Assembly: GCF_029952525.1 (NCBI RefSeq)
Contig: NZ_JASAOF010000012.1
Coordinates: 62,001 to 126,000, forward strand
From: Saccharopolyspora ipomoeae
GTDB lineage: Bacteria > Actinomycetota > Actinomycetes > Mycobacteriales > Pseudonocardiaceae
DNA: 64,000 nucleotides
Reading direction: 5' to 3'
The first letter of the stretch is position 1. The number at the start of each line of letters is the position of its first letter. Shown here piece after piece: positions 1-64,000 of the stretch. The position numbers and the translations under genes were made by a program. The notes below the pieces were generated by a model. The model was given only the letters and a program-made list of their open reading frames with translations. It did no database searches and had not been told where the DNA came from.

Positions 1-32
1 AGAACCTGACCGGGTAATGCCGGCGTAGGGAG
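1..32 (+). promoter_or_regulatory. TPP riboswitch (THI element), 3' part only
   Basis: The window opens inside a thiamine-pyrophosphate riboswitch. The conserved 3' half is recognisable: the CCTGA-CCGGGTAATGCCGGCG-TAGGGAG block just before thiC, matching the second complete copy at 7638-7730. The 5' half (the CTGAGA strand) lies outside the window. The terminal AGGGAG is also the ribosome binding site of thiC, so TPP binding would be expected to hide it and block translation (known THI mechanism; inference here). Confidence 0.85.
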
Positions 33-35
33 TGA

Positions 36-1679
<1,644 letters not shown>

Positions 1680-1686
1680 CGCGGCC

Positions 1687-1718
1687 GCTGGGGCGGCTCC
1701 GCGCGGAGCCGCCCCAGC
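1687..1718. terminator. Perfect 16-bp palindrome between convergent genes
   Basis: Two 16-bp arms (1687-1702 and 1703-1718, starting GCTGGGGCGG) are perfectly complementary and abut. They lie between the thiC stop and the convergent Uma2 gene, so they probably terminate both transcripts. There is no T-run. Confidence 0.75.
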
Positions 1719-1721
1719 ACC

Positions 1722-2300
1722 TCAGAACTGGTCGGTTGGAATGGACAAATCGAACGGCTCTGGAAGCTCGATCGGTTTGCCGAACGGAAACCGCTCGCGT
1801 TTCCCGTAAGTTCCATCCTGCGGGTCCGAGTGCAGGAAAGCCGCCGGTCCATCTTCGGCGAATCGATCGATCAGCAGGTACAGCGGCACCTCAGCTTGCC
1901 CGTAGGCCCACAGCTTTTCCTTGCGGTCGACATCCGCGTTGCTCTTTGAGGTGATCTCCGCGACGAGGAGCGCGCGTTCAACCGGCACCGGCCCCACCGT
2001 GTCGTCGTTCGGCAGCTCACCGAACGGAATCACCGCGATGTCCGGCACGAACAGACACCTCCGAAGAGGTATCGCGACGCCCGCAGTCTGGAAAACTCCC
2101 CATTCCTCTGAGATTGCTCGGTCCAGTGCGCGTTGAACACGCGCCGCGATCGCGTTGTGCGGATAACCCGGCGGCGGGGACATGACGATCGTCTCCTCGA
2201 TGATCTCCGCGCGCCAGGCCTTGTTCGGCAGGTCCAAGTGCTGCCAGGTCTGCACCAACTCGTCCCACGTCGAGTACGACGGTGCCGGAGCAGCAGTCAT
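1722..2300 (-). CDS. Uma2-family (DUF820) putative PD-(D/E)XK endonuclease
   Basis: 192-residue protein of the Uma2 family, a widespread restriction-endonuclease-like fold whose biological role is unknown. The N-terminus has the typical LVQTW...YR/WRAEIIEETIVMSPPPG segment and the core nuclease signature is visible as VPDIAVI followed by VAEITSKSNADVDRKEK (Asp ... Glu-x-Lys). The start at 2300 was chosen over longer versions because AGGAGGTG lies 8 bases upstream. It interrupts the thiC-thiD neighbourhood on the opposite strand, and its codons are less GC-biased than those of its neighbours, which suggests lateral acquisition. No partner gene is adjacent. Confidence 0.85.
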   Translation of the reverse strand: MTAAPAPSYSTWDELVQTWQHLDLPNKAWRAEIIEETIVMSPPPGYPHNAIAARVQRALDRAISEEWGVFQTAGVAIPLRRCLFVPDIAVIPFGELPNDDTVGPVPVERALLVAEITSKSNADVDRKEKLWAYGQAEVPLYLLIDRFAEDGPAAFLHSDPQDGTYGKRERFPFGKPIELPEPFDLSIPTDQF

Positions 2301-2453
2301 AGCGCGGTCACCTCCTGTGTTGTTTTCATCACGCACAGTACTCACCGCCTCTGACAATCTTGCGATCTGCCTGGTCATGAGCCTATCGGGAATCCTTCAC
2401 ACCGTCAGCAGCTAGGCGATTCCAGATCATCGGTGACACGTAGCATCTCGGGA

Positions 2454-3287
2454 ATGCAAGAAAGCACTGCTCCGGCCACTGCGTTGACGATCGCCGGGTC
2501 GGATTCCGGTGGTAGTGCCGGGATGCACGCGGATCTGCGGACCTTCTTCGCCTGCGGGGTGCACGGGATGACCGCCGTGACAGCGGTGACCGTGCAGAAC
2601 ACCGTGGGCGTGACCGGGCTGGTGGAGGTGCCGCCGGAGACGGTCGCCGCGCAGGTCGACGCGGTCGCCTCGGACATCGGGGTGGGCGCGGCGAAGACCG
2701 GGGTGCTGGCCTCGGCAGCCACCATCGACGCCGTCCTCGACGTGTGCGACCGGCACGGGATCGGTCGCGGCGGGCGGACGCCGTTCGTCGTCGACCCGGT
2801 GGCGGCCTCGCGCAGCGGTGAACCGCTGCTGCGGCCCGACGCGCTCGACGCGCTGCGGTACCGGGCGTTCCCCCGGGCCACCCTGGTCACCCCGAACCTC
2901 GACGAGGTGCGGCTGCTGACCGGCATCGACGCGCGCACCCGCGACGACCTGCTGGACGCGGCGAAGGCGGTCCACGACTTCGGCCCCGAGTGGGTGCTGA
3001 TCAAGAGCGGCCACCTGCCCGACGACCCCGAGTGCGTCGACCTCCTCTTCGACGGCACCGAGGCCCTCGCGCTCCCCGGACCGCGCTACGCCACCGAGCA
3101 CACCCACGGCGCCGGCGACGTGTTCGCCTCGGCGATCACCGCCGCGCTGGCCAAGGGCGCCTCGATGCCCGACGCGGTGCGCGGCGGCAAGCGGTTCGTC
3201 ACCCGCAGCGTCGCCGACGCCTACCCGCTCGGGTCGGGCGTGGGACCCGTGTCGACCTTCTGGCGCATCAGCCCTCGCTCGTACTGA
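2454..3287 (+). CDS. thiD: Hydroxymethylpyrimidine/phosphomethylpyrimidine kinase ThiD
   Basis: About 277 residues. ThiD phosphorylates HMP and HMP-P to HMP-PP for thiamine assembly. It is a ribokinase-fold protein: the N-terminal substrate loop ALTIAGSDSGGSAGMHADL and the C-terminal anion-hole motif THGAGDVFASAI with the catalytic Asp are both present. An upstream in-frame GTG at 2433 would add seven residues; neither start has a strong Shine-Dalgarno, and 2454 matches family length better. Unlike thiC and thiO it has no riboswitch visible upstream. Confidence 0.93.
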   Translation: MQESTAPATALTIAGSDSGGSAGMHADLRTFFACGVHGMTAVTAVTVQNTVGVTGLVEVPPETVAAQVDAVASDIGVGAAKTGVLASAATIDAVLDVCDRHGIGRGGRTPFVVDPVAASRSGEPLLRPDALDALRYRAFPRATLVTPNLDEVRLLTGIDARTRDDLLDAAKAVHDFGPEWVLIKSGHLPDDPECVDLLFDGTEALALPGPRYATEHTHGAGDVFASAITAALAKGASMPDAVRGGKRFVTRSVADAYPLGSGVGPVSTFWRISPRSY

Positions 3288-3400
3288 CCAATCAATAGGG
3301 TGATTCTCGCCCCCACCCTGTAACCCGATAGGTGCTACTCGTCGACATATGTTCGAGAGACGCGTAATCCCAGGGCCCGGAACCTGGAGCGCGGCGAGGG

Positions 3401-5407
3401 ATGACAGGGGTTTGCGAGAGCGTGGCTAAAGCGGTGTTGACACGAGCGCGGGGATGGCTGGCCACCGAGGCGGGGGCGCCGGATCCCCGGCAGCGCCAGT
3501 ACGTGCTGCTGGTGGTGCTCGCCGTCCTCGCCGGAACCGTCGCCGGGTGGTTCTTCGAGGTGCAGACCCCGATGCTGCTCGGGGCGCTGACGACCGTGCT
3601 GGCGCTGACCGCCACCAGCGGTCAGGCGCTGCGCTCCGATCTGCGCCGGTTCATGTGGCTCACGCCCGCGCTGGTGCTGATGATGGCCGTCGGCCCGATG
3701 CTGACCAAGGTGCCGGTGCTGGCCGGGCTCGCCGTCGCCCTCGTGGTGTTCGGCACCGGGATGCTGCCCGCGCTCGGCGAGCACTACCGGATCGGCGGGC
3801 AGATCTTCGCCGCGGCGACGCTGGTGACCACCACGACCGGCATCGGCAACGACCAGCCGTTCCTGGTGCTGCTGGCCTCCACGCTCGCGGGCGGGCTGTT
3901 CGCGCTGCTGCTGCGGGTGATCGTCGGGCTCGGCGACCCCGGCCACGCGACCCGCGTCGCCGTGGCGCGCACCCTGCTCACCCCCGGTCCCGGCGTGCTC
4001 GAAGGGGCCGCGGCCGCGTGGCGCGCCGACGGCTCCAGCACCTGGCTCGGACAGGTGCTGGCGGGTTCGGCCCGGTTCCGGGCGGCCCGCGAGACGCTGC
4101 TCGCGCAGGCCCAGCAGAGCGACCGGATCGAGGCCGAGAGGCTGCGCGAGATCGTCGCCGAAGCCGACAAGGTCGCCGCCGAGCTCGCCCGCGCCGTCCG
4201 CTCCCGCGCCTGCACCGGCCTGCCGATGGCGGCCCGCCGCGACCCGGCGCAGATGGTCGTCGCCCGGGGCGGCAGGCAGGACCTGCCCGACGCGGTCGCG
4301 GGCGTGAACCAGGGCCTGGACCGGATCCGCGCGGCCGTCGTCAACCGGGACGAGACCCCGGTGCCGCCCGCCGAGGAGGGTGCGCTGAAGGAGCGGCTGA
4401 TGGGCGCGGTCCGCGCGCACCTGTCGTTCCGGTCCTCGCTGTTCCGGCACGCGCTGCGCTGCACGCTGGCCGTCGCGGTCGGCATGGTGATCGTGCTGCT
4501 GATGCGCGACCCGTCGGCGTCGAGCCTGCTGCTCGCGCTCTACGTGGTGCTGGCGCCGGCCGCGCGCGACAGCATGACCGGCGCCCTGGAGCGCACCGGT
4601 GGCGCGGTGCTGGGCGTGACCGCCCTGGCCATCCTGATCACCCTGCTGCCCGGCGCCTACCTGCTGGTTCCGCTGGTCATCGGCGGGATGCTGCTGAACA
4701 TGCCGCGACTGCGGGCCGAGTACCAGGTGGTGCTGGGCTGCCTGATCGTGATCACCGTCGTGGACCAGGCGATGACGCTGGACCGGCCGCTGGTCAACGT
4801 CGGCATCAGCTTCGCCGCCAACACCGCGGTCGGCGCGGCGATCGCGCTGATCGTCGGCTACGTGAGCTACCTGGTGCTGCCCAGCAGCATCGTCCCGGAC
4901 GTGCGGGGCGCGGTGCGCTCCACCGTCTGGTCTGTCTCGGAACTGCTGCGCAGCGTCCGCGCCTCCGGTCAGGGCGCGGACCTGCCGAAGGCGCTGCAGG
5001 CCGCGAACGTGCTCGCGCTGCGCCGCACCCAGGACCTGCTGGGGATGCCGGCTCTGCTGGACGGCACCGGCGAGGAGACCGACGACAACCACGCCACCCG
5101 CGCCGCCGCGATCGCCCTGGACGCGCTGCGCCAGGACGTCTCCACGCTGGCCTTCCGGCCCGCCGAGGAGCGCAAGGTCGCGGTCCCCGCGCTGCGCTCG
5201 GTCGACGACCTGCTGGGCGGCAAGTCCACGGCGAAGATCCCCGACATCCCGGCGGGCGGCGCCCCGGCCTCCGAGCTGCTGGCGAGCTCCTTGGTGGAGA
5301 ACGCCCTGCACGCCCGCCAGGCCATCGACCGCACCTTCGGCTACGACAACCCGTGGAAGAGCTACACGATCAGCTTCGTCCGCCCCGAACGCCTCCACAT
5401 CCGCTGA
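3401..5407 (+). CDS. FUSC-family integral membrane protein (putative exporter)
   Basis: 668-residue membrane protein with the duplicated architecture of the FUSC/aromatic-acid-exporter superfamily. A first hydrophobic block spans residues about 35-190. A soluble, Arg/Glu-rich helical stretch spans about 195-310. A second block with several TM helices runs to about residue 500, followed by a soluble C-terminal tail. Family members export small organic acids or fusaric acid; the substrate here cannot be told. GTG 3422 is an alternative start. It lies between thiD and thiG on the thiD strand, with no evidence of a thiamine role. The end faces thiG across a nested hairpin. Confidence 0.8.
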   Translation: MTGVCESVAKAVLTRARGWLATEAGAPDPRQRQYVLLVVLAVLAGTVAGWFFEVQTPMLLGALTTVLALTATSGQALRSDLRRFMWLTPALVLMMAVGPMLTKVPVLAGLAVALVVFGTGMLPALGEHYRIGGQIFAAATLVTTTTGIGNDQPFLVLLASTLAGGLFALLLRVIVGLGDPGHATRVAVARTLLTPGPGVLEGAAAAWRADGSSTWLGQVLAGSARFRAARETLLAQAQQSDRIEAERLREIVAEADKVAAELARAVRSRACTGLPMAARRDPAQMVVARGGRQDLPDAVAGVNQGLDRIRAAVVNRDETPVPPAEEGALKERLMGAVRAHLSFRSSLFRHALRCTLAVAVGMVIVLLMRDPSASSLLLALYVVLAPAARDSMTGALERTGGAVLGVTALAILITLLPGAYLLVPLVIGGMLLNMPRLRAEYQVVLGCLIVITVVDQAMTLDRPLVNVGISFAANTAVGAAIALIVGYVSYLVLPSSIVPDVRGAVRSTVWSVSELLRSVRASGQGADLPKALQAANVLALRRTQDLLGMPALLDGTGEETDDNHATRAAAIALDALRQDVSTLAFRPAEERKVAVPALRSVDDLLGGKSTAKIPDIPAGGAPASELLASSLVENALHARQAIDRTFGYDNPWKSYTISFVRPERLHIR

Positions 5408-5454
5408 GCAGCTGCCGCCACGGCTGGTCGCGCCGGGTTCGGTGGTGCGGCTGG

Positions 5455-5522
5455 GGACGGTTTCAGCCGGAATCGCCCGGGATCTAGGAGTCGAGATCCC
5501 GGGCGCTGGCCAAAAACCGTCC
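5455..5522. terminator. Nested inverted repeats between convergent genes
   Basis: An inner hairpin with 12-bp arms (5474-5485 CGCCCGGGATCT, 5494-5505) sits inside outer 9-bp arms GGACGGTTT (5455-5463) and AAACCGTCC (5514-5522). It lies between the 3' ends of the FUSC gene and thiG, so it is a probable bidirectional terminator. Confidence 0.7.
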
Positions 5523-5548
5523 AACTCCCCGACCCTTCGGGACCAGAG

Positions 5549-7637
<2,089 letters not shown>

Positions 7638-7730
7638 GCTCCCTGCGCCGGCATGACCCGGATCAGGTTCGACGGTCGGAGCCCTGCGCTCCCTCTCAGC
7701 CCGGTCCGCCGGGCTCCCGTGCTCACCGCC
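7638..7730 (-). promoter_or_regulatory. TPP riboswitch (THI element), complete
   Basis: Read on the minus strand, the element has the 5' motif GGGCTGAGAGGGAG, a variable stem, and the 3' motif AACCTGATCCGGGTCATGCCGGCGCAGGGAGC, directly abutting the thiO start codon. The 3' end carries the only plausible thiO ribosome binding site, so translational control by TPP is the likely mechanism. It governs thiO-thiS-thiG. Confidence 0.93.
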
Positions 7731-7788
7731 CACCACACTACCCGTCCGCAGATCACGACGTCAGAGGTTGGTTGGGCCGTCCCTCCTC

Positions 7789-7794
7789 TAGGCT
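7789..7794 (+). promoter_or_regulatory. -10 box of a leaderless thiE promoter
   Basis: TAGGCT is followed by exactly six bases and then the thiE ATG, with no Shine-Dalgarno between. The same spacing occurs at several other genes in the window, so the transcript probably starts at the start codon. Confidence 0.5.
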
Positions 7795-7800
7795 GGGGGC

Positions 7801-8472
7801 ATGCCTGGTTTGGACGGCTTCGGGATTCGCGCTCGCCTCGCCGAGGCGAAGTTGTACTTGTGCACCGGCGCGCGGAGCGAGCGGGGTGATCTCGCGGAGT
7901 TCGTCGACGCCGCCCTGGAGGGCGGGGTGGACATCATCCAGCTCCGGGACAAGGGCCCGAACGGCGCTCCGCTGGAGGCCCGCCAGGAGCTCGCGGCGCT
8001 GGAGGTGCTGGCGGAGGCGTGCGTCCGGCACGGGGCGCTGCTGGCGGTCAACGACCGCGCCGACGTGGCGCTCGCGGCCGAGGCCGACGTGCTGCACCTG
8101 GGCCAGGACGACCTGCCGGTGGAGCTCGCCCGCCGCGTCGTCGGCGACCAGGTGGTGATCGGCCGCTCCACGCACGACATCGCGCAGGCGGACTCGGCGG
8201 CCACCGAGGCGGGCGTGGACTACTTCTGCACCGGCCCGGTGTGGACGACGCCGACGAAGCCCGGCCGTCCGGCCGCGGGCATCGACCTGGTCCGGCACGC
8301 GGCCGAGCACCGCGGCCACGGTCGCCCGTGGTTCGCCATCGGCGGCATCGGGCTCGACAACGTCGACGAGGCCGTCGAGGCCGGTGCCGAGCGGATCGTG
8401 GTGGTCCGCGCGATCACCGAGGCCGAGGACCCCGTCGCGGCGGCGCGCGAGCTGCGGTCGCGACTTCCGTGA
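7801..8472 (+). CDS. thiE: Thiamine-phosphate synthase ThiE
   Basis: 223-residue TIM-barrel enzyme that joins HMP-PP and thiazole phosphate to thiamine phosphate. Family motifs in order are [63 protein letters not shown] and [29 protein letters not shown]. It is transcribed divergently from thiO and has no riboswitch of its own. It most likely lies on a leaderless mRNA (TAGGCT ending 6 bases before ATG). It ends in a GC hairpin followed by a palindromic repeat. Confidence 0.96.
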
Positions 8473-8480
8473 CATGGGAC

Positions 8481-8507
8481 GACCCCCGGCGGTCGGTTCC
8501 GGGGGTC
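8481..8507 (+). terminator. thiE terminator hairpin
   Basis: Arms GACCCCCGG (8481-8489) and CCGGGGGTC (8499-8507) flank a 9-base loop shortly after the thiE stop. There is no T-run; GC-only hairpins of this kind are common in high-GC actinobacteria. Confidence 0.7.
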
Positions 8508-8509
8508 GC

Positions 8510-8529
8510 GAAGTTCTCATGAGAACTTC
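8510..8529. repeat. 20-bp palindrome GAAGTTCTCATGAGAACTTC (TTTTCATGAAAA family variant)
   Basis: Perfect palindrome at the convergent 3' ends of thiE and the protease gene. It is a variant of the GTTTTCATGAAAAC family at 12949-13079 and 63616-63745. One T:A pair is changed to C:G on both sides, so the symmetry is preserved. Confidence 0.75.
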
Positions 8530-8589
8530 CCCCACCCACGACACGTGCCGTGAGCGGGGGAAGTCTCGGATCACTGGATCAACGGGGAA

Positions 8590-9714
8590 TCACTGGGTCA
8601 GCAGGGAGACGCCGTAGGCGGACAGGGCCTCGCCGACCGGCTGGAAGTAGGTCGTGCCACCGCTGCTGCAGTCGCCCGAACCACCCGAGGTCATGCCCTG
8701 GGCCTGGTCGCCCGAGATGAACGAGCCACCGGAGTCGCCCGGCTCGGCGCAGACGTCGGTGCGGGTCAGGCCCTCGACCGTGCCCTGCTCGTACTGCACG
8801 GACTGGTTCTTGGCCTCGACGGTGCCGCAGTGCCAGCCGGTGGTGGAACCCGAGCGGCAGATCGAGGCGCCCTCGGCGGCCTCGGACGACCCGGCGACGG
8901 CCTGGGTGCCGCCCTGGTAGTTGTTCACCGCGGGCTGCGGGGTGTCGTCGTCGCCGACGGAGATGTAGGAGTAGTCGTCGCCCGGGAAGGACGAGCCCTC
9001 GAAGGTGCCGCTGGGCTCGGTGGTGGTGTCGCCGGCGCCACCGCAGTGGCCCGCCGAGACGAAACCGCCGTCGACGGCGAAGCCGACGGAGCAGCGGGCG
9101 CCGCTGCCGATGTAGTAGGCGTTGCCGCCGACCACGTCCATCAGCGTCTTCGGCTGCTCCTGCGACTCGACGATCTTCACCGCGCCGTCGGGAGCGCCCG
9201 CGGCCTGCGCGAACTGCGCGGCCTCGGCGGCGGCACCCGGCTTGACCGTGACGACGACCGCGTTCTGCCGGTTGCTGGTGTACCAGCCGGTGACGCTCTG
9301 CGGGGCCTGGGCCTTGCCCGCGTTGAGGCCGTCGACGACGCCGGTGAGCTGCTGGGCGCTGAAGGCGACCTGGCGGACCTCGGCCCCGGCGGCGCGGACC
9401 TGCTCGGAGCGGGCCGCGTCGGTCACGCCGACGACGAGCTTGCCGGTCGCGGAGTCGAAGTAGGCGCCGCCGAAGGCGTCGGCCAACGCGCCGCGCAGGG
9501 TGCTCTCGGTGCGCTGGGCCGCGGATTCGAGGTGGAGCCGGTCGAGGGCCTGCGCCTCGGTGAGGCCCAGGTCGCGCTGCATGGCCTCCAGCAACGTGCC
9601 CGCCACCGGAACGGAGGTCGGCGCGGTGGCGGTGGCCGGCACGGTGAGCGCGGCGACCGTGCCCGCGGTGACCAGAACGGTCCCGGCAATGCGAGCCGCG
9701 AGTCTACGTTTCAT
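8590..9714 (-). CDS. Secreted streptogrisin-like S1 serine protease with prodomain
   Basis: 374-residue preproprotease of the alpha-lytic/streptogrisin group. Residues 1-30 form a signal peptide (MKRRLAARIAGTVLVTAGTV, ending in an ATA-type site). A pro-region follows to about 195, containing the VVVTVKPGAAAEA segment. The mature domain begins near VVGGNAYYIG. The catalytic triad is visible as His in VSAGHCG, Asp in GDDYSYI and Ser in PGDSGGS. Four cysteines in typical positions (GARCSVGF/AGHCG, SICRSG/WHCGT) and a further pair (DVCAEPG/GDCSSG) would form disulfides. A Shine-Dalgarno (AAGGGAG) precedes the ATG. Secreted, probably nutritional; probably monocistronic. Confidence 0.95.
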   Translation of the reverse strand: MKRRLAARIAGTVLVTAGTVAALTVPATATAPTSVPVAGTLLEAMQRDLGLTEAQALDRLHLESAAQRTESTLRGALADAFGGAYFDSATGKLVVGVTDAARSEQVRAAGAEVRQVAFSAQQLTGVVDGLNAGKAQAPQSVTGWYTSNRQNAVVVTVKPGAAAEAAQFAQAAGAPDGAVKIVESQEQPKTLMDVVGGNAYYIGSGARCSVGFAVDGGFVSAGHCGGAGDTTTEPSGTFEGSSFPGDDYSYISVGDDDTPQPAVNNYQGGTQAVAGSSEAAEGASICRSGSTTGWHCGTVEAKNQSVQYEQGTVEGLTRTDVCAEPGDSGGSFISGDQAQGMTSGGSGDCSSGGTTYFQPVGEALSAYGVSLLTQ

Positions 9715-9880
9715 CTCGTGTCTCCCTTGTAGTGACCTGATCTCTCAAGGCCCCGTCGCCGGTCCAGTATCAGATCCTCTCAGGGAAATCACATCCAGCT
9801 TTTAGCGCAATGTGCGCAAAACAACTCCCCTTTCATCGGAGATCACCGACAGAATGGCGGCGTTTCACCGTTTTTCGCAT

Positions 9881-10714
9881 TTATCCGAGCGGGAGTCCCG
9901 GCAGCGTCGACTGCGGAGCGGGTTCGGTCGACTCCGGTGCGGATTCGGTGGTCGAGGGTTGCGTTGTGGGAGAACCGGATTCCGTCGGCGGCGCCGTGGG
10001 CACCGGGGCCTCGCTGCTCGGCGGGGTGGCGGGAGCGGAGGGTTCCGTCGACGGCGCCTCGCTGGTCGGAGCCGGTTCGCCGGTGGTGGGCTCGGTCCGC
10101 TCGGCCTCGACGGGGGCGGGCTGCAGCACCTGACCGAGCGTCGTCCCATCACCGCCGGACAGCGGACGGCCGGTGATCCCCTCGAAGCCGGTGACCAGCA
10201 GCATGCTCACCGCGAACACGAACGCGCAGGTCGCGCCGACCAGCGCCCAGCGCCCCCACCTGCGGCGGGGCACCGGCGGGGAGAGCACGGTGCGGGGTTC
10301 CTCGACGGCCCCGGGCCTCTCGACGGCCCCGGGTTCATCCACGACCTCGCCGCCGGGCCACTGCAGGCCGGTGACCTCCAGCTTCCGCGTCACCTCCTCG
10401 GTCTCGCCGGACCTCGGCCGCCCCAGCTGGGTGCGGCGTTGCCGCAGTTCGGCGGCCTTCGCGGCGGCGACCGCGGCCTTCTCCCGGGTCTTCTCGAACG
10501 ACCGCTGGTACAGCGCTCCGCCGACGGTGATGATCACGCTGGTCAGGCCCGCGCCGAGCACGGTCCCGGCCACGCCGAGCCGCGAACCGAGGAACGCCGC
10601 CGTCGCCGACGCCAGCGCCGCTCCGCCGACCTGAGCCGGGGAGACCTGCATCTTCTTCTCGCTCTGCTTCTCCGGCCGATCTTCTTCGGCCGAATCCGCG
10701 CCGCCCTTCACCAT
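9881..10714 (-). CDS. Uncharacterised two-TM protein with Pro/Ser/Thr/Glu-rich tail
   Basis: About 277 residues, not recognised as a named family. It has a charged N-terminus (MVKGGADSAEEDRPEKQSEKK) and a glycine/alanine-rich hydrophobic stretch at about 30-70. A basic helical cytoplasmic segment (EKTREKAAVAAAKAAELRQRR) comes next, then a clear TM helix at about 155-178 (WALVGATCAFVFAVSMLLVTG). The last 90 residues are a disordered tail rich in Pro, Ser, Thr and Glu, presumably outside the cell and spanning the wall. ATG 10714 was preferred because GTGAGGG lies just upstream; the reading frame is open further. It sits downstream of dasR on the same strand, 160 bases away. Confidence 0.7.
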   Translation of the reverse strand: MVKGGADSAEEDRPEKQSEKKMQVSPAQVGGAALASATAAFLGSRLGVAGTVLGAGLTSVIITVGGALYQRSFEKTREKAAVAAAKAAELRQRRTQLGRPRSGETEEVTRKLEVTGLQWPGGEVVDEPGAVERPGAVEEPRTVLSPPVPRRRWGRWALVGATCAFVFAVSMLLVTGFEGITGRPLSGGDGTTLGQVLQPAPVEAERTEPTTGEPAPTSEAPSTEPSAPATPPSSEAPVPTAPPTESGSPTTQPSTTESAPESTEPAPQSTLPGLPLG

Positions 10715-10873
10715 TTCCCTCACACGCGCAATGGGAGTCCTTCGCTCTGCCCCACCCAACGCGCACGCCCGCGAGGTTTTCTCCCCGCCCGCGTCTTTCG
10801 TGAGCACTCCCACGACGTGTAACGAAAAGCGGTGTCACTGCCCGGAATTCCGATTGCGCGCAGCGTGAGGGAT

Positions 10874-11629
10874 TCAGGCGGGCGGATTCAGGCGCGCGAC
10901 GAACTTGTAGCGATCACCGCGGTAGATCGAACGCACCCATTCCACCGGGCGGCCCTCGGTGTCGAAGGAGTGCCGGGACAGCAGCAGCATCGGCAGGCCG
11001 ACGTCGGAGCCGAGCAGCTCGGCCTCCTCGGGGCTGGCCAGCGCGGTCTCGATGGTCTCCTCGGCGTGGCCGAGCTCGACCTCGAAGGTCTCCCGCAGCA
11101 CCTGGTACAGCGAGCCGCCGGACTCCAGCCTCGCGGTCAGGCCGCGGAAGCGGGCCAACGGCAGGTGGGTGGTCTCGATGGCCATCGGCTCGCCGTCGGC
11201 CAGCCGCAGGCGGCGCAGGCGGAGCACCGCGGACCCGGCCTTGGTGCCGAGCAGGACGGCGAGCTCCTCGTCTGCGGCCTCCTCGACGACCTCCAGCAGC
11301 CGGGAGGTGGGCTGCCTGCCCTGGGCGCGCATGTCCTCGGTGTAGGAGGACAGCTGGAGCCGCTGGGCGACCTTGGGCTTGGCGGCGAAGGTGCCCTTGC
11401 CCTGCACGCGCAGCAGCCGGCCTTCCACGGTCAGCTCCGCGAGGGCCTGGCGGACCGTGGTGCGGGAGACGTCGAACTCCGAGGCCAGCGAGCGCTCGGT
11501 GGGGATCGGCGAACCGGGGGGCATCGACCGCAGCAGGTCGAGCAGGTGCTGCTTGAGACCCCAGTACTTCGGTTCCCGCGGCGCGCGACCCTGCGGATCC
11601 GCCCCGCCGGACACGGTCGTGTCGAGCAT
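10874..11629 (-). CDS. dasR: DasR-like GntR/HutC transcriptional regulator
   Basis: 251-residue regulator closely matching Streptomyces DasR, the global repressor of N-acetylglucosamine and chitin utilisation that senses GlcN-6-P. An N-terminal winged helix (residues about 20-85, [24 protein letters not shown]) is followed by a UTRA effector domain. The DasR-typical strings [32 protein letters not shown] and the C-terminal [19 protein letters not shown] are all present. ATG 11629 has AGGAGG 5 bases upstream. The divergent neighbour is a SIS-domain gene with a dre-like operator, and nagK and msiK lie further along, which supports the assignment. Confidence 0.92.
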
Positions 11630-11861
11630 CGTTCCTCCTACCCGCCGCAGCCTGACCATCGAGCATGCCCGACCGCGCCGCCGCGCGGAACGCACCCGGC
11701 GCAGATCGTGCGTGCTGATCAATTCAGTCTTTGGTGTGCGAGCACACTAACGCCGATTCCTGTTGACAATGAGTGTCGCTCACCACAATCCGTGACGCCC
11801 CGGCGGTCGCGGTGAAGCCGTCCATCGGACGAACGCCAGTGCTCTCCGGTTCCGGACCGAG

Positions 11862-11881
11862 TAGAATTGGTCTGGACCTTA
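11862..11881 (+). promoter_or_regulatory. dre-like DasR operator overlapping a -10 box
   Basis: ATTGGTCTGGACCTTA (11866-11881) matches the published DasR-responsive element ACTGGTCTAGACCAGT at 11 of 16 positions, including the TGGTCT-GACC core. It overlaps the potential -10 hexamer TAGAAT (11862-11867), 20 bases upstream of the SIS gene start. Repression of that gene by the adjacent DasR is inferred. Confidence 0.65.
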
Positions 11882-11900
11882 TGGAAGGGATGGGCCCGAC

Positions 11901-12941
11901 ATGTCCGCCACCCCCGGCACCCACATGAAGGACGAGATCGACCAGCAGCCCGCGGTCTTCGCGGACCTGCTGGCCGCCCGCGAGCAGATCGCCGAGGTCG
12001 CGGCGGCCGTGGCCGAGCGGCGCCCGCGGTTCGCGCTGCTCGCGGCGCGCGGCTCCAGCGACCACGCCGCGCTCTACGCGAAGTACCTGATCGAGGTGCT
12101 GCTGCAACTGCCCGTCGGCCTCACCTCGCCGTCGACGACCACGCTCTACGGCGCCCGGCCGGACCTGACCGACGTGCTGCTGGTGACCGTCAGTCAGAGC
12201 GGCGGCTCGCCCGACCTCGTCGCGGTCACCGAGTCCGGCCGGGCGCGCGGAGCGCTGACCGTCGCGGTCACCAACACCGCCGACTCGCCGCTGGCCTCGG
12301 CCGCCGAGCTGTCGCTGGACATCTGCGCGGGCCCGGAGCGGGCGGTCGCCGCGACCAAGACCTACAGCGCCACGTTGCTGGCGTTGTACCTGCTCATCGA
12401 TGCCATTCGCGGCGGGGACGGCGCGCACGCCCGCGCCCTCCCGGACCTGGCGGCCACCGCGCTCGACGAGTCGCGCGACCCCGTCGAGGAGACCGCGCAG
12501 CGCTACCGGTTCGCCGGCCGCCTGGTGACGACCGGGCGCGGGTACTCGCTGGCCACCGCGCACGAGGCCGCGCTCAAGCTCGCCGAGACCAGCTACCTGT
12601 CGGCCCGCTCCTACAGCGGCGCCGACCTGCTGCACGGCCCGGTCGCCGCCGTCGACAACGAGACCGCCGTGCTCGCGGTCTGCAGCGCGGGCCTGGGCGG
12701 GGAATCGACCCGCGAGGTGATCGACGCGGTGCACCAGCGCGGCGCGGAGATCTGCGCCATCGGCTCCGCGGCGTCGAAAACCCCTGCCTCGCACCGCATC
12801 CCGCTTCCGGAGACGGCCGAGGAGGTCGCCCCGATCCTGGAGATCCTGCCCGCCCAGCAACTCGCCCTCGACCTCGCCCTGGCCAGGGGCATCGACCCCG
12901 ACAACCCCCGGGGCCTCCAGAAGATCACCAAGACCACCTGA
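11901..12941 (+). CDS. SIS-domain aminosugar isomerase, probable glucosamine-6-phosphate deaminase type
   Basis: 346-residue protein with two SIS (sugar isomerase) domains and no glutaminase domain, so it is not GlmS itself. Motifs are LAARGSSDHAALYAKYL and SQSGGSPDLVAVTE in the first domain, AATKTYSATLLALYLL, then GRGYSLATAHEAALKLAE and LHGPVAAVD in the second. Stand-alone double-SIS proteins of this type include NagB-II deaminases, which release fructose-6-P and ammonia from GlcN-6-P. The dre-like site upstream and the adjacent dasR favour that role over an FrlB-like deglycase. GGAAGGGA lies 10 bases before the ATG; Met9 is an alternative start. Confidence 0.85.
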   Translation: MSATPGTHMKDEIDQQPAVFADLLAAREQIAEVAAAVAERRPRFALLAARGSSDHAALYAKYLIEVLLQLPVGLTSPSTTTLYGARPDLTDVLLVTVSQSGGSPDLVAVTESGRARGALTVAVTNTADSPLASAAELSLDICAGPERAVAATKTYSATLLALYLLIDAIRGGDGAHARALPDLAATALDESRDPVEETAQRYRFAGRLVTTGRGYSLATAHEAALKLAETSYLSARSYSGADLLHGPVAAVDNETAVLAVCSAGLGGESTREVIDAVHQRGAEICAIGSAASKTPASHRIPLPETAEEVAPILEILPAQQLALDLALARGIDPDNPRGLQKITKTT

Positions 12942-12942
12942 C

Positions 12943-13079
12943 CCGGGGACAGTTTTCATGAAAACTGTGCTCTCCCCGGGACCGGGAAGTTTTCATGAAA
13001 ACCTCCCCACCTCCCCACGACGGAGGTCTCCACGGAGGTCTGCGTCGTCGTGGGACGGGACAGTTTTCATGAAAACTTC
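12943..13079. repeat. Three GTTTTCATGAAAAC palindromes in a convergent intergenic gap
   Basis: Copies are at 12949-12968 (perfect 20-mer ACAGTTTTCATGAAAACTGT), core 12989-13002, and core 13063-13076. The first is nested in outer arms CCCGGGGA/TCCCCGGG. Between the second and third lies another imperfect hairpin (ACGACGGAGG... TCGTCGT). The cluster fills the space between the stop codons of the SIS gene and the convergent amidohydrolase, so it may end both transcripts. Confidence 0.8.
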
Positions 13080-13082
13080 CCG

Positions 13083-13925
13083 TCAGAGGGTGTAGATCTC
13101 GCGTGCCGTGGTGTCGAAGACGGCGGTGCGCTCGGTGTCGCTGAGGCCGGAGGTGAGGTCCTTGGCGACGCCGAGGACCTCGGTGTAGGAAGCCGCGAGG
13201 AGGCAGACCGGCCAGTCGGAGCCGAACATGACGCGGCCCGGGCCGAAGGCGTCCAGGACCACGTCGGCGCAGGCGCGCAGCCGCGACGGGTCCGGCTGGG
13301 CCGCCCACTCGTCCTCGGTGACCAGGCCGGACAGCTTGCAGACGACGTTCGGGTGCGCCGCCAGCGCGCGGATCCGGCTCGCCCACGGCTCCCACTCCCC
13401 GGTCGCCACCGGCGGTTTCGCGCAGTGGTCGAGCACGAACGTCAGCTGCGGGAACTGCCCGACTGCCTTGATCGCGGCGGGCAGCTGGTGCGGGCGGATC
13501 AGCAGCTCGTAGAGCAGCCCCGCGTCCTCCACCGCGCCGAGCCCGGCGAGCACGTCCGGCCGGACCAGCCAGTCCGGGTCGTCCTCGTCCTCGACCTGGT
13601 GCCGGATGCCGCGCAGCCAGCCTCCCGACGGGTGGGTCTGCAACCGGCCGATCTGCTCGCGGGTGTCCCTGGCGGTGAGGTCGACCCAGCCGACGACGGC
13701 GGCGATCCGGTCGACGGTCTCGGCCAGCACCAGCATCTCCGGCGTCTCGTCCGGGTCGGCGACCGTCTGCACCAGCACGGTGGCCTCGACCGAGGTGCCG
13801 CGCAGCGCGGCCTGCAGGTCCGCCGGGCGGAAGTCGCGGCGCAGCGGATCCATCTCCGGGCCGGTCATCCAGGGTTGGTCGCGGACGTCGAGATCCCACA
13901 GGTGGTGGTGGGTGTCCACGGTCAT
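13083..13925 (-). CDS. Amidohydrolase_2 family (COG3618-type) hydrolase/lactonase
   Basis: 280-residue TIM-barrel metal hydrolase of the amidohydrolase-related group that includes L-fuconolactonase and other sugar lactonases. Metal and active-site landmarks are the N-terminal DTHHHLWD, the central FVLDHCAKPP and the C-terminal FGSDWPVC, all in the expected order. Substrate is unknown; a sugar lactone is the default guess given the adjacent carbohydrate genes. It is transcribed divergently from nagK across a 189-base gap. Length fits the family. Confidence 0.88.
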   Translation of the reverse strand: MTVDTHHHLWDLDVRDQPWMTGPEMDPLRRDFRPADLQAALRGTSVEATVLVQTVADPDETPEMLVLAETVDRIAAVVGWVDLTARDTREQIGRLQTHPSGGWLRGIRHQVEDEDDPDWLVRPDVLAGLGAVEDAGLLYELLIRPHQLPAAIKAVGQFPQLTFVLDHCAKPPVATGEWEPWASRIRALAAHPNVVCKLSGLVTEDEWAAQPDPSRLRACADVVLDAFGPGRVMFGSDWPVCLLAASYTEVLGVAKDLTSGLSDTERTAVFDTTAREIYTL

Positions 13926-14102
13926 CGAGCGCCTCCGCGGGTGTCCACATCAGACGGAGCGCTCGGGTGGGCGTCGCGCATGTTCTCTCTTCTCCCCGAC
14001 GGTGACACGACGCCTCGATGTATAGCCGCTCCCCGTCCGCGAGACCAGGCCCCGGATTGATCACTTTCCGTCGTATCGCACGCCCCGCTCGCCGCGCCGG
14101 AG

Positions 14103-14108
14103 TAGAAA
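14103..14108 (+). promoter_or_regulatory. -10 box of a leaderless nagK promoter
   Basis: TAGAAA ends six bases before the nagK ATG and there is no Shine-Dalgarno, the same arrangement as at thiE, radA and mhuD. Confidence 0.4.
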
Positions 14109-14114
14109 GAGCGC

Positions 14115-15059
14115 ATGCACGGTGATGACCCCACGGCCCTCGTCCTCGGGCTGGACGTCGGCGGCACCAGCAGCCGCGCCCTGGTCAGCGACCTGTCCGG
14201 TCGCGTGCTGGGCGTCGGGGAGGCAGCGGGCGGCAACCCGAACTCGCACCCCGCGCCCGAGGCCGTCGCGCAGATGGCGAGCGCCGCGCGGCAGGCCCTG
14301 GGCGCCCACGACCCGGCCGCGGTGCGCGGGTGCGTGCTCGGCATGGCCGGGGTGAGCAAGATGGCCGATCCCGCGTTCGGCGAGTTCTTCCGCGACGAGT
14401 GGTCGCGGCTGGGCCTGGGCTGCGGGACGACGCCGGTCAGCGACGGTGTCGTCGCCTTCGCCGCCGGGACGCCGGAGCCGCGGGGAACGGTGCTGATCGC
14501 CGGGACCGGCGCGGTCGCCGAGCGCGTCGAGGAGCACCGCGTGGTCGCCACCCTCGGCGGCTGGGGCTGGCTGCTGGGCGACGAGGGCTCGGCGTACTGG
14601 CTCGGTCGCGAGGCCGTCCGCGCGACGCTGCGCGCGCTGGAGCGCGGCGCGGTGATCGAGGGCCTGGCCGAGGAGGTCTGCGCGCGCCTGGGCGTGCCAC
14701 CCGAGCGCAAAGCGCTGATCACCGCGGCGAACGCGCGCGAACCGATCCGCCTCGCCGAGCTCGCGCCGCTGGTCACGGCGGCCGAGGACGACGCGGCGGA
14801 GGACATCGTGCACCGCGCGGCCGTGCTGCTGGCCGACACCGCGGCCACCGCCCGACCGGACCAGAGCTCCCCGGTGGTGCTCGCCGGTGGCCTGCTCGGT
14901 CCCGACGACCGCATCGGCCAGGCCCTGCGCGCCGAGCTGGAGGCCCGCTCCTGGCCGGAGCCGCTCACGGCGGGCTCCGGTGCCGCGGGTGCCGCCTGGC
15001 TGGCCGCGCTCCCCCTGTCCCCGGACCCGAACTCCCTGCACAAGACGCTCCTGGGCTGA
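14115..15059 (+). CDS. nagK: N-acetylglucosamine kinase, BadF/BadG/BcrA/BcrD ATPase family
   Basis: 314-residue ASKHA-fold sugar kinase. The phosphate-1 loop LGLDVGGTSSRALV is at residues 9-22, and the phosphate-2 and adenosine motifs are LIAGTGAVAER and VVLAGGLLG. The family-typical GGWGWLLGDEGSAYWLGR lies between. It would convert GlcNAc to GlcNAc-6-P, feeding the DasR effector pathway together with the SIS gene 1.2 kb upstream. It is probably leaderless (TAGAAA, six bases, ATG). No nagA deacetylase is adjacent in this window. Confidence 0.87.
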   Translation: MHGDDPTALVLGLDVGGTSSRALVSDLSGRVLGVGEAAGGNPNSHPAPEAVAQMASAARQALGAHDPAAVRGCVLGMAGVSKMADPAFGEFFRDEWSRLGLGCGTTPVSDGVVAFAAGTPEPRGTVLIAGTGAVAERVEEHRVVATLGGWGWLLGDEGSAYWLGREAVRATLRALERGAVIEGLAEEVCARLGVPPERKALITAANAREPIRLAELAPLVTAAEDDAAEDIVHRAAVLLADTAATARPDQSSPVVLAGGLLGPDDRIGQALRAELEARSWPEPLTAGSGAAGAAWLAALPLSPDPNSLHKTLLG

Positions 15060-15062
15060 CGC

Positions 15063-15104
15063 GGTCGATCCCGCATCAACTGATCGGTTGATCCGGGATC
15101 GACC
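15063..15104. terminator. Long hairpin after nagK
   Basis: Arms beginning GGTCGATCCCG (15063-15073) and ending CGGGATCGACC, with an inner ATCAAC/GTTGAT pair, form a near-perfect 18-bp stem 3 bases after the nagK stop. Probable terminator, without a T-run. Confidence 0.7.
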
Positions 15105-15209
15105 GGCCGACGCCGGGGGACGAACCGTTGGATCGACGTCCCGCGCCTCCGCAGCGCCGAAGCTGGGAGCACAACGCCGGAACGCACCAACGAACAGGGA
15201 GAACCACCC

Positions 15210-15749
15210 GTGAAGACCCGCACCCGCGCCCTCGTCGGAACCCTCGTCGGCATCGGCCTCCTCGGCGGAGCCACCGGCCTCACCGTCGCCCAGGCCGACC
15301 CCACCGCGCAGCAGGCGCCGAAGCCCTCGGCCGTCGTCGCCCAGCAGCCGGTCCTCAGCGCCGACGCCGCGATCAAGGCCGCCCAGGCCGCCCTGGACGC
15401 CGCCGAGGCCAAGGGCCAGCACGTCACCGTCTCCGTCGTCGACCGCGCAGGCAACGAGCGCGTCCAGCTGACCGGCGACGGCGCGGGCCCGCAGAGCTTC
15501 GACTCCGCCGAGCGCAAGGCCTACACCGCCGTCGCCTGGGGCAAGGCCACCTCCGAGCTGAGCAAGCAGGCCGGTGGTCAGGGCGCCACGCTGCGCGACA
15601 TCCCGAACACCCTCTTCCTCGCGGGCGGTGTCCCGGTCAGCGCCGGAACCCCGATCGCCGGCATCGGCGTCGCGGGCGCACCCAGCGGCGACCTGGACGA
15701 GGAATTCGCCAAGGCCGGCCTGCAGGCCATCCAGGCCGACCTGCGCTGA
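15210..15749 (+). CDS. Secreted HbpS/GlcG-family (DUF336) heme-binding-like protein
   Basis: 179 residues: a signal peptide (MKTRTRALVGTLVGIGLLGG, ATGLTVAQA cleavage region), then a single HbpS/GlcG domain from about residue 48. Family hallmarks are LSADAAIKAAQAALDAAEA, VSVVDRAGNERVQLTGDGAGPQSFDSAERKAYTA and VPVSAGTPIAGIGVAGAPSGD-EEFAKAG. Streptomyces HbpS is an extracellular heme-binding oligomer that tunes the SenS/SenR redox two-component system; no such partner is seen here, so the role is open. GTG start with CAGGGAG nearby. The stop codon is directly followed by a seven-unit palindromic array. Confidence 0.88.
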   Translation: MKTRTRALVGTLVGIGLLGGATGLTVAQADPTAQQAPKPSAVVAQQPVLSADAAIKAAQAALDAAEAKGQHVTVSVVDRAGNERVQLTGDGAGPQSFDSAERKAYTAVAWGKATSELSKQAGGQGATLRDIPNTLFLAGGVPVSAGTPIAGIGVAGAPSGDLDEEFAKAGLQAIQADLR

Positions 15750-15753
15750 CCCC

Positions 15754-15921
15754 GATTACGGCCGTAGTCCGGCACCCGATTACCGCCGTAATCCGGCACC
15801 CGATCACCGCCGTAATCCGGCACCCGATCACCGCCGTAATCCGGCACCCGATTACCGCCGTAATCCGGCACCCGATTACCGCCGTAATCCGGGACCCGAT
15901 TACGGCCGTAATCCGGGACCG
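15754..15921. repeat. Seven tandem 24-bp palindrome-bearing units
   Basis: Seven 24-bp units begin at 15754, 15778, 15802, 15826, 15850, 15874 and 15898. Each holds a GATTACnGCCGTAATC-type palindrome plus a CGGCACCC or CGGGACCC linker. Units 1 and 7 have the GGCC centre (unit 7 is perfectly symmetric); units 3 and 4 read GATCAC. The array starts four bases after the HbpS-like stop and ends about 80 bases before the ankyrin lipoprotein. It could act as a multi-hairpin RNA or a cluster of operator sites. Confidence 0.9.
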
Positions 15922-16003
15922 CGGACTGGGCCGATCCCGACCGGGCCGGTCCCCGTTGCCCCCGGGGGTCGGTCTGCCCCCTCCCGAGCGGAAGGACGTT
16001 CCC

Positions 16004-16714
16004 ATGCTCACTCGACGCCTCGCGCTCGGGATCTTCACCGCCCTCGCGCTGGCTTCCTGCGCACCCGCCGAGCAGCCGCCGGCTCCCCCGACGCCGGCGG
16101 CTGCTCCCGCCCCGTCCCAGGAGACGACCGTGTCCGACCACCAGCTCCTGCGCGCCGCGGACGCCGGTGACATCGGCGCCGTGCGCGCCGCGCTCGGCGC
16201 CGGGGCCAACGTCGAGGCCCGCGACGAGCACCGCCGCACCCCGCTGCTGCTCGCCGCCCTCGGTGACCACGTCGACGTCGCCCGCGAACTCGTCCGCGCC
16301 GGGGCCGACCCCGACGCCCAGGACGATCGCCGCGACACCCCGTTCCTGGTCACCGGCGTCACCGGCAGCGTCGACATGCTCGAAACCCTGCTGCCCGCCG
16401 ACCCCGACCTCACCCTCACCAACCGCTACGGCGGCACCGCGCTGATCCCCGCGGGCGAGCACGCCCACGTCGAGTACCTCCGCGCCGCGGTGCGCACCGG
16501 CATCGACGTCGACCACGTCAACGACCTGGGCTGGACGGCGCTGCTGGAGGCCGTCGTCCTCGGCGACGGAGGCCCCCGCCACCAGCAGGCCGTGCAAGCC
16601 CTCCTCGACGGCGGCGCCGACCCCTCGATCCCCGACCGGGACGGCGTCACCGCCCTCCAGCACGCCGAACGAGACGGCCACACCGACCTCGCCCGAATCC
16701 TCCGCTCCACCTGA
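16004..16714 (+). CDS. Ankyrin-repeat lipoprotein
   Basis: 236 residues with a lipoprotein signal (LALASC, Cys19) and a proline/alanine-rich linker to about residue 40, so it is anchored outside the membrane. Five or so ankyrin repeats follow: DHQLLRAADAGDIGAVRAALGAGANVEARDE, RTPLLLAALGDHVDVARELVRAGADPDAQDD, a divergent one around FLVTGVTG, then GWTALLEAV and DGVTALQHAERDGHTDLARIL. GGAAGGA lies about 8 bases before ATG 16004. It lies downstream of the HbpS-like gene. In Pseudomonas, ankyrin proteins near catalases have been tied to oxidative stress, so a shared redox role is possible but unproven. Confidence 0.85.
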   Translation: MLTRRLALGIFTALALASCAPAEQPPAPPTPAAAPAPSQETTVSDHQLLRAADAGDIGAVRAALGAGANVEARDEHRRTPLLLAALGDHVDVARELVRAGADPDAQDDRRDTPFLVTGVTGSVDMLETLLPADPDLTLTNRYGGTALIPAGEHAHVEYLRAAVRTGIDVDHVNDLGWTALLEAVVLGDGGPRHQQAVQALLDGGADPSIPDRDGVTALQHAERDGHTDLARILRST

Positions 16715-16798
16715 CCCCAGAACGAGAACCGCTGTTCTCGCGCGTTGAGAACAGCGGTTTTCGTCGCGCGAAAACAGCGGTTTTCGACGTGGGGTCAG
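16711..16798. terminator. Compound palindromes between convergent genes
   Basis: Outer arms CTGACCCC (16711-16718) and GGGGTCAG (16791-16798) enclose three related palindromic units: GAGAACCGCTGTTCTC, GAGAACAGCGGTTTTC and GAAAACAGCGGTTTTC. They fill the gap between the stops of the ankyrin gene and the convergent dapA-like gene. Likely bidirectional terminator. Confidence 0.7.
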
Positions 16799-16804
16799 GT
16801 GTTG

Positions 16805-17647
16805 TCAGAGGAGGCCGACTTCGGTGAGGGCGCCTCGGATGACCTGGAGCTCGGCTTCGTCCGCCTCGACCAGGGGCAGACGGGGCGTGCCGACGTGGTG
16901 ACCGAGGAGGTTGAGGGCCGCCTTGACCGGGATCGGGTTCGTGGTGACGCCGAGGGCCGAGTAGAGGGGCTTGAGGCTCGCGTCGATCTCGGCGCGGCGG
17001 GCCGGGTCGGTGACCATCTGCTTCATCTGCGGCCCCACCAGGTGGCTGGCCACCAGGATGCCGCCGAGCGCGCCGAGGTCCAGGGCCTGGGCGAAGCCGT
17101 CGTCGTTGCCCGCGTAGAGACCGAGGCCGTCGATCTGGGCGAGCGCGTCGTTGTCCGCCTGCTTGACGTAGTCCAGGTTGTCGACCTGGCCGAGCTCGCG
17201 CAGCAGGTCGTGGTCCAGCGACAGACCGATCCGCGACGGGACGTTGTAGAGCACCACCGGCTTGTCGGTGGCCTTGCCGATCTCGGTGAAGTGCCGCACC
17301 AGACCGCGCCGGTTCGGCTTGTTGTAGTACGGGGTCACCGACAGGATCCCGTCCGCGCCGATCTCGGTGACGCGCTCGGTCATCCAGCAGGCGTGCGCGG
17401 TGTTGTTCGAACCGGTCGAGGCGATCACCGTGACGCCCTCGGGACGCTCGCCGACGGCGAGCTCGACCAGCCGCAGGTGCTCGGCGTCCGACAGCGTCGG
17501 CGCCTCGCCGGTCGTCCCGCACACGACGACGCCGTCGGAGCCGTTGTCCAGCAGGTGGTGGAACAGGTTCAGGAAGGCTTCTTCGTCGACCTTCTGCCGG
17601 TCGTCGAACGGGGTCACGATCGCGGTGATCACGCTGCCGAGAGACAT
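16805..17647 (-). CDS. dapA: 4-Hydroxy-tetrahydrodipicolinate synthase (DapA family)
   Basis: 280-residue (beta/alpha)8 Schiff-base aldolase. The DapA active site is recognisable: VVCGTTGEAPTL (hydroxyl pair), SVTPYYNKPNRRG and LYNVPSRIG with the catalytic tyrosine, and the imine lysine in YVKQAD, where the common string is GIKEA-like. DapA condenses pyruvate with aspartate semialdehyde in lysine/DAP synthesis. It is somewhat short, no other lysine gene is adjacent, and the lysine context is slightly unusual, so a paralogue with another aldehyde substrate is possible. A CACAAT box six bases before ATG hints at a leaderless mRNA. Confidence 0.85.
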   Translation of the reverse strand: MSLGSVITAIVTPFDDRQKVDEEAFLNLFHHLLDNGSDGVVVCGTTGEAPTLSDAEHLRLVELAVGERPEGVTVIASTGSNNTAHACWMTERVTEIGADGILSVTPYYNKPNRRGLVRHFTEIGKATDKPVVLYNVPSRIGLSLDHDLLRELGQVDNLDYVKQADNDALAQIDGLGLYAGNDDGFAQALDLGALGGILVASHLVGPQMKQMVTDPARRAEIDASLKPLYSALGVTTNPIPVKAALNLLGHHVGTPRLPLVEADEAELQVIRGALTEVGLL

Positions 17648-17678
17648 GTGCGCATTGTGCGCCCGCGCCCCGGAGGTG

Positions 17679-18338
17679 TCACGTCGCGGGTTCCCGCGGG
17701 TGACGCATGCCCGGATGATCCCCCGGCAGCGACCGGCGCAGCACCCACCAGCTCACCGCCACGCACACCGCCACCAGCGGCCAGGTCAGCACGACCTGCG
17801 CGATCGTCAACGGCCCGGTCGCCCCGGCCAGCCACAGCGGGATGAACACCACCAGCCGCACCGCGTACTGCCCGACCCACACCCAGCTGGCCCGGCTGTA
17901 GCCGCGCACCAGGTCGGGGTCCTGACGCCACTTGCGGCCCTGCCCGAGGGCGACGCCGACGACGACGCCGAGCAGCGGCCAGCGGATCGCGATGCTGGTC
18001 ATCCAGGCCAGCGCGCTCAGCGCGTTGCTGGCCAGGCGGGGCAGGAAGAAGTCGGCGGCGTCGCCGGTGCGGATCGCGATGAGCGCGCCCAGCATCACCG
18101 CCAGCAGGCTGATCAGGACCGCCAGCGGCCGAGCGCCCTTGCGCAGGCGGTAGCCGCCGATGAGGGCTCCGACCACCACCGCGGCGGCGCTGCCGATCAC
18201 GATCGACTCGCCGCCGAAGAACCAGCCGGCGCCGAAGGCGATGGGCGGGAGGCTCGCGTCGATCGCACTCCCGCGGCCGCCGAGCAACCGCATGAACGAA
18301 TCGCGGTCGTCCCGCTCGATGTCCGTCTCCTGCGTCAC
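17679..18338 (-). CDS. DUF3159 family multi-TM protein
   Basis: 219-residue membrane protein with about six TM helices. The N-terminal GGRGSAIDASLPPIAFGAGWFFGG is characteristic of actinobacterial DUF3159, and the conserved SIAIRWPLLG and RKWRQDPDLVRGYSRASW segments are present. No function is established for the family. GTG start at 18338; it lies 31 bases upstream of the dapA-like gene on the same strand, so the two may be co-transcribed. Confidence 0.85.
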   Translation of the reverse strand: MTQETDIERDDRDSFMRLLGGRGSAIDASLPPIAFGAGWFFGGESIVIGSAAAVVVGALIGGYRLRKGARPLAVLISLLAVMLGALIAIRTGDAADFFLPRLASNALSALAWMTSIAIRWPLLGVVVGVALGQGRKWRQDPDLVRGYSRASWVWVGQYAVRLVVFIPLWLAGATGPLTIAQVVLTWPLVAVCVAVSWWVLRRSLPGDHPGMRHPREPAT

Positions 18339-18397
18339 GACACTAAGCCTGCCCTAAGTTCCGGCCGAACCAAAATGTCCGATCCCGGTCTCCAGCT

Positions 18398-19123
18398 CTA
18401 CCCGAGTTGGCGGGCGCGTTCCACCAGGGTCGCGATCTCGGCGGCGATGGTCGGCTTGTCCGCGGGCTGGCACGCGACCGCGTCCTGGCCGTCGACCCGC
18501 TCCCCCTGCATCGCGTAGCGGCCCCGGTCGGTGTCGAACCAGATCAGGTTGGGCACCCGCGCCCGGCGGCCGCCCGCGACGACGAAGTGGCCGAAGCGGA
18601 ACTTGGGCCGCGAGGTGACGGCGCGCAGCTCGGGAAGGCCCTCGATGTCGGCGTCGGCGGGCATTCCGCCGCGCCGGTCGGCCACCGCGCGCAGCGCCGG
18701 ACCGGCGCCGACGGGCGCGTCCGGGAGCAGGTCGGCGGCGGTGCGCGGCAGGGCGCTCGGCGACAGGAACGTCATCCGCATCCCCCGGCCGTCGAAGACG
18801 CCGAGCACCCCGACCTCGCCGGTCGCCACCACCCTGGCCGCGAGCCGGTGACCGGCGCGGACGTCGAGCAGACCGGACGCCGCGATCGACACCTCCGAGC
18901 TGCACAGCAGGTAGAGGGCGTCCTCGACCTCGGGTTCCGGGCGGCCGTTGCGCGCCAGGCCGGTGGACTCCAGCTCCCGCCAGACGCGCTGGGCGACCTG
19001 GTTGCGGTCCTCGGGCAGCTCGGCGATGCGCGGCAGCTCGAACGGGTACTGCCGGACGGCGAGGTTCAGCTGCTCACCGAGCAGGTCGACCGCGGGGGCC
19101 GACAGGGTGATCGTCTCAACCAT
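18398..19123 (-). CDS. EspG-family ESX (type VII) secretion-associated protein
   Basis: 241 residues similar to the EspG family, cytosolic chaperones that bind PE/PPE-type substrates for mycobacterial ESX systems. The protein has the family's beta-rich pattern and a C-terminal segment VPNLIWFDTDRGRYAMQGE, as seen in Pseudonocardiaceae homologues. GTG 19126 and ATG 19123 are alternative starts; neither has a strong ribosome binding site. Immediately upstream on the same strand is a proline-rich protein that could be its client. No WXG100, EccC or mycosin gene is in the window. Confidence 0.75.
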   Translation of the reverse strand: MVETITLSAPAVDLLGEQLNLAVRQYPFELPRIAELPEDRNQVAQRVWRELESTGLARNGRPEPEVEDALYLLCSSEVSIAASGLLDVRAGHRLAARVVATGEVGVLGVFDGRGMRMTFLSPSALPRTAADLLPDAPVGAGPALRAVADRRGGMPADADIEGLPELRAVTSRPKFRFGHFVVAGGRRARVPNLIWFDTDRGRYAMQGERVDGQDAVACQPADKPTIAAEIATLVERARQLG

Positions 19124-19225
19124 CACAGCTCACATTTCGCGTTGGCGGTACCCAGTGTTATCAGTGGTCGGTTCTCTCGGGCGCGCTTCGACCCGGGCGG
19201 GACCCGCCCGGGGTTCACCGGCCCG

Positions 19226-21016
19226 TCAGAAGTCCCGGAAGCTCGCCGGGGACTCGCCGAGCACCGGCGGCGCCACGAGCCGGCCGCCGTCATCGTCGTC
19301 CCACAGCTCATCGGCCTCGATGAGGAACTGCGGCACGGCTCCGCTGCCGGACTCGCCCGGCTTGTAGCCGGCCCCGGCGCGCAGGTCGTCACCGCCCTCG
19401 CGGCGCTCCTCCTTGAAGTCGTCGGCCGACCACGAGGTGTTGCGCCCGTAACCGGGACGACCCGAGCCGCTCGACCAGGAACCTGCCGAGCCCATCGGGC
19501 CGAACCCGCCGTCGGGGCGCTCGGTGACCTTCGGCGTCCGGACCGTCCGCGTCTTCGGCCGCTGCTGCTCCGGCCGCTGCTCCGGCCGCTGCTCCGGAGC
19601 CTCCGGAGCCCGCGACGCCTCAGGCCGCGGCGGCGGCGGCTGCGCGGGCGGCTGGGCAGGTCGCTGCGGTCCGGGCGCCGGGGGTGCGGGCGGCTGCTGG
19701 GCAGGCGCCTGCGGCACCGGCGGTGCGGGCGGCTGCGGTGCGGGCTGCTGCGGCGCGGGCGGCTGCGGCGCGGGCGGCTGCGGCGCGGGCGGCTGGGGTG
19801 CAGCCGAGTGCTGGGCAGCGGGTTGCGGTGCCGGAGGCTGGGGTGCCGGAGGTTGGGGCGCGGGCGGCTGCGGGCCGACCGGCGGTTCCACCGGCTGCTC
19901 CACCTGCGGCGGCGGCATCGGTGGTCCGGCCGGTCGCGGCGGAGGCGGCGCCATCGGCGGCGGCCCCTGCGGACGGGGCGGACCACCGTTCGGAACCCCA
20001 GGGGTGCCCGCGGGCGGGGACGGGGGCGGCTGCTGCGGCCCCGACGGCTGCTGACCCGGCGCCCCGGGAGGCGGCCCGACCTGCGGCATCGGTCCGCTCG
20101 GCGGCCCCGGCGGAGGCCCCATCGGTCGCGGACCCGACTGCGGACCCGACTGGGGCCTGTTCTGCGGTGGTGGCGAAGTCCTCGTGACGGCGTCCCCACC
20201 CGACGGAACGTCGGGTTCAGGTGCAGGTGCGGCGTCCGAAGGCCGAGAAGCGGGCGCCTGCGGGATCGGCCCGCTCGTGGGCCCGTCCGCCAGCGGGCCG
20301 CGCAGCACGCCGTCGCGCACCTGCGGTCCGCTCTCCGGCGCGGGCACCGGAGCGGGCGTCGACGTGGGCGCCGGAGCCGAACCAGGATCCGAAGGCGGTG
20401 CGGGGCGGCGGTTTTCGGGAGGCGGGAGCAGCGATCCGCTCAGACTGGCGCCTTCCGGGCGCCCGTGACGCGGTTCGTCCGGCTCCGCCAGGGAACCCGA
20501 CAACCCGGCGGAACCGGGCATTCCAGCAGAACCGGTCAAGTCGGCAGAACCGGGCAGGTCGGCGGGCCCGGGTAAGTCGGCAGGCTCGGCCACCGGAGGC
20601 TCCGGCGGCGGCGCGGAACCGCCTCCGCCGAGATCGCCGGAGAGCGACGGGAGACCGCCGGTGGACGGGCGCGAGGGCTCGGCGGGGCGGCTCGGCGGAG
20701 CGGAACCCGCTCCGCGCTGCTCCTGCTCGAAGCGGTCCGGGAGCTGTTCGGCGCGCTGCCAGAAGGCGAACGGGTGCGCCTCACCGGCGAGCGCGGCCAG
20801 CTCGGCGCGCACGTCGAGGCGTCCCGGGCGCGGCGCGGGCGGGCCCGGGCGCGCGGGAGGTGCGGGCGGCGGGCCGGCGGGCCCGGCGTCGCTGAGCGAT
20901 CCGCGCAGCGGTGGTTCTGCTCGGCGTCGGCCACCGGTCTCGGGACCACCTCGCCGGTTCGGCGCCTCGAAGCCCGCCGGCCCCGGCGCGGACGCCGGAT
21001 TCTGCGGTGCCGTCAC
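19226..21016 (-). CDS. Very proline-rich protein, possible type VII secretion substrate
   Basis: 596 residues from GTG 21016 (preceded by GGGGGAA), extremely rich in Pro, Gly, Ala and Gln. It has a short N-terminal ordered stretch (DVRAELAALAGEAHPFAFWQRAEQLPDRFEQEQ, about residues 60-95). A long low-complexity middle follows with many PQPPAP heptad-like repeats (about 385-450). The C-terminus is compact and acidic (VPQFLIEADELWDDDD...). No domain could be named. It lies directly upstream of the EspG-like gene, suggesting an ESX-linked, wall-spanning or secreted protein. The repeats may make its length variable between strains. Confidence 0.7.
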   Translation of the reverse strand: MTAPQNPASAPGPAGFEAPNRRGGPETGGRRRAEPPLRGSLSDAGPAGPPPAPPARPGPPAPRPGRLDVRAELAALAGEAHPFAFWQRAEQLPDRFEQEQRGAGSAPPSRPAEPSRPSTGGLPSLSGDLGGGGSAPPPEPPVAEPADLPGPADLPGSADLTGSAGMPGSAGLSGSLAEPDEPRHGRPEGASLSGSLLPPPENRRPAPPSDPGSAPAPTSTPAPVPAPESGPQVRDGVLRGPLADGPTSGPIPQAPASRPSDAAPAPEPDVPSGGDAVTRTSPPPQNRPQSGPQSGPRPMGPPPGPPSGPMPQVGPPPGAPGQQPSGPQQPPPSPPAGTPGVPNGGPPRPQGPPPMAPPPPRPAGPPMPPPQVEQPVEPPVGPQPPAPQPPAPQPPAPQPAAQHSAAPQPPAPQPPAPQPPAPQQPAPQPPAPPVPQAPAQQPPAPPAPGPQRPAQPPAQPPPPRPEASRAPEAPEQRPEQRPEQQRPKTRTVRTPKVTERPDGGFGPMGSAGSWSSGSGRPGYGRNTSWSADDFKEERREGGDDLRAGAGYKPGESGSGAVPQFLIEADELWDDDDGGRLVAPPVLGESPASFRDF

Positions 21017-21261
21017 GATTCCCCCAGCTGTAGAGGACGGTTGCGGAGACCGGCGATCGGAATCGCGGCCACAATGGGATCGACGCCCACAATGGAACCG
21101 ACGCACTGCCCCATGTCGTCGTTCCCCATCAACCGGCCACGACGGCGAGAGCGCGCAACGGCTGCTCCGGCGTCCTGCGAGCGGACGCGCGTCGAGCTGT
21201 GACCTGCAGCGATCGCGTCATCGTGAGCCCCCTTGTCACTTCTGTTACCGCCGAAGGACAT
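21013..21261 (-). CDS. Possible small protein coupled to the proline-rich gene
   Basis: 82-codon frame from ATG 21261 whose TGA overlaps the GTG start of the proline-rich gene (GTGA junction), the coupling style used by real operons in this window. It ends DPIVAAIPIAGLRNRPLQLGES after a basic middle (RSRRRGR). Codon bias is weaker than in neighbours and no Shine-Dalgarno is obvious. It may be real or a chance frame. The 254 bases beyond it, up to the SGNH gene at 21516, contain no other gene. Confidence 0.35.
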   Translation of the reverse strand: MSFGGNRSDKGAHDDAIAAGHSSTRVRSQDAGAAVARSRRRGRLMGNDDMGQCVGSIVGVDPIVAAIPIAGLRNRPLQLGES

Positions 21262-21515
21262 TAGCAGCTGACGTTCATCCGTATCGGTGTTTCCCGCCAA
21301 GATCCCGCCCCCTGCCGCCGGACGAGCTGATGCACCGCACGTCAAGGAAGAGCATCGTTTCGATCAAGTCAACCGACCAAACGGACATAATTTCTAGACT
21401 GCCCAGTGCCGTTAGTCACTCGCCGGGAACCTTCGGTGGCGTAGGTACGTTCCGGAGGGCCACTGTTGATTCCGCACCAACACGAGGGTGGGAAGAGCAG
21501 GGAGGACGGGTCGAC

Positions 21516-22298
21516 ATGGGATCGGGGCGCTGGGACAGCTTCGTCGCGCTGGGAGACAGCTTCACCGAAGGTCTGGCCGATGCCACTGAGGAGCACGACG
21601 TCTACCGCGGCTGGGCCGACCGGCTCGCCGCGCATCTCACCGAGCAGAACCCGGATCTGCGCTACGCCAACCTGGCGGTGCGCGGCAAGCTGATCCGGCA
21701 GATCGTCACCGACCAGGTCCCGCAGGCCATCGCGCTCGAACCCTCGCTGGTCGCGCTGACCGCGGGCGGCAACGACATCATCCGGCCGGGCAGCGACCCG
21801 GACCTGGTGGCCGCGCTCTTCGACGACGCGGTCGCCCGGATCCGCGCGACCGGAGCCGACGTGCTCATCGGCACCGGCTTCGACACCGCGCGCACCCCGG
21901 TCCTCAAGCACGTGCGCGGCAAGGTCGGCACCTACAACTCGCACCTGCGCTCGATCGCCGACCGGCACGGCTGCTACGTCATGGACCTGTGGTCGATGCA
22001 GGTCCTCAAGGACCCGCGCGCCTGGTGCGAGGACCGGCTGCACCTGTCCGCCGACGGCCACCGCCGCGTCGCGCTGCGCGCCTGCTCGGCGCTGGGAGTG
22101 CCCACCACCGAGGACTGGAACGAGCCCTGGCCGGACCTGGACGAGCGCAGCTGGCAGGAGCAGGCCGCCGAGGACATCAAGTGGGCCCGCGAGTACCTCG
22201 CCCCCTGGATCAGCCGCCGCCTCCGAGGAGTCTCCAGCGGAGACGGCCGCACAGCCAAGCGCCCCTGCCTCGAAAAAATGCCCACGAACTGCGGATAA
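21516..22298 (+). CDS. SGNH/GDSL-family hydrolase
   Basis: 260-residue esterase/lipase-like protein without a signal peptide, so probably cytoplasmic. The nucleophile block FVALGDSFTEG puts the catalytic Ser at residue 15. The oxyanion residues are in the Gly of LAVRGK and Asn of TAGGNDI, and the Asp-His pair is in DRLHLSADGH. The longer open frame upstream was rejected because ATG 21516 has AGGGAGG about 8 bases before it. The substrate is unknown. Its TAA stop lies within the hairpin end of a 170-bp dispersed repeat, which likely serves as its terminator. Confidence 0.9.
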   Translation: MGSGRWDSFVALGDSFTEGLADATEEHDVYRGWADRLAAHLTEQNPDLRYANLAVRGKLIRQIVTDQVPQAIALEPSLVALTAGGNDIIRPGSDPDLVAALFDDAVARIRATGADVLIGTGFDTARTPVLKHVRGKVGTYNSHLRSIADRHGCYVMDLWSMQVLKDPRAWCEDRLHLSADGHRRVALRACSALGVPTTEDWNEPWPDLDERSWQEQAAEDIKWAREYLAPWISRRLRGVSSGDGRTAKRPCLEKMPTNCG

Positions 22299-22465
22299 GC
22301 GCCGAAGGCGCTTTCTCTTTCACCACCTGAGCAGCCCGCACCGCCGGGGGTTCTGAGCGGCTTCGTGGCGAGCACGCCGCGACGCCGTGTATCGGCATAC
22401 ATCAGGAGTGGCGCGCGGAGTCCACGGAGCCGCTCAGGTTCCCCCACCCGCACCGCTGAGCAAGG
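22297..22465 (-). repeat. Dispersed structured repeat, long copy A
   Basis: This ~169-bp segment is, on the minus strand, highly similar to 53057-53226 (long copy B). It shares blocks such as GAACCTGAGCG, CCGTGGACTCCG, ATGTATGCC, CTCGCCACGAA, GCGGTGC and GAGAAAGC. It folds as a long imperfect palindrome with apex GTAT-GCCG-ATAC. Its end at 22297-22313 (arms AAGCGCC/GGCGCTT) plus the following TTTCTCTTTC looks like the rho-independent terminator of the SGNH gene. Short derivatives lie at 58589-58650 and 60812-60887. Confidence 0.85.
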
Positions 22466-22491
22466 GGACCAAGGGACAAAGCAATAGAGAA

Positions 22492-22535
22492 GACGAGCGC
22501 TCGGGCGGCTCCCCCGAACCGTCCGAGCGCTCGTC
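22492..22535. terminator. Strong hairpin in SGNH/SARP convergent gap
   Basis: Perfect 13-bp arms GACGAGCGCTCGG (22492-22504) and CCGAGCGCTCGTC (22523-22535). The 435-base gap 22299-22733 contains this, the repeat above and a second hairpin, and no gene. Confidence 0.7.
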
Positions 22536-22577
22536 ACACCCCCACACCCGGCTTCCCGGATGCCCTGCACCCCCTGC

Positions 22578-22609
22578 GGTCGTCCCGGCCGCGAACGACC
22601 GGGACGACC
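22578..22609. terminator. Second hairpin, probable SARP gene terminator
   Basis: Arms GGTCGTCCCGG (22578-22588) and CCGGGACGACC (22599-22609) lie about 125 bases downstream of the SARP gene stop. Confidence 0.6.
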
Positions 22610-22733
22610 GGGGCGACAATCCCCCCTTGGACTCCCCCCAGAGCCGCCCGTGCGCGGATCAAGCACGGATCGATCCGCACGATCAAGTTCCCAGTCGGCC
22701 CTACACGTCCGCTAAACGCGCGCTAAACGATCC

Positions 22734-25535
22734 TCAACCGGCCTCGTCGAGCCGCTGTCGAACCTCTCTGACCTGCGGAGATCCCTCGGCCTCGAAGATC
22801 GACAGCGCGGTTTCCCAACGGGTGCAGGCGACGGGGACGTCGCCGCGGAGCCGCGCGACGTCCCCGAGGCCGAGGTTGGCCGAGGCCTGCCGGACCGCCG
22901 AACCGCACTGCCGGGCCACTTCGAGGGCCTCGTGGTGGAAGCGCTCACCGTCGTCGAGGTTGCCGAGCTCGATGCTGACCTCGCCGCAGTTGTTGAGCAC
23001 CATCGCCAGGGTTTCCAGGTCGTCGGCCTCGCGGTAGAGGCCCTCGGCCTCGCGCAGGTGCCGCAGCGCGGCCTCCAGCTCGCCGTTGACCTGCTCGACC
23101 ATCGCGAGGTTGTTGAGCGCCCCGGCCACGAAGTAGCGGTCGCCGAGCGAGCGGTAGACCTTGAGCGCGTCCTTGGAGTGGATCTTGGCCTCTTCGTAGC
23201 GGCGCAGCCGGAACAGCGCGCTGGAGAGGTTGACCTGGGTCATCGCGAGCCGCTCGGAGTCGCCGGTCTGGACGGCGACCCGGTAGGACTCCTCGTAGTG
23301 CGCCAGCGCCTCGTCGAGCTTGCCGGAGCGGGCGCAGGCGACGCCGAGACCGGCGGACATGAGCACCTTGCCGACGGGATCTCCCACGGCGCGGGCGGAT
23401 TCGGCGCCGTCGGTGTAGACGCGGAGCCAGTCCTCCCACGGGCAGCGGACCATGAGGTAGTTGAACTGCAGCCGGGCCAGCGGCCAGGCCATGTCGTGCA
23501 TCCCGGCGAGCTTGGCGGCGCGGACCGCGGCGACGAGGTTCGGCCACTCGGCGTCGAACCACTCCAGGGCCTGCGAGCGGGACCCGACCTCCGGGCGGTG
23601 GTCGCCCTGCGCGCAGAAGTCGAGCTCGTCGCGGGTCGGCCGCAGGAAGCGGCGGGCGTGATCGGCGGCGCACAGGTAGTGCCCCAGCAGCCGGCGCAGC
23701 GCCGCGGAGTCCTCGACTCCGGCGGGCAGTTCGCGGGCGTAGGCGCGCAGCAGGTCGTGCATGCCGAACCGGTCCGGTTCCGGCTCGGTGACCAGGTGCG
23801 CCAGGGCCAGCGCCCGCAGCCTGCGCTGCGCGGAGGCCGGGTCGGTGTCGCACAGCGCGGCCACCGCGTGAGCGGTGAAGGTCTGGCCGGGGATCAGGCC
23901 GAGCACCCGGAAGGTCTCGGCGTGCACCGGCGGCAGGCTCCGGTAGGAGATGTCGAAGGCGCGGCGCACGCTGGTGTCGGCGTCGTCGTCGATGTCCAGC
24001 GCCTGCAACCGGTTTCGCTCGTCGGTGAGCTCGTGCACCAGGTCGGAGACGCCGCGCGCCGGGTTGGCGGCCAGCCGGGCGGCCGCGATGCGCAGCGCCA
24101 GCGGCAGCCCGCCGCACAGCTCGGCGAGCTCGGCGGCCGCGTCGGGTTCGGCGGCGGACTTGCCGGGAACCCCTGCGCGGTCGAGCAGTTCGATGGCGCT
24201 CTCGGTGGGCAGCGTCTCCAGCGGCAGCACCCGCGCGCCCGAGCGCACCACGAGCCCGTCGAGCCTGCGCCTGCTGGTGACCACGACCAGCGAGGCCGCG
24301 CTGCCCGGCAGCAGCGGCAGCACCTGGTCGGAGTCGCGGGCGTTGTCCAGCAGCACCAGCACCTTCCGCTTCGCCAGCAGCGACCGGTAGAGCGCGGTGC
24401 GGTCGTCGAGCTCGACCGGGATCGCGTCGGAGGCGACGCCGAGCGTCTTGAGCATGCTGGTCAGCGCCTCACCGGGGGTGAGCGGCTGGTGCTCGGAGTC
24501 GAAACCGCGCAGCGAGGCGTAGAGCTGACCGTCGGGGAACTCCTCGGCGACCCGGTGCGACCAGGTCAGCGCCAGTGCGCTCTTGCCGACACCGGCGGTG
24601 CCGGTGAGCACGGTGATCAGGCTGGAGCCCTTCTCGCGGGTCTCCAGCATCGCGTTCAGCGTCGCGAACTCCAGCCGCCGGCCGACGAAACCGGCCGGTG
24701 CGGGCGGGAGTTCGGCCGGGACGGGGCGCCGGATGCCGAGGCCGGGTTCGGCGCGGCTGGGGTGGTTGCGCAGCGCCGGGTCGTCGCGCAGCAGCTTCTC
24801 GTAGAGCTCGCGCAGTTCGGGGCCGGGGTCGATGCCGAGCTCGTGGGACAGCCGGTGCCGCAGCTCGTGGTAGCGGGCCTGGGCCTCGGCGCGGTGCCCG
24901 GCGCGGTAGTTGGCCAGCATCAGCTGCCCGGCCAGCCGCTCCCGGATCGGGTGCTGGTCGACCAATGTGGACAGTTCGGCGATGAGCTGGTGGTGCCTGC
25001 CGAGTTCGAGGTCGGCGGCGATGCGCTCCTCCAGCGCCAGCAGCCGGAGCTCGTCGAGGTTGGGCGCGACCATCCGGTGCAGCCTGCTGCCCGCGATGTC
25101 GGCGAGCACCGAACCGCTCCACAGCTCCAGGGCCTCGGTGAGCAGGCGCGATCGCTCGGCGGGTTCGAGCCCGTGCGCCCGGCTGATGAGGCTGCGCGCG
25201 CGGTGCGCGTCGATGCGCTCCCCGTCGACGCGCAGCAGGTAGCCGGGCGCGCGGGTGATGATCTCAGGACCGCTGGTGCCGAAGAACTTCCGCAGCCGGG
25301 AGACGTAGCCCTGGATGATGGTGCGGGCGCTGGCCGGGGGTTCGTCGTCCCACAGGGTGTCGATCAGCCGGTCCATCGGCACGACCTGGTTGGGCTCCAG
25401 CAGCAGGCAGGCCAGCAGCGCGCGCACCGGCGTGCGACCGACTTCCAGCGGAACGCCGTCGAGGCGCACCTCGAGGGGACCGAGCAGGCGGAATTCGAAG
25501 CCCGCGGTCCCCCCTAAGCTGCCCAGCGGCGTCAT
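22734..25535 (-). CDS. SARP/AfsR-type regulator (wHTH-BTAD-NB-ARC-TPR)
   Basis: 933-residue multidomain transcription regulator. Residues about 10-105 form an OmpR-like winged helix (FRLLGPLEVRLDG, VGRTPVRALLACLLLEPN, TIIQGYVSRLRK). The bacterial transcriptional activation domain runs to about 250 (AGHRAEAQARYHELRHRLSHELGIDPGPELR). An NB-ARC ATPase follows with Walker A TGTAGVGKSAL and Walker B KVLVLLDNA, then TPR repeats in the C-terminal third (GDRYFVAGALNNLAMVEQV, ETLAMVLNNCGEVSIELGNL). AfsR-type proteins usually activate antibiotic or developmental genes, but no biosynthetic cluster is adjacent, so the target is unknown. GTG 25541 is an alternative start. Confidence 0.92.
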   Translation of the reverse strand: MTPLGSLGGTAGFEFRLLGPLEVRLDGVPLEVGRTPVRALLACLLLEPNQVVPMDRLIDTLWDDEPPASARTIIQGYVSRLRKFFGTSGPEIITRAPGYLLRVDGERIDAHRARSLISRAHGLEPAERSRLLTEALELWSGSVLADIAGSRLHRMVAPNLDELRLLALEERIAADLELGRHHQLIAELSTLVDQHPIRERLAGQLMLANYRAGHRAEAQARYHELRHRLSHELGIDPGPELRELYEKLLRDDPALRNHPSRAEPGLGIRRPVPAELPPAPAGFVGRRLEFATLNAMLETREKGSSLITVLTGTAGVGKSALALTWSHRVAEEFPDGQLYASLRGFDSEHQPLTPGEALTSMLKTLGVASDAIPVELDDRTALYRSLLAKRKVLVLLDNARDSDQVLPLLPGSAASLVVVTSRRRLDGLVVRSGARVLPLETLPTESAIELLDRAGVPGKSAAEPDAAAELAELCGGLPLALRIAAARLAANPARGVSDLVHELTDERNRLQALDIDDDADTSVRRAFDISYRSLPPVHAETFRVLGLIPGQTFTAHAVAALCDTDPASAQRRLRALALAHLVTEPEPDRFGMHDLLRAYARELPAGVEDSAALRRLLGHYLCAADHARRFLRPTRDELDFCAQGDHRPEVGSRSQALEWFDAEWPNLVAAVRAAKLAGMHDMAWPLARLQFNYLMVRCPWEDWLRVYTDGAESARAVGDPVGKVLMSAGLGVACARSGKLDEALAHYEESYRVAVQTGDSERLAMTQVNLSSALFRLRRYEEAKIHSKDALKVYRSLGDRYFVAGALNNLAMVEQVNGELEAALRHLREAEGLYREADDLETLAMVLNNCGEVSIELGNLDDGERFHHEALEVARQCGSAVRQASANLGLGDVARLRGDVPVACTRWETALSIFEAEGSPQVREVRQRLDEAG

Positions 25536-25787
25536 CTTCACCCAAATCCGACTTCCGGCCTACGTCTGGCGTGACCGACACACGGTAGCGATCCGAGACG
25601 GAGTCGAGACCGAGGCGTTCACACCGCTCACACCAATGGAGTATGCCCGATTCACCAGGCGGAACATCGGTCTCCGCTTTCGTCTCAGGTGAACGTCTCC
25701 CGGCCGCCGGAGCGGGCAAGTAAAGTCTGAGTACGTCGATCACCCGAACGAGTGGCGCAGCAGGACGCCGCGGAAGGAGCACCACCC

Positions 25788-26822
25788 GTGCCGACGACGT
25801 CCACAGTGGTCGATCGGGCGGTGGGTTGCCTGCTGGGCGGCGCCCTCGGCGACTCGCTCGGCACCCTGGTGGAGTACTCGCCGCTGGAGGACATCCGCGC
25901 CGAGTTCGGACCGGACGGACTCACCGAACCCGCTCCGCAGGCGATGCTCGGCGACGCCACCCAGATGGCGCTGTTCGCCGGCGAGGGCTACCTGCACGCG
26001 TGGACCACGGGCAACAGCGGTGGCCAGTGGCGGCCCGTCGAATCCACCGCCGCGGCGCTGCGCCGCTGGCTGCTGACCCAGCAGGAGGACAAGCCCGCGC
26101 CCGGCGCCACCGGCCTGCTCGCCGAACCCGAGCTCTACGTGAGCCGCGCGCCCGGCCTGACCAGCCTGCGCGCGCTGGAGGAACCCGAGCTCGGCACGCC
26201 GGACCGGCCGCGCAACACCTCCAAGGGCTGCGGCGGCCTGGACCGCAGCACCCCCATCGGCTTCTCCCCCACCTCCGAGATGGCCTACCAGCTGGCCTGC
26301 CAGTGCGCGGCTCTCACGCACGGCGGAGTCGGCGGCTGGTCCTCGGCGGGTGCGCTGGCGCTGATCGTGCACCTGGTCGCCGTGCAGCAGCGCCGGTTGC
26401 CCGCGGCCGTCGACCAGGCCGCGGGACGCGTGCTGCGCGAGGACTTCGAGACCGCCAACGCGCTCGCCGAAGCCGCGACCCTGGCCCGGCTCGGCGCCAG
26501 CGTCGGTCACGTCGAACGCCTCGGCCAGGGCTGGATCGGCCCGGAAGCGCTGGCCATCGGCGTCTACTGCGCGCTCGCGCTGCCCAAGCCCGAGCAGTTC
26601 GCCGACGCGATCCGCTTGGCGGTCAACCACTCCGGGCACAGCGACTCCACCGCGGCGGTCACCGGCAGCATCCTCGGCGCCCGCCACGGCACCGCCGTCC
26701 TGCCCCGGAACTGGCTGGCGCGCCTGGAACTGGCCGACGTCATCGAGCGCATCGGCCACGACCTCGGCGCCTCCTGCTCCGGAGAGCCGTTCAACGAGCG
26801 CCGCTACCTGGGACTGGCCTGA
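25788..26822 (+). CDS. ADP-ribosylglycohydrolase-fold protein with altered metal-site motifs
   Basis: 344 residues with the all-alpha ARH/DraG fold. It begins VDRAVGCLLGGALGDSLG and ends with the NHSG...AAVTGSILGARHG block that contains the second metal motif in relatives. In active family members the metal-binding strings read roughly DDTQM and GDSDS/T; here they are LGDATQMALF and SGHSDSTAAV. Two acidic ligands therefore appear to be replaced (Asp to Ala, Asp to His). It may be inactive, use another metal or have a different substrate. GTG 25788 is preceded by GGAAGGAG. It converges on znuB with a 4-base gap. Confidence 0.85.
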   Translation: MPTTSTVVDRAVGCLLGGALGDSLGTLVEYSPLEDIRAEFGPDGLTEPAPQAMLGDATQMALFAGEGYLHAWTTGNSGGQWRPVESTAAALRRWLLTQQEDKPAPGATGLLAEPELYVSRAPGLTSLRALEEPELGTPDRPRNTSKGCGGLDRSTPIGFSPTSEMAYQLACQCAALTHGGVGGWSSAGALALIVHLVAVQQRRLPAAVDQAAGRVLREDFETANALAEAATLARLGASVGHVERLGQGWIGPEALAIGVYCALALPKPEQFADAIRLAVNHSGHSDSTAAVTGSILGARHGTAVLPRNWLARLELADVIERIGHDLGASCSGEPFNERRYLGLA

Positions 26823-26826
26823 GACC

Positions 26827-27705
26827 TCAGGCCGGAACCGGGGCCCGGGAGGCGCGAGCGAGGCGGCGGCTGCCGATGGCCCGGCAGACCAGGTAGATCA
26901 CGAACGAGATGATCGTGACGAAGGCGCTCACCGGCGCGCCCGGCGCCAGCGACAGCAGGATGCCGCCCAGCACGGCGACTTCGGCGAACACCACGGCCAG
27001 GACCGTCGCGCGGACCGGGCTCGCGGTCACCCGCGCCGCGGCGGCGCCCGGCGTGACCATCAGGGCCAGCACCAGCAGCGCACCGACGGTGTAGACGCCC
27101 AGAGCCGTGGCGACGCCGACCAGGACCGCGAACAGCGGGGTCAGCACGCGGGTCGGCACGCCGCGCGCGGTGGCGACGTCGGGGTCGACGCTGGCGAACA
27201 GCAGCGGCCGGTACACGAAGGCCAGCACCAGCAGCACCACCACCGCGCAGCCGCTGAGCAGCAGCACGTCGGAGGAGTCCACGCCGACGATCTGCCCGAC
27301 CAGCAGGCTGAACTTGTTGGCGGTGCGCTCCGGGTTCAGCCACAGCAGGAACACGCCGACGCCCAGCCCGAACGACAGGATCGCGCCGATCACCGAGTCG
27401 CGTTCGGTCTGCTTCTGGCCCAGCAGGCCCAGCAGCAGCGCCGCCACGACCGCACCGGCCAGCGCGCCGACGCCGACGCTCACCCCGACCAGCAGCGCCG
27501 CGGCGGCACCGGTGAAGGCCAGCTCGGCGGTGCCGTGCACGGCGAAGGACATCTTGCGCGCGACCACCAGCGGCGCCAGGCAACCCGACACGAGGCCGAG
27601 CGCGGCGGCCGCCAGCAGCGCCTGCTGCACGAACGGGTAGCCGAGCAGGTTGATCATGGTGTCGAAGTCGAGCACCTTGCTCAGCGACTCAACGACGTCG
27701 TTCAC
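26827..27705 (-). CDS. znuB: Zinc ABC transporter permease ZnuB
   Basis: 292-residue permease of the ABC-3 (manganese/zinc/iron chelate) family with about eight hydrophobic helices. Typical strings are LVSGCLAPLVVARKMSFAVHGTAELAFTGAA, VIGAILSFGLGVGVF and a late GALLVLALMVTPGAAA. GTG 27705 overlaps the znuC stop (GTGA). Last gene of znuA-znuC-znuB. It imports Zn2+ (possibly Mn2+) across the cytoplasmic membrane. Confidence 0.93.
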   Translation of the reverse strand: MNDVVESLSKVLDFDTMINLLGYPFVQQALLAAAALGLVSGCLAPLVVARKMSFAVHGTAELAFTGAAAALLVGVSVGVGALAGAVVAALLLGLLGQKQTERDSVIGAILSFGLGVGVFLLWLNPERTANKFSLLVGQIVGVDSSDVLLLSGCAVVVLLVLAFVYRPLLFASVDPDVATARGVPTRVLTPLFAVLVGVATALGVYTVGALLVLALMVTPGAAAARVTASPVRATVLAVVFAEVAVLGGILLSLAPGAPVSAFVTIISFVIYLVCRAIGSRRLARASRAPVPA

Positions 27706-28589
27706 GCTTCGTCCGCCCCCACCACGTGGTGCTCGTCGTTCTCGGCCCCGGCCACGACGAGACGGCCGCCCACGCGGGCGACCTCGACGTCGGTCCGGTA
27801 GAGCTCCGAGAGCGTTTCGGAGTTCATCACCTCGTCCGGCGTGCCGATCCGGAACCGGCCGTCGACCAGGTACAGCACCCGGTCCACCAGCGGCAGCACC
27901 GGGTTGATCTCGTGCGTCACGAACAGCACGCCCGCGTCGGTGCGGCGGGCCTGCTCGGCGATCAGCCGGGAGACCTTGCGCTGGTGCGAGAGGTCCAGCG
28001 ACAGCAGCGGTTCGTCGCACAGCAGCACCGACGGGTCGCTGACCAGCGCCTGCGCCACCCGCAGCCGCTGCTGCTCACCGCCGGAGAGCAGGCCGACCGG
28101 CATCCTCGCGTACTCGGTGGCCTCGACCGCGCGCAGCGCGTCGGCGACCCGGCGCTTGCGCTCGCGGCGCCCGCCGAAGCCCAGGCCCCAGTGGTGACCG
28201 TCGAGGCCGAGACCGACGAGGTCGCTGCCGCGCACCGTGACGTTGGCCTCCAGCGCCCGCTGCTGCGGGATGTAGCCGATCCGGTCGCTGCCGCGCCGCG
28301 CCGGTTCCCCTCCGATGTGGACGGTCCCGGAGTTGAGCTCCTGCAACCCGAGCAGCACCCGGAGCAGGCTGGTCTTGCCCGAGCCGTTCGGGCCGAGCAC
28401 GGCCACGAACTCGCCCGGCGCGACGTCGAGGTCCAGGCCGGACCACAGGGTCCGCTCGCCGTAGGCCAGCGTCGCGCCGCGCAGCGAGACGGCCGGAGAC
28501 CCGGCGTCGGCCTGAGCCGCCGCCGGGTCTGCGTCCACCGGTTCCGCGTCCACCGGTTCCGGGGTGTCCGCGAGCTGTTCAGAGGTCAT
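27702..28589 (-). CDS. znuC: Zinc ABC transporter ATP-binding protein ZnuC
   Basis: 295-residue ATPase. Walker A is GPNGSGKTSLL, the Q-loop is YIPQQRA, the signature is LLSGGEQQRLRVAQAL, Walker B is VLLCDEPLLSLD and the switch His is in LFVTHEIN. A 30-residue Asp/Ala/Pro-rich N-terminal extension precedes the domain. ATG 28589 overlaps the znuA stop (ATGA). The D-loop is slightly altered (LLSLDLSH). Confidence 0.93.
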   Translation of the reverse strand: MTSEQLADTPEPVDAEPVDADPAAAQADAGSPAVSLRGATLAYGERTLWSGLDLDVAPGEFVAVLGPNGSGKTSLLRVLLGLQELNSGTVHIGGEPARRGSDRIGYIPQQRALEANVTVRGSDLVGLGLDGHHWGLGFGGRRERKRRVADALRAVEATEYARMPVGLLSGGEQQRLRVAQALVSDPSVLLCDEPLLSLDLSHQRKVSRLIAEQARRTDAGVLFVTHEINPVLPLVDRVLYLVDGRFRIGTPDEVMNSETLSELYRTDVEVARVGGRLVVAGAENDEHHVVGADEA

Positions 28590-29575
28590 CGGTTGAGGGC
28601 ACCTTGCAATGCGGTGATCTGCGCGTCCATCCACTGCACGTAACCGGCGCCCTCCGGCAGCGTCTCGGTCATCTCCACGACCGGGATCTGCTGCGCGTCG
28701 GCGGCGGTGCGCACGTTGCGGGTGACCGGCGATTCGGTCTGCGGGTTGTAGATGACGGCGACGGCCTGACGCGCGTTGATCGCGTTCTGCACGTCGGCGA
28801 CGGCGGCCGCCGAGGGGTCGGTCTCGGACTCGATGGCGTTGACGAACGACGGCGGGGTCACGTCGTTCAGCTTGGCGGACTCGATCATGTAGTGCGCCAC
28901 CGGCTCGGTGACGATCACCGGCTTGCCCTGGTGCGCTGCGGCGATCTCGCCGACCCGGTTCTCCAGCCCGGCGACCTGCTGCTCGAACCCGGCGGCGTTG
29001 GCCTCGAACTGCTGGGCCTTGGCCGGCTGGATCTTGCCGAGCTCCGCGGCGATCTGGTCCGCGACCTCGTGCACGGCGTGCAGGTCGTACCAGACGTGCT
29101 CGTTGACCGAGTGGTCATGACCCTCGTGACCACCGGCGGGCTCCCCCGCGTGCGGCTCCTCCGCGTGCGGCTCGCCCGCGTGCTCGCCCTCCGCCGGGGC
29201 GGGCTCGGGGTGCTCGGAGTCGACGGCCTGCACGGTCGGCTTGGCGTTCTGCCCCAGGACCTGGGTCATGAACTCGTCGTAGCCACCGCCGTTGAGCACC
29301 ACCAGGTTCGCGTCGCTGATCTTGGCGGCGTCCTGCGGGCTGCTCTCGTACGAGTGCGGGTCGGCCCCGGCGTCGCTGATGATCGACTCGACCTCTACGG
29401 CGTCGCCGCCGACGGCCTGCGCGACGCTGCCCCAGACGCTGGTCGACGCGACGACCTTGATCTTGTCATCGGGTCCGGGCGCGGCGGTCTCCCCCGCCGA
29501 GCAGCCGCTCAGCGCGATGGCGCTGACGGTCAATCCGGCTAAAGCGGTCACAGCGGTGCGGCTGCGGACGGTCAT
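28586..29575 (-). CDS. znuA: Zinc-binding lipoprotein ZnuA
   Basis: 329-residue cluster-9 solute-binding lipoprotein. The lipobox is ALSGC (Cys25). Metal ligands expected of the family are present: His in ADPHSYE, His in NEHVWYDLHAV, His in PVAHYMIES, and an acidic residue late (Glu/Asp in IYNPQTESP). A flexible His/Glu-rich loop (EGEHAGEPHAEEPHAGEPAG..., about residues 130-158) is typical of zinc rather than manganese binders. ATG 29575 was chosen because GGGAG precedes it at good spacing. First gene of the znu operon. Confidence 0.94.
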   Translation of the reverse strand: MTVRSRTAVTALAGLTVSAIALSGCSAGETAAPGPDDKIKVVASTSVWGSVAQAVGGDAVEVESIISDAGADPHSYESSPQDAAKISDANLVVLNGGGYDEFMTQVLGQNAKPTVQAVDSEHPEPAPAEGEHAGEPHAEEPHAGEPAGGHEGHDHSVNEHVWYDLHAVHEVADQIAAELGKIQPAKAQQFEANAAGFEQQVAGLENRVGEIAAAHQGKPVIVTEPVAHYMIESAKLNDVTPPSFVNAIESETDPSAAAVADVQNAINARQAVAVIYNPQTESPVTRNVRTAADAQQIPVVEMTETLPEGAGYVQWMDAQITALQGALNR

Positions 29576-29629
29576 GGATGGCACTCCCGGGTGATCAGGT
29601 CAGGACGCTGTCGAGCGACTCCAGATGCG

Positions 29630-29648
29630 AACGGTAACGGTAACCGTT
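29630..29648. promoter_or_regulatory. Candidate Zur-type operator upstream of znuA
   Basis: AACGGT-AACGGTA-ACCGTT: 6-bp inverted arms with a 7-base spacer, which repeats the left arm, about 55 bases before the znuA start. The position fits a zinc-responsive repressor site, but the match to published Zur boxes is not strong. Confidence 0.4.
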
Positions 29649-29731
29649 GTCAACTGCAGTCTAAGCGCCCTTCAACCAAACGCACTAGAGCCCGTCGTAT
29701 TTCCGAACGCGACATGCCCCACAAGCAGCAA

Positions 29732-29767
29732 CAACGCCCCCGCCCGGAAGACCGGACGAGGGCGTTG
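29732..29767 (-). terminator. Terminator of the msiK-like gene
   Basis: Imperfect 16-bp arms (CAACGCCCCCGCCCGG, 29732-29747; CCGGACGAGGGCGTTG, 29752-29767) lie about 45 bases downstream of the msiK-like stop. Read on the minus strand they are followed by TTGTTGCTGCTTG. Confidence 0.65.
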
Positions 29768-29812
29768 GCGCGATCGCCGACCCCGCAGGAGACGGCGGCG
29801 ATCAAGACCGGG

Positions 29813-30907
29813 TCACGCCGCCAGGCGGACACCCGTTTCGGGGTGGAACAGGTGCACCTCACCGGCGTCGCGGAGGGCGACCTTGACGTTCTGGCCCAGC
29901 GCCGGGGGCGTGCGTCCGTCGGCGCGGACGACGAAGCGCTCCGAGGAACCGCCGACCGTGATCGAGCCGTGGATGAGCGCGTCGGCACCCAGCTCCTCGA
30001 CCAGCTCGACGGTCATGTCCAGGCCCTCGGAGTCGCTGGAGGTCAGCTCCAGGGCCTCGGGGCGGACGCCGAAGGTGACCTCCTCGAGGTCGCCCGCGGC
30101 GGCCAGCGCCTCGCGGGACAGCGGGACCGTGGTGCCGTCGAGCACCGCGCCCTCGCTGCTCAGCGGTACCGTCTTGAGATTCATGGCCGGGGAGCCGATG
30201 AAACCGGCGACGAACGCGTTCGCCGGGTTCTCGTAGAGCTCGCGCGGCGAGGCCACCTGCTGCAGCAGGCCGTCCTTGAGCACCGCCACGCGGTGGCCCA
30301 TCGTCATCGCCTCGACCTGGTCGTGGGTGACGTAGATGGTCGTGGTGCCGAGCCGCTTCTGCAGCGCGGCGATGTTGGCGCGGGTCTCCACGCGCAGCTT
30401 GGCGTCCAAGTTGGACAGCGGCTCGTCCATCAGGAACACGCTGGGCTCGCGGACGATCGCACGACCCATCGCGACCCGCTGGCGCTGACCGCCGGACAGC
30501 GCCTTCGGCTTGCGGTCCAGGTACTTCTCGAGGTCGAGCATGCGCGCGGCCTCGGTCACCTTCTCGTTGATGACGGCCTTCGGCGTCTTGCGCAGCTTGA
30601 GCGCGAAGCCCATGTTCTCCGCGACCGTCATGTGCGGGTAGAGCGCGTAGGACTGGAAGACCATCGCGATGTCCCGCGCCTTCGGCGGGGTGTTGGTGAC
30701 ATCGCTGCCACCGATGGAAATACCGCCCTCGTCGATGTCCTCGAGCCCGGCCAGCATGCGCAACGCCGTGGACTTCCCGGACCCGGAGGGCCCCACCAGA
30801 ACGAGGAACTCACCGTCGGCGACGTCCAGCTCCAGCTGGTCGACCGCCTTGACCGGCGGGCTGCCGGGGTAGACGCGCGAGGCGTTGACGTACGCGACCT
30901 CAGCCAT
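29813..30907 (-). CDS. msiK: MsiK/UgpC-type multiple-sugar ABC transporter ATPase
   Basis: 364-residue CUT1-family ATPase. Walker A is GPSGSGKSTALRML, the Q-loop is VFQSYALYPHMTV, the signature is ALSGGQRQRVAMGRAI, Walker B is FLMDEPLSNLDAKLR and the switch is YVTHDQVEAMTMG. A C-terminal MalK-like regulatory beta domain follows (FGVRPEALEL). It stands alone without permeases, as MsiK does in Streptomyces, where one ATPase energises many sugar importers including the chitobiose system. That fits the DasR/NagK genes nearby. ATG 30907 has GAAGGG upstream. Confidence 0.88.
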   Translation of the reverse strand: MAEVAYVNASRVYPGSPPVKAVDQLELDVADGEFLVLVGPSGSGKSTALRMLAGLEDIDEGGISIGGSDVTNTPPKARDIAMVFQSYALYPHMTVAENMGFALKLRKTPKAVINEKVTEAARMLDLEKYLDRKPKALSGGQRQRVAMGRAIVREPSVFLMDEPLSNLDAKLRVETRANIAALQKRLGTTTIYVTHDQVEAMTMGHRVAVLKDGLLQQVASPRELYENPANAFVAGFIGSPAMNLKTVPLSSEGAVLDGTTVPLSREALAAAGDLEEVTFGVRPEALELTSSDSEGLDMTVELVEELGADALIHGSITVGGSSERFVVRADGRTPPALGQNVKVALRDAGEVHLFHPETGVRLAA

Positions 30908-30927
30908 ATGTGACACCCTTCACTACA

Positions 30928-30943
30928 AATGGTCCAGAGGACG
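30928..30943 (-). promoter_or_regulatory. Weak dre-like site upstream of msiK
   Basis: AATGGTCCAGAGGACG matches the dre consensus at about 10 of 16 positions, 20 bases before the msiK start. Streptomyces msiK is DasR-controlled, which makes the site plausible, but the right half is poor. Confidence 0.35.
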
Positions 30944-31016
30944 CTATCCGTCGAAAGTGTTTCCGTCACTCCCCCGAGGGAACCATTTCGGACAGTGATC
31001 AGCCTACATCGTTCCG

Positions 31017-31089
31017 TGTTCGACGTTCGAACATCAGTGGGACGTAGGTCATGCTCGCTTCACCCTCGGGTTCTGAACCGTTACGGTTC
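31017..31089. promoter_or_regulatory. Two palindromes, candidate LacI operators
   Basis: TGTTCGA-CGT-TCGAACA (31017-31033) and GAACCG-TTA-CGGTTC (31075-31089) are both perfect inverted repeats with a 3-base centre. They lie in the divergent region between msiK and the LacI gene, the second ending four bases before the LacI ATG. Autoregulation, and possibly control of msiK, is inferred. Confidence 0.5.
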
Positions 31090-31093
31090 CTGC

Positions 31094-32194
31094 ATGGCGC
31101 GGTCAACGAATGCCCGGCGGCCTGCGACCCTCGCGTCGCTCGCTGCGGAACTCGGGGTCTCCCGGACGACGGTGTCGAACGCCTACAACCGTCCGGATCA
31201 GCTGTCCCCCGAGCTGCGCAAGCGCGTCCTGGAGACGGCGCGGCGGCTCGGGTACCCGGGACCGGACCCGGTCGCACGCTCGCTGCGCACCCGCAAGGCG
31301 GGTGCGGTCGGCCTGCTGCTCACCGAGAACCTCTCCTACGCGTTCCGCGACCCGGGAGCCGTCGGCTTCCTGGAGGGGCTCGCGCTGGCCTGCGAGGACG
31401 CCGGGCAGGGGCTGACGCTCATCCCGGCCAGCCCCGAGCGCGAGGACGTCGCCTCGGTGCACCGCGCCGGCGTCGACGGCTTCGTCGTCTACTCCGTTCC
31501 CGAGGACGACCCGCACCTGGCCGCCGTGCTGGAGCGCCCCGTCCCGGTCGTGGTGTGCGACCAGCCGCGCCTCGACAACCTCGACTGGGTCGGCCCGGAC
31601 GACCGCAAGGCCATCAAGGCCGTCGCCGACCACCTGATCGGGCTCGGCCACCGGCGGATCGGCGTGCTGTGCATGCGCCTGGCGCGCGGCCGCAACGACG
31701 GCCCCGCCACCGTGCAGCGGCAGGCCAACGCCAGCTTCCACGTGCAGAAGGCCCGCCTGACCGCGCTCGCCGAGGAGTTCAGCGAGGCCGGCGTGGACTG
31801 GACGACGGTGCCGGTCGTGGAGCGCTTCGACCACACGCTGGACTCGGGCGCCTCCGCCGCCGCTCAGGCGCTGGAGATCGACCCGGAGATCACCGCGCTG
31901 GTGTGCACCTCGGACATCCTGGCGCTCGGCGCGCTGCGCGAGGCCCGCAACCGCGGCCTGCGCGTGCCGGAAGACCTCACCATCACCGGCTTCGACGGCA
32001 TCCCGGACGCCGAGCGCGCCGGGCTCACCACGGTCCGCCAGCCCTGGCTGGAGAAGGGCCGCGCCGCCGGTCGCCTCCTGCTGGAGACCGCCGAGCCCAG
32101 CCGCCCCCGCCACATCCAGCTGGAGACCCAGCTCATCACCGGCTCCACCTCGGGACCGCCCCGCTCCGGCGAGGAGTTCTGGTTCGGCCCGTGA
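31094..32194 (+). CDS. LacI-family transcriptional regulator
   Basis: 366 residues. The N-terminal LacI helix-turn-helix is canonical (ATLASLAAELGVSRTTVSNAYNRPDQLSPELRKRVLETARRLGY). A periplasmic-binding-protein-like effector domain follows, with GFVVYSVPEDD, LGHRRIGVL and the late ITGFDGIPDAERAGLTTVRQP. ATG 31094 was chosen because it leaves the HTH at the usual position; no clear ribosome binding site is seen and a palindrome abuts it. The effector is unknown; divergence from msiK suggests a sugar. Confidence 0.92.
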   Translation: MARSTNARRPATLASLAAELGVSRTTVSNAYNRPDQLSPELRKRVLETARRLGYPGPDPVARSLRTRKAGAVGLLLTENLSYAFRDPGAVGFLEGLALACEDAGQGLTLIPASPEREDVASVHRAGVDGFVVYSVPEDDPHLAAVLERPVPVVVCDQPRLDNLDWVGPDDRKAIKAVADHLIGLGHRRIGVLCMRLARGRNDGPATVQRQANASFHVQKARLTALAEEFSEAGVDWTTVPVVERFDHTLDSGASAAAQALEIDPEITALVCTSDILALGALREARNRGLRVPEDLTITGFDGIPDAERAGLTTVRQPWLEKGRAAGRLLLETAEPSRPRHIQLETQLITGSTSGPPRSGEEFWFGP

Positions 32195-32202
32195 CCCGGG
32201 GT

Positions 32203-32257
32203 GACCCGATTTCAATGGAAGTCGGGGACCCGAGTTCCGTTGGAACCGGGTCGGGTC
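32203..32257. terminator. Two tandem hairpins between convergent genes
   Basis: Hairpin 1 is CCCGAtTTC/GGAAgTCGGG (32205-32226); hairpin 2 is GACCCG..TTCC/GGAA.CGGGTC (32227-32252). They share a GACCCG...TTC-GGAA plan and lie between the LacI and speE-like stops. Confidence 0.65.
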
Positions 32258-33845
32258 AGTAGTTGGTCCACTCGCCCTGGGCGTAGTCGAGGATCGTCGG
32301 GTGCATCAGCGTCGAGGGCTGCAAGTCCGGGAGGCGGGCGCGGTCCGGTGGGAACGCCTGCGCCGCCCGGAGCGTGGCCGCGTCGAGGGAGCGCAGCGGC
32401 GGGACGTCGTCGGGCAGCCGGGGTTCCGGAGCCGCGGAACCCCGGGTGACCAGGTGGAACCCCCACTCGCCGAAGGCCGGGACGGAGACCTCGTAGGGCG
32501 TGGTGGCCAGGCCCAGCGAGCGCAGCGTCGCCTCGACGCACCAGTACGCCTTCGGCGCGAAGTACGGCGACCCGGCTTGCACGACCATCCGCCCCCGGTC
32601 GGTCATGGCGTGGTCCACCAGGCCGTAGAACTCGGCGGAGTACAGCTTCGCGGTCGCCGTGGAGTCGGCGTCCGGCATGTCGACGAACACCACGTCGTAG
32701 CGGTCCCGGTTCTCCCGCAGCCAGCTGAACGCGTCCGCCGGGATCGCGCGCACCCTCGGGTCGCGGAACGCGTCGCGGTTCAGCGACGACACCCGCTCGT
32801 CGCTGCGCGCCAGCTCCAGCACGGCCGGGTCGAGGTCGACCAGCGTCACCTCGCGCACGTCCGGGTAGCGCAGGACCTCCCGGAGCGCCAGGCCGTCCCC
32901 GCCGCCGAGCACCAGCACCCGCCCGCGCGGGCCGCTCATCGCCGGGTGCACCAGCGCCTCGTGGTACCGGTACTCGTCGATCGAGCTGAACTGCAGGTCC
33001 CCGTTGAGGAACAGCCGCGTGTCCCGCACGCCGCTCAGCGACACCGACTCGGTGAGCACCACGTCCTGGTAGGGCGTGCGCTCGGCGTGCACCACGGGGG
33101 CGGAGTACAGCGCCTGCCGCGCGGTGACCTCGAAGTCGTCGGCGTAGGCGTAGGCGCCCAGCAGCAGGCCCGCCACCAGGGCCGACGCGCCGATCAGCAG
33201 CAGCCTGGCCCGCTTGGACAGCTCGCGGCGGAACACCGTGAGCACCAGGCCCAGCCCGGCGGCGGCGTTGACCATCCCGACCAGCAGCGCGCCCTGCACC
33301 TGCCCGAACAGCGGCAGCAGCAGGAACGGGAACGCCAGGCCGCCCACCAGGCCGCCGACGTAGTCCGCGGCGAACAGGTCGGCGACCGCCGACCCCGCGT
33401 CCTGGCTGCGGATGCGCTGCAGCAGCACCATCAGCAGCGGGATCTCGGCACCGATGAGCAGTCCCAGCACCAGCGCGGTCGCGATCAGCGCGGGCAGGTA
33501 CAGGCTCAGCCACGCGAACGCCGCGTAGAGCCCGAGCACGCTGAGCCCGCCGAGCAGCGCCAGCAGCAGCTCGATCCCGGCGAAGGACGCCGCCGCCCAC
33601 GGCTGGAGCGGTTTCGCGGCCAGCGCCCCGACGCCCATCGCGAACACCATCAGCGACAGCACGATCGAGGCCTGCCCGATCGTGTCGCCGATCAGGTAGC
33701 TGCCGAGCGCGACCAGCGCGAGCTCGTAGACCAGTCCGCAGGCGGCGCAGACGAACACCGCCACCAGCACCGCGAACCGCGCCACGCGGTTCCGCCGTGC
33801 CGGGGGCGAGTCCTCCTGCGCCGGAGCGGCTTCGGTCGTCGTCAC
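32256..33845 (-). CDS. Membrane-anchored spermidine synthase-like protein (SpeE domain)
   Basis: 529 residues: an N-terminal block of about seven to eight TM helices (residues 22-235), then a Rossmann-fold aminopropyltransferase domain. The latter shows LNGDLQFSSIDEYRYHEALVHPAM, the SAM-type loop VLVLGGGDGLALREVL, VTLVDLDPAVLELA and VVFVDMPDADST. These are spermidine synthase signatures, so transfer of an aminopropyl or related group is likely, although the membrane block and the neighbours indicate a role other than bulk polyamine synthesis. Last of the DUF4178-DUF4247-DUF350-speE cassette; GTG start 7 bases after the DUF350 stop. Confidence 0.9.
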   Translation of the reverse strand: MTTTEAAPAQEDSPPARRNRVARFAVLVAVFVCAACGLVYELALVALGSYLIGDTIGQASIVLSLMVFAMGVGALAAKPLQPWAAASFAGIELLLALLGGLSVLGLYAAFAWLSLYLPALIATALVLGLLIGAEIPLLMVLLQRIRSQDAGSAVADLFAADYVGGLVGGLAFPFLLLPLFGQVQGALLVGMVNAAAGLGLVLTVFRRELSKRARLLLIGASALVAGLLLGAYAYADDFEVTARQALYSAPVVHAERTPYQDVVLTESVSLSGVRDTRLFLNGDLQFSSIDEYRYHEALVHPAMSGPRGRVLVLGGGDGLALREVLRYPDVREVTLVDLDPAVLELARSDERVSSLNRDAFRDPRVRAIPADAFSWLRENRDRYDVVFVDMPDADSTATAKLYSAEFYGLVDHAMTDRGRMVVQAGSPYFAPKAYWCVEATLRSLGLATTPYEVSVPAFGEWGFHLVTRGSAAPEPRLPDDVPPLRSLDAATLRAAQAFPPDRARLPDLQPSTLMHPTILDYAQGEWTNY

Positions 33846-33852
33846 CGGATCA

Positions 33853-34278
33853 TCAGTAGATCGCGGCAGCCATCAGCACCGCGAGCACCAGGTGCGCGGA
33901 CGCCGACACCCAGGTCGCCGGGTGCATGTCCGGCGAGGCCAGCTCGTCGCCGAGCTTGCCGGGCGTGATGGCGTCGATGAGCAGGAACGACAGGCTCATC
34001 AGGATCAGCCCGAGCAGGCCGTAGGCGACCGTGCCGATCAGGCCGAGCAGCAGGTCGTTGGCGCTGGCCATGATCGCGGTGGTGAGGATGATCCCGACGC
34101 CGAGCAGGCCGGAGACCAGCAGCAGCGCGGCGTTCGGGTTGCGGTTGACCCAGATCAGGTCGCGCAGCTTGCCCGGGGTCGCGAGGTCGACGAGCACGTA
34201 GCCGAGGGCCATCATCGCCACGCCGATCACCCCGTAGGCGACCGCGGCGAACAGGCCGGCGAGCAGTTCGTTGAGCAA
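33853..34278 (-). CDS. DUF350 membrane protein
   Basis: 141 residues with four TM helices arranged as two repeats (AAVAYGVIGVAMMALGYVLVDLATPGKL and GTVAYGLLGLILMSLSFLLIDAITPGKL), the internal duplication typical of DUF350. The start is TTG 34278 with GGAAGG 9 bases upstream; no ATG or GTG fits. It lies between the DUF4247 and speE-like genes. Function is unknown. Confidence 0.88.
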   Translation of the reverse strand: MLNELLAGLFAAVAYGVIGVAMMALGYVLVDLATPGKLRDLIWVNRNPNAALLLVSGLLGVGIILTTAIMASANDLLLGLIGTVAYGLLGLILMSLSFLLIDAITPGKLGDELASPDMHPATWVSASAHLVLAVLMAAAIY

Positions 34279-34368
34279 GGTGGTGTGCCTTCCGTGTCGT
34301 GGTGCGTCAGCGCGGCGGCCCGGCCTGAGCCGCTCGCGGAGGTCGAGGTGCGGTGGCGGGACCGCTGG

Positions 34369-34806
34369 TCACTTGCCTACTCCCGGTCCGCCGCCGCGGA
34401 AGGTCTCGCCGCGCGTGGAGCTCCAGCCCCACACGTGCCCGACGTGGCTGTGGTAGTGCCGGTAGGCGCGATCGGCGTCCATCAGGTGGATGACCGACCC
34501 TGCCCCGTGCGGCTGGATGATCACCGCGTCGTCGGAGTAGCGCAGGTAGACGCCCGAGGCGTCGGTGGACTGCGCCTGCGGACGCCACTTGGCGGTGATC
34601 TCGGCAGCGACGGTCCTCGGCGGTTTCGGGCTCGTGTAGGCCGCGTTGTCGTCGTCGCCCGCGATGTCGAGGTGCGCGGCGCGGGTGTAGTTCTGCTGGA
34701 CGTAGCCGCGCGCCCCACCGCCACCGGCGAAGATCATCACCAGTCCGACGATGAGCGCGATCACCACGGTCACACCCGCGATGACGAACCAGTACCTGGG
34801 TTTCAT
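34369..34806 (-). CDS. DUF4247 membrane-anchored protein
   Basis: 145 residues. One N-terminal TM helix (YWFVIAGVTVVIALIVGLVMIFAGG) is followed by an extracytoplasmic domain with YVQQNYTRAAHLDI, GVYLRYSDDAVIIQPHG and a C-terminal GGGPGVGK tail. The pattern fits DUF4247, found with DUF350 and DUF4178. ATG 34806, 3 bases after the DUF4178 stop. Function is unknown. Confidence 0.85.
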   Translation of the reverse strand: MKPRYWFVIAGVTVVIALIVGLVMIFAGGGGARGYVQQNYTRAAHLDIAGDDDNAAYTSPKPPRTVAAEITAKWRPQAQSTDASGVYLRYSDDAVIIQPHGAGSVIHLMDADRAYRHYHSHVGHVWGWSSTRGETFRGGGPGVGK

Positions 34807-34809
34807 CGA

Positions 34810-35421
34810 TCAGCCCGCCGTCGGGTAGATGAGCACGTCGTAGCGGCCGAGCTTCTCGCCCGCGGTGGCCTCCCACGCGGCGCCGCCGTAGGACTCGAAG
34901 CCCAGCAGCGCGCCGTCGGAGGACTCGTAGTCGTGGTAGCGCACGGTGCCCTGGGCATCCAGGCCCGTCGTCGCCTCGCTGCGGAAGTTCGCCGAACCCG
35001 ACTCGCCCGAGCGGTAGGTGCGGCCCTCGTGCTCGATCGTCGGCGCCCCGGGGGCTCCGACGCCGGTCACCGGCGTCCACAGGGTCAGGACCAGGTCCGG
35101 GTCCTCCTCGACCGCCAGCCACACCTGAGTGCCCCGGGAGTCGTCGAGCAGGTGCTCCGACCAGCTCCAGCCGCCCTCGTCGAGGCGCAGGCTCCCGCGC
35201 ACGGTGTAGGTGGTCGAGCGGATCTCCACGATGTCCCCGGCCTTGAGCGCGCGGGGATCACCGCGCAACGAGTCCTGGTCGCCGGTCCCGAAGGGGTCCT
35301 GCGGCGCTCCCGCCCGCGACTCCCCCGGTCGCTCTCCTCGCCGCGCCCGCACCCCGAGCACCACGGCGACGACCGCGACCACGACCAGCAGCAGCACCAG
35401 GACGACCAGCAGCGCTGTCAT
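34810..35421 (-). CDS. DUF4178 membrane-anchored protein
   Basis: 203 residues. An N-terminal TM helix (LLVVLVLLLVVVAVVAVVLGV) and a linker precede a beta-rich DUF4178 domain from about residue 58 (LKAGDIVEIRSTTYTVRGSLRLDEGGWSWSEHLLDD). It ends with GEKLGRYDVLIYP. First gene of the four-gene cassette, co-oriented and tightly spaced. Function is unknown. Confidence 0.87.
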   Translation of the reverse strand: MTALLVVLVLLLVVVAVVAVVLGVRARRGERPGESRAGAPQDPFGTGDQDSLRGDPRALKAGDIVEIRSTTYTVRGSLRLDEGGWSWSEHLLDDSRGTQVWLAVEEDPDLVLTLWTPVTGVGAPGAPTIEHEGRTYRSGESGSANFRSEATTGLDAQGTVRYHDYESSDGALLGFESYGGAAWEATAGEKLGRYDVLIYPTAG

Positions 35422-35518
35422 TCCGGAACGCCCCCTTCCACGCGATGTCGCGCTGAGGCTAACCGCTGGAGATCACCCGAGTGGCCCAAACACCCGAAAC
35501 GTGACCAACCGGAACGCG

Positions 35519-35553
35519 GAACGGGCCGCCCACCAGTGGTGGGCGGCCCGTTC
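35519..35553 (-). terminator. Terminator of the trehalose-phosphatase/GH15 gene
   Basis: Perfect 17-bp arms starting GAACGGGCCGCC (35519-35535 and 35537-35553) around a single central base, 11 bases downstream of the stop. Confidence 0.85.
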
Positions 35554-35564
35554 GAGGAGGTGGA

Positions 35565-38114
35565 TCAGGCGGACAGCAGCTGGGCGCAGCGGATCAGGCC
35601 CAGGTGCGAGTACGCCTGCGGGTGGTTGCCGAGGGAGCGCTCCGCGATCGGGTCGTACTCCTCCGACAGCAGGCCCGTCGGGCCGGCGGTGTCCACGATC
35701 TGCTGGAACAGCTCCTCCGCCTCGGTGCGGCGACCGGTGAGCAGGTAGGCCTCGATCAGCCACGCCGCGCACAGGTGGAACCCGCCCTCGTCACCGGGCA
35801 GGCCGTCGTCCCGCCGGTAGCGGTAGACGGTGGAGCCGCTGCGCAGCTCCGCCTCGATGGCGGTGACCGTGGCGCGGAACCGCTCGTCGGACGGGTCGAT
35901 CAGACCCGACAGGCCGACGTAGAGCGAGGCCGCGTCGAGGTCGGAGCCCTCGTAGGCGGTGGTGAACGCCTGCACGTCCGGGTGCCAGCCGTTCTTCACG
36001 ACGTCCTCGGCGATCTGGTCGCGCAGCGGGACCCACGCCTCGTCGAGCTCGCGGCCGTAGGTCTCGGCGATCTTGACCGCGCGGTCCAGCGTCACCCAGC
36101 ACATCACCTTGGAGTAGACGTGGTGACGCGGCGCGTCGCGCTCCTCCCAGATGCCGTGGTCGGGCTCGAACCAGCGCTTGCCGACCGCGTCGGCCATCGC
36201 CGTGACCAGCTCCCAGTCGCTGTCCCGGACCGTGCCGGTGGCCTGCGCGAGGTGCGCGATGAGCTCCACGACCGGACCGAACACGTCGAGCTGGACCTGC
36301 TGGTCGGCGAGGTTGCCGACGCGCACCGGACGCGAACCCGCGTAGCCGGGCAGGCTGTCGATGACGGCCTCCGGGCCGAGGCCGGTGCCCTGCAGCGAGT
36401 ACAGCGGGTGCAGCCGCTCCGGCCCCGGCACGCTCTCCAGCACCCGGTGCAGCCAGTCCAGGAACGCCTCCGCCTCGCCGTTCGAGCCGAGCGTGACCAG
36501 CGCCTGGGCGGTCATCGCACCGTCGCGCAGCCAGCAGTAGCGGTAGTCCCAGTTGCGGACGCCGCCGATCTCCTCGGGGAGCGAGGTGGTGGCGGCGGCC
36601 ATGATCGCGCCGGTGTCGGAGTGCACCAGGCCGCGCAGCGTCAGCGCCGAGCGGGCCACCAGGTCGCGCTCGACCTCCGGCAGCGACAGCGTCTTCATCC
36701 ACTCCGACCAGTACGCCTCGGCCTCGGCCCGGCGGGCGGGCTCGTCGGTGGGCGTGAGGTCCTCGGTGCCGCCGCGCATCTCCAGCACCACCGGCTCGCC
36801 CTCGGTGAGTTCGAGGACGGCCTTGGCGGACTGGTGCATGCCGTCGGAGGTGATCTCCCACTGCACGCCGGGCGAGTGCAGCACCATCGGCTCGGAGGTG
36901 CCCTGCACGCGCAGGCCCCCGGCCTCGGGCGTGATCCGCACCGGCACCTGGCCGAACTCCGGCCGCGGCGCGAACTCCACCGACACCGTCGTGCTGCCGT
37001 TGATCACGCGCACCAGGTCGGTGCGGTGGCTGTCGGTGCCGTGCGCCAGGTAGTCGGTGACCAGCAGCCGCGACCAGCGGGTCTCCACGGTCATCGTGTT
37101 GGGCACGTAGCGCTGGCCCAGCGGCAGCGGGCTGCGCTGACCGCCGTTGCCCCCGGCGTGCGGGCGGATGCTGAAGTGCCCGGCGGTCGGACCGCCGAGC
37201 AGGTCGGCGAACACCGCGGCCGAGTCCGGCCCGGGGTGGCACATCCAGGTCACCCGGGCGTCCGGGGTGAGCAGCGCGATCGTGCGCTCGTTGGACAGCA
37301 TGGTCAGCCGCTCGATGGGCGGCGCCTGCTCGCCGTAGAGCCAGGTGCGCCGCTCCTCCATGAGGAACGCGAGCACGGTGGCCACGTCGGTCGTGCTGCT
37401 GATCCGGTGCGCGGCCAGCGACTCGCCCTCGCCGACCTTGATGCCCAGGTCGGGGCCCTGGAGGCGGGCGAATGCCTTCTCGTCGGTGACGTCGTCGCCG
37501 AGGAAGATCGCGGCGGTGGCGCCGACCTGGTGGCGCAGCGCGTCGAGCGCGTTGCCCTTGTCGGTCTGCACCACGGCCAGCTCGATGACGGCCTTGCCCT
37601 CGGTGACCTGCACGCCGTCCCACTGGGCGGGGCCGGTGCGGACGGCGTCGAGGACGGTTTCGGCCACGTCGTGCTCGGCGCGGCGGACGTGGACGGCGAC
37701 GCTGGCCGGCTTGGCCTCCAGCGTCACGCCGGTCTGGCCGCGCACGATGTCCTGCACGGCGACCTGCAACTCGGTCCGGAGCTGGGTGGCCTCGGGTTCG
37801 AGTCCGTGCACGAAGCCGACGTCGAACTCCGAGCCGTGGCTGCCGACGAGGTGGACCTCGGCGGGCAACCGGGACAGGGTGGCGAGGTCGCGCAGCGCAC
37901 GACCGGAGATCACCGCCGTGGTGGTCGCGGGCAGCGCGGCGAGCGAGCGCAGCGCGTGCACGGATTCGGGTAGCGGTTTGGCCTGGGTCGGGTCGGCCAC
38001 GATCGGCGCGAGCGTGCCGTCGTAGTCGCAGGCGACCAGAAGTCGAGGCGTCCGCGCGAGCTGCACGATCACGCGTCGCAGCTCCGCAGGCAGGGCTTCG
38101 GCGGTCAACGCCAT
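35565..38114 (-). CDS. otsB: Fused trehalose-6-phosphate phosphatase (OtsB) and GH15 glycoside hydrolase
   Basis: 849 residues in two parts. Residues 1-255 are a HAD phosphatase of the OtsB type: motif I LVACDYDGTLAPI, motif II VISGR, then VGSHGSEF and the late FLGDDVTDEKAF. Residues about 260-849 are a GH15 (glucoamylase/trehalase-like) protein with RNWDYRYCWLRDGAMTAQAL, DEGGFHLCAAWLIEAYLL and LLSEEYDP. It could dephosphorylate trehalose-6-P and also hydrolyse trehalose or an alpha-glucan. AAGGAG sits only one base before ATG 38114, so TTG 38108 (spacing 7) may be the real start. The otsA gene is directly upstream. Confidence 0.92.
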   Translation of the reverse strand: MALTAEALPAELRRVIVQLARTPRLLVACDYDGTLAPIVADPTQAKPLPESVHALRSLAALPATTTAVISGRALRDLATLSRLPAEVHLVGSHGSEFDVGFVHGLEPEATQLRTELQVAVQDIVRGQTGVTLEAKPASVAVHVRRAEHDVAETVLDAVRTGPAQWDGVQVTEGKAVIELAVVQTDKGNALDALRHQVGATAAIFLGDDVTDEKAFARLQGPDLGIKVGEGESLAAHRISSTTDVATVLAFLMEERRTWLYGEQAPPIERLTMLSNERTIALLTPDARVTWMCHPGPDSAAVFADLLGGPTAGHFSIRPHAGGNGGQRSPLPLGQRYVPNTMTVETRWSRLLVTDYLAHGTDSHRTDLVRVINGSTTVSVEFAPRPEFGQVPVRITPEAGGLRVQGTSEPMVLHSPGVQWEITSDGMHQSAKAVLELTEGEPVVLEMRGGTEDLTPTDEPARRAEAEAYWSEWMKTLSLPEVERDLVARSALTLRGLVHSDTGAIMAAATTSLPEEIGGVRNWDYRYCWLRDGAMTAQALVTLGSNGEAEAFLDWLHRVLESVPGPERLHPLYSLQGTGLGPEAVIDSLPGYAGSRPVRVGNLADQQVQLDVFGPVVELIAHLAQATGTVRDSDWELVTAMADAVGKRWFEPDHGIWEERDAPRHHVYSKVMCWVTLDRAVKIAETYGRELDEAWVPLRDQIAEDVVKNGWHPDVQAFTTAYEGSDLDAASLYVGLSGLIDPSDERFRATVTAIEAELRSGSTVYRYRRDDGLPGDEGGFHLCAAWLIEAYLLTGRRTEAEELFQQIVDTAGPTGLLSEEYDPIAERSLGNHPQAYSHLGLIRCAQLLSA

Positions 38115-38245
38115 ACTCCTTGGGGCAGGTCAAGTCTGGATGGATCGATCCGGAACGCCTGAGGCGATAACCATCTGCTGGCGACCGGTTCTGCTCAGTA
38201 TCGCCGACGCGGTGGGATCCGCTGTTGCGGACCGGTTACCGTCAG

Positions 38246-39697
38246 CTACTCCACGAGGGGCGCGCCCAACGCTTCGAGGAACGACCGCGCCCAGCGGTCG
38301 ACGTCGTGCGTGAGCACTTGCCTACGCAGAGCGCGCATCCTACGGCGGCCCTCCGCCTCGTCGATCTCCAGGGCGGCGAGCAACGCGTCCTTCACCCCGT
38401 CCAGGTTATGGGGATTCACCAGGAACGCACTGGTGAGCTCGGCGGCCGCCCCGGCGAACTCGCTGAGCACGAGCGCCCCGCCCAGGTCGTACCGGCACGC
38501 GACGTACTCCTTGCAGACCAGGTTCATCCCGTCGCGCACGGGGGTCACGACCATGACGTCGGCCGCGGCGTACAGCGCGACCAGGTCCTTCTTGTCGACC
38601 GAGGTGTGCAGGTAGTGCACGGCCGGGTGACCGACGCGCCCGAACAGGCCGTTGATCCGGCCGACCTCGCGCTCGATGCCGTCGCGCATCTGCTTGTAGT
38701 GCTCGACGCGTTCCCGGCTGGGCGTGGCGACCTGGATCATCGTCACGTCCTCGGCCTTGATCTGGCCCTCGGCGAGCAGCTCGTGCATGGCGTGCAGGCG
38801 CACGTCGATGCCCTTGGTGTAGTCCAGCCGGTCCACCCCGAGCATGATCTTGCGCGGGTTGCCCAGGTCCGCGCGCAGCTTCTTGACCCGCTGCTGGACG
38901 TCCTTGCTGCGCGCGAGCCGGTCGAGCTCGGTGGAGGCGATGGAGATCGGGAACGCGCCGACCCGCACGGTCCGGTCGCCTACCTGCACGACGCCGGGCC
39001 GGTTGCGCACGCCGACCTGACCGCGGCTGGGTTCGAAGCCGGCGAGCCTGCGCGCCAGCCACAGGAAGTTCTGCGCGCCGCCGGGCCGGTGGAAGCCGAC
39101 GAGGTCGGCGCCGAGCAGGCCGCGCACGATCTCGGTCCGCCACGGCAGCTGCATGAACAGCTCGACCGGCGGGAACGGGATGTGCAGGAAGAAGCCGATC
39201 CGCAGGTCGGGCCGGAGTTCGCGGAGCATCGCGGGCACCAGCTGCAGCTGGTAGTCCTGCACCCACACGGTGGCGCCCTCGGCGCTGACCTCGGCGGCGG
39301 CCTCGGCGAAGCGGCGGTTGACCCGCTGGTAGGCGTTCCACCAGGAGCGGTCGAACACCGGCGGCACGACCACGTCGTGGTACAGCGGCCACAGCGTGGC
39401 GTTGGAGAAGCCCTCGTAGTACTCGGCGAACTCCGACGCCGACAGCCGCACCGGGTACAGCTGCATCTCGCCGTCGTCGAACGGCTGGACCTCGACGTCG
39501 GCGACGCCCGGCCAGCCGACCCAGGCGCCTCGCCGGGCCCGCAGGAACGGTTCGAGCGCGGTGACCAGCCCGCCGGGGCTGTGCTTCCAGCGCTCGGTGC
39601 CGTCCTCCAGCTTCTCCAGGTCGACGGGTAGCCGGTTGGCGACCACGACGAAGTCCGCCCGGCCGGAACTCCTCTTGGGCTCGTCGCCCTCGCTCAC
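38246..39697 (-). CDS. otsA: Trehalose-6-phosphate synthase OtsA
   Basis: 483-residue GT20 enzyme making trehalose-6-P from UDP-glucose (or GDP-glucose in some actinobacteria) and glucose-6-P. Motifs are [62 protein letters not shown] and [17 protein letters not shown] 39697 was chosen because GGGAGGG lies 6 bases upstream; upstream in-frame ATGs at 39715 and 39745 lack that. It lies upstream of the OtsB-GH15 gene on the same strand (131-base gap), completing the trehalose pathway. Confidence 0.95.
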
Positions 39698-39849
39698 CGG
39701 AAACCCTCCCGCCATGTGTCCACCTGGAGTTGTGAGGCTACTCAAACGGCCTCTTCATCGCGTGCTTCGTGTGGCCCAAACACCCTCGCGTGTTTCGGTC
39801 CGGATGGGGCCTTAACTTCGTCGCGGTTGCGTTGCGCGGCAAGTCCTTC

Positions 39850-41298
39850 TCAGTCCAGCCGCCGCCTGCTGGGGCGCAGCGGTCCGGACAGCCTGGGCCC
39901 GGAGATCCGCCGCTCCAGGTTGCCGAGCCTGCTGCGCACCGGCTGCGCCAGGTACTCGCCGAGCACCACGCCCGCGCCCAGCGCCAGACCCGTGGCCACC
40001 GCCAGCATGAGCGTGGCGACACCGGTCGGGCTGCCCAGCACCGACAGCTCGAACAGACCCCGGTAGGTCGCCAGACCGGGCAGCAGCGGCGACACTGCGG
40101 AGACCGCGATGACCAGCGCCGGGATCTGCAACCGCCGGGCGACGATGCCGCCGACGAAACCGACGACGGTGGTGGCCACCGCACCGGCCAGCACGGGGTT
40201 GAGCGCCACGCCGTCGGGCATGGTCAGCGTCGCGTACACCCCGGCGGCCACGCCGCCGCCGATGCCGGCGATGAGCAGCGGTCGCGGCGGCGCGTAGCTG
40301 GCCAGCGCGAAGCAGGCCGAGGTGGAGGCACCGGCGAGCACCTGCACCGACAGCACCAGGCCGGGCGCGGTCACCTGCGCTCTCCCCAGCGATTGGGCGT
40401 CGAGCCCGGCGACCTGGTCGCCGCCGATGCGCAGGCCGATGTAGAGCGCGAGCACCACGCCAGCGATGAGCCCGGCGGTCATCATCGCCAGTTCCGCCAT
40501 CCGGCCCGCCGCGGTGACGTTGTATCCGGTGATGGCGTCCTGCATGGAACCGACGACGGTCATCCCGGACAGCAGCACGATGATGCTCGCGGCGATCGCC
40601 AGCGGCGCGCTGCTCAGCAGGCCCAGCGCGTAGGCGCCGAGCGCGATGGTGGTCGCCACGGCGCCGCCGACGGCTTGCTGGAAGAAGAACGGCAGGGCGC
40701 GCTTGTTCAGCAGCCGCCCGACGCGGTCGACCAGCGCGGTGGTGCCGGCGGCGACCATCGGCAGGAACGGGTCGTTGCCGCCGCCGAGCAGCACCGCCAG
40801 CGAGGCGGCCATGCCGGCCCAGGCCAGGGTGGCGACCCAGCGCGGGAACGGGTGCGAGGCGGTGGTGATCCGGTCCAGGTCGGCGTAGGCGTCGCTGGCG
40901 CTGATCTCGCCCGCGGTGATGCGCCGCAGCAGCTTCTCGACGTCGGCGAGGCGGGTGTAGTCGATGGAGCGGTTGCGGACCACGCGCAGCGACGTGATCG
41001 GCGGCTGCTCGGTGCCTCTGTAGCAGGAGACGGTGATCGACGTGTAGATCACGTCGACCTCGCAGTGCGGCAGACCGTAGGCGCTGACCACGCCGATGAT
41101 CGTCGCGGTGACGTCGGAGGCACCCGCGCCGCTGGCCATCTGCACCTCACCGATGCGCAGGCCGAGGTCGAGGACCAGGTGGACGGTTGATTCGTCGGGC
41201 AGCGAGGGCCCGTAGACGACGTTGCGAGAGCCCGGGACGATGGTCTGCTCGGGGTCGCGCCGCCGCAGCACACCACGCGCGCGCTGCGTGATTCCCAC
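39850..41298 (-). CDS. ThrE-family threonine/serine exporter
   Basis: 482-residue protein with a soluble N-terminal half (DUF1212: LVLDLGLRIGEVQMASGAGASDVTATI and CEVDVIYTSITVSC) and about ten TM helices. This is the fused ThrE architecture of Corynebacterium, which exports Thr and Ser. The frame is open to 41628 through the tRNA gene, so an internal start was required. GTG 41298 has AGGAAGGAAAG upstream and gives a length close to ThrE. The C-terminal tail is basic. Confidence 0.88.
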   Translation of the reverse strand: MGITQRARGVLRRRDPEQTIVPGSRNVVYGPSLPDESTVHLVLDLGLRIGEVQMASGAGASDVTATIIGVVSAYGLPHCEVDVIYTSITVSCYRGTEQPPITSLRVVRNRSIDYTRLADVEKLLRRITAGEISASDAYADLDRITTASHPFPRWVATLAWAGMAASLAVLLGGGNDPFLPMVAAGTTALVDRVGRLLNKRALPFFFQQAVGGAVATTIALGAYALGLLSSAPLAIAASIIVLLSGMTVVGSMQDAITGYNVTAAGRMAELAMMTAGLIAGVVLALYIGLRIGGDQVAGLDAQSLGRAQVTAPGLVLSVQVLAGASTSACFALASYAPPRPLLIAGIGGGVAAGVYATLTMPDGVALNPVLAGAVATTVVGFVGGIVARRLQIPALVIAVSAVSPLLPGLATYRGLFELSVLGSPTGVATLMLAVATGLALGAGVVLGEYLAQPVRSRLGNLERRISGPRLSGPLRPSRRRLD

Positions 41299-41496
41299 CG
41301 CGGTCTTTCCTTCCTGCCGCGCCCCGCGAGCGGAGCGCCGCCGTGGCTGATCTTCCCCTCGGGCATCGCCTGTCATGAGCGGACCGTTGCAGTCGGCATC
41401 TGTGGCTTCCATCACTGGTCGTGGGCGCACGCGCGGCCGCCTCCCGGGCCGAGCGCTGCGGCGCTTACGATGTTCGCGCACACCTCGTTGTCGCGC

Positions 41497-41569
41497 GCCG
41501 CTGTAGCTCAGTTGGTAGAGCGCCCGCCTTGTAAGCGGATGGTCAGGGGTTCGAGTCCCCTCAGCGGCT
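41497..41569 (+). tRNA. tRNA-Thr (TGT)
   Basis: Full cloverleaf: acceptor GCCGCTG/CAGCGGC, D arm GCTC-AGTTGGTA-GAGC, anticodon loop CTTGTAA giving anticodon TGT, and T arm AGGGG-TTCGAGT-CCCCT. The top anticodon-stem pair is a C-A mismatch. The 3' CCA is not encoded (TCCG follows). It is divergent from the ThrE-type exporter. Confidence 0.95.
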
Positions 41570-41573
41570 CCGA

Positions 41574-41610
41574 GCGTACCTGACCAGGTCTTTTGACTGA
41601 GCGGGTACGC
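41574..41610 (+). terminator. tRNA-Thr terminator
   Basis: Inner hairpin ACCTG-AC-CAGGT followed by CTTTTG, within outer arms GCGTACC/GGTACGC, directly after the tRNA. Confidence 0.65.
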
Positions 41611-41797
41611 CTGTGTCCGCTCCGCCACAGTCCGCTCCGGAGAATTCTGGTCCCGGGACCAGCAAGAATGCGTCGAATCGCTCAGAACCTGCGATCACGA
41701 GCCCATTTCCGGAGTTGAAGATCACTTCGGACGCGGCGGCTGGACACCGGACTACTCCGACCTATACCGTCCCTGCGGTCGTCGATCGTGAATTCTG

Positions 41798-42265
41798 GTG
41801 GGGTTACTGGTGCGCATTGCCGTTGACGATCTGACAGACCCGGAGATCGAGTCTTTCCTGCAGGGGCACATCAGCGAGATGCGCGCGGTCTCGCCGCCCG
41901 GGAGCACGCACGCGCTGGAGCTCAGCTCCCTGCGCCGACCTGGGGTTACGTTCTGGTCCGCCCGCGAGGGCGACGCGGTGCTGGGCTGCGGAGCGATCAA
42001 AGAAATCGATCTTGAACACGCCGAGATCAAATCAATGCGCACCGACCCGTCGCACAAGAATCGCGGAATCGCGTCGCAACTGCTGACGCACATCATCGGC
42101 GAATCGAAACTCATGGGCTACACGCGCCTGAGCCTGGAAACCGGTTCGGCCGATTTCTTCGAACCCGCCCGCAAGCTCTACCTCAAGCACGGCTTCGACT
42201 ACTGCGAACCCTTCGCCGAATACCGCAAAGACCCCAACAGCGTCTTCATGACCAGAACCCTCTGA
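41798..42265 (+). CDS. GNAT-family N-acetyltransferase
   Basis: About 151-155 residues. The acetyl-CoA binding motif A is clear (HAEIKSMRTDPSHKNRGIASQLLTHIIGESKLMGY), followed by LSLETGSADFFEPARKLYLKHGFDYCEPFAEY. GTG 41798 or GTG 41810 could start it; the latter has GGTGGGG upstream. Third codon positions are less GC-rich than in neighbours, particularly around 42000-42130, suggesting recent acquisition next to the tRNA. Substrate unknown. Confidence 0.87.
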   Translation: MGLLVRIAVDDLTDPEIESFLQGHISEMRAVSPPGSTHALELSSLRRPGVTFWSAREGDAVLGCGAIKEIDLEHAEIKSMRTDPSHKNRGIASQLLTHIIGESKLMGYTRLSLETGSADFFEPARKLYLKHGFDYCEPFAEYRKDPNSVFMTRTL

Positions 42266-42318
42266 CCCGAACACCGACGTCGGCGCCGCGGTCGGCGACG
42301 GCGGCGCATCATGGGGGT

Positions 42319-42795
42319 GTGGCTGGTGGACCGACGCTGACGGACAAGCTGTTCCGGGTGGCGGTGTGGCTCAAGGGCCTGGACGCCGTGACCCAGCTGC
42401 TCGGCGGCGTGCTGCTGATCTTCTTCTCGCCGCGCGAGCTGACCCGGATCGCGCACGGCGTGGTGACGCGCGATCTGCTCGGCCCGCCGACCGGCGCGCT
42501 CGCCGGGCACTTCGAGGAGGCGGTGCAGCACTTCGCGGGCGGCACCCGCGCCTTCGTGATCGGCTACCTGCTGGTGCACGGCCTGATCAAGCTCGTCCTG
42601 GTGATCGCGCTGCTGCGCGAGGCGGTCCGCTGGTACCCGGTGGCCATCACCGCGCTGGGCCTGTTCGTGCTCTTCGAACTGGTCCGGGGCGTGCAGACGC
42701 ACTCGCTGGTGCTGCCCGCGCTCACCGCGCTGGACATCGTGATCATCGTGCTGGTGATCAAGGAGTATCGCGAGATCCGCCGGGACTCCGCCTGA
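42319..42795 (+). CDS. DUF2127 membrane protein
   Basis: 158 residues with three to four TM helices (LKGLDAVTQLLGGVLLIFF, FVIGYLLVHGLIKLVLVIALL, LPALTALDIVIIVLVI). The LKG-D and LVHGLIKLVLV strings are typical of DUF2127. GTG 42319; a CATCAT box six bases before may indicate a leaderless mRNA. Function is unknown. Confidence 0.83.
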   Translation: MAGGPTLTDKLFRVAVWLKGLDAVTQLLGGVLLIFFSPRELTRIAHGVVTRDLLGPPTGALAGHFEEAVQHFAGGTRAFVIGYLLVHGLIKLVLVIALLREAVRWYPVAITALGLFVLFELVRGVQTHSLVLPALTALDIVIIVLVIKEYREIRRDSA

Positions 42796-42967
42796 GCCGG
42801 AGGGGAATCCGATCTCCCGGGGTTGAATTGCGTTGGGAAATACTGGGAATTGCCGGGTGCCGCATTTCCCGGTGATGGCGAGTTGTGCTCAATCAATGGA
42901 CAGCACCACTCGATCGAGTGAAGGTCGATTTCGGCTCTCGCCCAACCGCGAACCGAAGGAGACCAAC

Positions 42968-43702
42968 GTGTCGCTCGTCCGCAATCTCGCCGGACTCGCC
43001 GGTGCCGTGATCGCCGGCGGCCTGCTGGCGGTGCCCGCGCAGGCAGCCCCCACCCCGCAGGACGTCCAGCCGTACATCATCGATGGCCGCGAGGTGGACA
43101 GCGCGCCGTGGGCGGCCCGGCTGTTCGTCGACGACCAGGAGACCTGCACCGCCTCGATCATCGCCCCCGAGTGGATCCTCACCGCTCAGCACTGCGTCGC
43201 CGACGCGGCCGACGGCAACGGCCTGAGCTTCAACGTCGGCGACGTCGACCAGACCAAGGGCGAGCACGTCAACGCCATCCCCGGCGAGGTGCACATCCAC
43301 GACACCGCCGACATCGCCCTGGTCAAGATCGACAAGGCGGTGCAGACCGACTACGCGCCGCTGGGCGACCCGGGCACCGTCGCCAACGGCGACACCGTGC
43401 AGACCTACGGCTGGGGCGCGACCTGCACCGACAAGCCGGAGATCGAGTGCCAGGCGCCGATCCTCAAGGTCGCCGACGTCAACGTGACCGGCGTGAACGG
43501 CGACTGCACCGACTACCGCGGCGGCCAGGCCATCTGCGCCTCGCGCGGGGACGGCATCCCGGCGGGCGGCGACTCCGGCGGCCCCATGTTCGCCGGTGAC
43601 AAGCAGGTCGGCGTGGCCTCCACCAGCGACCGCGCGACCTCGACGGCCTACGTCAACATCACCGAGTACCGCGACTGGATCTCGGGCCTGGCCGGCGTCT
43701 GA
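42968..43702 (+). CDS. Secreted trypsin-like S1A serine protease
   Basis: 244 residues. A signal peptide (MSLVRNLAGLAGAVIAGGLL...AQAA) is followed by a trypsin domain starting at IIDGREVDSAPWAARL. The catalytic triad is His in LTAQHCV, Asp in HDTADIALVKI and Ser in PAGGDSGGPM, with cysteine pairs in expected places. The propeptide is short, unlike the streptogrisin-type enzyme at 8590-9714. GTG 42968 with AAGGAG 7 bases upstream; longer frames rejected. Confidence 0.93.
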   Translation: MSLVRNLAGLAGAVIAGGLLAVPAQAAPTPQDVQPYIIDGREVDSAPWAARLFVDDQETCTASIIAPEWILTAQHCVADAADGNGLSFNVGDVDQTKGEHVNAIPGEVHIHDTADIALVKIDKAVQTDYAPLGDPGTVANGDTVQTYGWGATCTDKPEIECQAPILKVADVNVTGVNGDCTDYRGGQAICASRGDGIPAGGDSGGPMFAGDKQVGVASTSDRATSTAYVNITEYRDWISGLAGV

Positions 43703-43749
43703 TCGACCTCCCACCGGGGACCCCGACGCAGGCACGGGTCCCCACTCCA

Positions 43750-43796
43750 GCGGGCGCATTCGCCCGGGGCGTGCCGGCCCCGGCGGGTGCGCCCGC
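43750..43796 (+). terminator. Strong terminator hairpin after the trypsin-like gene
   Basis: Long imperfect arms GCGGGCGCATTCGCCCGGGGC and GGCCCCGGCGGGTGCGCCCGC (with one extra base offset) followed by TTCCATTTCTC. The remaining gap to ectA (43797-44071) has no gene; it must hold the ect promoter. A TGTTAA at 44055-44060 is a possible -10 box. Confidence 0.75.
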
Positions 43797-44071
43797 TTCC
43801 ATTTCTCACCTGATCCGAGCAGTATTCACAAGACCGGAAGATTTCCTGCCCGACGCGGATCAGCCGCTCTCGGAATCACCGTTTCCGCTGGTCAGAGGTT
43901 GCCGAAAATTGTCCTGCAAATCCCCGGAGAGACCGGCTAGCACCGGCTCAGACGGCGGATCAACGTTTCTGTAGTGCTTCTCACGTGTAAAATCGAGAAT
44001 CGCCTGGTAGATGCCGGAAGAAAGGCGTGAGAACCTGACTCACGACGGATGTTCTGTTAAGTTGGCACAAC

Positions 44072-44617
44072 ATGACCGGCGATAAACCGAGCCATAAACA
44101 CGAAGATCGGAATGGCGGAAGCGGTTCAGCCGGACGGTTGGAGATCGACGCTCCGGTCGTCGCGGACGGCCCTGAGCTCTACCGGATCACTCGCGATTCG
44201 GCAGTGCTCGATGTGAACTCGTCCTACGCATATTTGTTGTGGTGCCGGGACTTCTCGCAGACCTCCGCGGTGGCGCGTGTCGACGGTGCGGTAGTGGGCT
44301 TCGTGACCGGGTTCATCCGGCCCGACGCTCCGGACACCCTCGTGGTGTGGCAGATCGCCGTCGATGCCTCCCAGCGCGGTGGTGGCGTGGCCGGCAAGCT
44401 GCTGAACCACCTGGTCGATCGAGTGCGGGGGCGCGACGTGCGATTCCTGGAGACCACGATCACCCCGGACAACACCGCATCGATCAAGCTTTTCAGCGCG
44501 CTGGCGCGCGACCGAGCGACGCAGATCACCAGCAGCGAGTTGTTCACCGCTGACCTGTTCCCGGACTCGCACCTGGGAGAGGACCTGTACCGCATCGGGC
44601 CGTTCGACGCCGCCTGA
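44072..44617 (+). CDS. ectA: Diaminobutyrate acetyltransferase EctA
   Basis: 181-residue GNAT enzyme acetylating L-2,4-diaminobutyrate, the second step of ectoine synthesis. Motifs: SSYAYLLWCRDFSQTSAVA, VVWQIAVDASQRGGGVAGKLLNHLV and ETTITPDNTASIKLFSALARD. First gene of ectABCD. No strong Shine-Dalgarno lies before ATG 44072, so a leaderless transcript is possible. Confidence 0.95.
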   Translation: MTGDKPSHKHEDRNGGSGSAGRLEIDAPVVADGPELYRITRDSAVLDVNSSYAYLLWCRDFSQTSAVARVDGAVVGFVTGFIRPDAPDTLVVWQIAVDASQRGGGVAGKLLNHLVDRVRGRDVRFLETTITPDNTASIKLFSALARDRATQITSSELFTADLFPDSHLGEDLYRIGPFDAA

Positions 44618-44689
44618 GGCAAAGCCACTCCACTCTTTCCCGTCTTCAAGCGCCGGGCGCCCGCGCGCCGTCGGCCGAACGGAGGATCC

Positions 44690-45937
44690 GTGAACGACAT
44701 CTTCGCCACCCTCGAATCTGAAGTCCGCAGCTACAGCAGAACGTGGCCGACCACGTTCGACCGCGCGGTCGGCAGCTACCTCTACGACGAGGACGGCACC
44801 GGCTACCTCGACTTCTTCGCCGGCGCGGGTGCGCTCAACTACGGGCACAACAACCCCGCGCTCAAGCAGAAGCTGCTCGACTACATCGCCCGCGACGGCG
44901 TGACCCACGGTCTCGACCAGGCCACCAAGGCCAAGGCCGAGTTCCTGGAGTCGTTCAACACCAACGTGCTGCAGCGGCGCGGGCTGAACTACAAGGTCCA
45001 GTTCCCCGGCCCGACGGGCACCAACTCGGTGGAGTCGGCGCTGAAGCTGGCCCGCAAGATCACCGGCCGCGAGTCGATCATCAGCTTCACCAACGCCTTC
45101 CACGGCATGACGCTGGGCTCGCTGTCGGTCACCGGCAACTCGATGAAGCGCGGCGGCGCGGGCATCCCGCTGGTGCACGCCACCCCGATGCCCTACGACG
45201 ACTACTTCGACGGCCAGGTGCCCGACTTCCTGTACTTCGAGCGGATGCTGGAGGACAGCGGTTCCGGCCTCAACGAGCCGGCCGCGGTCATCGTCGAGAC
45301 GCTGCAGGGCGAGGGCGGCATCAACTCCTCGCGCCCCGAGTGGCTGCGCGGCCTCTACGACCTGTGCCAGAAGCACGGGATGCTGATGATCGTCGACGAC
45401 GTGCAGATGGGCTGCGGCCGGACCGGTCCGTTCTTCTCCTTCGAGGAGGCCGGCATCCAGCCCGACATCGTCTGCCTGTCGAAGTCCATCGGCGGCTACG
45501 GCATGCCGCTGGCGCTGACGCTGATCAAGCCCGAGCACGACGTGTGGGAGCCGGGCGAGCACAACGGCACGTTCCGCGGCAACAACCCCGCGTTCGTCAC
45601 CGCCGCTGAGGCATTCCGGCTGTACTGGTCGAACGACGAGCTGGAGAAGTCGACCATCGCCAAGGGCGAGCGGGTCGGCCAGGTGCTGGAGGAGATCGCC
45701 GCCGAGCACGGTGGCGCCATCGCCAAGGGCCGCGGGCTGGCTCGCGGCCTGGGCTTCGAGGACACCAACGTGGCGGGCAAGGTCTCCAAGGCCGCGTTCG
45801 ACCGCAAGCTGCTGATGGAGACCTCCGGTCCCTCCAGCGAGGTCCTCAAGATCATGCCGCCGCTGACCGTCTCCGACGACGAGCTGGAGAAGGGCCTGGA
45901 GATCGTGCGCGACTCGGTTCGTGCCGTTCTGGCCTGA
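44690..45937 (+). CDS. ectB: Diaminobutyrate-2-oxoglutarate transaminase EctB
   Basis: 415-residue class III aminotransferase, first step of ectoine synthesis from aspartate semialdehyde. PLP features: [44 protein letters not shown] (PLP Asp) and [15 protein letters not shown] (Schiff-base Lys). GTG 44690 with GGAGG. It lies 72 bases after ectA and is followed by a strong hairpin before ectC. Confidence 0.96.
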
Positions 45938-45953
45938 TTCGACGTTGCTTCCG

Positions 45954-46006
45954 CGGGTCGGGAGGGTGAAAAAGCCATTCGAACGGCTTTCACCTCTCCC
46001 GACCCG
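45954..46006 (+). other. Intercistronic hairpin between ectB and ectC
   Basis: Perfect 11-bp arms CGGGTCGGGAG (45954-45964) and CTCCCGACCCG (45996-46006) extend inward through GTGAAA..GCC/GGCTTTCAC with a 2-base bulge. It may act as an RNA processing or partial-termination site that sets ectAB versus ectC levels. Confidence 0.7.
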
Positions 46007-46078
46007 AGCACGTCGTGCGGCAAGCTGCGTGTGGCGCGTTCCCGCGCAGTGCACCAACCAAGATTCACAGGAGGAAAC

Positions 46079-46468
46079 GTGATCGTCCGGCACCTCTCGG
46101 AGATCGAGGACACCGACGCCGACATCAAGACCGAGAACTGGCGCAGCAAGCGCATTCTCCTCGCCAAGGACAAGCTGGGCTTCTCGGTGCACGAGACCAC
46201 GCTGTACGCCGGCACGGTGAACGACTTCTGGTACGCCAACCACATCGAAGCCGTGTTCATCACCGAGGGCGAGGGCGAGGTCGAGAACAAGGCGACCGGT
46301 GAGGTCCACCAGCTGAAGCCGGGTTCGATCTACGTGCTCAACGACGCCGACAAGCACCAGGTGCGTCCCAAGACGACCATGAAGACCGTGTGCGTGTTCA
46401 ACCCGCCGGTCACCGGTCGCGAGGTGCACGACGAGAACGGCGTCTACCCGCTGATCGTCGAGGACTGA
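46079..46468 (+). CDS. ectC: Ectoine synthase EctC
   Basis: 129-residue cupin that cyclises N-gamma-acetyl-diaminobutyrate to ectoine. Typical strings: [62 protein letters not shown] and [20 protein letters not shown] 46079 is directly preceded by AGGAGG; the upstream part of the frame was discarded. Confidence 0.96.
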
Positions 46469-46493
46469 TCATCGCGGGCTGATTCAGCTCCAC

Positions 46494-46530
46494 GCGCGGC
46501 GGGTACCCGGAGACCGGGGACCCGCCGCGC
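46494..46530 (+). other. Intercistronic hairpin between ectC and ectD
   Basis: 11-bp arms GCGCGGCGGGT (46494-46504) and ACCCGCCGCGC (46520-46530) with a further CCC/GGG pair inside, 25 bases after the ectC stop; no T-run. It could terminate ectABC or regulate read-through into ectD, which starts 155 bases later. Confidence 0.7.
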
Positions 46531-46684
46531 TGTCATTCACCACCAGGGTTTTCCCCACGCGTGCGACGTGGGGGAACGCGGGCACTCGACGTGTGCCGCT
46601 TCTCAACGAGGAACCGAGAACGGCGGGCGGTGTCATCCAGACATCGATCCGCTCCGGCGGGAATTCGCGAAGGAGGCGCAACCC

Positions 46685-47584
46685 ATGACCGTCGCTGATC
46701 TGAGCACCACGGACCGCTACCCGACGCGGGGCTCCGATTCGGCGTTGCTCGAACGGACCGATCCGACCGTCTGGTCCGGTGGGCCCACCGGACCGGCCAC
46801 GCGCGACGAGCTGGCCGCCCACGACACCAAGGGCTTCCACGTCCAGGAGGGGCTGCTGTCCCCCGCGGAGGTGCAGACCTACTGGCAGGAGCTGGAGCGG
46901 CTGACGCGCGACGAGGAGGTCCGCGCCGACGAGCGCACGATCATCGAGCGCTCGTCCGACGAGGTCCGGTCCATCTTCGAGGTGCACCGGATCAGTCCGC
47001 TGATCGGGGAGCTGACCCGCGATCCGCGGGTGCTCGACCGGGCCAGGCAGATCCTGGGGTCGGACGTGTACGTGCACCAGAGCCGGATCAACTACATGCC
47101 CGGTTTCCGCGGCACCGGCTTCTACTGGCACTCCGACTTCGAGACCTGGCACGCCGAGGACGGCATGCCGGACCCGCGCGCGGTGAGCATCTCGATCGCG
47201 CTGACCGACAACTTCCCGTTCAACGGCGGTCTGATGATCATGCCGGGCGCTCACCGCACGTTCGTCTCGTGCGCGGGTGAGACCCCGGAGCAGAACCACA
47301 AGACCTCGCTCAAGCAGCAGCGGGTGGGCGTCCCGTCCGAGGAGGCCATCACCAAGCTCGCCTACGAGCACGGGATCGAGCAGTTCACCGGCCCGGCGGG
47401 CTCGGCCCTGTGGTTCGACTCCAACTGCATGCACGGTTCGGGCAACAACATCACGCCCTATCCGCGCTCGAACATCTTCATCGTGTTCAACAGCGCGGAG
47501 AACTCGCTGGTGGATCCCTACGCGGCCAGCGCCCCACGCCCGAACCACATCGCCTCCAGGGACTTCACCCCCCTGCAACGCTGA
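46685..47584 (+). CDS. ectD: Ectoine 5-hydroxylase EctD
   Basis: 299-residue Fe(II)/2-oxoglutarate dioxygenase converting ectoine to 5-hydroxyectoine. Iron-binding motif HSDFETWHAEDGMP (His-x-Asp) and the distal His in CMHGSGNN are present, with the EctD consensus FRGTGFYWHSDFETWH and the substrate loop FPFNGGLMIMPGAH. ATG 46685 with AAGGAGG upstream. Last gene of the cluster; the convergent gap after it holds a 5-bp microsatellite and a 64-bp hairpin element. Confidence 0.96.
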   Translation: MTVADLSTTDRYPTRGSDSALLERTDPTVWSGGPTGPATRDELAAHDTKGFHVQEGLLSPAEVQTYWQELERLTRDEEVRADERTIIERSSDEVRSIFEVHRISPLIGELTRDPRVLDRARQILGSDVYVHQSRINYMPGFRGTGFYWHSDFETWHAEDGMPDPRAVSISIALTDNFPFNGGLMIMPGAHRTFVSCAGETPEQNHKTSLKQQRVGVPSEEAITKLAYEHGIEQFTGPAGSALWFDSNCMHGSGNNITPYPRSNIFIVFNSAENSLVDPYAASAPRPNHIASRDFTPLQR

Positions 47585-47668
47585 CACCGACGGCTGGGCT
47601 CGGAGCGGGGCGCCTGACCACCCAGGCACCCCGCTCCACCCTCCCGGCCCGTCCGCGCCGCCCCGCCC

Positions 47669-47708
47669 GACGCGACGCGACGCGAGGCGAGGCGAGGCGA
47701 GGCGAGGC
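47669..47708. repeat. 5-bp microsatellite (GACGC)3(GAGGC)5
   Basis: Eight uninterrupted 5-bp units between ectD and the AlgX-like gene. Such tracts can vary in copy number by slippage; it lies outside any gene. Confidence 0.85.
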
Positions 47709-47734
47709 GATGTCACGGTGACAACGTCCGTTGC

Positions 47735-47812
47735 CAGTGGACAGTTTTAGCCATAACTGTCCGGACAAAAAGGACATTGATCATGGGTGATTATGGCTAA
47801 AACTGTCCACTG
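47735..47812. repeat. 64-bp hairpin element, copy 1, with extended arms
   Basis: Perfect 22-bp inverted arms (47735-47756 and 47791-47812; core CAGTTTTAGCC.../...GGCTAAAACTG) around a 34-base loop containing GTCCGGAC, GGACA and TGATCATGGG. The core 47742-47805 recurs at 54057-54120. It occupies the 3'-3' space between ectD and the AlgX-like gene. Confidence 0.85.
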
Positions 47813-47815
47813 CCC

Positions 47816-49087
47816 TCACCTCACGGGGTGGGCGGCGAGGACCTGGCCGACCTCGGTGGCGACTTCGGGGTTGAGGAGGGGGTACCTGCCGCCGGCCACG
47901 AAGCGTTCTGAGAGTTCGAAGGTGATGACCTCGCCCTGGGCGAGGAGTTCGGCCGTGGCTCGGGGCTGGGTGGCGACGTTGTCCGGGTGGGTGATGGTGA
48001 CGTCGGCGTAGGTGGCCGCGAGGTAGGGGCTGGCGAACTGGGTGAAGGAGTCGCCGACCACCCGGACCGGAGCCGTGATCATCCCCGGTTTCGGGGTCGA
48101 CCTCAGGTGCAGCGGCTCGTGGAAGTCGCTGGGCTTGAACTGCGTGTTGTCCTCTCCCCCGTCCGGTGCCAGCGCGTAGGCCTGGATGTCCACCGCGCGA
48201 TCCTGGCCCAGCAGGTCGGGGATGTCGGCGCTGTGCGGGTACCGCCGCGACGGCGTCATCTTCCAGGTGCCGGTGATGCCCGGCGAAAGCCGTTCCGCCA
48301 GCTGGTAGACCATCGTCGCGCCGCCCTCGTGGGTCCAGTGCGTGTCGATGTCGTGGTAGATCGGGTGCCCGTTGCGCTCGGCCGCTCGGCGCAGCGGCGC
48401 GCGCAGGTCGATCGCGCCGGTCGCCTTCGGGACCCGCCGCCAGAACTCCTCCCGGGCCGCCTCCGAGCAGTCCTTCCCCGCGTAGTTCTCCGGCAGGTGC
48501 TCGGGGTACGCGGTCGACTTGTCCGGGGCGATGACCAGCTGGAACGTCCGGCCCGACGACTCCACGGCCTTCCGCCACGCGCGGAGCCCGGCGATGATCT
48601 CGTCCGTCGTGCGGCTCGGCACGCAGCGGTAGGACACGTCGTGCCCCAGGTACAGCCAGCCGTCGCGGCCCTCGATGACCGGCGGGAACACGCTCTCGTC
48701 GATCGGCGGTTTGGCGTCCACCTGTCCCGCACCCACCGGCGAGCTGTGCGACCCACCCGCCAGCGGCGCCGGCTCGCCGAACACGCCCCGGCTGATGCCG
48801 CTGACCGCCTGCACCGCCGCCTTGCGGAACGGCAGGTGATCGGTGGCCCACCCGTTCAACCCGGTGAAGAACCCGAAACCCTCGGTGACGCTGGGGAACT
48901 CGGCCAGCGGCCGGTTCTCCAGCTGCTCCGGCCGCGCCCCGAACAACCAGCTGCTCAACGGCGCGCTGAAGAACGCCAGCGCGCAGATCAACGCCACCAG
49001 CTGACGTCGGCCGTGCCGAGGCCGGTGCAGCGGGTGATCCCGCGGCAACCACGCCTCGTGCACCGGAGGCAGCTCCGGAGTCCTCAC
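47816..49087 (-). CDS. AlgX/AlgJ-like SGNH-type O-acetyltransferase protein
   Basis: 423 residues. One N-terminal TM helix (LVALICALAFFSAPLSSWLFG) anchors an extracytoplasmic domain with the AlgX/AlgJ catalytic features DGWLYLGHD, LVIAPDKSTAYPEHLP, DTHWTHEGGATMVYQLA (Asp-x-His) and VVGDSFTQFASPYL (nucleophilic Ser). It would complete O-acetyl transfer onto a polysaccharide, using acetyl groups moved across the membrane by the MBOAT protein upstream (gap 10 bases). GTG 49087 with GAGGGG. Confidence 0.88.
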   Translation of the reverse strand: MRTPELPPVHEAWLPRDHPLHRPRHGRRQLVALICALAFFSAPLSSWLFGARPEQLENRPLAEFPSVTEGFGFFTGLNGWATDHLPFRKAAVQAVSGISRGVFGEPAPLAGGSHSSPVGAGQVDAKPPIDESVFPPVIEGRDGWLYLGHDVSYRCVPSRTTDEIIAGLRAWRKAVESSGRTFQLVIAPDKSTAYPEHLPENYAGKDCSEAAREEFWRRVPKATGAIDLRAPLRRAAERNGHPIYHDIDTHWTHEGGATMVYQLAERLSPGITGTWKMTPSRRYPHSADIPDLLGQDRAVDIQAYALAPDGGEDNTQFKPSDFHEPLHLRSTPKPGMITAPVRVVGDSFTQFASPYLAATYADVTITHPDNVATQPRATAELLAQGEVITFELSERFVAGGRYPLLNPEVATEVGQVLAAHPVR

Positions 49088-49097
49088 CTGTCCCCTC

Positions 49098-50534
49098 CTA
49101 GAACTGGTAGTACAGGAACGGGCTGAACGTGCCGGTGGCGACGAGCAGGCCCGCGTAGCCGAGGCCCGCCGTGAGCACCACCGCGCGCACGACGTAGGCC
49201 TCGCGGGTGCGGACCGCCTCCAGGAACGGGCCGGTGCCCGAACCAGCTGGCAGCAGCACCACGATCAGCGCGATCAGCAGGAAGAACAACCGCTGGTGGG
49301 TCACCGACGCCGCGACGATGTCGGTCAGCCCCGCCAGGTCCGGGATCAGCATGTGCCCGAGCATCCCCAGCGCGCTGCCCAGGTCGGGTGCGCGGAAGAA
49401 CACCCAGCCGACCACCACCAGCAGCAGCGTCAACGCCCGCCGCGCCAGTCGTGACCGCAGGTCCGCGGGTGCGGCCGACCAGCCGAAGCGGCGCTCCAGC
49501 ACCAGCAGACCGCCGTGGAACAGCCCCCACACCAGGTAGGTCCACGCGGCGCCGTGCCAGAAACCGGTCAGCACGAAGATGATCGTCAGGTTCCGGTACG
49601 TCGTCGCCGTGCCGCGGCGGTTGCCGCCGAGCGGGATGTAGACGTAGTCGCGGAACCAGCGCGACAGCGACATGTGCCAGCGCCGCCAGAACTCGGTGAT
49701 CGTCACCGACGAGTAGGGCCGCGCGAAGTTCTCCGGCAGCCGGAACCCCAGCATCCGCCCCAACCCGATCGCCATGTCCGAGTAGCCGGAGAAGTCGAAG
49801 TACAGCTGCATCGTGTAGCCGATCGCGCCCAGCCAGGCGATCGCGAACGTCATGTCCTGCGCGGGAGTCGCGAAGCACGCGTCGACCATCGGTGCCAGCG
49901 TGTCGGCGACGACGACCTTCTTCGTCAAACCCCAGGCGAAGCGCGGGAACCCGGCCGCGATGTCATCGAGCCGGTGCGTGCGGCGCTGCGGCAGCTGATC
50001 GGCGATCTCCCGGTAGCGCACGATCGGACCCGCCACCAGCTGCGGGAACATCGCGATGTAGGTGACGAACGAGACCGGGTCCCGCAGCGCCGGGCGCTCG
50101 CCCCGGTAGATGTCCACCACGTAGGAGATGTGGTGGAACGTGTAGAACGAGATGCCGATCGGCAACGCCAGGTGCAGCACCGGGTAGTCGCCGCCGAACC
50201 AGCGCGCCAGCACCGCCAGCTGCTCGGTCGCGAACCCCGCGTACTTCCAGATCAGCAGGATCGTCAGGTTGAACGCGACCACGCCGATCAGCAGCCACCG
50301 GCGGCGTTCCCGCTGCCCCGGCCAGTCGTCGCCCGGCTCCAGGCGGCGACCGGCCAGGAAGTTCACCGCGATGCACGCCAGCAGCAGCACCGTCGTGCCG
50401 CCCGCCCCGCTCGCGTAGAACAGCAGGCTGGCCAGCGCGACGACGACGTTGCGCCCGCTGCGGGGTGCCACCAGCACGACCGCGAGCACGGCCGGCAGGA
50501 AGTACCACAGGAACAGCGGCGAAGCGAAGGACAT
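49098..50534 (-). CDS. AlgI-like MBOAT O-acyltransferase
   Basis: 478-residue membrane-bound O-acyltransferase with about ten TM helices. Signature strings: LPIGISFYTFHHISYVVDIYRGE, VAGPIVRYREIADQL, YFDFSGYSDMAIGLGRMLGF, ITEFWRRWHMSLSRWFRDYVYIPLGGNRRG and the catalytic His in LTGFWHGAAW. It is the partner of the AlgX-like protein; together they should acetylate a cell-surface or exported glycan. No polysaccharide synthase gene is adjacent, so the target is unknown. Confidence 0.93.
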   Translation of the reverse strand: MSFASPLFLWYFLPAVLAVVLVAPRSGRNVVVALASLLFYASGAGGTTVLLLACIAVNFLAGRRLEPGDDWPGQRERRRWLLIGVVAFNLTILLIWKYAGFATEQLAVLARWFGGDYPVLHLALPIGISFYTFHHISYVVDIYRGERPALRDPVSFVTYIAMFPQLVAGPIVRYREIADQLPQRRTHRLDDIAAGFPRFAWGLTKKVVVADTLAPMVDACFATPAQDMTFAIAWLGAIGYTMQLYFDFSGYSDMAIGLGRMLGFRLPENFARPYSSVTITEFWRRWHMSLSRWFRDYVYIPLGGNRRGTATTYRNLTIIFVLTGFWHGAAWTYLVWGLFHGGLLVLERRFGWSAAPADLRSRLARRALTLLLVVVGWVFFRAPDLGSALGMLGHMLIPDLAGLTDIVAASVTHQRLFFLLIALIVVLLPAGSGTGPFLEAVRTREAYVVRAVVLTAGLGYAGLLVATGTFSPFLYYQF

Positions 50535-50641
50535 CGAAGGGCCTCGGTTGCGGGAGGCCCACGCCTCCTCGGATCGGTTGCCGGAGCAGCCTAACCGAGG
50601 TCAGCGCGTCGCAGGTCCGGAATGGACCGAGCTCTCGCCCC

Positions 50642-51598
50642 TCAGCGGACCCGGCGCCGCCGGGCGACCTCGGAGAGCACGACACCCGCGGCGACCGAGG
50701 CGTTGAGCGACTCGACGTCGCCGGCCATCGGGATCGACACCGTCTGGTCGCAGGTCTCGCGCACCAGGCGCGACAGCCCCCGCCCCTCCGAGCCGACGAC
50801 GACCACCAGCGGGCCGGTGGCCAGCTCCAGCTCGTCGGAGGTGATGTCGGAGTCCGCGTCGAGGCCGACGACCATCAGCCCGGCCTCCTTGTAGTCCTTG
50901 AGCGTGCGCGTGAGGTTGACGGCCTTGGCGACCGGCAGCTTCGCCGCCGTGCCCGCGCTCGTCCGCCACGCCACCGCCGTGATCCCGGCGCTGCGCCGCT
51001 GCGGCACGACCACGCCGTGCGCGCCGAACGCGGCCGCCGAGCGGATCACCGCGCCCAGGTTGCGCGGGTCGGTGACGCCGTCGAGCGCCACGATCAGCGG
51101 CGGCAGGCCGGTGTCCTGCGCGGCCGCGAGCACCTCGTCGGGGTGGGCGTAGTCGAACGGCGGCACCTGCAGGGCCAGGCCCTGGTGCATCGCGTTGTGG
51201 GTGAGCCGGTCCAGCTCGACGCGCGGCACGTCGAGCACCGGGATGCCCCGGTTCTTGGCCTCGCGCACCGCTTCGGTGACCCGGTCGTCGACGTCGATGC
51301 CCTGCGCGACGTACATGCCGCTGGCCGGGACGCCTGCGCGGACGCACTCCACCACCGGGTTGCGCCCGGCGACGAGCTCGGGCGCGTTCTCCGCCGCGGC
51401 CTGGCGCTTGGCGCGCTGCTGGTCGGCCTTGGCGCGCTGGTCGGCGCGCTTCTTGGCCGGGTGCGTGACGCGGTCCTCCGCCTTCGGGGTCGGGCCCTTG
51501 CCCTTGAGACCGCGCCGCCGCTGCCCGCCGGAACCGACGACCATGCCCTTCTTGTTGGTCTTGCGCACGCCACCGCGGCGCTTGTCGTTGCCGGCCAC
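50642..51598 (-). CDS. rlmB: 23S rRNA 2'-O-methyltransferase RlmB (SpoU/TrmH family)
   Basis: 318 residues. A basic disordered N-terminus ([15 protein letters not shown]..., about 70 residues) precedes a substrate-binding domain ([27 protein letters not shown]) and a knotted SPOUT domain: [46 protein letters not shown] and [23 protein letters not shown]. It methylates the 2'-OH of a 23S rRNA guanosine. GTG start 4 bases after the cysS stop, so it is co-transcribed with it. Confidence 0.94.
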
Positions 51599-51601
51599 GA
51601 G

Positions 51602-52990
51602 TTACCCGTCTTTCAATGTCCACGTCGGACCGTCGGGGGTGTCCTCGACGGCGATCCCGCCCTCCTGCAGCCGGTCTCGCAGCAGGTCGGCGGTGGCGAA
51701 GTCCTTCTCCGCGCGCGCCTTCTGGCGCTGCTCCAGCACCAGGCGCACGGCCTCGCCGAGGGCGTCGCGGGCGGCGTCGCCGCCCTCCTCGGCCCACTGC
51801 GGCGACAGCGGGTCCAGGCCGAGCACCCCGGTCATCGCGCGCACCGACGACGCGGCCGCGCGGGCCGCCTCGTCGTCACCGCGGTCCAGCGCGGCGTTGC
51901 CCTCGCGGACCGCCGCGTGGATGGCGGCGGTCGCCTGCGGCGTGCCCAGGTCGTCGTCGAGGGCTTCGGCGAACTCCGCGGCGACCTCGCCCGGCTCGAC
52001 CGAACCGGCGCGGGAGACGACCTTGCGGACGAAGTTCTCGATCCGCCCGTACGCCGAAGCCGCCTCCTGCAGGCCCGCTTCGGAGAACTCGATGGTGGAC
52101 CGGTAGTGCGGGGTGACCAGGTAGTACCGCAGCTCCACGGCCCGCGCGCGCTCCAGCACCGCCGGGATGGACAGCACGTTGCCGAGCGACTTCGACATCT
52201 TCTCGCCGCTCATGGTGACCCACGCGTTGTGCATCCAGTACTGGGCGAACCCGTCGCCCGCGGCGTGCGACTGCGCCAGCTCGTTCTCGTGGTGCGGGAA
52301 CACCAGGTCCAGGCCGCCGCCGTGGATGTCGAACTCGCCGCCCAGGTAGAAGGTCGCCATCGCCGAGCACTCCAGGTGCCAGCCGGGGCGCCCGTGGCCC
52401 CACGGCGTCGGCCAGCTCGGCTCGCCCGGCTTCGCGCCCTTCCAGAGCGTGAAGTCGCGCGGGTCGCGCTTGCCGGAGGCCAGCGACTCGCCCTGCTGCA
52501 CCTCGTCGAGGCGCTGCCCGGAGAGCTTGCCGTACTGGTCGCCGTAGGAGGCGACGTCGAAGTAGACGTCACCGCCGGACGGGTAGGCGTGGCCCTTGTC
52601 GATGAGGCGCTGGATCAGGTCGATCATCTGCGTGACGTGCCCGGTGGCGCGCGGCAGCACCGACGGCGGCAGGCAGCCCAGCCGGTCGTAGGCCGACTCG
52701 AAGGCGCGCTCGTGCGTGGCAGCCCACTCCCACCACGGCCGGCCCGCTTCGGCCGCCTTGGTGAGGATCTTGTCGTCGATGTCGGTGACGTTGCGCACCA
52801 GGCGCACGTCGTAGCCCGAGCGCTGCAGCCAGCGGCGCAGCACGTCGAAGTTCAGCCCGCTGCGGACGTGACCGACGTGCGGAACCCCCTGCACGGTGGC
52901 ACCACAGACATAGATCGACGCCACTCCGTCGCAGCGCGGGTGGAACTCGCGCGTCGTGCGGGTCGCTGTGTCATGTAGGTGCAGGCTCAC
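51602..52990 (-). CDS. cysS: Cysteinyl-tRNA synthetase
   Basis: 462-residue class I synthetase. HIGH-type motif [10 protein letters not shown], zinc ligands Cys in YVCGATV, Cys in HLECSAM and His/Glu in PHHENE, and KMSKS in [11 protein letters not shown] are all present. The anticodon-binding C-terminal domain is complete, which distinguishes it from the shorter MshC of mycothiol synthesis. GTG start with TACCAT seven bases upstream suggests a leaderless transcript. It is upstream of and coupled to rlmB. Confidence 0.96.
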
Positions 52991-53056
52991 GACCCCGATG
53001 GTACGGGGAAGGGCTTCAGGGCAATCACGACAGGCCGACCGAGCTGATGGTGGTCA

Positions 53057-53226
53057 CCCTGCTTGGCGGTGCGGGTAGCGGAACCTGAGCGCTGCCGTGG
53101 ACTCCGTGCGCCGCTCCTTATGTATGCCAATACGCGGCGTCACGGCGTACTCGCCACGAAAGCGCTCAGAACCCGCGGCGGTGCAGGTTGCTTAGGTGGG
53201 GCACAGAGAAAGCACCTTCGGTGCTT
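53057..53226 (+). repeat. Dispersed structured repeat, long copy B
   Basis: 170-bp element, the inverted counterpart of 22297-22465. Inverted arms TGAGCGCT and AGCGCTCA, GCGGGT and ACCCGC, and an apex GTAT-GCCA-ATAC make it a long imperfect palindrome. The end hairpin AAGCACC-TTC-GGTGCTT (53210-53226), read on the minus strand and followed by TCTCT, lies 9 bases after the HAD gene stop and is its likely terminator. Confidence 0.85.
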
Positions 53227-53235
53227 GCCTGACGG

Positions 53236-53916
53236 TCAGCGCAGCAGATCGCCCACCGCGTCGATCAGGCCGGTCGGGCGTTCGCTGGTCGGAGCGGGGT
53301 CGACGATCGCGACCTCGCACCCGACACCGGCCGCGCCGCCGTCGGCCTCCTCGCTGTCGCCGACCATGAGCGCCTCCTCCGGGGCGACGCCGAGGCGCTC
53401 GCAGGCCCGCAGGAAGATCTTCGGATCCGGCTTGATCACCTCTTCGAGGTACGACAGCAGGAACTCGTCGACGTGCCGGCTGACGCCGAGGCGGTCGAAG
53501 GCCGGGCGGATGTCGAAGGCGATGTTGCTGATCACACCCACCTTCACGCCCTGCTCGGACAACCGGCGCAGCACCTCGGCGGCGTCCGGGTACGGGGTCC
53601 ACTGGTCGGGGTCGATCAGCCGGGCGTAGAGGCCGTGCGCCTGCCGGTCCGGGACGCCGGAGCTGCGCAGGACCTCGACGTAGACCTTGCGGTGCAGCTC
53701 GGGGTCGAGGTCGCGCTTCTCCCACGCGTCCAGGAACTCATCGCCGAGCTCGACGATCCGGCCGGTCGGTGCGGTCATCCGCCGCATGATCTCGGCCTGG
53801 GCGGAGAGGTCGAAGGGGGTTCCGTCGGAGTCGGTGAGGTCGGAGTACCAGGACGGGTTCTCCTCCAGTCGGAACAGGGTGCCGGAGAAGTCGAAGATCA
53901 CCGCTCGCAGAGTCAC
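53236..53916 (-). CDS. HAD-superfamily hydrolase with DxS motif I
   Basis: 226 residues. HAD landmarks: motif I VIFDFSGTLF, motif II VGVISNIAF, motif III Lys in VIKPDPKIFLRA and motif IV LMVGDSEEADGGAAGVG. Motif I has Asp-Phe-Ser instead of the usual Asp-x-Asp, so the general acid/base Asp is missing. This resembles HADs that are not ordinary phosphatases (phosphonatase and dehalogenase groups also lack that Asp), so substrate is open. GTG 53916 lies six bases after a TACCGT box, a probable leaderless start. Confidence 0.88.
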   Translation of the reverse strand: MTLRAVIFDFSGTLFRLEENPSWYSDLTDSDGTPFDLSAQAEIMRRMTAPTGRIVELGDEFLDAWEKRDLDPELHRKVYVEVLRSSGVPDRQAHGLYARLIDPDQWTPYPDAAEVLRRLSEQGVKVGVISNIAFDIRPAFDRLGVSRHVDEFLLSYLEEVIKPDPKIFLRACERLGVAPEEALMVGDSEEADGGAAGVGCEVAIVDPAPTSERPTGLIDAVGDLLR

Positions 53917-54056
53917 ACGGCCACGGTATGCGCGCCGGGCGAACCCGACATGAACATGCGGCCTAGCTCACGACCAGGGGCGGAGATTTCCCCCGTTCGC
54001 CGGGCTCCCGGGTCGCCGGAGTACGGGTCTCCTGGGAATCGTCCCCGGCGAGAGGA

Positions 54057-54120
54057 CAGTTTTAGCCAGAACTGTCCGGACAAAACGGACTTCGATCATG
54101 GGCAGTTCTGGCTAAAACTG
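54057..54120. repeat. 64-bp hairpin element, copy 2
   Basis: 18-bp perfect arms (54057-54074 and 54103-54120) with a 28-base loop containing TCCGGACAAAACGGAC and GATCATGGG. It is the same element as 47742-47805; where copy 1 has a T-A pair in the stem, copy 2 has G-C, so base pairing is kept. The right arm supplies the TAG stop of the small membrane gene 54112-54354. Confidence 0.85.
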
Positions 54121-54354
54121 CCCGCACTGGAGTGATGATTCCGCACTGCGGAAACGATCTCGGTCGGAGTCGTCGTTCTTCATCGGGAGGACGATGGCCG
54201 CGACGCTCGCCGCGGCGCTCAGCCACAGCAGCACGACCGCCAGCGCCAGGTCGAGCTCGTCGCCCAGCGACCACAGCACGACCGACACCGGCCACAACAC
54301 CAGCGGCTGCACCACGAGCAGCCGACGCACCCACCGGTTCCGCTCGATCACCAT
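54112..54354 (-). CDS. Small two-TM membrane protein
   Basis: 80 residues with two hydrophobic helices (LLVVQPLVLWPVSVVLWSLGD and LALAVVLLWLSAAASVAAIVLPM), a basic N-terminus (IERNRWVRR) and a short polar tail. Not recognised as a named family. The stop codon and last residues lie in the right arm of the hairpin element, so the natural C-terminus may have been altered by element insertion. Codon use is typical of the genome. Confidence 0.6.
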   Translation of the reverse strand: MVIERNRWVRRLLVVQPLVLWPVSVVLWSLGDELDLALAVVLLWLSAAASVAAIVLPMKNDDSDRDRFRSAESSLQCGQF

Positions 54355-54454
54355 GCTTCGAGGATCGCGCGCGGGCGCCCCCGATCAGAAGGGTGCGAGC
54401 CCTGAGTTTTCCCCGACTCCAACTACCCGTCACACCGGGGTAGCCGGCCGTTAC

Positions 54455-54931
54455 TCAGCGGAAAACCAGCGCGGTCGCGACCGCCGCGATGCCCTCGCCG
54501 CGCCCGGTCAGACCGAGCCCGTCGGAAGTCGTGCCGGACACCGACACCGGCGCCCCGACCGCCTTCGACAGCACCTCCTGCGCCTCCTCGCGGCGCTTGC
54601 CGATGCGCGGCGCGTTGCCGATCACCTGCACCGTCGCGTTGCCGATCGCGAAGCCCTCGGCGGCGATCCGCGAGCGGACCTCCTCCAGCAGCTCCGCGCC
54701 GTGCGCGCCGGCCCAGCGATCGTCGCCGGTGCCGAACACCGCGCCCAGATCACCCAGGCCCGCGGCCGACAGCAGCGCGTCGCACAGCGCGTGCGAGGCG
54801 ACGTCGCCGTCGGAGTGACCCGCGCAGCCGTCGGCGTCCGGCCACCGCAACCCGGCCATCCAGCACTCGCGTCCGGCCTGCACGGGGTGCACGTCGACGC
54901 CCTGCCCGACGAACGGCAGACGATCAGTCAC
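54455..54931 (-). CDS. ispF: MECDP synthase IspF
   Basis: 158-residue enzyme of the MEP isoprenoid pathway forming 2-C-methyl-D-erythritol 2,4-cyclodiphosphate. Zinc ligands are in GQGVDVHPV (Asp, His) and the [19 protein letters not shown] block (His), followed by [11 protein letters not shown] and [19 protein letters not shown] 54931 overlaps the ispD stop (GTGA). The reading frame upstream of it is a shadow of ispD. Confidence 0.96.
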
Positions 54932-55620
54932 TTCGGGGAACTCTCCTCGGCGGCCAGGACGGCCTCGGCGACCGCCAGGTCGAAGGCGGTGGTGATCTTC
55001 AGGGCGTCCGGGTGGCCGTCGACGGTGTGCACCTTGCCGCCGACGCGCTCGACCAGCCCGGCGTCGTCGGTGGCGATGTCGCCCGCGGCGGCGTAGGCCT
55101 GCCGCAGCACGTCGATGTTGAAGCCCTGAGGGGTCTGCACCGCTCGCAGCGGTGCGCGGTCGACGGTCTCCACGACCGCGCCCGACTCGTCGACCCGCTT
55201 GATCGTGTCGGTCACCGGCAGCACCGGGATCACGGCGGGCGCACCGGCCTCCACCGCGGACACGACATCGCGGATGACGCTCGCCGGCGTGAAGCACCTC
55301 GCGGCGTCGTGCACCAGCACGACGTGCGCGTCCGGGGCCACGTCGGCGACGGCGCCGAGCGCCAGGCGCACCGAGTCCGTTCGCTCGGCACCACCCGGCA
55401 CCACGTGCGCGTTCGGCAGCGTGGCGAGCTCGGCCGCCACGACCTCGACCTGGTCGGGCGGCGAGGCCACCACGACGTGCTGCACGCGGTCCGAGCCCAG
55501 CAGGCCCCGGACCGCGCGCAGCAGCAGAGATTCACCTTTGACCGGAACCAGCGCCTTGGGCACGTTCAACCCCAGGCGCACCCCACGACCAGCGGCGGGG
55601 ACCAGCGCGACAACGCTCAC
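54928..55620 (-). CDS. ispD: CDP-ME cytidylyltransferase IspD
   Basis: 230-residue nucleotidyltransferase making CDP-methylerythritol. N-terminal [31 protein letters not shown] and [17 protein letters not shown] with DDAGLVE are the family motifs. It lies 20 bases downstream of carD and overlaps ispF; carD-ispD-ispF is also the mycobacterial order. Confidence 0.96.
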
Positions 55621-55640
55621 GCTCTAGCCGTTCCGATCAC

Positions 55641-56129
55641 TCACACCGCAGCGGCGAGGACTTCGTCCAGCAGCGTTTCCGCTTTGCCCTCGTCAGTGCC
55701 CTCGGCCAGCGCCAGCTCGCTGACCAGGATCTGACGAGCCTTCGCCAGCATTCGCTTCTCGCCTGCGGACAGGCCACGATCCTTCTCGCGTCGCCAGAGG
55801 TCGCGCACCACTTCGGCCACCTTGTTCACATCGCCCGAGGCGAGTTTCTCCAGGTTGGCCTTGTACCGACGAGACCAGTTCGTGGGCTCCTCGGTGTGCG
55901 GGGCCCGCAGCACGTCGAAAACTCGATCCAGACCCTCTTGACCGACTACGTCCCGAACACCGACGATCTCGGCGTTGTCCGCGGGAACGCGCACCGTCAG
56001 GTCACCCTGCGCAACCTTGAGGACGAGGTACTGCTTCTCCTCGCCCTTGATCACACGAGTCTCGATTGCTTCGATGAGCGCGGCACCGTGGTGCGGGTAG
56101 ACGACGGTCTCTCCGACCTTGAAAACCAT
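55641..56129 (-). CDS. carD: RNA polymerase-binding regulator CarD
   Basis: 162-residue global regulator that stabilises RNA polymerase open complexes, especially at rRNA promoters. The N-terminal RNAP-interaction domain ([21 protein letters not shown]) and the C-terminal DNA-binding helices, including the Trp in [15 protein letters not shown], match mycobacterial CarD throughout. First gene of carD-ispD-ispF. The 298-base divergent gap to the lpqE-like gene holds a GTCCAT-A-ATGGAC palindrome (56283-56295) and no gene. Confidence 0.97.
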
Positions 56130-56427
56130 GTGTCCTCTGCCCCTTTCGCTACCCCTACTTTAACACGTAGGGCAACCGGGCTTCGACCACCTCACCATCC
56201 GTAATCGCAGGTCAGAGCGTGGGCGGTACTTGACAAGAAGCGCTCCGACGTGCAAGGCAGCCCCTTTCGGCCCTGTGAAACCGTCCATAATGGACCGTCC
56301 GTACGGGTGGTTCTGCGGGCCTGTCGCAGCCGCCGATACGTAGTTCGGCAAGCCCCTGCGCGACCCCCGGCGGACGGGGACTAAGCTCCACGTGGTTGTC
56401 CGGCAATCAGGAAGGGACGCTGCAACC

Positions 56428-57006
56428 GTGAGCCGCCCTCAGCACCTCAAGGCCGTCCGCCTGCGGTTGATCCCGGCCGCACTCGGACTCGGCGCCGTCG
56501 TCGCCCTCGCCGGCTGCAGTGCCGGTCAGGTCACCGAGACCGACACGCAGGTTGCCGCCGTCAACGGCGGTAGCGGCGATGCGCAGCAGGTCGCCGTCCG
56601 CAACGCCACGCTCGCGTTCCCGACCGAGGGCGCGTTCTACCGCGCCGGCTCGTCGGCCCCGCTCGAGCTGGTCCTGAGCAACACCGGCCCGAACGACAAG
56701 CTCGTGCAGGTCACGAGCCCGTTCGCGGCGTCCGGCCAGGTCGGCGGCACGACCGACCTGCCGACCAACACCTCGCTGCACGCGTCGGGCCCGACGGCCA
56801 AGCCCGCGGGCAACGACCAGCGCACCGTGCAGATCGCGCTGAACGGCCTCAAGCAGGACATCACGCCCGGCGTGACGGTCCCGGTGACCTTCGTGTTCGA
56901 GAAGGCTGGCCCGGTCACCGTCCAGGTCCCGATCGGCGCGGACCACAACCCGCGCCCCGAGCACGGCAGCCCAGCCGAAGGCCAGCACGCCGGCGGCGGT
57001 CACTGA
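56428..57006 (+). CDS. LpqE-like secreted lipoprotein
   Basis: 192 residues with a lipobox ALAGC (Cys30) and a beta-sandwich-like domain (VAVRNATLAFPTEGAFYRAGSSAPLELVLSNTGPNDKLVQVTS, VPVTFVFEKAGPVTVQVPI). It ends in a His/Gly-rich tail. Position between carD and radA corresponds to M. tuberculosis lpqE (Rv3584). Metal binding is suggested by similar copper-chaperone-like domains, but is not shown. GTG 56428 with AGGAAGGGA upstream. Confidence 0.85.
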   Translation: MSRPQHLKAVRLRLIPAALGLGAVVALAGCSAGQVTETDTQVAAVNGGSGDAQQVAVRNATLAFPTEGAFYRAGSSAPLELVLSNTGPNDKLVQVTSPFAASGQVGGTTDLPTNTSLHASGPTAKPAGNDQRTVQIALNGLKQDITPGVTVPVTFVFEKAGPVTVQVPIGADHNPRPEHGSPAEGQHAGGGH

Positions 57007-57024
57007 CCCAGACCTTCCCAGCGC

Positions 57025-57057
57025 GAAGGCCCCCGGAGCCCGGCTCCGGGGGCCTTC
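57025..57057 (+). terminator. Terminator after the lpqE-like gene
   Basis: Perfect 16-bp arms starting GAAGGCCCCCGG (57025-57040 and 57042-57057) separated by a single base, 18 bases after the stop. Confidence 0.85.
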
Positions 57058-57185
57058 GTCGTCCCCGCCCCCGTCACGTCGAAGCCCCCGGTTTCCACCG
57101 GTCGGATGTTGCGGTTCTCGACCTCCGGAGCGGTGCGGGTGAGTCGGTGGGGGTGATCGTCGGGGTGGGTGGATAGCCTCGCGGC

Positions 57186-58571
57186 GTGCCTCCCAAGACC
57201 TCTCGTTCCCGTCCTGCGTTCCGGTGTGCCGACTGCGGCCATGAGGTCGCCAAGTGGGTGGGGCGGTGTCCCGGATGCCAGGCGTGGGGGACGATCGAGG
57301 AGGCCGCTGCCGCCCGGCCCGCGCTGGCGAAGGTCTCCGCCGGGGCGCCGAGCACTCCGGCGCGGCCGATCGCCGAGGTGGACCTCGACTCGGCCCGATC
57401 CGTGTCGACCGGGATCGGCGAGCTGGACCGGGTGCTGGGCGGCGGGATCGTGCCCGGGGCCGTCGTGCTGCTGGCCGGCGAGCCCGGTGTGGGGAAGAGC
57501 ACACTTCTGCTGGAGGTCGCGCACCGCTGGGCCTCCGGCGCCTCCCCCGGCGCTTCGCTGTACGTCACCGGTGAGGAATCCGCAGGTCAGGTGCGCCTTC
57601 GTGCGGAGCGGACCGACTCGGTGCACCCGGAGCTCTTCCTCGGCGCCGAGAGCGACCTGTCCGCGGTGCTGGGGCACGTCGACGCGGTCAAGCCCGGCCT
57701 GCTCATCGTCGACTCGGTGCAGACCGTCCAGTCCCCCGACGCCGACGGCAGCCCGGGCGGGGTGACGCAGGTGCGCGCGGTGACCACGGCGCTGGTGGCG
57801 CTGGCCAAGGAGCGCGGGCTGCCGGTCGTGCTGGTCGGGCACGTCACCAAGGACGGCGCGGTCGCCGGGCCGCGCGTGCTGGAGCACCTGGTGGACGTGG
57901 TGCTGCAGTTCGAGGGCGACCGGCACTCCTCGCTGCGGATGCTGCGCGGCGTGAAGAACCGCTTCGGCCCGTCCGACGAGGTCGGCTGCTTCGAGCAGCG
58001 CGATGACGGCATCGCCGAGGTCCCGGACCCGTCGGGCCTGTTCATCAACCGGCAGGAGGCCGCCGTGGACGGCACGGCGGTGACGGTCATGGTCGAGGGC
58101 AAGCGGCCGCTGCTGGTGGAGATCCAGGCGCTGCTGATGAAGACCGAGATGGCGATGCCGCGCCGCTCGGTGAGCGGCCTGGACTCGGCCCGGGTGTCGA
58201 TGATGCTGGCGGTGCTGGGCAAGCACGGGCACATCCCGACCGGCTCGCACGACGTGTTCGCCGCGACCGTGGGCGGCACCAAGATCGGCGAACCGGCCGC
58301 GGACCTGGCGATCGCGATGGCGGTCGCGTCCTCGCAGACCGGCCGCCCGCTGCCGCCGAACCTGGTGGTGATCGGCGAGGTCGGGTTGGCGGGCGAGATC
58401 CGCCGCGTCAACGGCGTCGGGCGACGTCTCGCCGAGGCCGCCCGGCTCGGCTTCGACCGCGCCCTGGTCCCGCCTGACCCGGGCCCGCTGCCCAAGGGCA
58501 TCAAGGTCACCGAAGTCGCCACGATCAAGGACGCGCTCAAGCTGGTCCGCCGCCGCAAGCAGGAGGACTAG
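57186..58571 (+). CDS. radA: DNA repair protein RadA
   Basis: 461 residues. An N-terminal C4 zinc finger (CADCGH...CPGCQAW) precedes a RecA-like ATPase (Walker A GEPGVGKST, Walker B GLLIVDSVQTV), the RadA signature KNRFG and a C-terminal Lon-like domain (GGTKIGEPAADLAIAMAVASS, GEVGLAGEIRRV). It promotes branch migration in recombination. GTG 57186; TAGCCT (57174-57179) lies six bases upstream with no Shine-Dalgarno, implying a leaderless mRNA. The usual neighbour disA is absent downstream. Confidence 0.96.
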   Translation: MPPKTSRSRPAFRCADCGHEVAKWVGRCPGCQAWGTIEEAAAARPALAKVSAGAPSTPARPIAEVDLDSARSVSTGIGELDRVLGGGIVPGAVVLLAGEPGVGKSTLLLEVAHRWASGASPGASLYVTGEESAGQVRLRAERTDSVHPELFLGAESDLSAVLGHVDAVKPGLLIVDSVQTVQSPDADGSPGGVTQVRAVTTALVALAKERGLPVVLVGHVTKDGAVAGPRVLEHLVDVVLQFEGDRHSSLRMLRGVKNRFGPSDEVGCFEQRDDGIAEVPDPSGLFINRQEAAVDGTAVTVMVEGKRPLLVEIQALLMKTEMAMPRRSVSGLDSARVSMMLAVLGKHGHIPTGSHDVFAATVGGTKIGEPAADLAIAMAVASSQTGRPLPPNLVVIGEVGLAGEIRRVNGVGRRLAEAARLGFDRALVPPDPGPLPKGIKVTEVATIKDALKLVRRRKQED

Positions 58572-58588
58572 GAGCTGTTGATCTCTCG

Positions 58589-58650
58589 CCCTGCGTGGCG
58601 GTGCGGGTGGCGGAGCCTGGGTGGCGGAAGAGAATGCGGCTCCGCCGCAT
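58589..58650. repeat. Dispersed structured repeat, short copy 1
   Basis: 62-bp relative of the long repeats: it keeps the left block CCCTGC.TGGCGGTGCGGGT.GCGGA.CCTG and the right block GTGGCGGAAGAGAAT plus an end hairpin ATGCGG-CTCCG-CCGCAT (58634-58650), but lacks about 95 bp of palindromic core. The hairpin, read on the minus strand, lies just after the stop of the 58663-59250 gene. Confidence 0.75.
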
Positions 58651-58662
58651 GCCTCAACAGCC

Positions 58663-59250
58663 TCAGGGCACGACCTTGAACGGCACGGGTGCGCTGGTGA
58701 TCGAGGTGAGGCGCGCGACGACCTGGTAGTCGCCCGGCGGGACGGGCTTCTGACCTTCGACGGCGCAGCCGGGAACCGAGGTCAGGCCGGACCACAGCAC
58801 GTCGTTGCGGACGGGCTTGCCGGGTTCGAGGACGGGCTGCTCGTTGGTCGACTCGGCGTAGCAGTCGTTGCTGGACCACACGTGCCGTCCGGCGGGAGTG
58901 GTCACCTCGATCTCGCGGAGCATCCGGTTGAGGTCGCGCCCGCAGCGCTGCGGGCCGGTGTTGGTGACGGTGGCGGCCAGTCCGATCCGCTCACCGGCCC
59001 GGAAGGCGGGCTGCCCGACCTCGGCCGCGACGCGCACCACCTCGTCGGGACACGCCTGCGGCGCGGTGTCGGCGGCGATCGCCAGAGGCGCGCCCGCCGC
59101 CTGCGGGACCGGTTCGGGCTGGCCGGGCCCGGCGATCAGGGCGATCACGCCCCACCCGACGAGTCCGACCGCTAACAGGGCCGCCGAGACCGCCACGGCG
59201 CGGCGACGCCAGTACACCGCGGGTGGCAACGGACCGTTCGGATCAAACAC
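58663..59250 (-). CDS. Membrane-anchored protein, Rv3587c-like
   Basis: 195 residues: one TM helix (AVAVSAALLAVGLVGWGVIALIAG, residues 18-41) and an extracytoplasmic domain with four cysteines and a beta-sandwich-like pattern (FRAGERIGLAATVTNTGPQRCGRDL, HVWSSNDCYAES). Position and topology match the conserved membrane protein Rv3587c that lies beside disA/radA in mycobacteria. Function is unknown. GTG 59250; TACTGT ends six bases upstream, a leaderless-type start. Confidence 0.82.
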   Translation of the reverse strand: MFDPNGPLPPAVYWRRRAVAVSAALLAVGLVGWGVIALIAGPGQPEPVPQAAGAPLAIAADTAPQACPDEVVRVAAEVGQPAFRAGERIGLAATVTNTGPQRCGRDLNRMLREIEVTTPAGRHVWSSNDCYAESTNEQPVLEPGKPVRNDVLWSGLTSVPGCAVEGQKPVPPGDYQVVARLTSITSAPVPFKVVP

Positions 59251-59387
59251 GAACCGACAGTAACGTGTCGGATACTCTGAATGGACCCCTCAATGATCGC
59301 CCGATGGGGCGCATCCGTTGCCGCGCTCGGTGATCGCCGGGCTTCTTCCGGGTGATCATCGAGCGCCTGGCAGGATCTGCAGACGCC

Positions 59388-60290
59388 ATGAACAGTCCCA
59401 CCACCGCAGCCGACACCCGTCTCGACCTCGACGCGCTGTCCGACTGGTTCACCGCCACCGCCCGCCCGCTGCCGTGGCGCGCCGCCGGCGTGACCGGCTG
59501 GGGCGTGCTGGTCAGCGAGACGATGCTGCAGCAGACCCCGGTCAACCGCGTGCAGCCGATCTGGGAGGAGTGGATGCGCCGCTGGCCGCACCCCTCCGAC
59601 CTGGCCGCCGAGCCGCAGGGCGAGGTCCTGCGCGCCTGGGGCAAGCTCGGCTACCCGCGCCGCGCGCTGCGGCTGCACGAGGCCGCCGCGACCATCGCCG
59701 CCGAGCACGACGACGTCGTTCCGTCCGATGTGGACACCCTGCTCGCGCTGCCCGGCATCGGGGCGTACACGGCCCGCGCCGTCGCGGCCTTCGCCTACGG
59801 CAGGCGCGCCCCGGTCGTCGACACCAACGTCCGCCGGGTGGTGGCGCGCGCGGTGCACGGCGCCGGTGACGCGGGCCCGCCGTCGACCAAGCGCGACCTG
59901 GCCGACGTGGACGCCCTGCTGCCCGACGAGGACGAGCCGGCCGCGCTGCTGTCGGCGGCGCTGATGGAGCTCGGGCAGGTCGTGTGCACGGTCCGCTCGC
60001 CGAGCTGCGAGGCGTGCCCGATCGCCGCGGACTGCGCGTGGCAGCACAACGGGCGCCCGGCCTACGCGGGACCGCCGAAGAAGGTGCAGAAGTTCGCGGG
60101 CACCGACCGCCAGGTGCGCGGCAGGCTGCTGGACGTGCTGCGCGGCTCGACCGGCCCGGTCACCCGCGAGCAGCTCGACGCGGCGTGGAACGAGGCCGGT
60201 CAGCGCGACCGGTGCCTGGACTCGCTGCTGGTGGACGGCCTGGTCGAGCAGACCGACGACGGCCGCTTCGCCCTGCCCGGGGAGCGCTGA
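59388..60290 (+). CDS. mutY: A/G-specific adenine glycosylase MutY
   Basis: 300-residue base-excision enzyme removing adenine opposite 8-oxoG. SETMLQQTPVNRV, the helix-hairpin-helix LPGIGAYTARAVAAF, catalytic Asp in VVDTNVRRV and the 4Fe-4S ligands Cys-x6-Cys-x2-Cys-x5-Cys (CTVRSPSCEACPIAADC) are all present. The C-terminal NUDIX-like domain is missing, as in mycobacterial MutY. ATG 59388 is preferred to GTG 59352. The stop overlaps the next start (TGATG). Confidence 0.95.
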   Translation: MNSPTTAADTRLDLDALSDWFTATARPLPWRAAGVTGWGVLVSETMLQQTPVNRVQPIWEEWMRRWPHPSDLAAEPQGEVLRAWGKLGYPRRALRLHEAAATIAAEHDDVVPSDVDTLLALPGIGAYTARAVAAFAYGRRAPVVDTNVRRVVARAVHGAGDAGPPSTKRDLADVDALLPDEDEPAALLSAALMELGQVVCTVRSPSCEACPIAADCAWQHNGRPAYAGPPKKVQKFAGTDRQVRGRLLDVLRGSTGPVTREQLDAAWNEAGQRDRCLDSLLVDGLVEQTDDGRFALPGER

Positions 60291-60799
60291 TGGCCGACGC
60301 GCTGGTCTGCCACTTCGACGACGAGACCGAGTCGAGCCTGCGCGCGCTGCGGGAACGGCTCGGCGAGGCGGGGATCGACGTCCCGGACGAGCGCCCGAGC
60401 GTGACGATGGCCCGGGCCGGGAGCATTCCCGCCGCCGCCCGCAAGGCGCTGCGCGGCGAGCTGGAGCTGCTGTCGATCCCGGACCTGTGGCTGCACGCCC
60501 TCGGCACGCTGCCCGGCGACGAGCGGATGCTGCTGCTGGGCGCGGTCGTCGACACCGAGCTGCTGGCGGTGCACTCGGCCGTGCACGACGCGCTGGCGGG
60601 CAAGGTGAAGAACCCGTCGGCCTACTACTTCCCCGGCGCCTGGATCCCCTACTGCGCGCTGGCGCGCGGTCTCGACACCGACCAGCTCGCCCGAGCGTTC
60701 ACCGCCCTCCTGCCGCCCGAACCGGTCCGCGCGGCGGTGCGGGAGATCAGCGTCGTCGACACCAGGACCGGAGACGCGGAAACCCTCCTGACGCGCTGA
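60290..60799 (+). CDS. 2'-5' RNA ligase-like (2H phosphoesterase fold) protein lacking one motif His
   Basis: 169 residues, start overlapping the mutY stop (TGATG). It resembles actinobacterial 2'-5' RNA ligase family proteins: an N-terminal FDDETESSLRALRERLGEAGI, then the position of the first HxT motif, here RPSVTMARAG with Ser in place of His. A second block ELLAVHSAVHDAL lies where the second H motif falls, and YYFPGAWIPYCALARGL matches the conserved PHCTLA-like region. Loss of the first His suggests altered or no phosphodiesterase activity. Tight coupling to mutY hints at a nucleic-acid role. Confidence 0.75.
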   Translation: MADALVCHFDDETESSLRALRERLGEAGIDVPDERPSVTMARAGSIPAAARKALRGELELLSIPDLWLHALGTLPGDERMLLLGAVVDTELLAVHSAVHDALAGKVKNPSAYYFPGAWIPYCALARGLDTDQLARAFTALLPPEPVRAAVREISVVDTRTGDAETLLTR

Positions 60800-60811
60800 G
60801 AAATGTTGAGG

Positions 60812-60887
60812 ACCTGCGTTGCTCAGCGGTGCGGGTAGCGGAACCGGTGCCTCAGGTGGTGGAGGAGGATTCGGCTCCGCCACATCC
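60812..60887. repeat. Dispersed structured repeat, short copy 2
   Basis: 76-bp relative of the long repeats: TGCTCAGCGGTGCGGGTAGCGGAACC joined to CTCAGGTGGTGGAGGAGGAT and an imperfect end hairpin (GGATTCGGCTCCGCCACATCC region), again without the palindromic core. It lies between the 2H-type gene and the ABC ATPase gene. Confidence 0.75.
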
Positions 60888-60988
60888 ATTGACCGCCCCC
60901 ATGTCGGGCAGATCAATACGAGTTGCCGATCAGCCCTGCAGCGGCCACTTTGGACGTGCACTGCCTCCACGAGACCGGAGGAGGGTTC

Positions 60989-61669
60989 ATGTACGTCCTC
61001 GGCGCGGGAATCCTCGCGCACGGGATCGCCGCGAAGGGCCCGGAAGGCGTGGTGTTCGCCAACCTGGATCTCCGCGTCGAGCCCGGTTCGCTGACCGTGG
61101 TGACCGGGCCCAGCGGTTCCGGGCGCACGTCGCTGCTGCTGGTGCTGTGCGGGCGGCTGCGGATCATCACCGGTGAGCTGGACGTGGACGGATTCCCGCT
61201 GCCGCGCAAGGCCGCTCGGGCGCGCAAGCTGATCCGCCCGGCGCGGCTGCGGCCCGGCTGCGAGCTGGAGGACCGGCACCGGGTCCGGGAGGCGATCACC
61301 GAGCGCAGGCTGATCAGCGGCACCAACAAGGCCTCCATCGAACTCGGCCTGGAGCTCGTCGGTCTGGACGTGGACCGGTCGCTGCTGATCGGCGAGCTGC
61401 CACCGGAGGAGCAGCTGCTGCTCGCCATCGGGCTCGCCGCGGCTCCGGCGCCCGCCGGGATCGTCGTGGACGACGTCGACGCCGGGCTCACCCGGGCCGG
61501 CCGGGCGCGGGTGTGGGCGGCGTTGCGCGAGGTCACCGGGATCGGCATGACGGTGATCGCCAGCACCACCGATCCCCCGGCGGGCGACCTCAACGTGGTG
61601 CGACTGCCCGCGGGGCGGTTCCCCGAGCCGACCGCGGAGATCGAGCTCCCGGGCAAGGCCGGCCGGTGA
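60989..61669 (+). CDS. Degenerate ABC-type ATPase subunit
   Basis: 226 residues recognisable as an ABC nucleotide-binding domain but with eroded motifs. Walker A reads TGPSGSGRTSLL (Lys replaced by Arg). The signature position reads GELPPEEQLLLAIGLA instead of LSGGQ. Walker B reads GIVVDDVDAGLT (Asp where the catalytic Glu is expected), and a switch His is replaced by Ser/Thr (VIASTTDPP). It may bind but not efficiently hydrolyse ATP. ATG 60989 has GGAGGAGGG directly upstream. Its stop overlaps the GTG of the YhgE/Pip gene, so the two are partners. Confidence 0.8.
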   Translation: MYVLGAGILAHGIAAKGPEGVVFANLDLRVEPGSLTVVTGPSGSGRTSLLLVLCGRLRIITGELDVDGFPLPRKAARARKLIRPARLRPGCELEDRHRVREAITERRLISGTNKASIELGLELVGLDVDRSLLIGELPPEEQLLLAIGLAAAPAPAGIVVDDVDAGLTRAGRARVWAALREVTGIGMTVIASTTDPPAGDLNVVRLPAGRFPEPTAEIELPGKAGR

Positions 61670-63606
61670 AGGCCGTCAGGCTCGCCTGGCTGGAACTGCG
61701 GCGCTTTCGCGGCTCGCTGCTCCGGCTGGTCCCGCTCGTGCTGATCCTGGTGCCGCTGCTGTACGGGGCGCTGTACCTGTGGTCGAACTGGGACCCCTAC
61801 GGCAAGCTCGACCGGGTTCCGGTGGCGGTGGTCAACAACGACCGGGCGGTGGACGCGCGGGGCGAGCACCTGGACGCGGGCGTGCAGTTCGTCAAGCAGC
61901 TCAAGGTCAACGACGTCTTCGACTGGCGGTTCGTGCGCGGCACCGACGCGCGGCGCGGACTCGCCGAGGGGCGCTACTACTTCATCATCGAGGTCCCGAC
62001 GGACTTCAGCGCGAAGCTCGCCGCCGCGGCCGACGGGAACCCGCAGCGGGCGGCGGTGCGGCTGACGAAGAACGACGCGAACGGCTACATCGCCGGGATC
62101 ATGGCCGACACCGTCAAGACCGAGCTGCAGAACCAGATCAACGCCGCCGCGCACGCCAGCTACGCCCGCGCCCTCTACGGCGAGCTCGGGCAGATGCGGG
62201 AGAAGTTGCAGGTCGCCTCGGAGGCGTCGAAGCAGCTGGTGGACGGCACGGCGCTGAGCCAGCAGGGCACGGCCGCGCTCACCCGCGGGCTCGGCGGGGT
62301 GCGGGACGGAACGAGCCTGGTCTCGCGCGGGGTGGAGGACATCTCGCAGGCGACGGGCCAGTTGGACCGGCAGCTGGGCAGCATCGCCGACTTCGCCGCC
62401 GATCAGCTGCCGGGCGCGGTGAACTCGCTGGTCAACGCCAGCGGTGTGGCGGTGAGCAGCCTGACGTCGATCTCGACGGCCACGGCGATGATGGAGCAGC
62501 AGGCCGCCGACGGGTACTCGGCCGTGCAGGGGCTGGGCTCGGCGCACCCGGACCTGCGCGGCGATCCGGCCTACGAGCAGGCGCTGGACACCTCGCGCCG
62601 ACTCGCCGCCGGCGCGTCGGAAACCGACTCGCGGGCGCGCGAGGCGCTGCGCACGGCGGAGGAGGCCAACCGCCGGGCCCGGGCGGTGCAGAGCAGCATG
62701 GGCCCGCTGCAGGAGCGGGTCCGGTCGATCACCGCGCCGGTGGACACGCTGCACTCCGGCACCACGCAGGTCACGTCGGGCTCGCAGGGCATCGCGGGCG
62801 GGCTGAACTCGCTGGTGGCGGGCAGCACCGTGCTGCAGAACGGGGCGGGTCAGCTCAACGACGGGTCGCGCGAGCTGCGGACGATGATCAACGACACGCT
62901 GAACAAGATCCCGCCGACGAACCCGACGGAGGTCTCCCGCGCAGCCGACGTGCTGGGCTCGCCGACCGAGATCCGCACCGACAACCTCAACCCGGCCCAC
63001 GTCTACGGGCGCGGCCTGGCGCCGTTCTTCTTCGCGATCGCGCTGTGGGTGTTCGGGCTGTTCGCGTACCTGCTGCTCAAGCCGGTGAACCTGCGGGCGC
63101 TGGCGGACAAGGTCAACCCGTTCACCATCGCGCTGGCCGGGCTGCTGCCCGCCGCCGCGCTGGGGGTGATCGGCGGGATGGTGCTGTACCTGGTGGTCGA
63201 CCTCGGCCTGGGTCTCGCGCCGGTGAGCATCGGCTGGACGATCGGGTTGCTGTCGCTGGCGGCGGTGACGTTCGTGGCGATCGACCACCTGCTGCGCACC
63301 GCGTTCGGCGCGGTCGGCGACCTGCTGTCGCTGGTGCTGCTGATCGTGCAGCTCACCGCGTGCGGCGGCCTGTACCCGATGGAGACGGCGCCGATGCCGT
63401 TCCAGGCCGTCCACCCGTTCCTGCCGATGACGTACCTGGTCGACGGCCTGCGGGTGACGATCTCCGGCGGCCTGGCCTCGCACCTCTACCGGGACCTGAT
63501 CGTCCTCGGCGGCGTCCTGGCGGTGGTCCTGCTCCTCACGACCCTCGTGGTCCATCGACAGCGCACCTGGACCCTCGCCCGCCTCCACCCCCAGATCGAG
63601 ATCTGA
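61666..63606 (+). CDS. YhgE/Pip-family ABC-2-type membrane protein
   Basis: 646 residues. One N-terminal TM helix (LVPLVLILVPLLYGALYLWS) precedes a large extracytoplasmic region (residues about 45-440) starting with the Pip signature WDPYGKLDRVPVAVVNNDRAV. That region includes long heptad-like helices (SQQGTAALTRGLGGVRDGTSLVSRGVEDI...). Five or six C-terminal TM helices follow (FFFAIALWVFGLFAYLLLKP onward). YhgE/Pip proteins act as phage receptors or are linked to type VII toxin export in other Gram-positives. GTG 61666 overlaps the ATPase stop. Confidence 0.88.
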   Translation: MKAVRLAWLELRRFRGSLLRLVPLVLILVPLLYGALYLWSNWDPYGKLDRVPVAVVNNDRAVDARGEHLDAGVQFVKQLKVNDVFDWRFVRGTDARRGLAEGRYYFIIEVPTDFSAKLAAAADGNPQRAAVRLTKNDANGYIAGIMADTVKTELQNQINAAAHASYARALYGELGQMREKLQVASEASKQLVDGTALSQQGTAALTRGLGGVRDGTSLVSRGVEDISQATGQLDRQLGSIADFAADQLPGAVNSLVNASGVAVSSLTSISTATAMMEQQAADGYSAVQGLGSAHPDLRGDPAYEQALDTSRRLAAGASETDSRAREALRTAEEANRRARAVQSSMGPLQERVRSITAPVDTLHSGTTQVTSGSQGIAGGLNSLVAGSTVLQNGAGQLNDGSRELRTMINDTLNKIPPTNPTEVSRAADVLGSPTEIRTDNLNPAHVYGRGLAPFFFAIALWVFGLFAYLLLKPVNLRALADKVNPFTIALAGLLPAAALGVIGGMVLYLVVDLGLGLAPVSIGWTIGLLSLAAVTFVAIDHLLRTAFGAVGDLLSLVLLIVQLTACGGLYPMETAPMPFQAVHPFLPMTYLVDGLRVTISGGLASHLYRDLIVLGGVLAVVLLLTTLVVHRQRTWTLARLHPQIEI

Positions 63607-63615
63607 GGGTCGGGG

Positions 63616-63745
63616 AAGTTTTCATGAAAACTGTCCCCGCAGACGACCACGAGACACCCCTCGATGTCCTCCCGTCCCCACGAGAGGGGAAGTTTTCATG
63701 AAAACCTCCCGGTCTCCGGGGGTGGACGGTTTTCATGAAAACTGT
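63616..63745. repeat. Three GTTTTCATGAAAAC palindromes after the YhgE/Pip gene
   Basis: Cores at 63618-63631, 63692-63705 and 63729-63742, each flanked by G-rich left and C-rich right sequence (GGGGAAGTTTTCATG..., ...AACTGTCCCC). Same family and triplet arrangement as 12943-13079. Confidence 0.8.
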
Positions 63746-63820
63746 CCCCTCCACGAGAGTCGGGAGGACTTCCACCTTCGGTGAGATCGAGGAGACAGGG
63801 TGCGCCGGGGCGTTCGCTCG

Positions 63821-63826
63821 TAGGGT
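63821..63826 (+). promoter_or_regulatory. -10 box of a leaderless mhuD promoter
   Basis: TAGGGT followed by exactly six bases and the ATG of the last gene, no Shine-Dalgarno. Confidence 0.5.
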
Positions 63827-63832
63827 GGGTCC

Positions 63833-64000
63833 ATGGCTGTTGTGAAGATCAATGCGATCGAGGTCCCCGAAGGTTCCGGCCCGGAGCTGGAGAAGCGCTT
63901 CGCCTCCCGCCACGGCTCGGTCGACGACGCGCCCGGCTTCCTCGGGTTCGAGCTGCTGCGCCCCGTCCAGGGCGACAACCGCTACTTCGTCTACACGAAG
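63833..64000 (+). CDS. mhuD: MhuD/IsdG-type heme-degrading monooxygenase, partial
   Basis: First 56 residues only; the gene runs off the right edge. MAVVKINAIEVPEGSGPELEKRF and GFLGFELLRPV closely match M. tuberculosis MhuD (Rv3592), including the key Asn7. MhuD cleaves heme to mycobilin and frees iron. Its place a few genes after mutY repeats the mycobacterial order. The His and Trp active-site residues lie beyond the window. Confidence 0.9.
   Translation, partial: MAVVKINAIEVPEGSGPELEKRFASRHGSVDDAPGFLGFELLRPVQGDNRYFVYTK

Follow-up and report, generated by a model that had tools for sequence, protein, structure and literature searches.

A probable IS5-type MITE with a covarying core at gene stops in Saccharopolyspora

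Our data indicate that two inverted sequences in a 64,000-nucleotide stretch of the Saccharopolyspora ipomoeae genome (contig NZ_JASAOF010000012.1, positions 62,001 to 126,000; hereafter the window) belong to a large family of short mobile repeats with a conserved core. The repeat is very probably a MITE moved in trans by IS5-family transposases, whose CTAG-type targets place copies at stop codons. The MITE reading is well supported, and conservation of the fold is supported. We found no account of this repeat in the open-licence literature at the level of titles and abstract openings.

Anatomy and distribution of the repeat

Copy A occupies 22297..22471 on the + strand, and copy B occupies 53051..53226 on the - strand. 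The two are identical at 151 of 177 aligned positions (85%, E 5e-50) in a window of 71% GC. This confirms the inverted match of about 170 bp reported by the first-pass annotation, and the paired differences that it quoted for the stem and the end hairpin are exact in the sequence. The structured cores lie at 22332..22462 (+; covariance-model match E 6.5e-26, G000:C3:84332-84462) and at 53060..53190 (-; E 5.4e-26, G000:C3:115060-115190). The end hairpins lie at 22297..22313 in copy A (+; AAGCGCC-GAA-GGCGCTT, then TCTCTTTC) and at 53210..53226 in copy B (-; AAGCACC-GAA-GGTGCTT). The window also contains two short derivatives on the - strand that have lost the core. One, at 58568..58666, keeps its outer inverted repeat (CTGA-gg-CTGTTGA ... 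end hairpin ... TCAACAG-ctc-CTAG); the other spans 60796..60890 with approximate limits.

Read from left to right, the element consists of an outer end, the end hairpin, and a linker, then a palindromic core with a copy of the word GCACCGCC on either side, and finally the second outer end. The stem of the end hairpin varies in sequence and keeps its pairing in most copies, and the linkers are of several types. The two words together with what lies between them span 117-120 in most copies; the exceptions range upward from 75. Trimmed cores vary in length by single bases and measure 129-134 nt in 55 of 65 copies and 117-156 nt overall. In the better-kept copies (L016, L077, L112, and the short derivative at 58666-58568), the ends read CTAG-nnn-(C)TGTT ... 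AACA-nnn-CTAG. Terminal inverted repeats are present in these four and in copies L417 and L419 of the genome G003, and are unrecognizable in copies A and B and in many others. The modelled element is thus like a MITE in being short (~175 bp), free of coding sequence and repeated (122 matches), and in carrying terminal inverted repeats in its better-kept copies.

In the organism's own genome (G000, 6.63 Mb in 47 contigs), a 22-base core word has 111 matches with up to 3 mismatches and none in a reversed control, so the resemblance of copies A and B is not due to chance. The covariance model, applied to 150 of 11064 first-look candidates, gave at least 122 matches in this genome at E<=0.001. The element was found by BLAST in 21 of 22 genomes of the genus, 17 of which have at least about 38 matches each; the blastn and covariance-model searches that the first-pass annotation proposed have therefore yielded many further copies. 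At family level, BLAST detected the element in 37 of 150 genomes (7 within the genus and 30 outside it) and in 12 of 46 genera, and a pattern scan named Saccharopolyspora, Amycolatopsis, and Saccharomonospora among the matches listed. A class-level covariance-model survey, in which 11 first-look candidates were scored per genome, gave one genome of 296, that of the organism itself, among the matches listed, and absence outside the family is thus weakly tested. Searches of plasmid and phage collections with copy A gave nothing at E 1e-5.

Covariation and strand preference in the core

The first-pass annotation argued from two copies that the fold of the repeat, not its sequence, is under selection. 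Covariation in 55 diverse copies supports this claim, although hairpin-templated repair could explain part of the signal. Of 305 profile hits, 266 were full length and 233 of these were distinct. A cut at 85% identity left 68; the core could be trimmed out of 65 of them, 62 of these cores fell within 100-145 nt, and 55 were aligned after 7 outside 129-134 nt were left out. We scored a fixed structure of 34 pairs, drawn from the same alignment, by a shuffle test. Both sides had changed in at least one copy at 25 of the 34 pairs, and 92.4% of cells pair. The covariation score was 0.451, versus 0.137 in shuffled alignments and 0.046-0.104 for slid structures, and on all five measures 0 of 500 shuffles reached the observed values. 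Helix 2 is weaker (78.4% of cells pair) and has neighbouring G-A and A-G oppositions in 25 of 55 rows, which could be tandem G-A pairs. The loop between helix 1 and helix 2 reads GAGGAC on its left side in 37 of 55 rows and GAG[TC]AC in 15.

We also asked which strand the fold favours. Raw single-strand G-U counts were set aside because each single-strand consensus fold favours the G-U pairs of its own strand. Among pairs common to the folds of both strands, the + strand has 50 G-U versus 13 A-C, and in the fixed structure it has 86 G-U versus 23 A-C cells; these cells are not independent, and two pairs, 32-105 and 34-103, account for 42 of the 86. On a tree, G-U resolved to a Watson-Crick pair 21 times and A-C twice, and G-U arose from a Watson-Crick pair 35 times versus 19 for A-C, a weaker contrast than that of the cells. 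As read from these alignments, the G-U excess would favour selection on a + strand RNA. In most tandem settings, the + strand of the element is antisense to the neighbouring genes.

Insertion sites, targets, and candidate partners

To compare filled and unfilled sites, we matched 41 distinct copies from the own genome with 2.0 Mb of a near relative, G006. Both flanks were found there for 17 copies: at 5 of these sites G006 carries the element as well, and at the other 12 it does not. At L016 the insertion is clean: CCCA-CTAG-[element]-CTAG-GCGG corresponds to CCCACTAGGCGG in G006, and CTAG is duplicated. L047 shows a TTAA duplication in the same kind of comparison. A clear duplication is seen at just these 2 of the 12 unfilled sites, the remaining sites being decayed; L419 of G003 has TAA on both sides. 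The comparison of flanks with empty sites, also proposed in the first-pass annotation, thus bears out its suggestion of a mobile element resembling a MITE, with unfilled sites, target duplication, and IS5-like ends all in evidence. At the G006 site orthologous to L013 (C14 near 1380367), a different inverted-repeat element, GTGGACAGTTTTAGCCA ... TGGCTAAAACTGTCCAC, occupies the position.

Both long copies in the window adjoin the stop of a gene that runs into the end hairpin, as first described. At copy A this is the SGNH hydrolase gene (21540..22298, +; name from the first-pass annotation, 3' part read), whose stop TAA at 22296-22298 overlaps the hairpin. At copy B it is a gene at 53236..53916 (-) whose sequence suggests a HAD-like hydrolase; its stop at 53238-53236 is 9 bp from the hairpin. 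The SGNH gene has a close homologue in 19 genomes, of which, judged by eye, 8 carry a recognizable element at site A and 1 (G010) a remnant. In four of the 19 that lack the element (G016, G004, G018, and G021; loci L141, L143, L144, and L147), unrelated long palindromes stand at this site. Four more have neither an element nor such a palindrome, and for the remaining two, G009 and G013, the stretch read starts too far downstream for a judgement. A strong inverted repeat, GAGCGCTCGGGCGG ... CCGTCCGAGCGCTC, lies just downstream of copy A at 22492-22535 and is also found in close relatives. Site B separates the HAD-like gene from its neighbour (presumably cysS), and inspection by eye of 22 genomes showed the element there in the own genome, a remnant that has lost the core in G006, and none in the remaining 20. 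The flank at site B appears replaced, with no clean duplication. Upstream of the presumed cysS, relatives that lack copy B carry CTTGACGACAA, a sequence missing in G000 and G006 (window 53000-53060; L116, L118, L119, L120); insertion may therefore have replaced a promoter element.

Target preference can account for the position of the copies at stops. In the 2.0 Mb of G006, with genes called by our own codon-usage script, CTAG occurs 452 times: 48 in 1.69 Mb of coding sequence, 314 in 0.30 Mb of intergenic sequence, and 90 in the 8.7 kb at called stops. In 14 of the 301 convergent pairs, the two genes overlap by just these four bases. We examined 11 unfilled sites, leaving out L013 because another repeat occupies it, and scored 30 bases at each. 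CTAG was present at 5 of the 11 (0.067 expected) and a YTAR word at 6 (0.15 expected), leaving 5 without YTAR. Nine of the 11 lie within 15 bp of a called stop, a zone that makes up 2.5% of the sequence, and 10 lie within 25 bp, a zone that makes up 12.1% of non-coding bases. The 29 copies in this stretch of G006 comprise 12 in convergent, 16 in tandem, and 1 in divergent settings (gene pairs: 301, 1154, and 301), and none lies within a called gene. With a second version of the gene caller, the 23 full-length distinct copies away from edges divide into 6 convergent, 16 tandem, and 1 divergent, so that the two versions of this crude script disagree on the convergent share. Because TA and CTAG targets are scarce in the coding DNA of these GC-rich genomes and concentrated at stops, target choice is the most economical reason for the position of the element, simpler than the installation of terminators.

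As candidate partners we considered DUF4096 insertion sequences, which we take to belong to the IS5 family (group names IS427/IS1031). They are present in 17 of the 22 genus genomes searched, and gave 0 matches in the own genome and likewise in G005, G008, G011, and G016; the partner there would thus be lost, unassembled, or of another type. Fifteen of 30 DUF4096 loci have readable ends, and 7 of the 15 carry CTGTT near an end; the other readable ends are GTGCCTGTC, GCGTGTC, GGTCCTAACAG, GTTCCTAACA or GGGGTCNTTTCA. These ends mostly adjoin TA or TNA words.

In G003, some element ends match that of a resident insertion sequence. Six copies taken from this genome have cores that agree at 93 to 100% of positions (L418 and L420 fully), so some copies are recent. 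Two of the six, L417 and L419, start with GGRGTCGTTTCAGA and have the left end GTCGTTTCA, and L418 and L420-L422 have GACTAAAACT in place of the expected left end. The TAA flanks of L419 sit within GGACTAAAACTGGG, a word that also flanks the insertion sequence L414. In a comparison with 12 insertion sequences (24 ends) by simple shuffles, all four tested G003 ends (L419 both, L417 left, L420 right) matched the L414 end best, with p values of 0.013, 0.003, 0.003, and 0.003. The ends of copy L016 from the own genome had no significant match among the 24 sampled ends (p 0.375 and 0.658), which speaks against this type of partner, as do the GACTAAAACT left ends in G003 and the missing DUF4096 matches in the own genome. 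Copies L418-L422 and L414 share a flanking word, GGACTAAAACTGGGA, apparently itself part of another repeat; four copies have it where the left end is expected.

Taken together, we propose that the repeat is a non-autonomous element of ~180-200 bp, mobilized in trans, probably by IS5-family transposases. Its outer inverted repeats are short and of variable sequence (nnnCTGTT in several copies, the GGGGTCGTTTCAGA type in G003), and they enclose a subterminal hairpin and a core of ~118-120 nt that folds into a long interrupted stem. The transposase would target TA-centred words (CTAG, TTAA, TNA), and since CTAG is rare inside genes and dense at stops, copies would accumulate at gene 3' ends. The core may be selected as a + strand RNA, our best guess at its role being an effect on the folding or processing of mRNA 3' ends, and the end hairpin might serve as an occasional terminator.

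Orientation, alternatives, and related systems

The first-pass annotation also suggested that the element installs terminators, a claim that is weakly supported. In copy A, the end hairpin followed by TCTCTTTC fits the pattern of an intrinsic terminator in a pattern scan, a GC hairpin and then a T-rich run after the stop. It is one of two terminator-like sites in 501 bases (0.3 in shuffles), and these bases contain no promoter-like site. We classed 199 of 233 distinct full copies, 32 others being near a locus edge and 2 without genes. Seventy lie between convergent genes, 93 lie in tandem pairs with the right end at the gene stop, 31 lie in tandem pairs with the hairpin end at the stop, 5 are divergent, and 0 are inside a gene. 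The hairpin end is approached by a gene in 101 of the 199 and the other end in 163; the stop lies within 30 bp in 37 of the 101 left-hand genes and in 115 of the 163 right-hand genes. The hairpin-free end thus faces the gene stop in 93 versus 31 tandem pairs, with a p value of 2e-8 that is too small because the copies include orthologues. What stands of the claim is the terminator-like hairpin of copy A; in 93 of 124 tandem pairs, it is the other end that faces the stop.

These data also bear on whether the repeat is a terminator or insulator module that benefits the host, kept by selection with mobility secondary. We consider this improbable. In 194 of 199 classed copies, one or both neighbouring genes point toward the element, which such a module would explain together with the many convergent settings, the terminator-like site of copy A, and the unrelated palindromes at site A in four genomes. 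Nevertheless, the T-tailed hairpin follows the gene in a minority of tandem pairs, CTAG/YTAR targets explain the positions, and 12 of 17 insertions have no counterpart in a near relative. An intergenic palindrome of high copy number near gene 3' ends also resembles a REP/RAYT-type repeat, moved as a single-stranded hairpin by a Y1 (HUH) tyrosine transposase, and the annotation had considered a REP-like element. Y1_Tnp (PF01797) gave 0 matches in the own genome, and 9 of the 22 genus genomes have one. It was not found in G000, G001, G002, G003, G006, G008, G011, G014, and G017, among others, which have at least 17 to 42 element matches each. The element moreover has inverted ends and duplicates its target; the missing Y1 gene and the duplication largely refute this origin, to which we give hardly any credence.

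Strong covariation could point instead to a stationary family of structured regulatory RNAs, and open frames that cross both window copies could point to a coding repeat; we regard either as most improbable. Presence and absence at orthologous sites, with target duplication, speak against a stationary family, and a search of Rfam 15 with 801 bases around copy A returned nothing above a gathering score (best overlap, 20.6 bits versus a threshold of 197). A protein-coding repeat was rejected since core lengths that vary by single bases keep no reading frame. The covariation itself may have a mutational origin. Template switching in palindromes is a known process by which one arm is repaired from the other, and it could create paired changes in a fold that is not selected; the core is a long quasi-palindrome, and inherited changes in related copies are counted repeatedly. 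However, such repair should erase the loop between helices 1 and 2, which stays unmatched (a continued helix pairs 14-43% of cells), and the excess of G-U over A-C is not favoured by repair at the DNA level. We therefore hold this account to be unlikely, though less so than those above. Somewhat more plausible, but still tentative, is that the core forms a structured RNA family of its own, under selection as a + strand RNA, that has spread through the Pseudonocardiaceae in a SINE-like manner on the ends of resident IS5-family elements, its terminal repeats being re-matched to successive partners.

On the preferred reading, a MITE moved by IS5-family transposases, a rare TA-centred target may passively steer a transposon in a GC-rich genome to stop codons, which would explain in a simple way the neat seating of repeats at gene 3' ends. 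With hundreds of copies in a dozen genera, the family is a natural set for testing what a conserved MITE fold does on mRNA ends in actinomycetes. A transcriptome study of S. erythraea reports 190 candidate intergenic ncRNAs (PMC3610266).

Among known systems, the IS5-family MITEs driven by DUF4096 insertion sequences are like the present element in being short and without a gene, in having short inverted ends and TA/TNA-type duplications, and in that the ends match a resident DUF4096 element in one genome, G003. The present element differs in having a covarying core common to several genera and outer ends that vary between genomes. ERIC, also named RU-1, resembles it by description as a small mobile intergenic repeat, and occurs in a different host group. 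RU-1 of Enterobacteria is a small mobile intergenic repeat of 127 bp (PMC2759123), and according to a review, mRNA decay can be changed by ERIC copies that lie at gene 3' ends (PMC10969869). The same review describes the Correia elements (NEMIS) of Neisseria as MITEs with >120 copies in N. gonorrhoeae, found mainly upstream of genes and carrying promoters; RNase III cuts transcripts that contain them (PMC10969869). The copy number per genome is similar; judged by these descriptions, Correia elements are set apart by their upstream position and promoters, whereas the present element lies at gene 3' ends and has no promoter-like site near copy A. SPRITE of Streptococcus pneumoniae is outlined there as a repeat family with a terminator-like hairpin (PMC10969869), a feature shared by the present element, in which the hairpin is subterminal and mostly misplaced for ending the neighbouring gene. 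Finally, prokaryotic MITEs are characterized in the same review as typically AT-rich (PMC10969869), a picture with which the present family, with its covarying core in a window of high GC, contrasts.
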